Positions 1 to 43,150 of a stretch of 43,150 bases of DNA are shown piece by piece (position 1 is the stretch's first letter; each line of letters opens with the position of its first letter). Both the position numbers and the translations under genes were made by a program. Under the pieces are notes generated by a model that ran no database searches, was not told where the DNA came from, and saw only the letters and a program-made list of their open reading frames with translations. The stretch comes from Brevinematales bacterium (GTDB taxonomy: Bacteria; Spirochaetota; Brevinematia; DTOW01): NCBI GenBank assembly GCA_026415355.1, contig JAOAHF010000015.1, positions 6,249 to 49,398 on the forward strand, written 5' to 3'.

Positions 1-65
1 ATTTTGAAAATCTTTACAGTATTATCAATAATTTATTGCTAGATAATGTTTAGATATCGGTGTGT

Positions 66-2015
66 ATGTTTGTTGAAGTTTTGGTTAATAAACCTATTGA
101 AGGAACTTTTTGGTATCACTTTGGGAAAAATAGTAGTGTATCCAGATACCAGAGAGTTAGTGTTATTTTCTCAAGCGAGAAGGTAACAGGTTTAATTTTA
201 GATTTGGTATCCTCTCCTAAGGGTAAGAGATTGGGAGAAGTTATTAGTGTTATTGATAAAGAACCTGTATTTTCTGACGAACAGTTGGAATTGGCGAAGT
301 TTATTTCAAGATATTATACATCTACTCTTTCTGAAGCAGTTTTTATGATGATACCAGATGCTAGTAGAGTTAGAACTATTACTACTCGGTTTAGCGATTA
401 CAATATTTGTGAAGATACCAAATTAACTCAAACTCAGGACAAGGTTTATAGAGCAGTGAAGAGTGCTTTTGGTGTAGGAGAAGTGTTTCTTTTATACGGT
501 GTTACAGGTAGTGGGAAAACAGAAATTTATAAAAAACTGGTTAGAGATGTTTTAAACGAGGGTAAATCTTGTCTTCTATTAGTTCCTGAAATATCTCTTA
601 CCCCTCAACTTGTTGATAAGTTTTCATTTGTACCAAAAGAACTAATAGCAGTTTACCACAGCAGATTAACTGAAAATGATAAATTTAATATCTACATGTC
701 TGTAAAAAATGGCTTAAAAAAATTTGTTATAGGACCTAGATCATCTCTGTTTTTGCCGTATCAAAACCTTGGGATTATAATAGTTGATGAATTTCACGAA
801 ACATCTTATAAGTCTTCTAGTACTCCAAGGTATAGTGTCAAAGATATTGTTAAATGGATTTCTAAAAATAGAAATATACCAGTAGTTTTGGGTTCTGCAA
901 CTCCTACTATTGAAGATTTTTATTTAGCAAAGCAAGGTGAGTATAAATTGCTTGAACTTAAAGAAAAGTTTGCTAAGTATCAAAAAGTTGAGGTTGAAGT
1001 TGTTGATATGAAAAAAGATAAATCTGTTGTTTCTCCTATTGTCATTTCGAAAATTTCAGAAAAAGTTTCAAAAAATCAACAAGTGATAGTCTTCATAAAT
1101 CGTAGGGGGTTTAGTGATTTTGTCAAATGTAATAATTGTGGTTATGTTCCGATGTGTCCTAATTGTGATATTACTCTGACTTATCACAAACAGAAAAACA
1201 TTCTCCTGTGTCATCATTGTGGGTATACTGAAAAATATTCTGAAGTTTGTCGTAGCTGTAGTATTGGTAGGATAATAACTATTGGTGCTGGTACTGAGAG
1301 GGCTGAAGAAATAATAAAGAACATTTTCATAAAGCGAAAAATTGTAAGAGTAGATCTAGATACAACAAAAGATAAAGAAGCTTATGATAGAATATACTCA
1401 GCTCTAAAAACAGGAGAAATAGATGTTATAATAGGAACACAGATTGTATCAAAAGGTTTGGATATACCTCAGGTTAATTTAGTTTGTATTCTTTTTCCTG
1501 AAATAACTTTAAGGTTGCCTGATTTTTATTCATCAGAGAGGACTTTCCATCTGATAACTCAAGCTATTGGTAGATCAGGTAGAAGAGATGAGAAAGGACA
1601 TGCTTTAATTCAAACTTCTGATGCTGATCATTACAGCATTAAGGCTGCAGTAGCACAAGATTATGAACTATTCTTTGAATATGAAATTGAGAGGAGAAGA
1701 AATTTTAAGTATCCACCATTCTGGAATATGACTAAATTTGTTTTCAGAAGTGAAGTTGAAAAAAAATGTATTGAAATTGGTAATTCAGCAAAGATACTTT
1801 TGGATAACATTGCTTATAAACGAGATGATGTTATTGTTTCACCTTTAGTACCTGCTCCTATAAAACGTATAGCAAATAATTATAGGTACCAGATAATATT
1901 CAAAAGTACAAAAGAAGAGCTAATAGAGAAAGCACAAGAAGTAGTATATAAAAGCTTGAGGAATAAGTTAGGAGTGTATATTGAAATTGATAGAAATCCT
2001 TTGTCCTTACTATGA
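66..2015 (+). CDS. priA: Primosomal replication restart helicase PriA
   Basis: 3'-to-5' DNA helicase that reloads the replisome at stalled forks. The start used is the ATG two codons after an in-frame GTG; neither has a clear ribosome binding site, but the protein from here (MFVEVLVNK) looks like a normal PriA N-terminus. Numbered from the GTG: Walker A GVTGSGKT at about 147-154, DEFH (the family's DExH box) at 243-246, SATPT near 279, and the helicase motif QAIGRSGR near 501. An eight-cysteine double zinc site lies at 357-400 as four CxxC pairs, which is diagnostic of PriA. At about 650 residues it is shorter than the E. coli protein (about 730), mainly in the N-terminal DNA-binding part. 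It converges on murB. Confidence 0.96.
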   Translation: MFVEVLVNKPIEGTFWYHFGKNSSVSRYQRVSVIFSSEKVTGLILDLVSSPKGKRLGEVISVIDKEPVFSDEQLELAKFISRYYTSTLSEAVFMMIPDASRVRTITTRFSDYNICEDTKLTQTQDKVYRAVKSAFGVGEVFLLYGVTGSGKTEIYKKLVRDVLNEGKSCLLLVPEISLTPQLVDKFSFVPKELIAVYHSRLTENDKFNIYMSVKNGLKKFVIGPRSSLFLPYQNLGIIIVDEFHETSYKSSSTPRYSVKDIVKWISKNRNIPVVLGSATPTIEDFYLAKQGEYKLLELKEKFAKYQKVEVEVVDMKKDKSVVSPIVISKISEKVSKNQQVIVFINRRGFSDFVKCNNCGYVPMCPNCDITLTYHKQKNILLCHHCGYTEKYSEVCRSCSIGRIITIGAGTERAEEIIKNIFIKRKIVRVDLDTTKDKEAYDRIYSALKTGEIDVIIGTQIVSKGLDIPQVNLVCILFPEITLRLPDFYSSERTFHLITQAIGRSGRRDEKGHALIQTSDADHYSIKAAVAQDYELFFEYEIERRRNFKYPPFWNMTKFVFRSEVEKKCIEIGNSAKILLDNIAYKRDDVIVSPLVPAPIKRIANNYRYQIIFKSTKEELIEKAQEVVYKSLRNKLGVYIEIDRNPLSLL

Positions 2016-2149
2016 TGGTTAAGTTGTAACTTTTATCTTATTCCTTTTGGGGTGTAGATACCCATGGTGTGTCATTTAGTAATTCAGTTTCTGAAAATAA
2101 TGATTTCGTATATTCTATACTAGTTTAGATGGAGGATAAATATATTTTT

Positions 2150-3061
2150 TTATAAATCTAGAGACAATCCTATTAGCTTCACTTCGGGTTCTAGTGTTAT
2201 TCCAAATTTATCTTTTACTCTTCTTATAGCGAGTTTCATGAGTTTTATTACATCTTCTGCTTTCCCGTTCCCTAAGTTTATTATAAAGTTTGCGTGTTTT
2301 TCTGAAAATAATACATCACCTATTCTGTATCCTGCAAGTCCTACTTCTCTTATGAGTTTCCATGCTTTGTTGTTTGGGGGATTTTTAAATACACTACCTG
2401 CAGAAAAGCCTTTTGGCTGATTTTGAGATCTATAAAATAAATTTTCATCTATTTTGCGTTTTATCTCTTCTTTGTTACCTCTTTTTAGAACTACCTCAAT
2501 TGATGATATTATATATTCTTGAAGATTACTATGCCTGTATGAAAATCCAGCTTCATTGTTTCTTATAGTTTTTTCAAAACCTTCTTTTGTATAGTATGAA
2601 ATTCTATCAATGATGTCTTTCATTTCTCTTCCGTGTGCTCCTGCATTCATAATTACACCACCACCTACGCTTCCTGGAATTGCTACACAAAATTCTGCTC
2701 CTTCAAGAGAGTTATCTAATGCAAATTTTGATACTGAAGGTAGATTATAAGCTGAACCAATAGATACTCTAACTATACCATTTTCTTCGTTTATCGCTTT
2801 TATATCCTTGAATTCACCATCTAGCTTTAATATAATAAAATCTTCGATAATTCCATCTCTAACTAGTATATTCGATCCTCCACCTAGTAGAAAGAAAGGT
2901 ATGTTTTCGGAGTTTAGTATATCTAAAAGTTTGGATAATTCTTTTTTGGTATATACCTTGACTAGATATTTTGCAGTTCCGCCTATTCTAAGCGTTGTTA
3001 GATTTTTTAGACTTATGTTATATTGTACATCAAATTTTTCTATGACTGTATGGGGTAGCAT
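2150..3061 (-). CDS. murB: UDP-N-acetylenolpyruvoylglucosamine reductase MurB
   Basis: Cytoplasmic FAD enzyme that uses NADPH to reduce UDP-GlcNAc-enolpyruvate to UDP-MurNAc, the second committed step of peptidoglycan synthesis. FAD-binding motifs are visible: LRIGGTA near 24-30, LLGGGSN at 58-64, and AIPGSVGGG at 127-135. Catalytic candidates are Arg176 in FSYRHS, Ser223 in AGSVFKNP, and a Glu in LEPEVKL near 291-293. The short C-terminal region and the SAGSVFKNP block fit the type II (Gram-positive-like) MurB. The start is the only Met that keeps the N-terminus; no strong ribosome binding site is seen. It stands alone, divergent from serS across a 505-base spacer. Confidence 0.96.
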   Translation of the reverse strand: MLPHTVIEKFDVQYNISLKNLTTLRIGGTAKYLVKVYTKKELSKLLDILNSENIPFFLLGGGSNILVRDGIIEDFIILKLDGEFKDIKAINEENGIVRVSIGSAYNLPSVSKFALDNSLEGAEFCVAIPGSVGGGVIMNAGAHGREMKDIIDRISYYTKEGFEKTIRNNEAGFSYRHSNLQEYIISSIEVVLKRGNKEEIKRKIDENLFYRSQNQPKGFSAGSVFKNPPNNKAWKLIREVGLAGYRIGDVLFSEKHANFIINLGNGKAEDVIKLMKLAIRRVKDKFGITLEPEVKLIGLSLDL

Positions 3062-3566
3062 AGTAGATTGTTAAGCAAGCTTCTACTTATGTTAAATGAT
3101 TCGAGAAATAAAGTATAAAAAAATAATATACCTTCTTAAGTTTTTGATCTGGTAGTTGAATAATGTTTGAACACCAAAATCACATCTATAAGATGTTTCT
3201 GATTTAGGATTTGTGCTTAGATCTATATTCATGAATGAATGGTATTGTATTTTAAACGACAATTGCAAGTTTACAAATTTTAGTAATTAATAGTCTGGTA
3301 TTTTTAGTAGGTTTACTTGTTGAAGGGTTCAGGTATTTTTTATTTGTTTCTATTCTGTATGCATCTACGGAATCTTTTGCTATGGTCGGATAGTATGAAG
3401 TAGTTTGGTTTTTATAATGGTTTATTTTTCGTCTTTTTGTTCTTTTGTAGCTTATGTTGTTTTAATTTATTTCTAGTAAATTATTGGGGTAGTATTTACT
3501 GAAGCGAGTTTAGATTGCTTTGTTTTCACTGTTTTTTTTAAAATCTCCTTCGCAATTGAGGATTTT
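3062..3566. other. 505-base gene-free spacer between murB and serS
   Basis: This AT-rich region separates two divergent genes, so it must hold both promoters. I see no convincing reading frame, tRNA or T-box (no conserved T-box antiterminator sequence) here. An apparent minus-strand frame near its right end mostly overlaps serS and reads as a shadow. Just before serS the ribosome binding site AGGA could pair with TCCT about 10 bases upstream; this is weak. Confidence 0.5.
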
Positions 3567-4838
3567 ATGTTGGATGTGAAGTTTATAGTTTCAAATTTAA
3601 ATCTCGTTAAAGAGAAGCTAAAGTACAGAAATTGTACTGTAGATGTTGATGAAATAGTTTCGCTATATGAAGGGAGGAGAAAGTTAGTTTTTGAAGTAGA
3701 TAACTTAAGAGCAAAAGAAAGACAGCTTTCTAAAGAGATAGGTTTTCTTAAATCCAAAGGTCAGGATGCTTCTCAACGTATGGTTGAGATATCAAAGATA
3801 TCTGAGGAGATCAAGAATAAAGAGAAAGTTATTCAAGAAGTTGAGGATAGGTTGTATGATCTTTTGTTGATGGTTCCTAATTTACCTCTTGATGATGTAC
3901 CACAAGGGCCAGATGAAAGTAGTAACGAAATTGTTGAGTATTGGGGTGATATTAGAAAGTTTGATTTCAATCCTTTACCACACTGGGAGTTAGGTGCTAG
4001 ACTTGGAATAATTGATACAGATGCTGCTTCGGTTATTGCTGGTTCTGGTTTTGTTGTTATGAAGGGTAAAGGAGCTAAATTAGAAAGGAGTATTATAAAC
4101 TTTTTCTTGGATTATAATACTAAATCTGGGTATAAAGAAGTTTTGATACCTTTTCTTGTTAGATCGATATCTTTACGATCTACAGGGCAATTACCCAAAT
4201 TTAAACAAGATTTGTACAAGGTTGAAGATGAAGATCTCTATCTAAATCCTACTGCGGAGGTACCATTAGTGAATATGTTTAGAGACAAGATATTGGATGA
4301 AGATGAATTACCTATATACATAACAGGTTATGCTCCAAGTTTTAGGAAAGAAGCTGGTGCATATGGAAAAGATACAAGAGGTATCCTGAGGCAGCATCAA
4401 TTTAACAAAGTTGAGCTTATTAAGATAACTAGGCCTGAAGATTCAGAAAGAGAGCACCTTAAAATGGTTGAAGATGCTTCAAACCTTCTCAAAGCACTGA
4501 ACTTACCATACAGGATTGTAAAGTTATCTGCTGGTGATATGGGTTTTTCAGCAGCTAAGTGCTACGATATAGAGGTTTATTTGCCAGGTTATGGAACATA
4601 CAGAGAAATATCTTCAGTTTCAAATTGTCTTGACTTCCAATCAAGAAGAGGTAATATAAGATTTAAAAGGAAAGATACCAGAAAACTTGAGTTTGTACAT
4701 ACCCTTAATGGGTCTGGACTAGCAGTTGGTAGAACTGTTATAGCAATACTCGAAAACTACCAACAGAGAGATGGTAGTGTAATAATACCTGAAATCTTAA
4801 GGCCGTACACAGGTTTCGATGTCATTGAACCTATCTAG
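3567..4838 (+). CDS. serS: Seryl-tRNA synthetase SerS
   Basis: Class II aminoacyl-tRNA synthetase that charges tRNA-Ser. Residues about 35-100 form the long N-terminal coiled-coil arm that grips the tRNA-Ser variable arm. The class II core follows: the TAEVPL serine-binding region near 229-234, motif 2 with FRKEAGAYGKDTRGI near 259-273, the SNCLDFQSRR block near 352-361, and motif 3 NGSGLAVGRT at 381-390. The length of 423 residues is normal. A GAGGA ribosome binding site five bases before the ATG supports the start. It appears monocistronic. Confidence 0.98.
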   Translation: MLDVKFIVSNLNLVKEKLKYRNCTVDVDEIVSLYEGRRKLVFEVDNLRAKERQLSKEIGFLKSKGQDASQRMVEISKISEEIKNKEKVIQEVEDRLYDLLLMVPNLPLDDVPQGPDESSNEIVEYWGDIRKFDFNPLPHWELGARLGIIDTDAASVIAGSGFVVMKGKGAKLERSIINFFLDYNTKSGYKEVLIPFLVRSISLRSTGQLPKFKQDLYKVEDEDLYLNPTAEVPLVNMFRDKILDEDELPIYITGYAPSFRKEAGAYGKDTRGILRQHQFNKVELIKITRPEDSEREHLKMVEDASNLLKALNLPYRIVKLSAGDMGFSAAKCYDIEVYLPGYGTYREISSVSNCLDFQSRRGNIRFKRKDTRKLEFVHTLNGSGLAVGRTVIAILENYQQRDGSVIIPEILRPYTGFDVIEPI

Positions 4839-4991
4839 GTATATATTCGGTTTTGTACTATTGAGAGTTTTTCTTCGATCATTAAGTTAAAGTTTAGTTC
4901 CTTTTTGCCATTTTTGGTTTTAATTATGTTAACTTGTATGATTTACTAAAGAACACCCCCAATACCTACTTCAATGGCACTATTCTTCAAC

Positions 4992-5016
4992 AAACTAGTA
5001 GTCTTAATACTAGTTT
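4992..5016. terminator. AT-rich inverted repeat between convergent genes
   Basis: A perfect 9-base-pair inverted repeat (AAACTAGTA and TACTAGTTT, 7-base loop) lies between the convergent serS and the minus-strand TPR gene. It could end transcription from either side, but the stem is AT-rich and there is no strong T tract, so a protein-binding dyad is also possible. Confidence 0.4.
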
Positions 5017-5074
5017 CAGAGTTCTTCATACAAGAGTTTTATTATTTAGTTGAATATGTTATGTGTAAATGAAG

Positions 5075-6196
5075 CTATTCTATAACTTTTTTTACTTCAA
5101 GAAACATATCTTTTGATGATGAGATTTTACCTAGTATTGTTACAGTTTGTCCTACATAACCTTCTAGGAAACTTCTTGCTTTTGCTCTTATGAAACCTTT
5201 TATAACACTTTCGTCCTTGCCTTGTATAAGTAATGTGAATTCAATGCCTTCGCTAGTTTTAGAGAGGTTAACAACTTTTCCTTTCCAGACAACATATACA
5301 CTGTCGTAAATTATAGGTTTAGAATTTACCTCTTCGTATAGGGGTTGCCAGTCTAGATTGATTTCAGGTTCTTCCATAAAGGTTTTTAGAACTTCAACTT
5401 TGCTTTTTATTTGAGTAGAGGCATTTGAATGCAATAGATAATTTGCTAGAAATCTTGCTTTGTTTGATGAACGATTTTTTGATAGGAGTGTCCTTATTTC
5501 ACTGAATATCGATGATATTTCTTTCTCGGTTAGTGTTATCTCATTTGTTAGTATAGGTTTAGGTTCGATAAGTTTAGTTGTTGTTTCTATTTCTATTTTT
5601 GAAATGTTTTCAGATATAATGTCTCTATTGTTTTTAGAGACATTTGGTATATATGATATCAAGAAGTATCCTACTACTATAATACTAACTGTACCAAATC
5701 CTACTAGTATTACATTGTTGTTTATTTGAGGTAATTTGGGAAATGATAATTTTTTTACTTCTTTTGGTAACGAAAGTATAAGAAAATCTTTGGGTTTAAC
5801 TATAGACTTCAGAGTATTAGTATCTGATACTTCGGAAAATAGTTGAATATTATTTTTTATTTTATTTTTAGTTTCTCCTGTAGAATAGTATTCAGCATCT
5901 AGTAGATAGTTAAGTGATGCTGTTCTATTACCTTTCATTAGATGTATATATCCCATAGCGTTAAGTAACTCAGGATCTTCTGGTGTAGTTTCTAGTAGTT
6001 TTTCGATTAGATATTGTGATTCTGTTGTATTACCGGTCCTTATAAGGGAGAATATATATATCTTTTTTGATAGTAGATCTAGTTCATCGAATTCGAGTTC
6101 AGAGTCGACAACAGATATTATACTACCAAACTGACCTTTGTTGTATAGAGATATAAGGTTTTGAAGTATTTTGTCTAAGTTTTTCTTGTCGTTCAT
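5075..6196 (-). CDS. Membrane-anchored TPR protein with a C-terminal OB-like domain
   Basis: Function not recognised. Residues 1-130 are helical and TPR-like, with an NAMGYIHLMKGN repeat near 79-90. One hydrophobic membrane segment follows at about 161-183, then a polar linker, then a C-terminal beta-rich segment from about 300 to 373 whose strand pattern (VWKGKVVNL, VGQTVTILGKI) resembles small OB-fold domains. The likely topology is TPR region in the cytoplasm and OB-like domain in the periplasm. Its start codon overlaps the stop of the upstream regulator gene (ATGA), so the two are probably co-translated. It may be a partner or target of that regulator. Confidence 0.75.
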   Translation of the reverse strand: MNDKKNLDKILQNLISLYNKGQFGSIISVVDSELEFDELDLLSKKIYIFSLIRTGNTTESQYLIEKLLETTPEDPELLNAMGYIHLMKGNRTASLNYLLDAEYYSTGETKNKIKNNIQLFSEVSDTNTLKSIVKPKDFLILSLPKEVKKLSFPKLPQINNNVILVGFGTVSIIVVGYFLISYIPNVSKNNRDIISENISKIEIETTTKLIEPKPILTNEITLTEKEISSIFSEIRTLLSKNRSSNKARFLANYLLHSNASTQIKSKVEVLKTFMEEPEINLDWQPLYEEVNSKPIIYDSVYVVWKGKVVNLSKTSEGIEFTLLIQGKDESVIKGFIRAKARSFLEGYVGQTVTILGKISSSKDMFLEVKKVIE

Positions 6197-6582
6197 ATTC
6201 TTGTGTTGAGATATTCTTCTAGTTTACTCATAACGTCATCAATTATATCTACGCATATTTCGTCTGCTTGTATTCTGGCGGTATTTTCGTCGACTTTGAG
6301 TACATCGATTAAAAATCTATAAAGTATAGTTGAGTTGTAATGAAATTTGTCTGCTAGTGCTTTGCCTTTGAATGTAAATTTGACAAAAAAGTGTTTTTCA
6401 TAATCGATATATCCAAGGTTTGTGAGTTTTTTGAGAGAGGTTGAAACTGAAGACATTGATACGTTCATCCTTTTTGCTATTTCTTTGACTCTTACAATAC
6501 CCCTTTCCAATTCTATGTCGGATATAACCTTTAGATACTTTTTAAGGCTCCTTGTTAATTCTTCATTAACCTTTTTTGCCAT
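6193..6582 (-). CDS. DtxR/MntR-like winged-helix regulator with altered metal site
   Basis: Probable transcription repressor. Residues about 10-75 form a winged helix (VKEIAKRMNVSMSSVSTSL as helix-turn-helix, then LGYIDYEK and a TxKGKALA-like wing), and 76-125 match the DtxR/MntR dimerisation domain. By eye-alignment the usual metal ligands are changed: the Asp/Glu pair of the N-terminal helix falls on Lys, the conserved His on Thr84, and the C/ExxEH motif reads D107, C110, V111. It may therefore not be a Mn/Fe sensor. It is divergent from gyrB and shares four bases with the TPR gene downstream. No strong ribosome binding site is visible. Confidence 0.75.
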   Translation of the reverse strand: MAKKVNEELTRSLKKYLKVISDIELERGIVRVKEIAKRMNVSMSSVSTSLKKLTNLGYIDYEKHFFVKFTFKGKALADKFHYNSTILYRFLIDVLKVDENTARIQADEICVDIIDDVMSKLEEYLNTRI

Positions 6583-6711
6583 ACTTTTTGAATTCTAAAA
6601 GATTAAATGTTACTTTTTGAAACTGAAAAATTTTGCGGTTTTCTTAGTAGGCTTAAATTTAAATGGAATATGCTTTTCTTTTAAAATTACTTTAGTAGAT
6701 TAGGAGAATAG

Positions 6712-8643
<1,932 letters not shown>

Positions 8644-8810
8644 TTGTTAGATTCTAATTTTTGTAATTCATGAGTTGTTGATAAGTACAATGTAGGAGTT
8701 TAGAAGTTATAACTGATTGATCTTTTTGTACGTAGTACTATAGTTTGTTAGCATTGGGATTTAATTTTAGTTTGTGTGGGTTTGGTAGTTTCTTATAAAA
8801 TCAAGAGACT

Positions 8811-10100
8811 ATGAAGAAGGTAGCAGTTGGAGTTGTTGGTTTTGGAACTGTTGGAGGCGGAGTAGTTGACATACTTCAGAAAAACAGAGATCTCATAAAG
8901 AGTAGGACAGGGATTGATATTGAACTTAAATATGTTGCTTCAAGGAATTTTGGTGGTAGCGGTGTTGAAATTTTATACTCTCGCAAGACTATGGACTATA
9001 ACGATATAATAAATGACAAAGATGTTGATATAGTTGTTGAACTAGTTGGTGGTATTGATGTACCTTATGATATTATAACTAAATCAATAAAGTCTGGTAA
9101 AAGCGTTGTTACTGCTAATAAAGCACTACTTGCTGAGAAAGGTGACGAGATATTTTCTTTAGCTAAGGAATATGGGGTTGTTGTTGGATTTGAAGCCAGT
9201 GTTGCTGGAGGAATACCTATAATTAGAATCTTGGGTGATGGTCTTGTTGGAGATCGAGTTAGCCAAATTTTGGGTATTTTGAATGGGACTACTAATTTTA
9301 TACTTACGAAAATGTTTGAAGAGAATATGGATTTCCCTACCGCTTTGAAGAAAGCACAGGAATTGGGTTTTGCTGAAGCTGATCCTTCTCTTGATATAGA
9401 TGGAATTGATACAGCGCACAAAATAGCAGTCTTGGCACGACTTGCTTTCAATACAAGAATTGACTTTAACTCAGTGTATGTTGAAGGAATAAGAAATGTA
9501 TCTCTTGATGATGTTAGGTATGCATATGAAATGGGATTTGTTTTAAAACTTCTAGGTATATCAAGATTAGATGATGATGGAACTATTGAAGTTAGAGTTC
9601 ATCCTTCTTTGGTTAGCAAGACCAATCAGTTAGCGTTTGTTAGAAACGAGTACAATGCTGTAATGATTGAAAGTAAACATCTCGGAGTATCCATGTATTA
9701 TGGGAAAGGTGCTGGTAGGTATCCTACAGCTGTTTCAGTAGTGTCTGATATTATCGAAATAGCAAAGAATATTTCAAATCCGAAGTTGGTTGATAAAATA
9801 AAAGAATTTGAAAATAGAGATGTGAAACCTATAGGAGACATATACTCTAGGTATTATTTAAGGTTTTCTGTTATTGACAAACCTGGCGTTTTGAGTGCTA
9901 TATCAAAAATTCTAGGAGATAACAACATAAGTATAGCTTCGGTAATACAAAAGGAAGTTAGCCCTCATGAGTTTGTTCCCTTAGTTATGGTTACTCATCA
10001 TTCTAGAGAAAAAGATTTGATTAGAGCTTTGTCAGAAATCAATAACCTCAAAGTGGTTAAGGGACAGGGAGTTATGATAAGAATCATAGATGAAATTTAG
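8811..10100 (+). CDS. hom: Homoserine dehydrogenase with ACT domain
   Basis: NAD(P)H-dependent reduction of aspartate semialdehyde to homoserine, the branch to threonine and methionine. The Rossmann motif GFGTVGGG is at residues 10-17. The catalytic domain shows TANKALLAEKG, FEASVAGGIPII, ILNGTTNFIL and FAEADPSLDIDG, followed by GKGAGRYPTA. The last 75 or so residues form an ACT domain (FSVIDKPGVLSAISKIL), implying feedback control by an amino acid, typically threonine. The length of 429 residues is typical. The ATG has only a weak AAGAG upstream. No other threonine-pathway gene is nearby, and the YggT gene follows about 40 bases on. Confidence 0.96.
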   Translation: MKKVAVGVVGFGTVGGGVVDILQKNRDLIKSRTGIDIELKYVASRNFGGSGVEILYSRKTMDYNDIINDKDVDIVVELVGGIDVPYDIITKSIKSGKSVVTANKALLAEKGDEIFSLAKEYGVVVGFEASVAGGIPIIRILGDGLVGDRVSQILGILNGTTNFILTKMFEENMDFPTALKKAQELGFAEADPSLDIDGIDTAHKIAVLARLAFNTRIDFNSVYVEGIRNVSLDDVRYAYEMGFVLKLLGISRLDDDGTIEVRVHPSLVSKTNQLAFVRNEYNAVMIESKHLGVSMYYGKGAGRYPTAVSVVSDIIEIAKNISNPKLVDKIKEFENRDVKPIGDIYSRYYLRFSVIDKPGVLSAISKILGDNNISIASVIQKEVSPHEFVPLVMVTHHSREKDLIRALSEINNLKVVKGQGVMIRIIDEI

Positions 10101-10147
10101 ATTATCTAATTGAAATCTTGTAAGTAGAGTTTTGATAATTCTTGGCG

Positions 10148-10444
10148 ATGATTGAATTTACATCTCCACTACATATAGTTCTGTTTGTTTTGGCTAATGT
10201 TTTGAGAGTTTATCAACTTATACTTTTTGTCAGAGTGATTTTTTCTTGGATTGTAATGTTTAATCCGAATCTGCTAGGATCGAAAGTTTACCAATTTTTG
10301 TTCATTATAACTGAGCCACCACTTGATTTCTTAAGAAGGTATCTACCTTCAAGGATTGGTTTTTTTGACCTTTCAGTACTCTGGTTATTTTTGATACTTG
10401 AGTTACTTTATATGGTTTTAATTAAGACTATCACGATAATCTAG
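10148..10444 (+). CDS. YggT family membrane protein
   Basis: Small inner-membrane protein of the YggT/Ycf19 family, with two membrane segments at about residues 10-32 and 75-98. The linking region has the family's hallmark features: FVRVIFSWI and a GSKVYQFLFIITEPPLDFLR block with the conserved TEP..D..R pattern. The cellular role of the family is poorly defined; homologues are linked to division, osmotic stress or cofactor-complex assembly. The start is taken at the ATG (MIEFTSP), two codons after an in-frame TTG. Its stop shares the palindrome CTAG with the stop of the convergent gene. Confidence 0.85.
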   Translation: MIEFTSPLHIVLFVLANVLRVYQLILFVRVIFSWIVMFNPNLLGSKVYQFLFIITEPPLDFLRRYLPSRIGFFDLSVLWLFLILELLYMVLIKTITII

Positions 10445-11817
10445 TATTCAATGTCTATATAGCTTTCAACAGAAGTATTAGTAAATCTTGATTTTATTAC
10501 AATTCTTTTACTTTGAACTATTAAAGGTAATAGTTGTCTTACGAAAGAGTTCTCAAGATTGTTTAATTTTATTGTGTTGTTTAAAGTAGGTTGAGTATTT
10601 ATGATGGTGTTTAAGATGCTTTGTTCTTCTTCCATTTCTCTTTGATTATTGGCTATGTTTCTAATAAATCCTACCAAAATATCTCTATCAGTAGATATTA
10701 TAAATCTGTTGAATATTACTCCTATGTATAAATTATGATTTTCCTTAATAGGTAACCTATAAAACGTTTTGTCAAATATTGAAAATTTAAATATATCTCT
10801 TTTTTTGGCGATGTCTTTTGCTATTTTGTCTATTGTTCTTATGATAAGGTTTTGATCTATAGTAGATGCTACGAACATTATTCTGTTGTTCAATGGATTG
10901 TTGTATCCATATATGAATATGGTTGAAGGACCTATTAGGTTAGTTAATACTTCAATTGATGATATTCCAATATCGTTTTCAAAGTTTGTTATTATTGACA
11001 TCAAACCTAAGTCAATAGTTTTCTCGATAAACGATATATTTGAAATGATATCAATAGGTTTCATTTTAATGTCAAGTATTATTGAGACCATGTCTTTTTG
11101 GAAAGTGTAGGATATATTGTCAAATCTTGACGAGGTATTGGTTGTTCTTAGGATGATGGGTTGTTGAGTTAGTGTTAATGAAATTTTGTTTGTGCTTATG
11201 GTATTTATTTTTACGGTTATAAAATACTCAGAAAATTCAATTGGTATCTTGAATGGGGTAATAGAGTCAATTAAAGGGTTAGATATATAAACGTTGTAGT
11301 TTGTAGGTATTTTGGAACGAAATATAGACTTTTCGAAGTCTTTGCCAGTTGCTATTATGTATTCATTTAGGAATGTAAAACTTGTAAACTTTAATTTGTA
11401 TAAGGTATTTTGTAATTTAATTATTTTTTCGTCGATATTAGTTATGATTGGTATTATTAGAAACGCTTGTCCCCTTGTGTTGAAACCGAATCCGAATTCT
11501 TTATTAGGATTTATACCTAAGCTATCAAGATTGGTTTTGTCTGTTATGTCGATCGAGAAAATATCTTCAAAGAATGTTTTAAAGGATCTCAGAGTCTCTT
11601 CATACGAACGAGGAAACATTATAAGTATGATATTTGAAATTCTTTGATTGAATTCCTTGAAGCTCTCGAATTTGACAACCAATGAAGGTGTGCCAGGTAT
11701 TAAATTTTCTATTTGACTGTATCCTTGGTGAGTTAGGAGTGTAACTAACAATAGTATTAGTGTTGCCCTAACTTTCATGACAAAACTATATGGAAACCTA
11801 TTTTTCTTTTTCAACAT
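10441..11817 (-). CDS. Secreted protein of unknown function (DUF3352-like)
   Basis: A Sec signal peptide begins at an internal Met14 (MKVRATLILLLVTLLTHQG, cleavage after about GYS), so translation may start there, giving about 445 residues; the longer start adds a basic leader. The rest is a soluble alpha/beta protein. It opens with IPGTPSLVVKFESFKEF and continues with repeated blocks of the type GFGFNTRGQAFLIIPI and RIMFVASTIDQNLIIRTIDK. This pattern resembles the DUF3352 secreted proteins, a family without known function; the match is by general resemblance only. It appears monocistronic and overlaps the YggT stop tail to tail by four bases. Confidence 0.65.
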   Translation of the reverse strand: MLKKKNRFPYSFVMKVRATLILLLVTLLTHQGYSQIENLIPGTPSLVVKFESFKEFNQRISNIILIMFPRSYEETLRSFKTFFEDIFSIDITDKTNLDSLGINPNKEFGFGFNTRGQAFLIIPIITNIDEKIIKLQNTLYKLKFTSFTFLNEYIIATGKDFEKSIFRSKIPTNYNVYISNPLIDSITPFKIPIEFSEYFITVKINTISTNKISLTLTQQPIILRTTNTSSRFDNISYTFQKDMVSIILDIKMKPIDIISNISFIEKTIDLGLMSIITNFENDIGISSIEVLTNLIGPSTIFIYGYNNPLNNRIMFVASTIDQNLIIRTIDKIAKDIAKKRDIFKFSIFDKTFYRLPIKENHNLYIGVIFNRFIISTDRDILVGFIRNIANNQREMEEEQSILNTIINTQPTLNNTIKLNNLENSFVRQLLPLIVQSKRIVIKSRFTNTSVESYIDIEY

Positions 11818-11912
11818 AGTATTTATTTTAAGGTTTATCTATTTTTGATTGTAATAAGTTGTTATGTTGATCTAATATTTTATAAACTATTTCTGTCTTT
11901 TGGGGGTATTTT

Positions 11913-12662
11913 ATGAATGATTTAAAAGGTAAAGTAGCGCTTGTTACTGGAGCTTCTAGGGGTATCGGTAGATCAATAGCAGAGAAGCTAGCATCTTTTG
12001 GAGTGAATTTGGCTATTACTTCAACTAAAGCTGAAACTTCGCAATCTGTAGCTAGAGAAATAGAGGATAGGTATGGTGTTAAGGTAAAAGGTTTTGTACT
12101 TAATGTAGCGAATTTAAATGAATTTTCGAATGTTGTGGATGAGGTTGTTAAAGAATTTGGTAGGATTGATATACTTGTTAATAATGCTGGTATTACGAAG
12201 GATACTCTTATAATAAGGATGAAAGAAGAAGAATGGGATGAGGTTATTAATACTAATCTTAAAGGGGTGTTCAATGGATGTAAAGTTGTTTCTAGGTACA
12301 TGTTGAAACAGCAATATGGTAAGATTATAAATATCTCATCTGTTGTGGGTATAATGGGTAATGCAGGTCAGGTTAATTATTCTGCTTCGAAAGGGGGAGT
12401 TATAGCGTTGACAAAGTCGCTTGCCAAAGAACTAGCATCAAGAAATATAAATGTTAATGCTGTTGCACCGGGATACATAGATACTGATATGACTAGAGTT
12501 TTACCTGATAATATAAAACAGGAGGTTTTAAAGTTGATACCACTTGGTAGGATGGGGCAACCAGATGATGTTGCAAATGTAGTTGCTTTTCTAGCTTCTG
12601 ATATGTCATCATACATAACTGGTCAGACTATAATTGTCGATGGTGGAATGGTAATGTATTAG
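11913..12662 (+). CDS. fabG: 3-oxoacyl-[acyl-carrier-protein] reductase FabG
   Basis: NADPH-dependent short-chain dehydrogenase that reduces 3-ketoacyl-ACP in fatty acid elongation. The cofactor motif TGASRGIG is at residues 12-19, NNAG at 90-93, and the catalytic Asn115, Ser142/143, Tyr156 and Lys160 are present (YSASKGG). The C-terminus [13 protein letters not shown] is characteristic of FabG. The length of 249 residues is normal. The last base of its stop codon is the first base of the tRNA-Arg gene, so the two are probably transcribed together and separated by RNase P. No other fatty acid gene is adjacent; another SDR activity cannot be excluded, but FabG is the best fit. Confidence 0.93.
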
Positions 12663-12735
12663 TGCCTGTAGCTCAGGTGGATAGAGCACCGGAATGCGAG
12701 TCCGGTGGTCAGGGGTTCAAGTCCCCTCAGGCACA
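12662..12735 (+). tRNA. tRNA-Arg, anticodon GCG
   Basis: The cloverleaf folds fully: a 7-bp acceptor stem (GTGCCTG with CAGGCAC), D arm GCTC/GAGC, anticodon arm CCGGA/TCCGG, T arm AGGGG/CCCCT with TTCAAGT loop, and discriminator A. The seven-base anticodon loop is ATGCGAG, giving anticodon GCG at 12696-12698, which reads CGC/CGU arginine codons. The D-loop sequence GGATA fits a bacterial tRNA-Arg with A20. Bacteria normally use ACG here. The CCA end is not encoded. The gene starts on the last base of the fabG stop codon. Confidence 0.93.
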
Positions 12736-12796
12736 AAATTAGAATTCTGACAAAGTTATTTTGTTGATACGATAATTTGTATTGAGGGGGTGGTTT

Positions 12797-13339
12797 ATGG
12801 GTGATGACGAAAAAGAGGAGATAGGTATAGAAACGCCTGAAAGTGAAGAGCAATCTAAGAAAGTAGGTTTTAGTTTCGGATCTATAATAGAATGGATTCT
12901 GTCGCATGTTTTACAGCTTGTTATAGCAGCTATAATAGCTGCAATAGTTGCTTTTATTGTAGTTTCTCAGATGAGAGCAAGAATATCTGAAGAAATAGTT
13001 GTTGCAAGAGGACCTATAAAAAAAGAACCTCCTCCTATGACTTTTGATTTGGGTAGTTTTAATATAAACACAGCAGATACAGATGAGCCTCACTTTGTGA
13101 GAATTAAGATGTATATAGCGTATCCCGAAAAAAATAATCCACTTATGCTTGAGCTTGGGCAAAGGAAGTTTCAAATTAGAGATATAGTTATTACTACGGT
13201 TTCGTCTATGAAAAAAGAAGATCTAGATGAACCTATAGAAAGAGAAGAGCTTAAAGAAAGGTTAAAAAAGCTTATCAATAATATACTTGTCAATGGAGAG
13301 ATATTAGACATATTTTTTGATGAATTTACTGTTTACTAA
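12797..13339 (+). CDS. fliL: Flagellar basal body-associated protein FliL
   Basis: Single-pass inner-membrane protein that surrounds the stator and supports torque and motor function. An acidic N-terminus of about 35 residues is followed by one membrane helix (about 40-60, rich in Ala/Ile) and a periplasmic stomatin-like domain: FDLGSFNINT, PHFVRIKMYIAYP, and ELGQRKFQIRDIVITTVSS, ending in DIFFDEFTVY. An in-frame TTG lies 15 bases upstream, but the ATG has GAGGGGG six bases before it and is the clear start. fliL usually sits with motAB or fliMN; here it stands alone between two tRNA genes. Confidence 0.9.
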   Translation: MGDDEKEEIGIETPESEEQSKKVGFSFGSIIEWILSHVLQLVIAAIIAAIVAFIVVSQMRARISEEIVVARGPIKKEPPPMTFDLGSFNINTADTDEPHFVRIKMYIAYPEKNNPLMLELGQRKFQIRDIVITTVSSMKKEDLDEPIEREELKERLKKLINNILVNGEILDIFFDEFTVY

Positions 13340-13340
13340 G

Positions 13341-13414
13341 CGGGCCATAGCGCAGATGGCTAGCGCGCACGCTTCGGGCGCGTGAGGTCGTGGGTTCAAG
13401 TCCCACTGGCCCGA
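13341..13414 (+). tRNA. tRNA-Pro, anticodon CGG
   Basis: Complete cloverleaf: acceptor CGGGCCA/TGGCCCG, D arm GCGC/GCGC, anticodon arm CACGC/GCGTG with loop TTCGGGC, T arm GTGGG/CCCAC, and discriminator A. The anticodon CGG at 13375-13377 reads CCG. C1 and G37 are typical of bacterial tRNA-Pro. CCA is not encoded. It starts two bases after the fliL stop and its 3' end lies two bases from the stop of the convergent J-domain gene. Confidence 0.95.
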
Positions 13415-13416
13415 AT

Positions 13417-13881
13417 TCAAATTCTTCTATAGCTCCATAGTATGGTTAGTAATACTAAAAATGATAGCATCCCTATGAGAATATCCCCTGCTATGAGTAC
13501 CGTTATTATACCTATAAGTAGTATCAAGAATTTGCTGTTTCTAGACAGTATATGTGTTATTCTGAATTTGCTACTTACCTGTTCTTTTTGAGATTTGAAA
13601 TATTTACTTTGATTGTTTTCAGGGTGTTTGTTTTGTGACGATATGTAAAGGTTTTTATATTCATTGAAAAGATTTTTGTCTTTGTATAACTTTTCGAGCT
13701 CTTTATATGAAGAGATTATCTCTTTTGCTTTGTTTTCATCTCCTGCTAAGTCTGGATGGTATTCTTTTATCTTTTTTCTGAAAGCACATTTGAGTTCTTC
13801 GTATTCACAGAAGTATCTTGTACCAAAGTTATCGTACATCTTAAGTATATGCTTTAGTTTTATATTATTTGGATTTTCCAT
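13417..13881 (-). CDS. Membrane J-domain protein
   Basis: Residues about 10-65 form a DnaJ-type J domain with the HPD tripeptide at 42-44 (KKIKEYHPDLAGD), able in principle to stimulate the ATPase of a DnaK partner. A charged linker follows, then two hydrophobic segments in the last 45 residues (about 108-125 and 130-150). The J domain should face the cytoplasm. There is no zinc or substrate-binding domain, so it is a specialised class III J protein rather than DnaJ. It is the last gene of the fliE operon, 12 bases after the preceding gene. Confidence 0.82.
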   Translation of the reverse strand: MENPNNIKLKHILKMYDNFGTRYFCEYEELKCAFRKKIKEYHPDLAGDENKAKEIISSYKELEKLYKDKNLFNEYKNLYISSQNKHPENNQSKYFKSQKEQVSSKFRITHILSRNSKFLILLIGIITVLIAGDILIGMLSFLVLLTILWSYRRI

Positions 13882-13893
13882 AATTATATTGTC

Positions 13894-14421
13894 CTATTCC
13901 ACAACTTCGAATCTTTTCCATTTAATTATTATTCCTTGATCTAGTGGATATATCCCTGCTTTTTTATTTGCTGATCTAATTTTTGTATCGAGTTCATGAT
14001 ATGATTTTTTGATAATGTAAAGATTCTTGGGATCTACGTATTTATTATTTTCTAGAGATTGGAGTAATTTTTTTACCAGCCTTAGTGTACTTTTATCTCC
14101 TAGTTCTGGTACTAAGTGTGAGAGTTTTATTATGTACGAAATTTTGTTTGTAGCTATGAAAAATGAAAGTATATCATTAAACTCTTTTGTTGCCCAGTGT
14201 CCGTACATACATATCTCGTCATAAAAGTTGTCTATCATGAGTTCAAGAAATTCGAAATCGTTCTTAGAATTTATGTAATTAAAAATTAATTTGAAAAATT
14301 GAAAAAGGAATATAGGATTTGAAGATTTGTATTCATTTACATAATACCTTAAGAGTATGGTTCTATCTATCAAATTCTTTTCATGAAGTATTGAATTTAG
14401 CATCATTTTGATTTTTTCCAT
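13894..14421 (-). CDS. Helical protein of unknown function
   Basis: A 175-residue protein that I do not recognise. It has no signal peptide or membrane segment, is rich in Lys, Ile, Phe and Tyr, and is probably all-helical, like an HEAT- or TPR-type scaffold. A GAGG ribosome binding site overlaps the end of the upstream TPR gene, and the intergenic gap is only three bases. This places it firmly in the fliE-ribD-TPR-J operon. Its neighbours are a tail-anchored TPR protein and a J-domain protein, so it may be part of the same membrane-side assembly; that is a guess from position only. Confidence 0.7.
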   Translation of the reverse strand: MEKIKMMLNSILHEKNLIDRTILLRYYVNEYKSSNPIFLFQFFKLIFNYINSKNDFEFLELMIDNFYDEICMYGHWATKEFNDILSFFIATNKISYIIKLSHLVPELGDKSTLRLVKKLLQSLENNKYVDPKNLYIIKKSYHELDTKIRSANKKAGIYPLDQGIIIKWKRFEVVE

Positions 14422-14424
14422 ATA

Positions 14425-15564
14425 CTACCTCAGTCCTAGGTAGTTCATAATAAAGTATATTAAGATTCCTACTCCTGATGAAAGAAGTAAGAGTATAAGA
14501 AACGTTAAAGCATAAGGTATCTTCCTACTTTCTCTCTTTATGTACCATATTGTTTTGTTTATTGCATCAGAATTCTTTTTGTCTATAAAATTACTGTTTC
14601 TTAGATTTATCAATCTGCTAATAGCAGATTCATATCTTTTTAGCTTATATTCACATATACTTATATTATATTCACTTGAAAATTTATACTCTTCGTGGAA
14701 CTGAAGTGATATAAATTCGTTTTTACTTTCTTCAAATTTACCAATCTTGTAGAGTATAAGTCCTTTTAAAAAATTTATTTCTGGTGCTGAGTGAATGCTC
14801 TGTGTAGAGTTTATAAATTCAAGTGCTCTCTCAAAATTTCCTATTCTATAATAGCTTACTGATAGATTGTATGTTATGTTAGGATTTCTAGGATAAATTT
14901 TTACAAGTTTTTCAAGTAAATTGATAGATTCGTATATTTTACCTGATGAAAAGTATGAGTATGCTTGTAAATATATAAAGTAGTCATTCATTTTGTTTTG
15001 TTTATATAATGATAAACAAAGCTCGGAAAGTTCTTTATACTGACCTGTGTAGTACCATATATCTGCAAGATCTAATAGTATTTCAGTATGGGATGTTGTT
15101 GAGAGAATGTTGGATATGGAATTTATTGCTCTATTGTAGTCGTTTTCCAGAAACATTCTTAGATATTCCTCTCTTTCCGATAAAGTTTTTATTATGCCCA
15201 AGTTGATATATATATTTTTGAAGTTTCTTTCGTCAAACATTTTTATTTCTTTTAAAGCATATAATTTACTTAGGTTGTCATTTGATTTTGATAGTACGTT
15301 ATAGGGTATGGATCTATACTTATTTATATTTCCTCTTAGAAAGAGGATTTTTGATAAAATTATGTCAAGATATGATTTATAGTCAAATATGGTTTCTAGG
15401 TTTTCTGATACAACTCCTCTTGTATAGAAAGAGGATAATTCCACAAGTTTTCTTACTTCATTGGGTAGCTCATAATACACACCTTTACCTAATTGAGCAC
15501 ACCTGATGAAATTACTTTCCTGGTATGCATCTATTATTTTTTGTATATCTTTTTGAGGTAGCAT
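14425..15564 (-). CDS. Tail-anchored TPR protein
   Basis: A helical repeat protein of 379 residues. TPR-like units are clear between about 160 and 310, for example NPNITYNLSVSYYRIGNFERA and EINFLKGLILYKIGKFEESK-like repeats. A single hydrophobic segment near the C-terminus (about 350-373) suggests a tail anchor with the repeats in the cytoplasm. There is no signal peptide. It probably acts as a membrane-side scaffold. It sits nine bases after ribD and three bases before the next gene in the operon. The substrate or partner is unknown. Confidence 0.78.
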   Translation of the reverse strand: MLPQKDIQKIIDAYQESNFIRCAQLGKGVYYELPNEVRKLVELSSFYTRGVVSENLETIFDYKSYLDIILSKILFLRGNINKYRSIPYNVLSKSNDNLSKLYALKEIKMFDERNFKNIYINLGIIKTLSEREEYLRMFLENDYNRAINSISNILSTTSHTEILLDLADIWYYTGQYKELSELCLSLYKQNKMNDYFIYLQAYSYFSSGKIYESINLLEKLVKIYPRNPNITYNLSVSYYRIGNFERALEFINSTQSIHSAPEINFLKGLILYKIGKFEESKNEFISLQFHEEYKFSSEYNISICEYKLKRYESAISRLINLRNSNFIDKKNSDAINKTIWYIKRESRKIPYALTFLILLLLSSGVGILIYFIMNYLGLR

Positions 15565-15573
15565 TTTCTATCT

Positions 15574-16695
15574 TTAATAGGGTTTTTCTACATAACCCTT
15601 TACCATTACATCATCTTCAAATCTAATGGCGACTATATCGTATAATCTGATACTATCTTCTACCTTGGATATTCCTTTACCACCTATGACTTTGGCGTTT
15701 TTACCCCCTATAAATTTTGGTGAGATAAATACATATACTTTATCTACAAGATTGTTGTCGAAAAAGCTACCTATTATTTCTCCCCCTCCTTCGACTAACA
15801 AGTTTATTATTTTCATTTCACCTAATTTTGAGACTATCTCGGAGATATCAGCAAATCTATCACTTATTAATCCTACGTACTCATACTTTTTGTTTTCTTT
15901 CTTAGATATGTAATTTATAAAATCTTTGTTTACCTTTTCTGAAACGAAAAATAGAGTTGGTAAATTATCACTTACAACTATTGAATCAATAGGAGTTTTA
16001 CCAAATGGATCAATTATGCATCTTAAGGGTTGTTTATAAAGGTATTCTTTTTTTTTGTATCTTATTGTTAAGTATGGATTATCTGCTATTATTGTATTAA
16101 CACCTACGAGTATTGCGTCTGCTTTTCTTCTTATCTCGGAGTGTACATACTCTCTACTAGAGTTTGATGATATCCATTTAGAGTCTCCTGTTATGGTACC
16201 TAATTTCCCGTCTATACTCATAGCGTATTTTACTGTTACGAAAGGTTTACCAGTGGCGACATATTTGAAAAAATCTTCATTTAACTCAAGTAGATCTTCT
16301 TCTAAGAATCCTACCTTAACCTCGATTCCTGCAGACTTAAGCGCTGCGATACCTTTACCGTTTACTTTGGGATTTTTATCGATAGTTCCTACAAATACTT
16401 TTTTTATTCCTGCCTGGATAATTTTATCCGTGCAAGGAGGATTATGTCCATGGTACTGGTGGGGCTCGAGGGTGACAATCATAGTTGCTCCATTTAAAGG
16501 TACTTTAGCGTTTTCAATAGCGATAACTTCTGCATGTTTACCATAGTTTGGTTGAGTATATCCAACGGATACTACTTTAGAATTTTTGACTATTACTGCT
16601 CCTACAGCTGGGTTCGGAGATACTACACCCTTAACTCTGTTTGCTAAAGAATATGCAAGTTCAAAGTATTCTAACTTTATGCCTGTATTAATCAT
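15574..16695 (-). CDS. ribD: Bifunctional riboflavin deaminase/reductase RibD
   Basis: Catalyses two steps of riboflavin synthesis: deamination of the diaminopyrimidine and reduction of the ribose side chain. The N-terminal cytidine-deaminase-like domain (to about 145) has HAE at 54-56 and PPC ending at Cys88. The first zinc cysteine of the usual PCxxxGxxPPC motif is replaced: the sequence reads LEPHQYHGHNPPC, with His79 in that place. The C-terminal reductase domain (about 150-373) has VKYAMSIDGKLGT, SNSSREYVHSEIRR, GVNTIIADNP and the LVEGGGEIIGSF loop. Length is normal. It starts one base after the fliE stop. The other rib genes are not in the window. Confidence 0.93.
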   Translation of the reverse strand: MINTGIKLEYFELAYSLANRVKGVVSPNPAVGAVIVKNSKVVSVGYTQPNYGKHAEVIAIENAKVPLNGATMIVTLEPHQYHGHNPPCTDKIIQAGIKKVFVGTIDKNPKVNGKGIAALKSAGIEVKVGFLEEDLLELNEDFFKYVATGKPFVTVKYAMSIDGKLGTITGDSKWISSNSSREYVHSEIRRKADAILVGVNTIIADNPYLTIRYKKKEYLYKQPLRCIIDPFGKTPIDSIVVSDNLPTLFFVSEKVNKDFINYISKKENKKYEYVGLISDRFADISEIVSKLGEMKIINLLVEGGGEIIGSFFDNNLVDKVYVFISPKFIGGKNAKVIGGKGISKVEDSIRLYDIVAIRFEDDVMVKGYVEKPY

Positions 16696-16696
16696 A

Positions 16697-17011
16697 TTAT
16701 CTCAAGTTAAGTAAGTCTCTCCAAGCAGATATACCTTTCTCAACTACTGTTTTTACGAACAGAAGTGATATTCTTGCTTCTTCTTCTGCTATGATAACCT
16801 CATGGACATTAACTTCTTCAGGAGATACGACAGCCAATTCCTGTAATTCTTTGGCTTTAGTTTCTTTTTTGTTGATATCATCGAAAATCTTAAGTAAAGC
16901 TTCTCCAAAACTTTCTTCAATGTTGCTTTCTTTATTTTGTGCCTTTGTATGAAAGTGCCTGATGTCGGATGTTTTTATGTTAACTTCATATCCATGGTTA
17001 TGTATTATCAT
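16697..17011 (-). CDS. fliE: Flagellar hook-basal body protein FliE
   Basis: Small component that joins the MS ring to the proximal rod. The family-defining C-terminal half is clear: SFGEALLKIFDDIN at 34-47, the AxxLQEL stretch, then VSPEEVNVHEVIIAEEEAR at 62-80 and VKTVVEKGISAWRDLLNLR at the end. The motif order SF..LL....DxxN, then EVxxHxVxxA, then AWRDL is that of spirochaetal FliE. A GGAGG ribosome binding site lies just before the ATG. Normally fliE is with flgB and flgC; here it heads an operon with ribD and three unrelated genes. Confidence 0.87.
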   Translation of the reverse strand: MIIHNHGYEVNIKTSDIRHFHTKAQNKESNIEESFGEALLKIFDDINKKETKAKELQELAVVSPEEVNVHEVIIAEEEARISLLFVKTVVEKGISAWRDLLNLR

Positions 17012-17516
17012 ATTCCCTCCTACAACTATTCTCGGATAGTTAAATGGGATTATAAATTTTCAGGAATCTAGTTTTTACATTTTTATCTAAATTTCTTGAA
17101 TTAGTTTGCTAAGAATTAAAAAGAAGGTTAAATTGATCAATTATGGTAGATATTAGTTTGTGATATCTTGTTAGATTATTTTGAGAGTGTTGTCAACAAT
17201 AAATAGTATGGTTACTAGAGATTAGTGATTATTTGTGAGAGTGAAATAAAGTTAGAGTAGAATTTCAGGGACATTAAAAGGGAAGTATAATGTAGGGATT
17301 TTAGGAAAGTAGTGAAAATTGCTTTGGTTTTTGAGTATGACGATTAATGTTGGGTTGATAGCTGGTTGGAGTGTTAGTAAACAGTTATTGAGATGGGGTA
17401 TTTAGAATACCCTTCTATAGGAAATACCGAAATATTGACAAAAATTCAGTTATTAGAATGTTGAAAAAGAGTTAAGTGTTTTATATACTTGTGACTAAGT
17501 TTGAAAGGAATGTGTT
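17012..17516. other. 505-base gene-free spacer between fliE and the signalling operon
   Basis: This divergent intergenic region holds at least the promoter described at its right end. A dyad GGGTATT-tag-AATACCC lies at 17396-17412, upstream of that promoter, and could be an operator. I see no reading frame, tRNA or known riboswitch core (no cobalamin box) in it. Confidence 0.5.
17461..17489 (+). promoter_or_regulatory. Sigma-70-type promoter of the signalling operon
   Basis: TTGAAA (17461-17466) and TATACT (17484-17489) are separated by exactly 17 bases. Transcription would start near 17496, leaving a leader of about 20 bases with an AAAGGAA ribosome binding site. A second TTGACA at 17435-17440 lacks a well-spaced -10 box. 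Confidence 0.6.
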
Positions 17517-18251
17517 ATGAGAAAGTTATTTGTAACCTTATTGATTGTGCTACTTGGAGGTATTTCTTTTGGGCAAACCTTGGTTTATTATGATCCTGAT
17601 GGGAATCTTAGAAGGATAGTGGATATAAACTCTGAGGGTAATAGGATTTTTTCGAAGATAGGTCTAAAATTCTTTATTGCTGTAGATGACAATTCTTTCA
17701 ACAGTGTTGTTAAACAGTATAGTCCAGAGTACTTTATAATGAACTCTGTAATATACCAATCAAGAAAAAGGAGTTTAAATTTGGAAGCTGCTTTTGTTTT
17801 TGAGAAGGATAAAAAAACTACCTATGCAAAGAAGATAGTTACATTCCAAGAAGGTTTAGGTTTAAAGGATATAGCAACTAGAGTTTTAGCATCTTCTTTC
17901 AGGGATATTTCAGAAATAGTTCCTATCGAAGCAAAGATTTTGAAGGTACCTAAAGATTTGGATGCTCTTTTGGCTATGAAATTTAAACAGGCAGATTTTG
18001 CTATAGTTTCTGAAAGTAGTATTGATGTGTTTAAAACAATAAGTCCAGTTGATTTTGGACTTCTTAGAGTTGTTTACACTAGTAAAGAAATAGTTAATCC
18101 TGTATTTTGCTTTGTTCAAGGTAAAGAAAGTCCTAGTAAGATTAGGGAAATTCAGAGGCTTCTTGTAAGTTCTGATGCTAAACAATTTATGAGTCTTTTG
18201 CTATTTGATAATATATCTGATGATCCCAAAGTTTTGTCAAAGATAAGATAG
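17517..18251 (+). CDS. Periplasmic PhnD-like solute-binding protein
   Basis: A Sec signal peptide (residues 1-19, ending GISFG) precedes a soluble domain of about 225 residues. The strand-helix pattern resembles the PhnD/SsuA-type binding fold: KFFIAVDDNSFNSVVKQYSPEYFIM, then LLAMKFKQADFAIVSESSIDVF, then VNPVFCFVQGKES. The family captures small anions or metabolites in the periplasm, but the ligand cannot be read from sequence, and this copy is short. First gene of a four-gene operon (spacing nine bases) that has no ABC permease or ATPase, so it more likely presents ligand to the sensor phosphatase two genes downstream than to a transporter. Confidence 0.65.
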   Translation: MRKLFVTLLIVLLGGISFGQTLVYYDPDGNLRRIVDINSEGNRIFSKIGLKFFIAVDDNSFNSVVKQYSPEYFIMNSVIYQSRKRSLNLEAAFVFEKDKKTTYAKKIVTFQEGLGLKDIATRVLASSFRDISEIVPIEAKILKVPKDLDALLAMKFKQADFAIVSESSIDVFKTISPVDFGLLRVVYTSKEIVNPVFCFVQGKESPSKIREIQRLLVSSDAKQFMSLLLFDNISDDPKVLSKIR

Positions 18252-18260
18252 GAGGTATTT

Positions 18261-19220
18261 ATGATTTTTAGGAGTATTTTTTTAGGAATTTTGATGTTTT
18301 TGACTTTTTGTGGATTTGTATATCCTGAACCTATTAAGAATATTTCTGATTTTTCATTTCCTAAGAGAACAGGTAAAGAAGTTTTGGTTTTAGTTTCTGA
18401 TAAGATTTCTACTTTTGAAGAGGTGGAGAAAGGTATATATGACTCGCTTCAAGGTTATAATGTTTTCTCTTACAATTTTCATGGAGATACTAATCAGATG
18501 AAGATGATACCAGATGTAGTTAATAGGCTTAGACCTAATGTTGTTGTTGCTGTAGGTATTAGCGTTCTTGAAAATCTTATTGGTAAGGTTCAAATTCCTG
18601 TTGTTTTTAGTATGGTTATAAACTACAAGAAATTTGGCATTGAAAAATATAATAATATAACTGGTGTTTCTCTTCAAGTTCCTCCGGAGTCGATTTTCTT
18701 TAATTTTAAGACAGTTTATCCGAATTTTAGAAAAGTTGGTGTTATATGTAGCAAGGACTACTTCAATTTATTCATACAACCTTCTGTTGATAGTGTTAAG
18801 TTTAGTTTGGATGTTGAAATAGTTCCTGTTTTGATTCCTTCATCGAAAGACTTTGTTTCAGCATACAATTCTCTTTCGAAGAATGTTGATGTTATGTGGA
18901 TGGTTCCTGATACTACAGTGCTTGATAAGAACTCAATAGTTTATTTTATAACAGAGAGTTATAAGTTTTTAAAACCAACTATTGTTTATTCAGAACCTTT
19001 TGTAAAAGCAGGTGGTCTTTTTAGTGTTTCTCCTAACTATAGTAGCGTAGGGTCTCAGGTTGCTTTGATGGTTAGAAAGATAGTTGAGGATAAAGTTCAA
19101 CCATCTAAAATCGAGATAGCTCCGGTTGTTGGTACTTTTACTACTATAAACAGAGAACTAGCAAGAAAACTTAACATCAATGAAAGTTTATTGGGACTAA
19201 TAGATAATGTTGTAGAGTGA
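18261..19220 (+). CDS. Periplasmic ABC-type substrate-binding protein (ABC_sub_bind family)
   Basis: Type I periplasmic binding fold of the TrpX/ABC_sub_bind kind. The signal peptide spans about residues 1-22. Lobe 1 includes GKEVLVLVSDKISTFEEV, NVVVAVGISVLENLIG and IPVVFSMVINY. Lobe 2 begins at KVGVICSKDYFNLFIQP and includes DVMWMVPDTTVL and KPTIVYSEPFVKAGGLFSVS. It ends with an RELARKLNI segment. An AGGAGGT ribosome binding site sits in the nine-base gap. The next gene begins almost immediately. With no permease beside it, it may be a dedicated sensor subunit for the SpoIIE-type phosphatase; its ligand is unknown. Confidence 0.8.
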   Translation: MIFRSIFLGILMFLTFCGFVYPEPIKNISDFSFPKRTGKEVLVLVSDKISTFEEVEKGIYDSLQGYNVFSYNFHGDTNQMKMIPDVVNRLRPNVVVAVGISVLENLIGKVQIPVVFSMVINYKKFGIEKYNNITGVSLQVPPESIFFNFKTVYPNFRKVGVICSKDYFNLFIQPSVDSVKFSLDVEIVPVLIPSSKDFVSAYNSLSKNVDVMWMVPDTTVLDKNSIVYFITESYKFLKPTIVYSEPFVKAGGLFSVSPNYSSVGSQVALMVRKIVEDKVQPSKIEIAPVVGTFTTINRELARKLNINESLLGLIDNVVE

Positions 19221-19227
19221 GGTGAGT

Positions 19228-20844
19228 ATGCTAATGTTTGCTAATCTAAACATAAGGGCAAAACTTTCAATAATTATATCGGTGATAGTAGTTTCGATTT
19301 CTCTAATAATGAGTGTTATTTTTATAGTTAAATCTAACAATGAGATGATGACATCAATAATAACTAGATCTGGAATGCTTGCTAAGAGTATGGCGGTTCT
19401 TTCTGCTAATTACATAGCAGGGTTTCAGTATCTGGATATTCAAAGAGCTATTGAAGATGTTGTTTCTAGTGATAGGGAAATAGTTTACGGTTATCTTGAA
19501 GATGTTAGTGGAGAGGTTATATCTCCCGTGTTTAAGGATGAAGTTGTAAAGGATCAAAACAAGATAGTTACATCTTACAAACAGATTAGCAAGGTTTTAA
19601 GAAAACTAGACTCCATAGGTTATGGTTTTTCTTCTGATGTTAGTGTGAGTTTGGTTCTTCATGGAAATGAGCAATGTGTTGATGTTAAGGTTCCAGTTCT
19701 CATAGGAGATGCTCCTGCTTCTTACATAAGAATTGGTACTACGATGAAGTATCTTAATCGAGAGTTGTTAGGTAATATAGTGATATCGACTATAATTGTC
19801 ATTTTCTTAATAGGACTTGGAATACTTTTTAGTTGGTATTTTGCTAAGAGTTTTTCTACTCCTATACTTAGACTAAAGGATGCTGCTGTTGCATTTGGTA
19901 ATAAAAACTTTGATTATAAAGTTGAAGTTTTGACTAATGATGAAATTGGTGTTTTGGCTAAAACTTTTGATGAAATGAGAAAGAATATAAAAGAGTATAG
20001 TGAGCATTTGGAAGAATTAGTTGCTCAGAGAACTAAAGAGTTGCAGGAAGCATATGAGAAGCTAAAAGAGAAAGATAGAATAATACAAATGGAGTTGGAT
20101 TTTGCGAGTAAAATACAAAAGGGAATAATGCCAAATGGGGGGTATAAGTGGCATGATTTCGTGATATTTGGATATTCTCAACCTATGGAGAAAATAGGTG
20201 GAGATTTTTTTGATATATTTCCAGTACCGGGTGGTAAACTTTTATTTTATGTTGCTGATGTTTCAGGGCATGGTATTCCTGCTGCTTTGATTACCACTAT
20301 GCTTAAAATTTCTTTACTTAACATAAGTTTTGAAAAGCAAGATCCTTCTGAAATAATAGAGAGGTTAAATGAGAGAATCAGAATAATAAATTCTGATATG
20401 AAAGATCAGGTTATAGCAAACTATTTAACTATTTTTACTTCAATAGTTGATAAAGAAGGTAATATGAGTTTTGCATCAGGTGGGCACCATAAACCTGTGA
20501 TTTATAATGCATTCTCAAAGCAGTTTAAAGAAATTCCTGATGTTCAGGGGGCTATAGTAGGTATACTTGAACCTGATATGTATGTATGTGCATCGTCTTA
20601 CTTTAAGATTGATGATGGAGACATAATGTTTCTATATACTGATGGTGTTACTGAAAGAAGGAATTTGTCTAATAAGGAACTTGAGTTGGATGGTTTTAAG
20701 AGTATAGTTGCTGATGCTGTTGATAGGAATTATTCTGGAAAAAAGTTGTTATCTTATGTTCTAAATAGGATAGAAGAGTTTGCTGAAGGTGTTCCGCCTA
20801 GAGATGATTTTACTCTACTTTTAGTTCAGAAGATAAAAGAATAG
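19228..20844 (+). CDS. Membrane sensor HAMP/SpoIIE-type (PP2C) serine phosphatase
   Basis: Predicted transmembrane receptor that dephosphorylates a protein, usually an anti-sigma antagonist, in the cytoplasm. Helix 1 lies at about 12-35, a periplasmic sensor region at about 36-183, helix 2 at about 184-208, HAMP at 205-262 and a short coiled coil at about 255-290. The SpoIIE/RsbU phosphatase follows, with metal-binding Asp in GGDFFD (near 327), VADVSGHG (near 346), LYTDGVTE (near 472) and PRDDFTLLL (near 528). The start used is an ATG five bases after GAGG; an in-frame GTG two codons earlier lacks a site. No STAS or anti-sigma partner is in the window. Confidence 0.88.
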   Translation: MLMFANLNIRAKLSIIISVIVVSISLIMSVIFIVKSNNEMMTSIITRSGMLAKSMAVLSANYIAGFQYLDIQRAIEDVVSSDREIVYGYLEDVSGEVISPVFKDEVVKDQNKIVTSYKQISKVLRKLDSIGYGFSSDVSVSLVLHGNEQCVDVKVPVLIGDAPASYIRIGTTMKYLNRELLGNIVISTIIVIFLIGLGILFSWYFAKSFSTPILRLKDAAVAFGNKNFDYKVEVLTNDEIGVLAKTFDEMRKNIKEYSEHLEELVAQRTKELQEAYEKLKEKDRIIQMELDFASKIQKGIMPNGGYKWHDFVIFGYSQPMEKIGGDFFDIFPVPGGKLLFYVADVSGHGIPAALITTMLKISLLNISFEKQDPSEIIERLNERIRIINSDMKDQVIANYLTIFTSIVDKEGNMSFASGGHHKPVIYNAFSKQFKEIPDVQGAIVGILEPDMYVCASSYFKIDDGDIMFLYTDGVTERRNLSNKELELDGFKSIVADAVDRNYSGKKLLSYVLNRIEEFAEGVPPRDDFTLLLVQKIKE

Positions 20845-20854
20845 GAGGTATTAT

Positions 20855-23053
20855 ATGAGTAGGATTTTCATAATTTTGATTTTTATTATCTCTTTTTCTT
20901 TCCTTATTAGTGTAGGTTACTCTCAGATAACCGAAGAGGACTTTTTCAAGATTGAGGAGAGTATAGTAGTTGCTGCTACTAAGCAAAAGCAAACTGTTTC
21001 AGAAGCGCCTGCTACTGTTTACGCTATAGATCAGAAGACTTTGAAAATTTTAGGTTTTTCTGAGCTTAATCAGGTGTTAAGGTTTGTTCCAGGTGTAGAT
21101 GTTTATGATCCTGATTTCTTTCTCTTTGGTGGGCAACGAGGATTTGTTGGAGCTTTTGATACTACTCTCGTTTTACTCGATGGTGTTGAGATGAATAATA
21201 ACATTGCTGGTGAATCTTTTATTAGCCATAATTATCCGCTTTCACATATAGAAAGAATTGAGGTAATACAGGGACCAGCATCATCTCTTTATGGTGCTAA
21301 CGCAGTAGGTGGTATAATAAACTTGGTTACCTATGAAGAAGATAAAATTAATGGTATGAGAGCGGGTGTAAAGTTTGGTTCGTATAATACTCTTTCTCCT
21401 TTTGCTTTACTCGGTGGTAAAGTTGGTGATTTTAAATACAAAGTTTTTGGTAGGGTTTTCCTTACAGATGGTCCCAATTACTATGATAGTGTTACTAAGT
21501 ATTATATCTATGCACCTCAAACACCTAACGTAAATAGGAGACCTCAGTACTCACTGTGGGATTATAATGACACAGGTTACAACAGGTATTTGTATGCTAA
21601 ACTAAGTTATGGACCTTTCTATTTGGGTGGAGTTTATAACTACCAAATAGATGGTAGAGGAGTGCAAGATATACAATGGGTTTATTATTTTGATGAAGAT
21701 GGTAGAGATCAAAGGATTCTATTTGGTGGATTTGAAGGTTTTATTATACCGGATTATCTAAAACTTAAACTGGAGCAAAGAGTTTGGCAAGATTATTTGT
21801 GGGGTAATCATACACAAGTTAGTGATATTAATGATGTACTACCTAATGGTTATGCAACTAATACTCAGGATACTAACATAACAAGAGGGGATATTGAAGC
21901 TTGGAGAGGTTTCTATTCAAATCTCAAATCTCCTGGAAGTTTGAGATTCCAAACAGAGCTACAGCTTGCGTTATATTTTGCTGAAAAGCACAGATTAACT
22001 GGAGGTGTTGTTATTGATATACTAAGAGGTATAGGGGCATCTTGGAATAGATTGGATTACTCAACTCTTGTCTCAGGACCTACAAATGTTATTGATATTC
22101 ATCCTTACGTTGATGTAGAGAAACAATTAGCATCTTGGACAAAATTAGGTGGTTACTTGCAATGGGAAGTTCCTTTAATTAGTGAGTTATTGTTCCTTAC
22201 GCTTGGTGGTAGAGGTGATATTTATTTTGTAAGTAACCAAACTAGGTTTGAACTAAACCCAAGGAGTGGTATAGTAGTGAAACCATTTGAAGGTGCTGCT
22301 TTCAAATTGCTTGCTGGAAAAGCGTTCAGAGAGCCAACAGTTTTTGAATTGTGGAGTGCAGCAAATAAAATAGGTGGTGTCCAAGAACTCAAGTATGCTT
22401 CAACATGGACTTTTGAGATCAGTTGGTTCCAGATAGTTTCTGATTGGTTACAAAATTATGTTACAGGGTTTTATAACTATGGTGAAAATTTCAAAGTTAC
22501 CATACCAGAACAGGGGGTAGGTGTTATAGAAGTTCCTATTGTCAGGATATGGGGAGTTGAAGAGTATCTAAGAATAACTCTACCCTTCTTCCAAAATATT
22601 CAGCTAACTCTTGGTTATACCTATCAGAAAGGGTTACAATCATATTGGAAAGTTGCAGTTCAAGGTACAACGACAAATTCAAATTGGGTAGATAGCAGCG
22701 TTCCAACGATACCAGAACATAAAGGTTTTGCTATAATTTCTTACAGGATCCTTGAGAATCTATACTTATCTGTTTTGAATTACATAGTAGGTGAGATTGA
22801 TCCGGGAACTGGTAATTCGTTATCTACAACTTTGGGTAAATTACCTGCTTATTGGATTGTTGATCTTTCTCTACTAGCCAATAATGTTATTACATTTGCT
22901 AATGTTTCATATGATTTGAATGTTTCTGTAAGGAATTTACTCAATCAAGAGTGGTGGAATCTTAACCCAAGAAATGGTGGTATGGGACTTTCACCTGCAG
23001 CGTTTCCTCAAAAAGGAATAAACTTTGAGGTTTCTTTGACAGGTAGGTTGTAG
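20855..23053 (+). CDS. TonB-dependent outer-membrane receptor
   Basis: Outer-membrane 22-strand barrel with plug, driven by TonB. The signal peptide ends near residue 23 (GYSQ). A TonB-box-like EESIVVAATK is at 34-43. The plug follows: SEAPATVYAID, RFVPGVDVYD, LVLLDGVEMNN, and the diagnostic RIEVIQGPASSLYGANAVGGIINLVT-type block near 133-159. The barrel is rich in aromatic residues. The final residue is Leu (SLTGRL) rather than the usual Phe/Trp. It is the last gene of the operon, with an AGGAGG site over the preceding stop, and a terminator follows. No TonB, ExbB or ExbD is nearby. Substrate unknown. Confidence 0.93.
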   Translation: MSRIFIILIFIISFSFLISVGYSQITEEDFFKIEESIVVAATKQKQTVSEAPATVYAIDQKTLKILGFSELNQVLRFVPGVDVYDPDFFLFGGQRGFVGAFDTTLVLLDGVEMNNNIAGESFISHNYPLSHIERIEVIQGPASSLYGANAVGGIINLVTYEEDKINGMRAGVKFGSYNTLSPFALLGGKVGDFKYKVFGRVFLTDGPNYYDSVTKYYIYAPQTPNVNRRPQYSLWDYNDTGYNRYLYAKLSYGPFYLGGVYNYQIDGRGVQDIQWVYYFDEDGRDQRILFGGFEGFIIPDYLKLKLEQRVWQDYLWGNHTQVSDINDVLPNGYATNTQDTNITRGDIEAWRGFYSNLKSPGSLRFQTELQLALYFAEKHRLTGGVVIDILRGIGASWNRLDYSTLVSGPTNVIDIHPYVDVEKQLASWTKLGGYLQWEVPLISELLFLTLGGRGDIYFVSNQTRFELNPRSGIVVKPFEGAAFKLLAGKAFREPTVFELWSAANKIGGVQELKYASTWTFEISWFQIVSDWLQNYVTGFYNYGENFKVTIPEQGVGVIEVPIVRIWGVEEYLRITLPFFQNIQLTLGYTYQKGLQSYWKVAVQGTTTNSNWVDSSVPTIPEHKGFAIISYRILENLYLSVLNYIVGEIDPGTGNSLSTTLGKLPAYWIVDLSLLANNVITFANVSYDLNVSVRNLLNQEWWNLNPRNGGMGLSPAAFPQKGINFEVSLTGRL

Positions 23054-23059
23054 TTTTTA

Positions 23060-23090
23060 GGTCACGGCTAGATTTTTAGCCGTGGCCTTT
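23060..23090 (+). terminator. Rho-independent terminator after the TonB receptor gene
   Basis: An 11-bp GC-containing stem (GGTCACGGCTA with TAGCCGTGGCC, one G-T pair) encloses a six-base loop and is followed by TTTAATT. It begins seven bases after the stop codon and closes the four-gene operon. Confidence 0.85.
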
Positions 23091-23248
23091 AATTCTAAAT
23101 TTTAGCTTTAGATTTTGTTGAAGATTAGTAAGTAGCTTCAATTTGTTTTATGTTTTTTAGCTAAGTTTGGTAATTCCTTGTGAATTTTTAAACCTTTTCC
23201 TTTGATTAGTTGTTAGTGAATGGTATATTATTTATAATATTTGTAAAT

Positions 23249-24499
23249 ATGGGAGATGCGATTACCTTTAAGGTGGTTAAATACAAGCCAGGAAGTTATG
23301 TGATGATAGAAGGTGATAAGATTCCTGAGGAGTTTTATATTATTCAAAGTGGTAAAGTTCAGGTTTTTGAGACTATAGACCCTATAATAAGAGGTACTAA
23401 AGATGGAGTTTCTTTAACCAAAGGGGACTTTTTTGGTGTAGTTTCGTGTATGAGTAGAAGGAGTAATATGGAAACAGTTATATCACTTGAAGAAACTTCT
23501 CTGTTAGCGGTACATAGATCACAGTTTGGGGATTTAATACAAAAGAGTGCTCCTATTGCGGTTAAGATCTTAAGATTTTTTAGTCAAAAACTTAGGGAAT
23601 ATGATTCGACACTGACAAAGTTAACATTTAAATCACACGCAGATGAAGATCCTTACCAGTTGTTTAACATAGCGGAATATTATTATGCGAAAAAAATGCA
23701 GGAACAGGCTGCTTATGCTTATAAGAAATATATAGAATACTGTCCTGATGGTGGTTATGTTTCTGTAGCAAAAATGAAATTGGCGTCAATAGATCCTATA
23801 ATCGCTATGTCAGAACCTGAAGTTGATATTCAGAAATCAATAGAAAAATACCACGATAATCAAGTTATATTCTGTGAACATGAGTATGGTGACAAAGCAT
23901 ATGTAATACTTAAGGGTAATGTAAGGATAACAAAGTTTGTAAATGGTAATGAGGTTTTACTTGCTGTTTTGAAGGAAGGGGATATATTTGGGGAAATGTC
24001 TATACTTGAAAATAGACCTAGAAGCGCTACAGCAACGGCAGTAGGCGAAGTTGAACTTATGTATGTAAAGAAAGAAAGCTTTGAGACTATGGTTCATTCT
24101 AGACCTGAAATAGCAACTAGAATAATAGAGTTACTCAGTGATAGAATATGGGCTATATATAGACAACTTGCGAATATAGCTCTTAAAGATCCGAATGCTA
24201 GGATATATGATGCTATAATGATACAAATAGAAAAAAATAGAGTACCAATAAAACCAAAAGAATCTTTTAAGCTCAACTTTTCAGTTGAGGATCTTATAAA
24301 GTTTTTAGGTTATCCTATTGATGAGGGTAAGAGATATCTGAAGTCGATTCTAGAAGCTGATAAAAATATTACAATTTCTTTGGATGGTAAAATTCTTGTA
24401 AATGATTTGGATAAGCTTCTTAAGGATGTTACATTCTATAAGAAAAAACTACTAATGGAGTTAAAGATACAGTTGAGTAGAACTCAGCAAAGTAAGTAG
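23249..24499 (+). CDS. Cytoplasmic protein with two cyclic-nucleotide-binding domains
   Basis: Crp-like sensor protein of about 416 residues. The first cNMP-binding domain (about 5-118) lacks the phosphate-binding Arg: its cassette reads FFGVVSCMSRRSNMETV. A TPR-like linker is at about 132-185. The second domain (about 195-305) has a canonical cassette FGEMSILENRPRSATA with the Arg and Ser/Thr needed for cNMP. The C-terminal 100 residues look helical and winged, with no clear DNA-binding helix. The start is the ATG giving MGDAITFKVV; the frame is open 13 codons further up to a TTG, but no site supports that. It stands alone between terminators. Confidence 0.85.
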   Translation: MGDAITFKVVKYKPGSYVMIEGDKIPEEFYIIQSGKVQVFETIDPIIRGTKDGVSLTKGDFFGVVSCMSRRSNMETVISLEETSLLAVHRSQFGDLIQKSAPIAVKILRFFSQKLREYDSTLTKLTFKSHADEDPYQLFNIAEYYYAKKMQEQAAYAYKKYIEYCPDGGYVSVAKMKLASIDPIIAMSEPEVDIQKSIEKYHDNQVIFCEHEYGDKAYVILKGNVRITKFVNGNEVLLAVLKEGDIFGEMSILENRPRSATATAVGEVELMYVKKESFETMVHSRPEIATRIIELLSDRIWAIYRQLANIALKDPNARIYDAIMIQIEKNRVPIKPKESFKLNFSVEDLIKFLGYPIDEGKRYLKSILEADKNITISLDGKILVNDLDKLLKDVTFYKKKLLMELKIQLSRTQQSK

Positions 24500-24655
24500 T
24501 AGAATTTTTAGTTTTCTAAACATTTGGTGTGAAACTTTTTGTCTTTTAGATAAATATTAACTGTGTATATCAGTTTTTTAGTTTAGCTTATTGTCTGTAA
24601 CTTTTTGATTTGTGTTAATATCTATGTAGAGTAGAAAAACGTAAAGGAGGAGTCT

Positions 24656-25171
24656 ATGAAGAGTGTTTCAAAAATGCTTTTTGTGTTTATTACTTCAGTT
24701 ACGGTAGGTTTAAGTTTAGTCGGTTTTTCAAGATCTTTTGCTAACACAAATGTGCCATATATGGAATATAGAGCGGGTGAACATAAGATGATGAGTTATG
24801 ATATTGATTTTGATAAGATGTTTGGTGGAAAACTTATGCGTATACTTAGCCTTTCGAAAGATTTGAACTTAACTCAAGATCAGCAGGATAAGATATTTAG
24901 TATACTGATTCAGATGAAACAGAGAAATGATACTGTATCTACTGAGATTATGAAAGTAAGGTATGAGGTTTCTAAAGAACTTTCAAAATCTCAGCCAGAT
25001 TTTTCAAAGGTTAAGTCGCTAAACTCTCAACTGGCAAGATTGCATTCGGAGATTTCACTTAACACTAAAAATGCTTTTGTCGACGTAATATCTGTGCTTA
25101 CTCCAGAACAGAGAGAGAAATTGAATAGTATGATTTTCAAGGTACGAGGAAAGGGTAAAATTGATAGATAA
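24656..25171 (+). CDS. Periplasmic Spy/CpxP-like LTxxQ protein
   Basis: A signal peptide (residues 1-30, ending RSFA) precedes a small all-helical domain with the two LTxxQ motifs of the Spy/CpxP family: LNLTQDQQDKIF near 75 and VLTPEQREKL near 150. Family members act as ATP-independent periplasmic chaperones or as negative regulators of envelope stress or metal sensors. Spacing between the motifs (about 75 residues) fits. A strong AAAGGAGGAG ribosome binding site lies before the ATG. It is monocistronic, with its own terminator, as expected for a stress-induced gene. No CpxRA-like system is adjacent. Confidence 0.82.
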   Translation: MKSVSKMLFVFITSVTVGLSLVGFSRSFANTNVPYMEYRAGEHKMMSYDIDFDKMFGGKLMRILSLSKDLNLTQDQQDKIFSILIQMKQRNDTVSTEIMKVRYEVSKELSKSQPDFSKVKSLNSQLARLHSEISLNTKNAFVDVISVLTPEQREKLNSMIFKVRGKGKIDR

Positions 25172-25174
25172 ATG

Positions 25175-25199
25175 ATAACCCCCGATCGGAGGGGGTTAT
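25175..25199. terminator. Strong hairpin after the Spy-like gene
   Basis: A perfect 9-bp stem ATAACCCCC/GGGGGTTAT with a seven-base loop starts four bases after the stop codon. The following AAATTTA is a weak T tract, but the stem is stable. Confidence 0.75.
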
Positions 25200-25329
25200 A
25201 AATTTAGGTTAGATGTTTGAATTAGGTTGAGATTTTACAGATCATTTGAAATGAAAAATAATCTTATGAGAATTAGTTAAGGTTGTGCTAATTTTTAGAT
25301 TTTAGTTAATTGGTAATATTGATGTTATT

Positions 25330-26019
25330 ATGCATAAAATAAATAATATGAGTTTCGTTGTTTTAGATAATATTTCGAAATGGTATCTGGAAAGTAATGG
25401 TAGCAAAGTTGTTGTTTTTAGGAATTTCTCTCTTTCAGTTGAGAAAGGTAAGTTTGTATCTGTTGTTGGTGAAAGTGGTTCTGGTAAGACTACGCTCCTA
25501 AACATCATAGGGGCTATTGATAGTGTTAGTGAGGGTAGTGTTTATGTTAATGGTGTTAATATAACAAATATGGATGAAGATGGTCTTTCTGAGTTTAGAA
25601 ATACTAAGGTTGGATATGTGTTTCAGAATCACTTTTTACTTAAAGGTTTTACAGTTTTAGAAAATGTTATTATACCTGTTATGTTAAAGAGTAGTTATAA
25701 TAGGATTAAGGTTTTGAATAGAGCAAAAGAATTGCTTGATTTTCTAGGCATCGGAGACAAGATTCATAGAAATATAGATGAGATTTCTGGTGGTGAAAGG
25801 CAAAGAGTTAGTATTGCAAGGGCATTGATAAATGATCCTGATATAATTATTGCTGATGAACCTACTGGCAACCTTGATCCTAAAAACTCGGAGATAGTTT
25901 TTTCACTGTTTTATAATTTAGTAAAGAGTATGGGTAAAACATGTATAATGGCTACCCACAATATGTTTTTATCTCAGCAAACGGATTATGTTATAAACCT
26001 AGATTTCAATAGATCCTAA
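25330..26019 (+). CDS. LolD-like ABC transporter ATPase
   Basis: ATPase of the LolD/MacB/FtsE group, which power lipoprotein release or mechanotransmission at the inner membrane. It has Walker A GESGSGKTT near residue 50, the Q-loop VFQNHFLL, signature ISGGERQRVSIARAL, Walker B IIIADEPTGNLD and switch His in MATHN. The length of 229 residues is normal. A second Met at codon 7 (MSFVVLDNI) would also suit the family start; neither has a clear ribosome binding site. No permease (LolC/E, FtsX or MacB-like) adjoins it. Its 3' end overlaps the convergent queC by 21 bases. Confidence 0.85.
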   Translation: MHKINNMSFVVLDNISKWYLESNGSKVVVFRNFSLSVEKGKFVSVVGESGSGKTTLLNIIGAIDSVSEGSVYVNGVNITNMDEDGLSEFRNTKVGYVFQNHFLLKGFTVLENVIIPVMLKSSYNRIKVLNRAKELLDFLGIGDKIHRNIDEISGGERQRVSIARALINDPDIIIADEPTGNLDPKNSEIVFSLFYNLVKSMGKTCIMATHNMFLSQQTDYVINLDFNRS

Positions 26020-26688
26020 GGGATCTGGTACTTCCGCCTCTTCAAATGCTTTTCTTCTAGAATTACAGGAGGGGCATTCCATACAAGGTTTTATTATGTG
26101 TCCTAGTATTCTAGGTGAGTAACAACTCCAAGTCAATTCAAAAGGTACTCTGAGTTCTTTTCCTATTTTAATTATGTCTTTTTTCTTGAGATTTATAAAT
26201 GGTGTATGAACTTTTAATCTTCTGCCTTCGAATGCAAATTTCGAACCTGCGGTTAACACTGTTTCAAGAGCACTAGCCCATTCGGGACGAGTGTCTGGAT
26301 AGTTTGGATTATCACTTGCGTGTATTCCTAGGATTATATTTTCTATATCTCTTATTTCTGCTATTATTCCCGCTATTATACCTAATAAAGTATTTCGCAT
26401 AGGTACATATGTTGAGATTATACCCCTATCAGGGTATTCCTTTTCGGTAATTTCATGTTTACCTACTAAAGATGAGCTTGATAGTAGAAATTTTAAACTT
26501 GATATATCTATCTCAATTCTTGGTATTTCAAATTCATCACATACTTTCCTTGATAGAAAAGTTTCTATAGAGTGCTTTTGTCCGTAAAGTATATTAAGTG
26601 CTACTATTTCATCAAACTTCTCTCTGGCCCAGAATAGAGCAGTGGTACTATCCAAACCACCTGAATGTAAAACTATAGCTCTGTCCAT
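25999..26688 (-). CDS. queC: 7-cyano-7-deazaguanine synthase QueC
   Basis: ATP-dependent conversion of carboxy-deazaguanine to preQ0, on the queuosine pathway. The PP-loop SGGLDSTT is at residues 9-16. YGQKHSIE (35-42), YVPMRNT (94-100) and SDNPNYPDTRPE follow. A four-cysteine zinc site is complete: Cys189, Cys202, Cys205 and Cys208. The length of 229 residues is normal. It is monocistronic. The next enzyme that uses its product, QueF, is encoded about 9 kb away in this window; QueD and QueE are not seen. No preQ1 riboswitch is visible in front of it. Confidence 0.96.
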   Translation of the reverse strand: MDRAIVLHSGGLDSTTALFWAREKFDEIVALNILYGQKHSIETFLSRKVCDEFEIPRIEIDISSLKFLLSSSSLVGKHEITEKEYPDRGIISTYVPMRNTLLGIIAGIIAEIRDIENIILGIHASDNPNYPDTRPEWASALETVLTAGSKFAFEGRRLKVHTPFINLKKKDIIKIGKELRVPFELTWSCYSPRILGHIIKPCMECPSCNSRRKAFEEAEVPDPLGSIEI

Positions 26689-26882
26689 AGCTTAATTCTA
26701 AATAACTGAGTGTTGTTTTATAAAGTAAACACTTACATACACGATTTTAAAATCAAAGACTTATTATCTTTCAGGAAATGCTTAGTTTCTTGGGTACAAC
26801 TTTTGATTTTTTTTAAGGTTTGTTTCTATGCTAAATTTTAATTGTCTTGCTTATATTACGTTTATTTAAAATACAAACTCCT

Positions 26883-27815
26883 ATGAAGATAGTTTGTTCA
26901 AAGTATGATGAGGGACACAGAGTAGATGTTGTTATATCAAAGTACGTACCATTTACTAGGAGTCAGATTAAGTCAAAGATTAGTACTGTTTATGTAAATG
27001 GGCAAATTAGAAATTTTGGATATAAAGTTAAGTTTGGTGATGTGATTGAATTTGAAGATATACAACCTGAAAAGACGTATTTAGAGCCTGAACCGATAAG
27101 TATTGAGATAATATATCAGGATGAAGATATAGCAGTTGTTAACAAGCCGTATAATATGGTAGTTCATCCTGCTCCTGGTCATTGGAGTGGTACTCTTGTT
27201 AATGCTATTCTTTACAACCTCAAGGATAGACTTTCAACAGTTGGTGGATACATAAGGCCTGGTATAGTTCATAGACTTGATAAAGAAACTTCCGGAATTA
27301 TAGTGATTGCCTTGAACGATAAGTCACATTTTAGGTTATCTTCTTTCTTCAAGAATAGGTTGGTACATAAGGAATATTGGGCATTAGTATGTGGTAAAAT
27401 ATCTGAGAGAAACTTTGTAATAGATAAACCAATAGGTAGAAATCCTAAAAATAGACATAAGATGGCAATAGTTTTGGATGGTAGAGAGGCTATTACTGAA
27501 TTTGAGGTTATAGATTGTAATGAAGAATTTTCTTTAGTTGTTGCAAGACCAATAACTGGTAGAACTCACCAAATAAGAGTACATCTCAAGAGTATAAATC
27601 ATCCTATAGTTGCTGACCCTTTGTATGGGGTTAATATCAGAGAGCATAAAGTTAAATTTAATATACCTGATGGTTTTATTCCTCTAACTTCTAGAAAAAT
27701 AGTATTTCCACATCCAAATCAAGATAAAATGATGGTTTTTGAAATTGATTTACCAATAGAGTTTAAGGATTTAATTCAAAAAGTTGGTTTACGAAATTTT
27801 AAAGTTTCTCAGTAG
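26883..27815 (+). CDS. rluD: RluA/RluD-family 23S rRNA pseudouridine synthase
   Basis: Converts uridine to pseudouridine in rRNA. An S4 RNA-binding domain at about 12-60 (RVDVVISKYVPFTRSQIK) precedes the RluA catalytic domain with NKPYNMVVHPAPGHWSGT (88-105) and the catalytic Asp133 in HRLDKETSG. GRTHQIRVHLKSINHPIVAD follows. The start is the ATG giving MKIVCSKYDEGHR; the frame extends 12 codons upstream to a TTG, but the family aligns from the ATG. About 310 residues, as in RluD. RluC-type specificity cannot be excluded by eye. It appears monocistronic. Confidence 0.92.
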   Translation: MKIVCSKYDEGHRVDVVISKYVPFTRSQIKSKISTVYVNGQIRNFGYKVKFGDVIEFEDIQPEKTYLEPEPISIEIIYQDEDIAVVNKPYNMVVHPAPGHWSGTLVNAILYNLKDRLSTVGGYIRPGIVHRLDKETSGIIVIALNDKSHFRLSSFFKNRLVHKEYWALVCGKISERNFVIDKPIGRNPKNRHKMAIVLDGREAITEFEVIDCNEEFSLVVARPITGRTHQIRVHLKSINHPIVADPLYGVNIREHKVKFNIPDGFIPLTSRKIVFPHPNQDKMMVFEIDLPIEFKDLIQKVGLRNFKVSQ

Positions 27816-27944
27816 TATATTAAGGTATTTTAGTTTAGGTTGTGCTATCAAATTTTTAAACTTCATTCTATTACTTGAATATTTGGTAGTGTTAGGTTGT
27901 TAGAGAGAAGGAAGTTTGAAAAGCTATCTTTGTCTTAATCATTA

Positions 27945-29096
27945 CTAGAATGAGAATGATTTATAAACTGATATTTCTACACTCGTATTAATGGTAGTAG
28001 AATACCTAACTGGAGTACTGAAAGATTTTTCTCTTATCTCTAATCTCTCAATAAGAAGATTGTTTTCTAAGAATATATCTTTCGTTATTTTATAGTTTCC
28101 TATTAGTTTTAGAGAAGTATATTTGTACTCTTCTTGTATTGTTTGAGGTATTATGCTAATAGATGTACTAAATTCATAATCTGATAGTTGTGTTAATGTT
28201 AAAAAGATATTTAGGGGTTCTATATTAAAGTAGAGCAAAGGTCTTAGGATGAAAGCTAAAGTTTTAGTGTGTATTTCTGCTTCTTGAAATCCTTTTTTAA
28301 TAGTTTGTCTAAGCAATAGAAAGTCTATCCCCACTCCAATAAAATCAAATATTTTACTGCCCACAGAAGCACTAATTTCTTTACCAATGAAAATATCGCT
28401 AATGTTTGTAGTCGATAGAGAAATTCTGCTTACTATGTCAGGGAAATTGATATTCGCGAACCACCCCTCATTAAAAATACCACCGCTTGAATTGTTCAGG
28501 TATTTAAAGGTAATTCCAAGATGTAGTGAACTAATTCCGATATCATAAAACGAAAATGTCGCACTTGCTCCTAATAGGAACTTTCCTGGTACGTTAACAT
28601 TTGTAGTTCTTTGTTCTATTATTTTTCTGTACTCTTCTGCTAAATTTTCATCATATTGGGGTAATTGTTCATTGACACCTTTACTAAAATCAACTACCAC
28701 TGAATCAATAGTTTCAAATATCTTTTCTGGGTCATACTCAAATTTATATGTTCTACTTAGTTTAATTTCTGCGTTAGCAACATCAATTAACTGTAACACA
28801 AGTTTGTATTCTTTGTCATTAATTTGGATTATTAGTCCGTATATTGAAAAATCAATTTTCTCTTTTATTGAGTTTTTTAGAGTGAATTCTCTAGATGTTG
28901 AGTTGGTGTTAATGTCGTATGTGTTAAATTCTCTTGATAGAATTAGTAATGAGGATTTTTTTATACTATTTGCTATGGAGCTTCCTATTTTGTCATAGCT
29001 TTCTATGTTGAATATTCCGAGTTTCCATTTGTTCTGTGAATAAGAAAGCAAATTGATGGTGAATATGAGTAAGAATGCGTAGATTGTTCTTTTCAT
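27945..29096 (-). CDS. Secreted protein, predicted beta-barrel C-terminus (pair member 2)
   Basis: Function not recognised. Signal peptide at 1-20 (LLSYSQ). Residues about 23-150 look like a TolB-N-type alpha/beta domain (KWKLGIFNIESYDKIGSSIA, then KIDFSIYGLI and LQLIDVANAEIKL). From about 170 the sequence is a run of amphipathic strands (FLLGASATFSFYDIG, LHLGITFKYL, SASVGSKIFDFIG) ending VYKSFSF with a C-terminal Phe, as in outer-membrane barrels. An AAGGAGC site precedes the ATG. It lies 16 bases after a gene of the same architecture, so the two are probably co-expressed. An outer-membrane location is inference. Confidence 0.68.
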   Translation of the reverse strand: MKRTIYAFLLIFTINLLSYSQNKWKLGIFNIESYDKIGSSIANSIKKSSLLILSREFNTYDINTNSTSREFTLKNSIKEKIDFSIYGLIIQINDKEYKLVLQLIDVANAEIKLSRTYKFEYDPEKIFETIDSVVVDFSKGVNEQLPQYDENLAEEYRKIIEQRTTNVNVPGKFLLGASATFSFYDIGISSLHLGITFKYLNNSSGGIFNEGWFANINFPDIVSRISLSTTNISDIFIGKEISASVGSKIFDFIGVGIDFLLLRQTIKKGFQEAEIHTKTLAFILRPLLYFNIEPLNIFLTLTQLSDYEFSTSISIIPQTIQEEYKYTSLKLIGNYKITKDIFLENNLLIERLEIREKSFSTPVRYSTTINTSVEISVYKSFSF

Positions 29097-29112
29097 ATTT
29101 TGCTCCTTAGAT

Positions 29113-30240
29113 TTATAATTTGTATTTGAGATTTATAAGAGTTTGTCCAAGTCCCATTTTCGTGAACAGCAAAGAAGTATCTATGTAACCTTCTCTGTTT
29201 ATTGAGTTTAATAAAAACTTCATGTTTATACCTGAAATTACATTCTCAGAGATTCCTATATCAAATGATATATTTATTCCTATGAATCTTGGCGGTGGGG
29301 TTCCTCTATTAGGTATTACTAGGTCGTCTCTGAATTCTACACCATCTACAGGTAAGTTTATAGAAAAAAGAATTAGTGGAGATAATGATAGTGAGTCATT
29401 CTTAGAGAATTTAAACTTTATTATAGGTAATGTGTACAGTTCTATGAAAGATATATTAGTTATGTTTGGTAATAAATCCCCAAGTTTAATTGAATTGTTG
29501 TATTCTGTAGTTGCTTTTGAAGGATTGAAAGTGGTTTTTTGTAGTATTATTTCAGTACCCAGCAATAAGAAACCCCTAAAAAACGATATTCCTCCTGATA
29601 GGAAAGATCCAAAGTCTCCGTGATCAAAATCTGTACAGTAAATTAACCCTACAGATCCTGAAAAATATCTTGTATCAATTTCATATCCTATGCTGAAAGT
29701 ATATCTTGGTAAGTTTCTGTGACTAAAGTTTATAGTTTGCTGAGGCAAGTTAGTTAAGAATATATATTCGATTTGTGATATTGAATATCCTAGGGATAAT
29801 CTGATACTATGTTTAGGATTTTTTTCTTCGAGGGGACTTATGTAGTCTATTTCGACAATTTCTTTGATGATTTTTTCTTGTTCTTTTGGAGGAAAAGCAT
29901 TTAGTATTTCAAAGGAAATTTCCTCTATATTGTTAATACGGATGCTTTTTATTAATCCTTTTGTTGAGAATAAAAAAACTTCATTGTTGCTTATTATAAC
30001 AAGTCCAGATATTTTTTGGTTATACATAAATGCCATAGGATCGAAGTCTTTTTCTAAACTTTCTATAATGAAATACTTTATGTTTACTTTTCTTGAATTT
30101 GCTAATTCTGTTTCAATTATCATGCAGTTTCTTGTATCATTTGTACTTGTTGGCAATACTGCTATAGTTTGGTTTTGCAAAGCAAATGTGCTTTTTAAAG
30201 TTCCTATGATTATAAAGATAGATAGTATTGTTTTTTTCAT
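29113..30240 (-). CDS. Secreted protein, predicted beta-barrel C-terminus (pair member 1)
   Basis: Function not recognised. Signal peptide at 1-21 (STFALQ). A short alpha/beta domain follows (QTIAVLPTSTNDTRNC, KISGLVIISNNEVFLFS). From about 143 it has alternating strands with aromatic belts (SIRLSLGYSISQIEYIFL, YTFSIGYEIDTRYFSG, SFLSGGISFFRGFLLLG), ending INLKYKL. The layout repeats that of the next gene, though I see little direct identity, so an old duplication or shared fold is possible. First gene of the pair. A dyad (ATATTCC/GGAATAT) lies at 30254-30273, just upstream of the start. Confidence 0.66.
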   Translation of the reverse strand: MKKTILSIFIIIGTLKSTFALQNQTIAVLPTSTNDTRNCMIIETELANSRKVNIKYFIIESLEKDFDPMAFMYNQKISGLVIISNNEVFLFSTKGLIKSIRINNIEEISFEILNAFPPKEQEKIIKEIVEIDYISPLEEKNPKHSIRLSLGYSISQIEYIFLTNLPQQTINFSHRNLPRYTFSIGYEIDTRYFSGSVGLIYCTDFDHGDFGSFLSGGISFFRGFLLLGTEIILQKTTFNPSKATTEYNNSIKLGDLLPNITNISFIELYTLPIIKFKFSKNDSLSLSPLILFSINLPVDGVEFRDDLVIPNRGTPPPRFIGINISFDIGISENVISGINMKFLLNSINREGYIDTSLLFTKMGLGQTLINLKYKL

Positions 30241-30426
30241 ACGGAGAAAAATTATATTCCCCCTTAGGAATATTATGATTTAAATTTGATTCGAAATCAA
30301 GTTTATGAACTTCAGAAGATGTTGTTCTATTAGAATTTTATAAGTGTAAACTCTGTTATTCTTTTTATGATCTATTTTTAATATGAGTTTATTTTGCTAA
30401 ATTATAGGTAATACTAAAATTCATAT

Positions 30427-31434
30427 CTATTTATTGACTAAGTTTATGGGTTTACTATTTAGAAAAGATTTTATATTATCGACAGTAGTTTGAGCTATTC
30501 TTCTGACGGCTTCGATACTATTGAATGCGTTATGTGGTGTGAACACTACATTTTCTCTATGTAGCAGTATATTGCTTTGGACTGCTGTTATGAGTTTTGA
30601 ATAGTCTGAAGGGTTTGTTAGAATTGTATCTTCTTTCATAAGGCTTTCTTCTCCTTCTATTACATCTAATCCAACTCCTGCTATTATACCTTTATTCAAA
30701 CCATATATAAGTGCATCATTATCAATAAGTCCGCCTCTTGATGTGTTTATTATGATTACTCCTTTTTTCATTTTCTTAACAGTTTCTATATTTATTATGT
30801 GATGTACTTCTGGGAAGTAAGGTATATGTAGAGATATTATATCTGATGTTGATATAAGTTCTTCGAAACTCACGTACTTGAATCCTAATAAACTACTCAT
30901 AAGTGTATTTGGGTTTTTATCATAGGCAACTACTTCCATATCAAATCCTAGAGCCATTTTTATTACATGAAGTCCTATTCTACCTGTGCCTATTATTCCT
31001 ATTCTTTTACCTTTCAAATCAAATCCTCTTAATCCTTCTATGGAGAAGTCTCCTCTTATTGTTCTGACATAGCTTTTGTGAATGTTTCTTGATAAAGATA
31101 ATATTAGAGCAAATGTATGTTCTGCTACAGTATTTTCTCCATAGTTTGGTACGTTTGATACGGCTATTCCCTTTGATTTTGCGTAACTGTAATCAATATG
31201 ATCAAAGCCTGTGGATCTTGTTGTTATAAGCTTTAGTTTTGGGAGCTTATTTATTATATCGTTTGAAACTTTTGAATATATGAAGGTTGATATAACTTCA
31301 GCCTCTTTATAAGTTTCAACAGATACTTCTTGGGCCGTTTGTTTGAAGAATTTGATTTCATTACCTTTTAGCTCTTTTTTGTAAAATGACTTTTCCCAAT
31401 CTTCCTTTATTTCGAACATTACGATTTTAGCCAT
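30427..31434 (-). CDS. D-isomer 2-hydroxyacid dehydrogenase (D-lactate dehydrogenase-like)
   Basis: NAD-dependent oxidoreductase of the D-LDH family. The NAD motif GTGRIG is at 149-154 after KGKRIGII. Catalytic residues are in place: Arg233 in NTSRGGLID, Glu262 in GLDVIEGEE, and His301 in FTPHNAFN. The STGFDHID and NYGENTVAEH blocks fit lactate- rather than phosphoglycerate-specific members. The length of 335 residues is typical. It is divergent from ppdK across 163 bases, and with pyruvate phosphate dikinase suggests pyruvate handling in fermentation. Exact substrate (lactate, hydroxyisocaproate, glyoxylate) is not certain. Confidence 0.85.
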   Translation of the reverse strand: MAKIVMFEIKEDWEKSFYKKELKGNEIKFFKQTAQEVSVETYKEAEVISTFIYSKVSNDIINKLPKLKLITTRSTGFDHIDYSYAKSKGIAVSNVPNYGENTVAEHTFALILSLSRNIHKSYVRTIRGDFSIEGLRGFDLKGKRIGIIGTGRIGLHVIKMALGFDMEVVAYDKNPNTLMSSLLGFKYVSFEELISTSDIISLHIPYFPEVHHIINIETVKKMKKGVIIINTSRGGLIDNDALIYGLNKGIIAGVGLDVIEGEESLMKEDTILTNPSDYSKLITAVQSNILLHRENVVFTPHNAFNSIEAVRRIAQTTVDNIKSFLNSKPINLVNK

Positions 31435-31542
31435 ATATTACCTCTCAAATTCATAATTAATTTATGAGATTATTGTTCAACTTTTCAACATTTTTAACTT
31501 AGTGTCCTAGGAAGTCTAAGGTAACCTAAATTTGATAAACTA

Positions 31543-31592
31543 TTGATAAAAAACTTTTTGGATTTAAAATATATCCTAGAATTACTAGGAGG
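31543..31592 (+). promoter_or_regulatory. Promoter and ribosome binding site of ppdK
   Basis: TTGATA (31543-31548) and TAAAAT (31565-31570) are 16 bases apart, followed by AGGAGG (31587-31592) five bases before the ATG. A palindrome TCCTAGGA sits at 31505-31512 upstream, within the region shared with the divergent dehydrogenase gene. Confidence 0.5.
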
Positions 31593-31597
31593 TATTT

Positions 31598-34264
31598 ATG
31601 GCTAAGAATAAAAAATATGTTTATTTCTTTGGAAAAGGTAAGGCTGAGGGAACAGGAAAAATGAAAGATATACTAGGGGGTAAAGGTGCTGGTCTCGCTG
31701 AAATGACAAATATAGGGTTGCCAGTTCCGGCTGGATTTACTATTTCTGCTGAGGTTTGTGATTACTATTATAAAAATGACAGAAAGTATCCAGAAGGATT
31801 AATTGAAGAAATAGAAGAGCATCTGAGAAGGCTTGAGGAAACTACGGGTAAAAAATTTGGAGATCCAAAAAATCCTCTTCTTGTATCTGTTAGATCAGGT
31901 GCTGCTGTATCTATGCCTGGTATGATGGATACTATACTGAATCTAGGTCTAAATGATGAGAGTGTTAAGGGATTAGCTGAGTTGACTAATAATCCAAGGT
32001 TTGCATATGATGCCTACAGAAGGTTTATACAGATGTTTGGAGATGTTGTATTAGGAATAAATAAAAATGAATTTGAGGAAATTCTCGAAAATAAGAAGAA
32101 GCAAAAGGGGGTACATCTTGATAGTGAGTTAAGCGCAGAGGATTTAATAGATATTGTTGAAAAATATAAGGAAGTTTATAAAAAACATGGATTTGTGTTT
32201 CCGCAAGATCCTAGGAAACAACTCGATATGGCTATAGAAGCTGTGTTTAAATCTTGGATGAATGAGAGAGCTATAAAATATAGAGAGATAAACGAAATTA
32301 GGGGATTACTTGGTACTGCTGTTAATGTGGTTGAGATGGTATTTGGTAATATGGGAGAAGATTCAGGAACGGGTGTTGGATTTACTAGAAATCCTAATAA
32401 TGGAGATAAAGAATTTTATGCAGAGTTTTTGCCTAATGCTCAAGGTGAAGATGTTGTTGCGGGTATAAGAACTCCGATGAAGATAGATGAGCTCAAAAAG
32501 AGGCTTCCCGAAGTTTATGATCAACTTATTAAGGTTGCTGAGCTACTTGAGAGACACTATAAGGATGTTCAAGATATTGAATTTACTGTTGAAAGAAAGA
32601 AATTATTTTTATTACAAACTAGATCTGCTAAAAGGACAGGATTTGCTGCAGTTAGAATAGCTGTTGATATGGTTAAGGAAGGTATAATAACAGAAGAAGA
32701 AGCTATAATGAGAGTTCAACCTTCTCATATAGATCAATTATTACATCCTATGATTGATCCTTCTGAGAAGTACGATGATAAAGTTATAGTGAAAGGGCTT
32801 CCAGCGTCGCCAGGTGCTGCTACTGGACAAGTTGTATTCTTCGCAAAAGATGCTGAAGAATGGACTAAAAAAGGTAAGCAAGTTATACTCCTAAGACCAG
32901 AAACTTCTCCTGAAGATATTGGTGGAATGCATGCTTCTAAAGGAATACTGACTGCAAGAGGAGGGTTAACATCTCATGCCGCTGTGGTTGCTAGAGGTAT
33001 GGGTAAACCTTGTATTGTCGGATGCGAAGACTTGATTGTTGATGAAAAATCTAAAGTAGCTAAAACAAAAGATGGCAGATATACTATAAGAGAAGGTGAT
33101 TGGATAACTATTGATGGTAAAACTGGTTATGTAATTCAAGGTCAATTAAAACTTACAAAAGGTGAAATAACAGGTTATTTTGCTGAGTTTATGAGTTGGG
33201 TTGATAAATATAGAAAGTTAGGTGTTAGAGCAAACGCAGAAACCCCAGAAGATGCTAGGAAAGCAAGAGAGTTTGGTGCTGAAGGAATAGGACTTGCTAG
33301 GACAGAGCATATGTTCTTTGGGCCTGAAAAGGAAAGAATACTATACTTTAGAAGTATGATTATTTCTGATACCTATGAAGATAGAGTTAAGGCACTTGAA
33401 AAGCTTAAAGAATTTCAGAGAAAAGATTTTGAAGAACTGTTTGAAATTATGGAAGGTTTACCTGTCACTATAAGGTTACTTGATCCACCATTACATGAGT
33501 TTTTGCCACATGAAGAAGAACAAATGAAAGAAGTTGCGAAAGAGCTTGGTGTACCAGTTGAGAAAATAAAAACTAGGTATGAACAACTTAAAGAGTTTAA
33601 TCCAATGTTGGGATTTAGGGGGTCTAGACTTGCGGTTGTGTATCCAGAGATATATGAGATGCAGATAAGAGCGATTTTTGAAGCTGCATGTAATTTGAGG
33701 AAGAATGGTAGAAATGTTATAGTTGAGATAATGTTACCTATAATAAGTGAATTGAAAGAATTCACTCTCTTGAAGAAAAGACTTGAAAAAGTTGCTAAGG
33801 AGACTATGGATAGAATTGGAATAAATATTGAATACAAGTTTGGTACTATGATAGAGGTACCAAGAGCTGCATTGACTGCCGATGAGATTGCGAAAGAAGC
33901 AGATTTCTTCTCATTTGGTACTAATGATTTAACTCAGATGACTTATGCTTTCTCAAGAGATGACATAGGTAAATTTATAGACGCTTATAAAAACTCAAAT
34001 ATACTTGAAGATGATCCTTTCAAAACATTGGATACTAAAGGAGTAGGAGAACTTATTAGAATAGCGATAAATAAAGGTAGAAGTGTAAAACATAATCTTA
34101 AAGTAGGTATATGTGGTGAGCATGGAGGTGATCCAAGATCAATTCAATTCTGTTATGAGGTGGGTATGGATTATGTAAGTGCTTCTCCCTACAGAGTTCC
34201 TATTGCAAGATTAGCTGCAGCACAGGCTACTGTAAGTGGTGGTAAAGCGAAACACAGTGATTAG
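31598..34264 (+). CDS. ppdK: Pyruvate, phosphate dikinase
   Basis: Interconverts ATP, pyruvate and phosphate with AMP, PEP and pyrophosphate. The N-terminal ATP-grasp domain begins KDILGGKGAGLAEMTNIGLPVP-like and has SVRSGAAVSMPGMMDT. The swivelling phosphohistidine domain has GGLTSHAAVVARGMGKPCIVG with catalytic His460. The C-terminal TIM barrel has GLARTEHMFF, FGTNDLTQMTYAFSRDD and the catalytic Cys839 in GICGEHGGD. The length of 888 residues is that of bacterial PPDK, and no PEP-synthase features are seen. It is monocistronic with a terminator 56 bases on. In anaerobes it often runs towards ATP formation from pyrophosphate. Confidence 0.98.
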   Translation: MAKNKKYVYFFGKGKAEGTGKMKDILGGKGAGLAEMTNIGLPVPAGFTISAEVCDYYYKNDRKYPEGLIEEIEEHLRRLEETTGKKFGDPKNPLLVSVRSGAAVSMPGMMDTILNLGLNDESVKGLAELTNNPRFAYDAYRRFIQMFGDVVLGINKNEFEEILENKKKQKGVHLDSELSAEDLIDIVEKYKEVYKKHGFVFPQDPRKQLDMAIEAVFKSWMNERAIKYREINEIRGLLGTAVNVVEMVFGNMGEDSGTGVGFTRNPNNGDKEFYAEFLPNAQGEDVVAGIRTPMKIDELKKRLPEVYDQLIKVAELLERHYKDVQDIEFTVERKKLFLLQTRSAKRTGFAAVRIAVDMVKEGIITEEEAIMRVQPSHIDQLLHPMIDPSEKYDDKVIVKGLPASPGAATGQVVFFAKDAEEWTKKGKQVILLRPETSPEDIGGMHASKGILTARGGLTSHAAVVARGMGKPCIVGCEDLIVDEKSKVAKTKDGRYTIREGDWITIDGKTGYVIQGQLKLTKGEITGYFAEFMSWVDKYRKLGVRANAETPEDARKAREFGAEGIGLARTEHMFFGPEKERILYFRSMIISDTYEDRVKALEKLKEFQRKDFEELFEIMEGLPVTIRLLDPPLHEFLPHEEEQMKEVAKELGVPVEKIKTRYEQLKEFNPMLGFRGSRLAVVYPEIYEMQIRAIFEAACNLRKNGRNVIVEIMLPIISELKEFTLLKKRLEKVAKETMDRIGINIEYKFGTMIEVPRAALTADEIAKEADFFSFGTNDLTQMTYAFSRDDIGKFIDAYKNSNILEDDPFKTLDTKGVGELIRIAINKGRSVKHNLKVGICGEHGGDPRSIQFCYEVGMDYVSASPYRVPIARLAAAQATVSGGKAKHSD

Positions 34265-34319
34265 TTGACTATAACTACAAGTAAATAATCTTGTTAGAGG
34301 ATTTGATAAAATTGTAGTT

Positions 34320-34345
34320 AGGGGGATACAAATCCCCCTTGTATT
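34320..34345. terminator. Bidirectional terminator between ppdK and the cbiN-like gene
   Basis: An 8-bp stem (AGGGGGAT/ATCCCCCT) with four-base loop lies between convergent genes. On the plus strand it is followed by a T-rich tail, so it should end ppdK transcription; it also ends just at the 3' end of the minus-strand gene. Confidence 0.8.
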
Positions 34346-34659
34346 TACTTTTTTTCCTTTGAAAAAATTACTCTTGAGTAGTATCCTATCAAGAAACCTG
34401 CTATTGCTGAGAGTAGAGAGAAAGCTAGCAGTATTAGATCTCCTTCCAGTTCGATAAATGGTTTTGGTTCTTTACCTTTTTCTGAGGCATACTTTTCTAT
34501 TACTATTTCATCTAATGCTCCCCATTTTTCTTTTTCTTCATCTCCAGGTTTCATATCTACTGTTTGAGTTTCTTTTGTGACTTGGTATGTGTACGACTGT
34601 GTAAAACTGAAAACTATCATAAATGATAGTATGGCTAGTAATATTTTTAGCTTTTTCAT
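34345..34659 (-). CDS. CbiN-like small subunit of a cobalt/nickel ECF transporter
   Basis: A 104-residue membrane protein: signal-like helix at 1-22, a polar periplasmic stretch, and a second helix at about 72-93. The order WGALDEIVIEKYA, then PFIELEGDLILLAFSLLSAIAGFLIGYY, echoes CbiN/NikN (GGADGxAExxI, PxxGExESLLFALQAxxGAGxxGYY). Family assignment is by this pattern and by position directly behind cbiM. CbiN assists CbiM in taking up Co2+. An AAGGAGG ribosome binding site overlaps the cbiM stop codon. CbiQ and CbiO are not in the window. Confidence 0.7.
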   Translation of the reverse strand: MKKLKILLAILSFMIVFSFTQSYTYQVTKETQTVDMKPGDEEKEKWGALDEIVIEKYASEKGKEPKPFIELEGDLILLAFSLLSAIAGFLIGYYSRVIFSKEKK

Positions 34660-34671
34660 ATTTCAACCTCC

Positions 34672-35394
34672 TTATTTTGATTCAACTATAGGATCTATGT
34701 ATTCTTTTGCTCTATTTATAAACATATTTATAATTACACCGGCTACTATTCCCTCAACTATAGATACTGGTAATTGTATAGGTAAAAACATACCAAACAG
34801 TGTCATCCAAACATTCAGTAATGTTTCATTACCATGAAACTCAAGAGCTAGTTGTAATGCTGTTGTAAGGTATGTGGATATATCTGCTGAAAATCCTGCT
34901 ATAAACCCTGCTACTATGTATGGTAGTTTTATCAGTCTTGATAATTTATAAAGACCAAATGCTACAAATGAACCTACTACAGCCATTGAAAATACGTTTG
35001 CTCCAAGTGAAGTTATACCACCATGTCCCATAAATAATGCTTGGATTAATAGTGTTATGAAACCTAGAAATACAGATACTATAGGGCCTAGTATTATGCT
35101 TGAAATACCAGTAGCAGCAGGATGAGATACCGATCCAGCAACTGGTGATGGAATGGCAAGTGATGTTATCAAAAAAACAAGGGCTCCTATTAGTGCTAAT
35201 ACTGCTATATAGTTTGGTTTGCTTTTTAAATTATTGATGACTATTATTAAAGACCATACAACAAAGGGTAATGCAAAAACTATCCATAATAAAACCCAGT
35301 TTAGGCTTAGTATACCTTCCGCTATATGCATTGAGTAGCCTATCTGGGATAAGAGTAGTATCATTATGATTGTATAATAAAACTTCTTTAGCAT
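34672..35394 (-). CDS. cbiM: Cobalt/nickel transport membrane protein CbiM/NikM
   Basis: Substrate-binding membrane component of an energy-coupling-factor transporter for Co2+ or Ni2+. A signal-type N-terminus is followed by MHIAEGIL; in CbiM/NikM the mature Met-His N-terminus binds the metal, which fits cleavage right after GYS. There are six or so further helices, with SHPAATGISSIILGPIVSVFLG and FMGHGGITSLGANVFSMAVVG as family blocks. The start is set at the second ATG (MLKKFYY), nine bases after GGAGGG; the ATG two codons earlier would leave only three bases. The ribosome binding site lies in a hairpin. Choice between Co and Ni cannot be made here. Confidence 0.9.
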   Translation of the reverse strand: MLKKFYYTIIMILLLSQIGYSMHIAEGILSLNWVLLWIVFALPFVVWSLIIVINNLKSKPNYIAVLALIGALVFLITSLAIPSPVAGSVSHPAATGISSIILGPIVSVFLGFITLLIQALFMGHGGITSLGANVFSMAVVGSFVAFGLYKLSRLIKLPYIVAGFIAGFSADISTYLTTALQLALEFHGNETLLNVWMTLFGMFLPIQLPVSIVEGIVAGVIINMFINRAKEYIDPIVESK

Positions 35395-35400
35395 ATCCAT

Positions 35401-35431
35401 ATACCCTCCATAAGGATATTATGGAGGATAT
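35401..35431 (-). promoter_or_regulatory. Hairpin covering the cbiM ribosome binding site
   Basis: A perfect 9-bp inverted repeat (CCTCCATAA/TTATGGAGG) with a five-base loop lies at 35405-35427, extended by three more pairs after one mismatch. In cbiM mRNA its 3' arm contains the GGAGG site, so the fold would hide it. On the plus strand the same hairpin is followed by a T tract (to about 35444) and could act as a terminator. It could also be a repressor-binding dyad. Confidence 0.6.
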
Positions 35432-35523
35432 TTTATTTTTTTTTCAATATGCTTTTTGGTTTATTTCTGAAATTTTAATGCAGTGTATGAGTTGTATATA
35501 ATTAATTAAGACTTGGAGGTTTT

Positions 35524-35928
35524 ATGATTAGTAATCCTGATAGATACAAAAGTAGGAGATTTGATATATATGGGGTTGATAAGATAGATGTTGATATTCT
35601 TGAGACGTTTGAATATGAGTATCAAGGTAAACCTATAGAGATTATCATAACTACTAATGAATTTACATCGGTTTGTCCTTGGAGTGGATTACCTGATTTT
35701 GCCACTCTAACAATAAAGTATATTCCTGACAAGAAATGTGTGGAATTAAAGTCTTTAAAATACTATTTACATTCTTACAGGAATGTTGGTATATTCTATG
35801 AACATGTAGTTAATAGGATACTTGACGATTTGGTTAAACTTGTTGAGCCTTTGAAAATGGAGATAGAGGCTAAATTTACTATAAGGGGTGGATTACAAAC
35901 AACCGTTAGAGCTGAGTATAAGAGGTAG
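35524..35928 (+). CDS. queF: NADPH-dependent preQ0 reductase QueF
   Basis: Reduces the nitrile of preQ0 to the amine of preQ1, a precursor of queuosine in tRNA. Single-domain (unimodular) form of 134 residues. The catalytic Cys51 is in [15 protein letters not shown] with Asp58 behind it. The NADPH-binding motif [14 protein letters not shown] is at 74-87, and Glu93 follows in FYEH. A TTGGAGG ribosome binding site lies just before the ATG. The next gene starts one base after its stop. It continues the pathway of queC in this window. Confidence 0.96.
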
Positions 35929-35929
35929 T

Positions 35930-36940
35930 ATGAGTAAGGTTAGTGTTGCTGTTATAGGTGTAGGACATATGGGAAGGTATCATGTGAATGCTCTTGCTTC
36001 GATGGATGACGTTAATCTTGTTGGGGTTTGTGATATTAATGAGAAGCAAGGTTATGAGATTGCAGATAGATATAAGACTAAATATTTTAGAGATGTTAGA
36101 GACCTTTTTGGTAGAGTTGATGCAGTGGTAGTTGCTGTACCTACGTTTTTACATTACTATATTGCTTCTGAATTCATAAAGAGAGGGGTTCATGTACTTG
36201 TTGAAAAACCTATAACTAGAAGTATTAATTATGCCAAGAAGTTAATAGATCTTTCGTCAAAGTATAACGTTGTATTACAAGTAGGTCATATAGAGCGTTA
36301 TAATGGGGCAGTTCAAGAGCTTAGGAATATAGTAACAAAACCATTACTTATAGAAGCAAGAAGAATGGGACCAAAGAATACTAGAATAAGAGATGTTGGT
36401 GTAGTTCTTGATCTTATGGTTCATGACTTAGATATTGTATTGAATGTAATAGGTAAGGGTAATAAGGATATTATATACATTGGTGCTTCTGGAATAAAAG
36501 TTTACTCTGATTATGAAGATGTTGCAAATGCTACAATAGTATTTTCTGATGAGACTATAGCAAATATTACTGCTAGTAGGGTAACGGAGAATAAAAGGAG
36601 AATCCTTCAGATATCTCAAGAAGGGTCATTTATTGAGATTGATTACTCTACTCAGGATATAACAATATATAGACAAGCGTCTTCAGATTATATACTGAAT
36701 AAGGATGAAATAAAGTATGTTCAAGAAGCATTCATAGAGAAAGTTTTTGTTAAAAAAGAAGATGCTCTTAAAAGGGAGTTGAGACATTTTATAAATTGTG
36801 TTTTGGGTAAGGAAAAACCAATGTTTAGTAATGAATTGGATCTTAAGACTCACACGGTAGCAAAGAAGATTATGGATATCATATATAGCCAGTGGAGAGC
36901 AAACTTTTCAAAATATCCTCACTATCATGAAATTATTTGA
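35930..36940 (+). CDS. Gfo/Idh/MocA-family NAD(P)-dependent oxidoreductase
   Basis: Rossmann fold at the N-terminus (VAVIGVGHMGRYHVNAL), the family EKP motif in VLVEKPITRS near 90-99, then the alpha/beta domain with GHIERYNGAV and VVLDLMVHDLDIVL. The GHIERxN plus HDLDI combination is seen in sugar-nucleotide dehydrogenases such as GnnA-type enzymes that act on UDP-GlcNAc in lipid A synthesis; this is a possibility, not a firm call, and no lpx gene is nearby. The ATG one base after the queF stop has AGAGG upstream; an earlier in-frame codon inside queF is less likely. It overlaps tsaE by 14 bases. Confidence 0.85.
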   Translation: MSKVSVAVIGVGHMGRYHVNALASMDDVNLVGVCDINEKQGYEIADRYKTKYFRDVRDLFGRVDAVVVAVPTFLHYYIASEFIKRGVHVLVEKPITRSINYAKKLIDLSSKYNVVLQVGHIERYNGAVQELRNIVTKPLLIEARRMGPKNTRIRDVGVVLDLMVHDLDIVLNVIGKGNKDIIYIGASGIKVYSDYEDVANATIVFSDETIANITASRVTENKRRILQISQEGSFIEIDYSTQDITIYRQASSDYILNKDEIKYVQEAFIEKVFVKKEDALKRELRHFINCVLGKEKPMFSNELDLKTHTVAKKIMDIIYSQWRANFSKYPHYHEII

Positions 36941-37352
36941 AACAATAACAAAATCTGAAGAAGACACGAAAAAAGTTGCTTTTGAATTTGCCAGTATTAC
37001 CAAAAAAGGAGATATTGTTGTTCTTTCTGGTGATTTAGGTAGTGGTAAAACTACTTTTGTTAAAGGTTTTTGTTTGTATTTCAACATTAGTGAAGAAGAT
37101 GTTTCAAGTCCATCGTTCACTTTGTTAAACGTTTATGAAGGTAGAGTTAGGATATATCATTTAGATCTATATAGGATTGAGAATATTAATTTTGTAGATT
37201 ATGAAACATTTCTTGACTATCTGAAGGATGAGAAAGCAATAAAACTCATTGAATGGAATAAGATTAACATTGATTTAGAATTTGATTTATTTGTTATTGA
37301 AATAGAGCACATAAGCGAGAAGGAAAGGAAAATTACAATAAAAAAGGGGTAA
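36927..37352 (+). CDS. tsaE: tRNA threonylcarbamoyladenosine synthesis ATPase TsaE
   Basis: ATPase that cycles the TsaB-TsaD complex making t6A37 in ANN-reading tRNAs. Walker A GDLGSGKTTFVKGF begins near residue 35. SSPSFTLLNVYEG and the Asp of HLDLYRI are the family's switch motifs, and LIEW comes near 112. The length of 141 residues is normal. It begins inside the 3' end of the preceding oxidoreductase gene, so translation is probably coupled. TsaB, TsaC and TsaD are not in the window. Its stop codon lies within a terminator hairpin. Confidence 0.95.
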   Translation: MKLFETITKSEEDTKKVAFEFASITKKGDIVVLSGDLGSGKTTFVKGFCLYFNISEEDVSSPSFTLLNVYEGRVRIYHLDLYRIENINFVDYETFLDYLKDEKAIKLIEWNKINIDLEFDLFVIEIEHISEKERKITIKKG

Positions 37353-37375
37353 AGTCTACCCCTGAAATTTTACTC
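37345..37375. terminator. Terminator shared by tsaE and the convergent secreted-protein gene
   Basis: A 7-bp stem AGGGGTA/TACCCCT with a five-base loop overlaps the tsaE stop codon, with A-rich sequence on the left and T-rich sequence on the right. It is suited to ending transcription from both sides. Confidence 0.75.
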
Positions 37376-37942
37376 TTTAAATTTTGATAGATCTAAAACG
37401 CTATTAAAACCGTCAAATCCATCTGGTTGTTTATTGGGATTGAATGGATCTTCAATCCAAGTCATATCTTTTTGGTTATTAAAATCTTTGTCAAGAGGGT
37501 TTTTATGGTAGATGACAAATTTGTATATAAAATCTCCTAATCTTACATCCTCTAGTTTTAACTTCCAGGTGTCTTCATCTACTTTCTTCATTAGATTTTC
37601 TGCTGGATTCCATCCATTCATAGTTCCACCGATCGCTAGAGAGTATATGGGTTTAGTTGCTAGATTTTGCTGTTTTTCTAGGTACAGATTTACTCTTGCT
37701 TCTGCAGATTTTTTCTTCATACCCTTTAGAGATGGATCTTGAGCTTCTTTTTTGACTCTTTCAACCATTTCACTAACATACTTTTTCAAATCACTTACCT
37801 TTATTGTAAATTCAAGCGTTCCTTTTCTACCTTTTACTTCAATTAGTTTCACGCTCTTGCTTCCAGTGTCAAAATCTTTAGCAATGGTGGTAAGCGAAAA
37901 AGCAAAAGTAAATATCAGGGCTATAGATAGTAATCTTCTCAT
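37370..37942 (-). CDS. Secreted protein with glycogen-binding-like (CBM48/AMPK-type) domain
   Basis: The signal peptide spans residues 1-21 (LTTIA). A charged region to about 95 contains a KKKSAEARVNLYLEK helix. Residues about 98-190 resemble the early-set domain of CBM48/AMPK-beta proteins: SLAIGGTMNGWNPAENLMKK, EDTWKLKLEDVRLGDFIYKFVI, then WIEDPFNPNKQPDGFDGFNSVL. In the family this fold binds glycogen or other alpha-glucans, but no enzyme domain is present here and ligand binding is not shown. An AGGAGGT site precedes the ATG. It appears monocistronic. Confidence 0.78.
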   Translation of the reverse strand: MRRLLSIALIFTFAFSLTTIAKDFDTGSKSVKLIEVKGRKGTLEFTIKVSDLKKYVSEMVERVKKEAQDPSLKGMKKKSAEARVNLYLEKQQNLATKPIYSLAIGGTMNGWNPAENLMKKVDEDTWKLKLEDVRLGDFIYKFVIYHKNPLDKDFNNQKDMTWIEDPFNPNKQPDGFDGFNSVLDLSKFKE

Positions 37943-38083
37943 ATCATACCTCCTATTACCTGTTACCTGAAATTCTAAAAATACGCTTATCTCCTTTCAA
38001 TATTCTTTTGTTTGTGATACTTTATATTTTGGAAGTTTCTCTTTTATTGAAAGAGCTTTTGTGTATTGTCTACAATAACTATT

Positions 38084-38620
38084 ATGAAGAAGATAAGTTT
38101 ATTTATCTTTTTAGTTTTATTTTTATTTTTATTTACACCATTGATCTTGTATGGAGTTAGATTAGAAGGGGTAGTGGTTGATGTTGAAGATGGGGATACT
38201 ATAACAATAAGAACGAAAGATGGTAAATACTACGATATAAGACTATTAGGTATAGATGCTCCTGAGACTAAGAGGAATGCTAAGTTTAAGAGAGATACTA
38301 CGAAAGTTGAAGTTGCTGGAGAGTATAATGTATTCATAAGAATTCCACCTAACTCATTAATTAGACTCGGGAATGAAGCTAAATATGAGCTTAGAAGATT
38401 AATACTGAACAAAACTGTATTGGTTGATATAGAAGATGTTGATAGATATAAAAGGAATCTAGGATGGGTATGGTATGATAATATGTTAGTTAATGAATAT
38501 ATGGTTAGAAATGGTTTAGCAAGACCTTATATGTTAAAAAAGAGAAGTGCATATTACTACAGAATACTGAATGCAGAAGATAAGGCAAAGAGAGAGAAAT
38601 TAGGCATATATGCTTACTGA
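38084..38620 (+). CDS. Secreted thermonuclease-like (SNase) protein
   Basis: A signal peptide or anchor at about 1-23 precedes a staphylococcal-nuclease OB fold. The calcium and catalytic residues are present: Asp in VEDGDTITIR, Arg/Asp/Glu in IRLLGIDAPET, and Arg in DRYKRNLGWVWY, with NGLARPY and REKLGIYAY at the end. It probably degrades DNA or RNA in the periplasm or outside the cell. The start is the ATG giving MKKISLF; the frame runs six codons upstream to a TTG with no support. It converges on rodA with only 15 bases between the stops. It stands alone. Confidence 0.88.
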   Translation: MKKISLFIFLVLFLFLFTPLILYGVRLEGVVVDVEDGDTITIRTKDGKYYDIRLLGIDAPETKRNAKFKRDTTKVEVAGEYNVFIRIPPNSLIRLGNEAKYELRRLILNKTVLVDIEDVDRYKRNLGWVWYDNMLVNEYMVRNGLARPYMLKKRSAYYYRILNAEDKAKREKLGIYAY

Positions 38621-38635
38621 TGATTATGGATAATA

Positions 38636-39943
38636 CTAGTATAGTATAAATCTTTCTCTGTAGATGTTATTAACTATACCTATAAGTGCTAGATTGGTTA
38701 TTATAGATGATCCTCCATAGGACATAAACGGTAGTGGTAATCCTGTTACGGGTGCTAGACCTAGAACCATGAGCATGTTTATAGTGAAGTTTACAAATAT
38801 TATTGATGTTGTACCACTTAGTAATAGATATGTTTTTTGGTTTTCTGAGTTACTTATAAGCCAAAGTAATCTAAAGAATAATATTAGGAAGAGTATTAAG
38901 ACAATAATGCTTCCTACTAATCCCCATTCCTCTGCGAGTACGGCAAATATGAAGTCAGTGTGTCTTTCTGGTAGTATATTCAATTTATTTTGAGATCCTT
39001 TCATAAATCCTTTTCCGAATAATCCTCCCGAACCTACTGCTATTTCTGATTGGATTACGTTATATCCTGCTCCAAGTCTATCTATTTCGGGACTAAAGAA
39101 TACCATTAATCTGTTTTTTTGATATGGTTTAAGTTTATTATATGCAATATTGCCTGCTAAAAAACCTAGTGAAAATATTAATATTAGAATACCAAATATC
39201 ATTCTAACTCTATCTTTTGCGAATCTTGATATTATAAAGGAAGTTACAAATATGAAGATTGATGATGCTAATAAAGCGTAAGCAAATTCTTTTGATATTA
39301 GTACTTTTAGTGTTTTTGATAAGTTTTGTATTATGTTGGACTTTTGTAGAAAATCAACATAGGCATTGAAAAAGGGGAAAAATCCTAGTGAAAATCCTAT
39401 AAATATCAGCATGAGTAAATACCTATGATTTAGGCCTGCTAACAATGAGAATATTATGAATAGCAGAAAATATGATATAGCCATTCCTAGATCTGGTTGT
39501 AGCATTATTATTCCAACGGGACCTAAGAATATCAAAGAAACTATAACAAAAGTTGAAAATTTTTTTGGATCGACACCTTCGATTGTTAGGTATTTAGTGG
39601 CTAGAAGTAGCACCCCGACTTTTAAAAATTCTGAAGGTTGTATTCCCATTCCGAGTATATTTAACCAGCTTTTAGTTCCTCTTATTTCTCTTCCTATAAA
39701 GATTGTTAGTATGGTCAGAAGTGTGAAAAATACATAGATTATCAACGAAGAGTTTATCATAGTTTCATACTTCGTGAAGAATAATGTTATCATTATGGTA
39801 AATCCTATTATTACCCATATTGCTTGCTTTAGAAATATAGATTTGTCGAAGTAGTAACTGGCGCTATATAGATTTACAAGACCTATGATTATGAGTGATA
39901 AAACAGTAAATGTTATAATTCTATCAAATGGTAGTCTGTTCAT
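38636..39943 (-). CDS. rodA: Peptidoglycan glycosyltransferase RodA
   Basis: SEDS-family glycan polymerase of the elongation machinery, working with PBP2. About ten membrane helices. Family motifs: RGTKSWLNILGMGIQPSEF near 88-106, the LQPDLGMA block near 148 (with the catalytic Asp), GSGGLFGKGFMKGSQNKL and LPERHTDFIFAVLAEEWGL, and LPLPFMSYGGSS near the end. The Asn-Ile-Leu-Pro-Glu-Arg-His-Thr-Asp string is typical of RodA rather than FtsW. At 435 residues it is slightly long: extra sequence lies between about 195 and 270. It follows the upstream gene by three bases with no clear site of its own. PBP2 and mreBCD are not adjacent. Confidence 0.93.
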   Translation of the reverse strand: MNRLPFDRIITFTVLSLIIIGLVNLYSASYYFDKSIFLKQAIWVIIGFTIMITLFFTKYETMINSSLIIYVFFTLLTILTIFIGREIRGTKSWLNILGMGIQPSEFLKVGVLLLATKYLTIEGVDPKKFSTFVIVSLIFLGPVGIIMLQPDLGMAISYFLLFIIFSLLAGLNHRYLLMLIFIGFSLGFFPFFNAYVDFLQKSNIIQNLSKTLKVLISKEFAYALLASSIFIFVTSFIISRFAKDRVRMIFGILILIFSLGFLAGNIAYNKLKPYQKNRLMVFFSPEIDRLGAGYNVIQSEIAVGSGGLFGKGFMKGSQNKLNILPERHTDFIFAVLAEEWGLVGSIIVLILFLILFFRLLWLISNSENQKTYLLLSGTTSIIFVNFTINMLMVLGLAPVTGLPLPFMSYGGSSIITNLALIGIVNNIYRERFILY

Positions 39944-39946
39944 AAA

Positions 39947-40750
39947 CTATTTTTTCTTTTCTTTTATTTTTAGGTCTTCTTCCATTTTTTGTGACCATTT
40001 GTCTATTATTTTCTTTATTTCTTTTGATTCTTCGTATTGCCCGAGTACATTGTTCATACGCATTATAGCTTTAAGATGTTCTTGAGCCTTACGCATGTCA
40101 CTTATTTCGTGTCCTGATATTTCATATTTTTCTCTATATTCGTCTGCAGACTTTCTCAATAAATCTTTTGCGTATGCTATTAGTTCGTTATAATATCTAT
40201 AATTAGGGTCCATAGGATTCATACCAGTATACTCTCTAAAGTTTATACAATTCTTGGCGACAACAGCAAGTTTTGAAAACATTTCGAGCAGTTTATACTT
40301 CCATTTTCCTCCCTCGAGCTCTTCTGATAATATTTTTAGTGTTAATTCTATCTTCTTAAGCAAATATAACTTTCTATATGGTGTCATTTTTTCCGTACCT
40401 TTAAGTCTATCGCTTATCTCGTTTAAGTCCCCATCTAAAACGTCACTTACTATTTTTTCTAACACTGATATGGCGTTATACAAGTTTTTTCTAGCATTTT
40501 CTAGTAATTCGTCCTGTTTAATATCCATAGTGTGCATACTTAGTCTATTCATCTTTATATATGATATCGCTATGTCAGTGTATAAGCTTGCGAGAAGAAA
40601 ATTTTTGTAGTTTCCTAGGTTTCCACCTCTTAAGCTACTTACTTCTATGTTTTGTATTTGTTTTTTTATGTTTTCAATTTCTTCTTTTAATGGATGAGAT
40701 AACTGCTGATATGCTTCTTTTTTTTCTTTTTCGATTCTTTTTATTGCCAT
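39947..40750 (-). CDS. Helical cytoplasmic protein of unknown function
   Basis: A 267-residue protein that I do not recognise. It has no signal peptide or membrane segment and is strongly charged, with Lys/Glu-rich ends (MAIKRIEKEKKEAYQQL and KMEEDLKIKEKKK) and long predicted helices throughout, such as ENARKNLYNAISVLEKIVSD and LRKSADEYREKYE. It may be a coiled-coil or helical-repeat scaffold. A GGAG ribosome binding site overlaps the stop of the PilZ-type gene, and rodA starts three bases after its own stop. The position between a c-di-GMP-type protein and rodA suggests a linking role, but that is inference. Confidence 0.75.
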   Translation of the reverse strand: MAIKRIEKEKKEAYQQLSHPLKEEIENIKKQIQNIEVSSLRGGNLGNYKNFLLASLYTDIAISYIKMNRLSMHTMDIKQDELLENARKNLYNAISVLEKIVSDVLDGDLNEISDRLKGTEKMTPYRKLYLLKKIELTLKILSEELEGGKWKYKLLEMFSKLAVVAKNCINFREYTGMNPMDPNYRYYNELIAYAKDLLRKSADEYREKYEISGHEISDMRKAQEHLKAIMRMNNVLGQYEESKEIKKIIDKWSQKMEEDLKIKEKKK

Positions 40751-40753
40751 ATG

Positions 40754-41941
40754 TTACTCCTTATTTTTCTTAATGAAGTCTGATATTATAACTTCGTCTG
40801 ATTTGTCAAGATTCTCAAATTCAACTGCTAAGAAAAGTTTTTCTTCTTGGGCATCTATTCTCAGTACTTTGCCTTTTACTGATATTGATTTACCGTTGTT
40901 AAACTTTATATTTAGCTTAACTTTAGTACCTGCTTCAAGAAACTTGGATAGATACTGCTCTATTTCTACTTTTATTCCTCCTATACTTATATCATGAACA
41001 GGAAGTGGATATTCTGAATTTTGAGCTAGTGAAAATAGTTTGTACTTTGCTAATGCTTCTGATACTATATCTCCCAATGATCTTATGTAAAATACATCTC
41101 TTATTGTTAAAGATTTACTTACCTTGTCAAGTAAGCTTGCTACTCTTATATGTCCTACAGTATTCTCAAATAGGAATATTGGTACATAACATATACTTTT
41201 TATGTTATTTTTTTGGAAAAATATGATAAACTTTTTTATTTCTTCTTCTATCTTACTACTGTTCCAATTAAGATCCTCCATAAATTTCGTGAAAGGTATT
41301 ATATCATCTCCAAAGTACTTTTTATAGTAAGATTTAGGATCTTGGGTGTCTTCAATAAGTAGAGATTTTTTGTATTTTGATATTATTATAACAGGCAAAG
41401 GCAGGTTTTCTCCTTGTTTGTGTAAAAATAATTCACCTATGTTTGATATTCCTTTTAGCTCGGTGTTTACCATTTTTATTATAAGTGGTATTTGTGGTGT
41501 ATCTTTTGATAGTTCATTGAATATAGTTGCAAGTCTAGGTGGCATTGATTGTATTTTTGTTCTTAGTTCTTGTGAGATATCCCTTATAACATTTATGTTA
41601 CAAAACACTTTGCCGTAGCAAAGGCTTCTCTCGTATTTTCTTGGTATCCATATTTCAACTTGTGATGGTATGAGTATTGATAGTTCTTTGCCTGATATTT
41701 TGACAACTTCAGACTTAAAATGATATGGTTCCTTGTTCAACTCGAAAGATATATCAACAGATTTAACTGATGACGGTATCTCAAAATCAGTTTCTAGAGT
41801 CATTATATATTCTGATATATTACTTATCGTTCCATTGAGTTTGTTGTTATCGTACACTATATTTAGCTTTAATGTGTATAACTTGCATATTTTAAAGATC
41901 GATATTATCTCTCCATAATCTGTTATAACTTTCTGAGGCAT
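40754..41941 (-). CDS. PilZ-type c-di-GMP effector with an interrupted PilZ domain
   Basis: Residues 1-98 form a beta-rich domain like the PilZN/YcgR-N type. A c-di-GMP-type RxxxR (Arg101, Arg105 in PRKYER) then starts a strand, but the partner motif DxSxxG (Asp317, Ser319, Gly322 in HDISIGGIKVE) comes only about 210 residues later. The rest of the barrel runs to about 390 (GTKVKLNIKF, KGKVLRID, FLAVEFENL). The inserted 125-310 region is alpha/beta and GAF-like (LPVIIISKYKKSLLIED, ICYVPIFLFENTVGHIRVASL). It heads an operon with an unknown gene and rodA. C-di-GMP binding is inferred from the two motifs. Confidence 0.8.
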   Translation of the reverse strand: MPQKVITDYGEIISIFKICKLYTLKLNIVYDNNKLNGTISNISEYIMTLETDFEIPSSVKSVDISFELNKEPYHFKSEVVKISGKELSILIPSQVEIWIPRKYERSLCYGKVFCNINVIRDISQELRTKIQSMPPRLATIFNELSKDTPQIPLIIKMVNTELKGISNIGELFLHKQGENLPLPVIIISKYKKSLLIEDTQDPKSYYKKYFGDDIIPFTKFMEDLNWNSSKIEEEIKKFIIFFQKNNIKSICYVPIFLFENTVGHIRVASLLDKVSKSLTIRDVFYIRSLGDIVSEALAKYKLFSLAQNSEYPLPVHDISIGGIKVEIEQYLSKFLEAGTKVKLNIKFNNGKSISVKGKVLRIDAQEEKLFLAVEFENLDKSDEVIISDFIKKNKE

Positions 41942-42107
41942 ACTCTAAATATTATATCTCATCCTCTCAAATTTTTCAATAATCGGTCAGTTTTTCATCC
42001 TGGTCAGTCAACTATTTGCTAGTTTTGCTTTTTAGTGTGAATATTTCTTGTTAAATGCTTTTGCAAAGTATTTACATAGTCTTTAACTAAAATTATTTTT
42101 TCGTTTC

Positions 42108-42140
42108 TATAATTATCTAAATCCTACAATTATTGGAGGT
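42108..42140 (+). promoter_or_regulatory. Probable -10 box and ribosome binding site of the lipoprotein gene
   Basis: A consensus TATAAT lies at 42108-42113, without a good -35 box at standard spacing, and GGAGGT at 42135-42140 is six bases before the ATG. An alternative pair TTTACA (42071-42076) and TATTTT (42094-42099) has 17-base spacing. Confidence 0.4.
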
Positions 42141-42146
42141 TATCTT

Positions 42147-43150
42147 ATGAAGAAAATATTTATAGTTTTAATTGTCATAGCGCTTACAGTTGCTGTATTT
42201 TACAGTTGTGCTAGACAAGTCACAGAGAATACAGGTAACGACTTTAGTGAAATGGATAATACCGATGGTGGAAATAATAACTCTAACGGAAATAATATAG
42301 GTTCTAGTAGTGCTATTTACAATTTTTTGGATCTAGTAATAACAGAAATCAACTGGGGAGGATCATATTCAAATACTACTGATGCTACTCCAAATGGAGA
42401 ATTCGTGGAGATAATGAATAACACATCAAGTCCGATAAACTTGACAGGATTTCAATTGAGGTATGATGGTGGAGGTGATTTTACGAACAAGAGGGTTACA
42501 TTACCTAGTATAGTTCTCAATCCTGGTGAGTTTCTGGTTGTGTTTATAACGAATAGTTCTAACAATCCTTATGAGTTAGTGTTAAATACCAACACTTATA
42601 AAACGTTTTTGTGGAGTGGGATAAACTACATAGGTAATGGTGGATTTAGGATAGCAATAATAGCGCCGAATGGAGAAGAGATAGACTTTGTTGAGACGAG
42701 GAGTGGGAAACCTGGGCAGGTTATGATGAAGGGTAGTTCAGGGATGCCAAAGAGGACTATGGAGAGAGTATTGCCGTTTATAAGTGGGACAAATAATAGT
42801 GCTTGGGAAGCTGCTGTGAGCAATATTAACTATGCTTATGGTGGAACTAACAATCTTGGAACACCTGGTGCTTCGAACTCTGTGTGGTTTGTCTTTAGAG
42901 CTATATTGTTGGCTACTCCTACTAATAATACAACTATAAATAAAGCACTGAATTCAACGCAGAATTTTGTATGGATGCTGACAGGTTTAGGAAGTTCATA
43001 TTCATCGTATATACTAGTATTCACTACTAGTAACCAAGTATTTACGAATATATCAGTGAATACTACTAACACTAATATAAACATCCTCGCATTCCCAGTA
43101 GAAACCTATAAGTGGTTTGTTCTAGGAGTATCTGGTGGTATAACTAACTC
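42147..43150 (+). CDS. Lipoprotein with lamin-tail domain (partial, runs off the window)
   Basis: The N-terminus is a lipoprotein signal peptide (MKKIFIVLIVIALTVAVFYS) with Cys21 as the likely lipidation site; FYSC is a loose, spirochaete-like lipobox. A low-complexity Asn/Gly/Ser linker follows to about 52. Residues about 58-200 look like a lamin-tail domain: LVITEINWGG, GEFVEIMNNTSSPINLTGFQLRY, LNPGEFLVVFITN, and a GTPGASN end. The rest is Thr/Asn-rich, beta-strand-like repeats. At least 334 codons are open to the window edge, with no stop. Surface exposure is likely but inferred. Lamin-tail domains are found in many large bacterial surface proteins, often with nucleases. Confidence 0.85.
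   Translation, partial: MKKIFIVLIVIALTVAVFYSCARQVTENTGNDFSEMDNTDGGNNNSNGNNIGSSSAIYNFLDLVITEINWGGSYSNTTDATPNGEFVEIMNNTSSPINLTGFQLRYDGGGDFTNKRVTLPSIVLNPGEFLVVFITNSSNNPYELVLNTNTYKTFLWSGINYIGNGGFRIAIIAPNGEEIDFVETRSGKPGQVMMKGSSGMPKRTMERVLPFISGTNNSAWEAAVSNINYAYGGTNNLGTPGASNSVWFVFRAILLATPTNNTTINKALNSTQNFVWMLTGLGSSYSSYILVFTTSNQVFTNISVNTTNTNINILAFPVETYKWFVLGVSGGITN

Follow-up and report, generated by a model that had tools for sequence, protein, structure and literature searches.

A conserved four-gene envelope locus in Spirochaetota, possibly a sensory relay from a TonB-dependent receptor to a serine phosphatase

What purpose is served by an operon that encodes two periplasmic binding proteins, a membrane serine phosphatase and an outer-membrane TonB-dependent receptor (TBDR), with no transporter? 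Such an operon lies in a window of 43,150 nucleotides (G000:C15:6249-49398, the whole stretch of DNA analysed here) from a Brevinematales genome of 1.76 Mb in 80 contigs. A preliminary description of this DNA had read the locus as a signal relay rather than an importer; we examined that reading by comparison across Spirochaetota genomes.

Results

Four genes on the + strand span positions 17517-23053 of the window, preceded on the opposite strand by fliE (Pfam). The features of the locus are as follows.

17461-17489, + strand: promoter-like site TTGAAA-17-TATACT (10 of 12 matches; 27 bases ahead of the first start codon)
17517-18251, + strand: PhnD-like periplasmic binding protein, 244 aa, with signal peptide (Pfam, homologues)
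18261-19220, + strand: ABC_sub_bind (PF04392) binding protein, 319 aa, of the signalling-type clade (Pfam E=4.7e-20, tree)
19228-20844, + strand: membrane HAMP/SpoIIE-type serine phosphatase, 538 aa (ATG start; GTG 19222 also open)
19324-19776, + strand: periplasmic region of the phosphatase, about 150 aa (hydropathy, homologues)
19840-19992, + strand: HAMP domain (Pfam)
20227-20829, + strand: SpoIIE/PPM domain with GGDFFD, DVSGHG, YTDG and RDDFT (Pfam, motifs)
20855-23053, + strand: TonB-dependent receptor, 732 aa, with plug domain (Pfam plug E=3e-18)
20957-20977, + strand: putative TonB box ESIVVAA, directly after the signal peptide (read in the translation)
23059-23088, + strand: intrinsic terminator, 13-pair stem followed by a T-rich tail (hairpin)

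The phosphatase most likely starts at ATG 19228 rather than GTG 19222, because the ATG comes with an AGGTGA ribosome site of its own and corresponds to the first residue of the homologues L032 and L033. Counted from this start, the genes are separated by 9, 7 and 10 bases; AGGAGGT ribosome sites stand ahead of genes 2 and 4. Open reading frames, Pfam matches and distances agree with the tightly packed four-gene operon first described, and the strong terminator claimed for it was recovered as the 13-pair hairpin. Its ‘good promoter’ fared less well: the site is well positioned yet statistically unremarkable, with 55 such sites in the scan against 41.9 ± 7.5 in shuffled sequence, which is no enrichment. 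The operon contains neither permease nor ATPase, as had been stated, the nearest ATPase being at 25330, past the terminator and two further genes. RNA elements in the window comprise two tRNAs only, with no riboswitch as a clue to the ligand. Changes at third codon positions are 2.7 to 4.9 times those at positions 1 and 2 in all four genes, a pattern that indicates purifying selection on each.

For the phosphatase, Pfam (HAMP, 4e-11; SpoIIE, 7e-34) and hydropathy, which places two transmembrane segments on either side of the periplasmic region, bear out the architecture originally proposed, and the catalytic and metal-binding motifs of the SpoIIE domain are all intact. The periplasmic region is probably a single Cache-like domain; Cache models gave weak matches, to a few homologues only, and its structure model was of low confidence; single-chain models built from alignments of two to three rows reached pLDDT 43 and 40, too low for use. 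Parts of a partner-switch system occur in the host genome—nine STAS matches and an adjacent STAS/RsbW-type pair—none of them in the operon.

In the receptor, the putative TonB box is invariant in family alignment A1 save for residue 35, and TonB and ExbD genes are present in the host genome. The barrel falls under Pfam thresholds in the window protein and is detected in L163, L166 and L177. Because plug similarity is scattered over B12, haem and siderophore receptors, we name no ligand. Pfam gives the plug only, with no FecA-type N-terminal STN signalling domain. For the first gene the PhnD-like label is weakly founded in the window protein, whose PF12974 score of 19.1 bits (E=9e-4) falls short of the cut-off of 27, but sound through its orthologues: L163, L166 and L177 pass that cut-off (27.8, 32.1 and 42.6 bits), and homology to them in alignment A5 therefore justifies the name. 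A motif of this protein, VPKDLDALLAMKFKQAD, recurs in related form in all homologues.

We searched 393 Spirochaetota genomes with profile A5 of the PhnD-like protein and found it in ten, distributed over four families (four genomes in f1, three in f9, two in f20 and one in f23); in all ten the gene has both a PF04392 gene and a HAMP-SpoIIE gene as neighbours. The full order PhnD, PF04392, HAMP-SpoIIE, TBDR recurs in G003 and also in G004, where the contig stops within the receptor gene, while the set is split over two contigs in G002 and its SpoIIE and TBDR genes lie at the edge of a contig in G001. Downstream, the set is followed by a CRP-like gene in the window, a ParA-like gene in G001, RecA in G002 and other envelope proteins in G003 and G004; within the family, then, gene order is kept and flanks differ in every genome, and in f1 the TBDR is the last gene of a tight operon. 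Judged by gene order, the four-gene set is a conserved unit. The receptor, present at the PhnD-set locus in eight of the ten genomes, is not obligatory to it: G178 and G219 have none there, their relative G104 has a TBDR and a PhnD-like gene with a broken frame, and the TBDR genes of f20, f23 and G104 are on the other strand. The expectation that the cluster would prove conserved as a unit was thus borne out by order within the family and occurrence in three further families, and failed for the receptor at G178 and G219.

The PF04392 family offered a wider comparison. It is present in 90 of 179 genomes surveyed, with the window gene its sole member in G000; a plasmid collection, taken as a view of other phyla, gave few matches, all weak. 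Neighbours within three genes were compared for 62 low-scoring loci and 16 high-scoring, importer-type loci: the former showed a signalling protein or fused output at 52, a TBDR at 24 and a permease at none, the latter one, none and nine, respectively, with permeases and outputs recognised by phmmer seeds, so that distant ones could be missed. Fisher p values for these contrasts (signalling, 1e-8; TBDR, 0.0017; permease, 6e-8) are indicative, because the PF04392 rows are related and their kinship is uncorrected. A TBDR adjoins PF04392 in five families, accompanied by a signalling gene in 22 of the 24 cases.

A tree of 77 PF04392 domains places nine proteins of the PhnD set in one clade (support 100/99), whose sister comprises 19 proteins, 18 of them at TBDR-bearing loci (100/99; joined at 99/87). 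The 16 importers form a separate, well-supported group in which four divergent low-scoring proteins are nested. Sequences conserved in importers (GtSDltP, YxSsExN and TDN) are replaced in the PhnD set, where different residues, in segments such as SExFVKAG-FFSVSPNYxSxGSQ, are conserved instead. Clusters of the sister clade consist of receptor, PF04392 protein and a HAMP-SpoIIE protein, cyclase or kinase, the same receptor/binder pair standing beside a HAMP-cyclase in L034, a HAMP-SpoIIE protein in L035 and a HAMP-histidine kinase in L174; an exchange of outputs behind a conserved input is what characterises a sensory front end. PF04392 domains also occur as fusions to a PAS-histidine kinase (L041, L043, L048) or a cyclase (L042), with no transport domain in either kind of fusion.

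A TrpXYZ-type importer is the obvious known relative, since the window protein belongs to the same PF04392 family and finds its best NCBIfam match in TrpX. It nevertheless scores 72 bits against the TrpX cut-off of 390, belongs to a separate clade and lacks the importer motifs GtSDltP and YxSsExN; and the permease and ATPase expected beside an importer's PF04392 gene are absent from the operon.

Cognate importer genes might lie elsewhere in the genome, which would have told against the relay first proposed. The host has two BPD_transp_2 permease genes, which look like LivH/LivM, and eight BPD_transp_1 genes, comprising OppB/OppC, a PstC/PstA pair next to PstB/PhoU-like genes and two further pairs. 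Within these two classes none lies beside a PhnD- or PF04392-type gene, and context paired none with the binding proteins of the operon. An ordinary importer with a remote permease was rejected, as none of these permeases, judged by family and neighbours, is of PhnE or TrpY type by context.

Discussion

We consider it moderately probable that the operon is a dedicated envelope-spanning sensory module with no inner-membrane transport step. The preference for a relay over an importer, in keeping with the preliminary description, follows from the conservation of the unit, the split of PF04392 into clades, the lack of permeases at all 62 loci of this type and the fusions of PF04392 to kinase and cyclase outputs.

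Three other explanations deserve weighing. The locus could serve uptake, with an inner-membrane transporter that is elsewhere or shared, binding proteins that feed this importer, and a phosphatase that detects the ligand by itself and has no role beyond the regulation of uptake. TBDRs and binding proteins do usually serve uptake, the ten permease genes noted above are on hand, the sensor's own periplasmic domain could bind a ligand, and a promiscuous or shared permease may exist elsewhere in the genome; we nonetheless think this unlikely, given that permeases adjoin none of the 62 loci of this PF04392 type as against nine of 16 importer-type loci, that those ten genes look Liv-, Opp- and Pst-like or belong to the two further BPD_transp_1 pairs, none adjoining a PhnD or PF04392 gene, and that the kinase and cyclase fusions carry no transport domain. 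That the four genes are unrelated and neighbours by chance has a negligible probability and is refuted by the comparative data: order persists amid different flanks in each genome, the first two genes accompany the third in ten of ten genomes, and the association is specific to a clade. The set is more than chance because all four genes are under purifying selection and the unit is kept in other genomes.

The third alternative concerns the position of the receptor. The binding proteins and phosphatase might signal by themselves, with the TBDR a co-regulated uptake gene that forms part of the response rather than the path of input. G178 and G219, which keep PhnD, PF04392 and HAMP-SpoIIE with no adjacent TBDR, are consistent with this, as is the opposite-strand TBDR of f20, f23 and G104, which is therefore outside the same transcript, and a TBDR is absent from many signalling-type PF04392 loci. 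Against it stand the pairing of TBDR with PF04392 in five families, with a signalling gene in 22 of 24 cases, and the f1 operon, which the TBDR closes and whose receptor, as a query, has its sole match in G000 at this locus. On balance we find a receptor that acts only as output rather improbable, a shade more so than the uptake explanation.

If the operon is the sensory module that we favour, a ligand would cross the outer membrane through the TBDR, energised by the genome's TonB/ExbD. In the periplasm the PF04392 protein would capture it, the PhnD-like protein serving as a co-adaptor or a second binder. Once loaded, the binding protein would dock on the HAMP-SpoIIE protein at its periplasmic, Cache-like domain, and the stimulus, passed on through HAMP, would alter dephosphorylation of a STAS-type anti-sigma antagonist or a SiaC-like partner. 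We infer ligand passage, binding and docking, the order of the two binders, the direction of the switch and the target of the phosphatase from the genes.

Parts of this scheme have precedents. Receptors stimulated by solute-binding proteins (SBPs) are established among chemoreceptors, sensor kinases, cyclic-di-GMP enzymes and Ser/Thr kinases, and BctC-BctE is an SBP-coupled sensor receptor (PMC9602780). The genetic linkage by which such systems are recognised, of a binding protein to a two-transmembrane receptor with periplasmic domain and HAMP, is present in the window. Further SBP-coupled sensor receptors are LuxP-LuxQ, TorT-TorS and AioX-AioS. All of these rely on a binding protein in the periplasm that stimulates a transmembrane receptor through the receptor's periplasmic domain, as we propose here from the genes. 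The described systems end in kinases, chemoreceptors or cyclic-di-GMP enzymes (PMC9602780), whereas the output in the window is a SpoIIE phosphatase; unlike them, too, the window set has two binding proteins and an outer-membrane receptor.

On the output side the closest relative is SiaA of the SiaABCD system of Pseudomonas aeruginosa, which likewise combines two transmembrane segments, HAMP and a PP2C/SpoIIE output. SiaA (NF038263) is the best NCBIfam match of the window phosphatase (E=4.8e-34, residues 176-473), but the score is 117.9 bits against a cut-off of 700, and the match is restricted to the second transmembrane segment, HAMP and catalytic parts, leaving the sensor outside. The neighbours differ as well, the window phosphatase adjoining binding proteins and a TBDR rather than siaBCD. 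To our knowledge the SiaABCD gene set includes neither binding protein nor TBDR, and the passages describing it in PMC7647112 place none with it; there SiaC, the partner on which the SiaA HAMP-PP2C phosphatase acts, resembles anti-sigma antagonists.

Signalling by a TBDR from the outer membrane inwards is familiar from FecA-FecR-FecI. The window set would share that direction of signalling, but by Pfam it has no STN domain, FecR or ECF sigma gene. Our literature search returned no named system of TBDR, two binding proteins and HAMP-SpoIIE phosphatase. SBP-triggered receptors have been described and so, independently, have SiaA-type phosphatases; their combination in the window looks undescribed.

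The broader proposition, which we hold to be evenly balanced, is that Spirochaetota possess a self-contained outer-membrane-to-cytoplasm module of TBDR, two non-transport binding proteins and a HAMP-SpoIIE phosphatase, whose TonB receptor lets ligand through solely for sensing. The module would be part of a wider clade that couples one receptor and binder to exchangeable outputs (phosphatase, cyclase or kinase). Those outputs make a clear test set. If the proposition is true, protein phosphatases would join the receptors driven by solute-binding proteins, and TonB-dependent receptors would have a second way of signalling inwards besides the FecA-FecR route. The annotation of these Spirochaetota genes as importers would then be wrong, and an entire clade now labelled as ABC transporter substrate-binding proteins would probably be non-transporting.

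Genes outside the operon in the window

Directly 3′ of the operon terminator lies a gene with a promoter-like site of its own, and further along the window is a cobalt-uptake gene:

23255-24496, protein with two cyclic-nucleotide-binding domains, directly 3′ of the operon terminator
34675-35400, minus strand, CbiM-type cobalt uptake protein

The cyclic-nucleotide-binding-domain gene is not kept beside the operon in relatives. The CbiM-type gene, which has no link to the operon, is a possible hint of cobalt/B12 metabolism.

Variation in the phosphatase and receptor genes

G003, an operon-carrying genome of the window's own family, encodes a second phosphatase (pieces at L125 1-1507 and L126 6413-6625, the gene being interrupted by two contig ends), whose sensor is unlike that of the operon phosphatase and whose catalytic domain is 65% identical to that of the latter. 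It is a recent paralogue of the operon phosphatase, and the two may have a target in common. Within the copy in G002, another genome of this family, a single frame of 1171 codons spans phosphatase and TonB-dependent receptor (L209 1-3516, on contig C55), the receptor's signal peptide running on directly from the phosphatase end; the joined frame results either from a deletion that kept the reading frame or from faulty assembly.

At six loci of family f9 (L034, L035, L128, L165, L169 and L175), the receptor plug is preceded by an N-terminal extension of ~180-200 residues and the PF04392 proteins carry TPR repeats at their C-terminus; the L035 phosphatase has TPR repeats too. The PhnD-like gene of G104, also of f9, lies in two frames (L176 9968-10746), with adjoining genes intact.

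Other settings of PF04392 genes

Two PF04392 loci, L039 (f24) and L040 (f19), share a cluster of PF04392, alanine-racemase-like, MFS-type or multi-TM, and D-Ala-ligase-like genes, with an adenylate/guanylate cyclase gene close by; this cluster is possibly another PF04392 sensor setting. Family f23 (L042, L189) has a class III cyclase fused to PF04392, a second PF04392 gene adjoining or close to the fusion.
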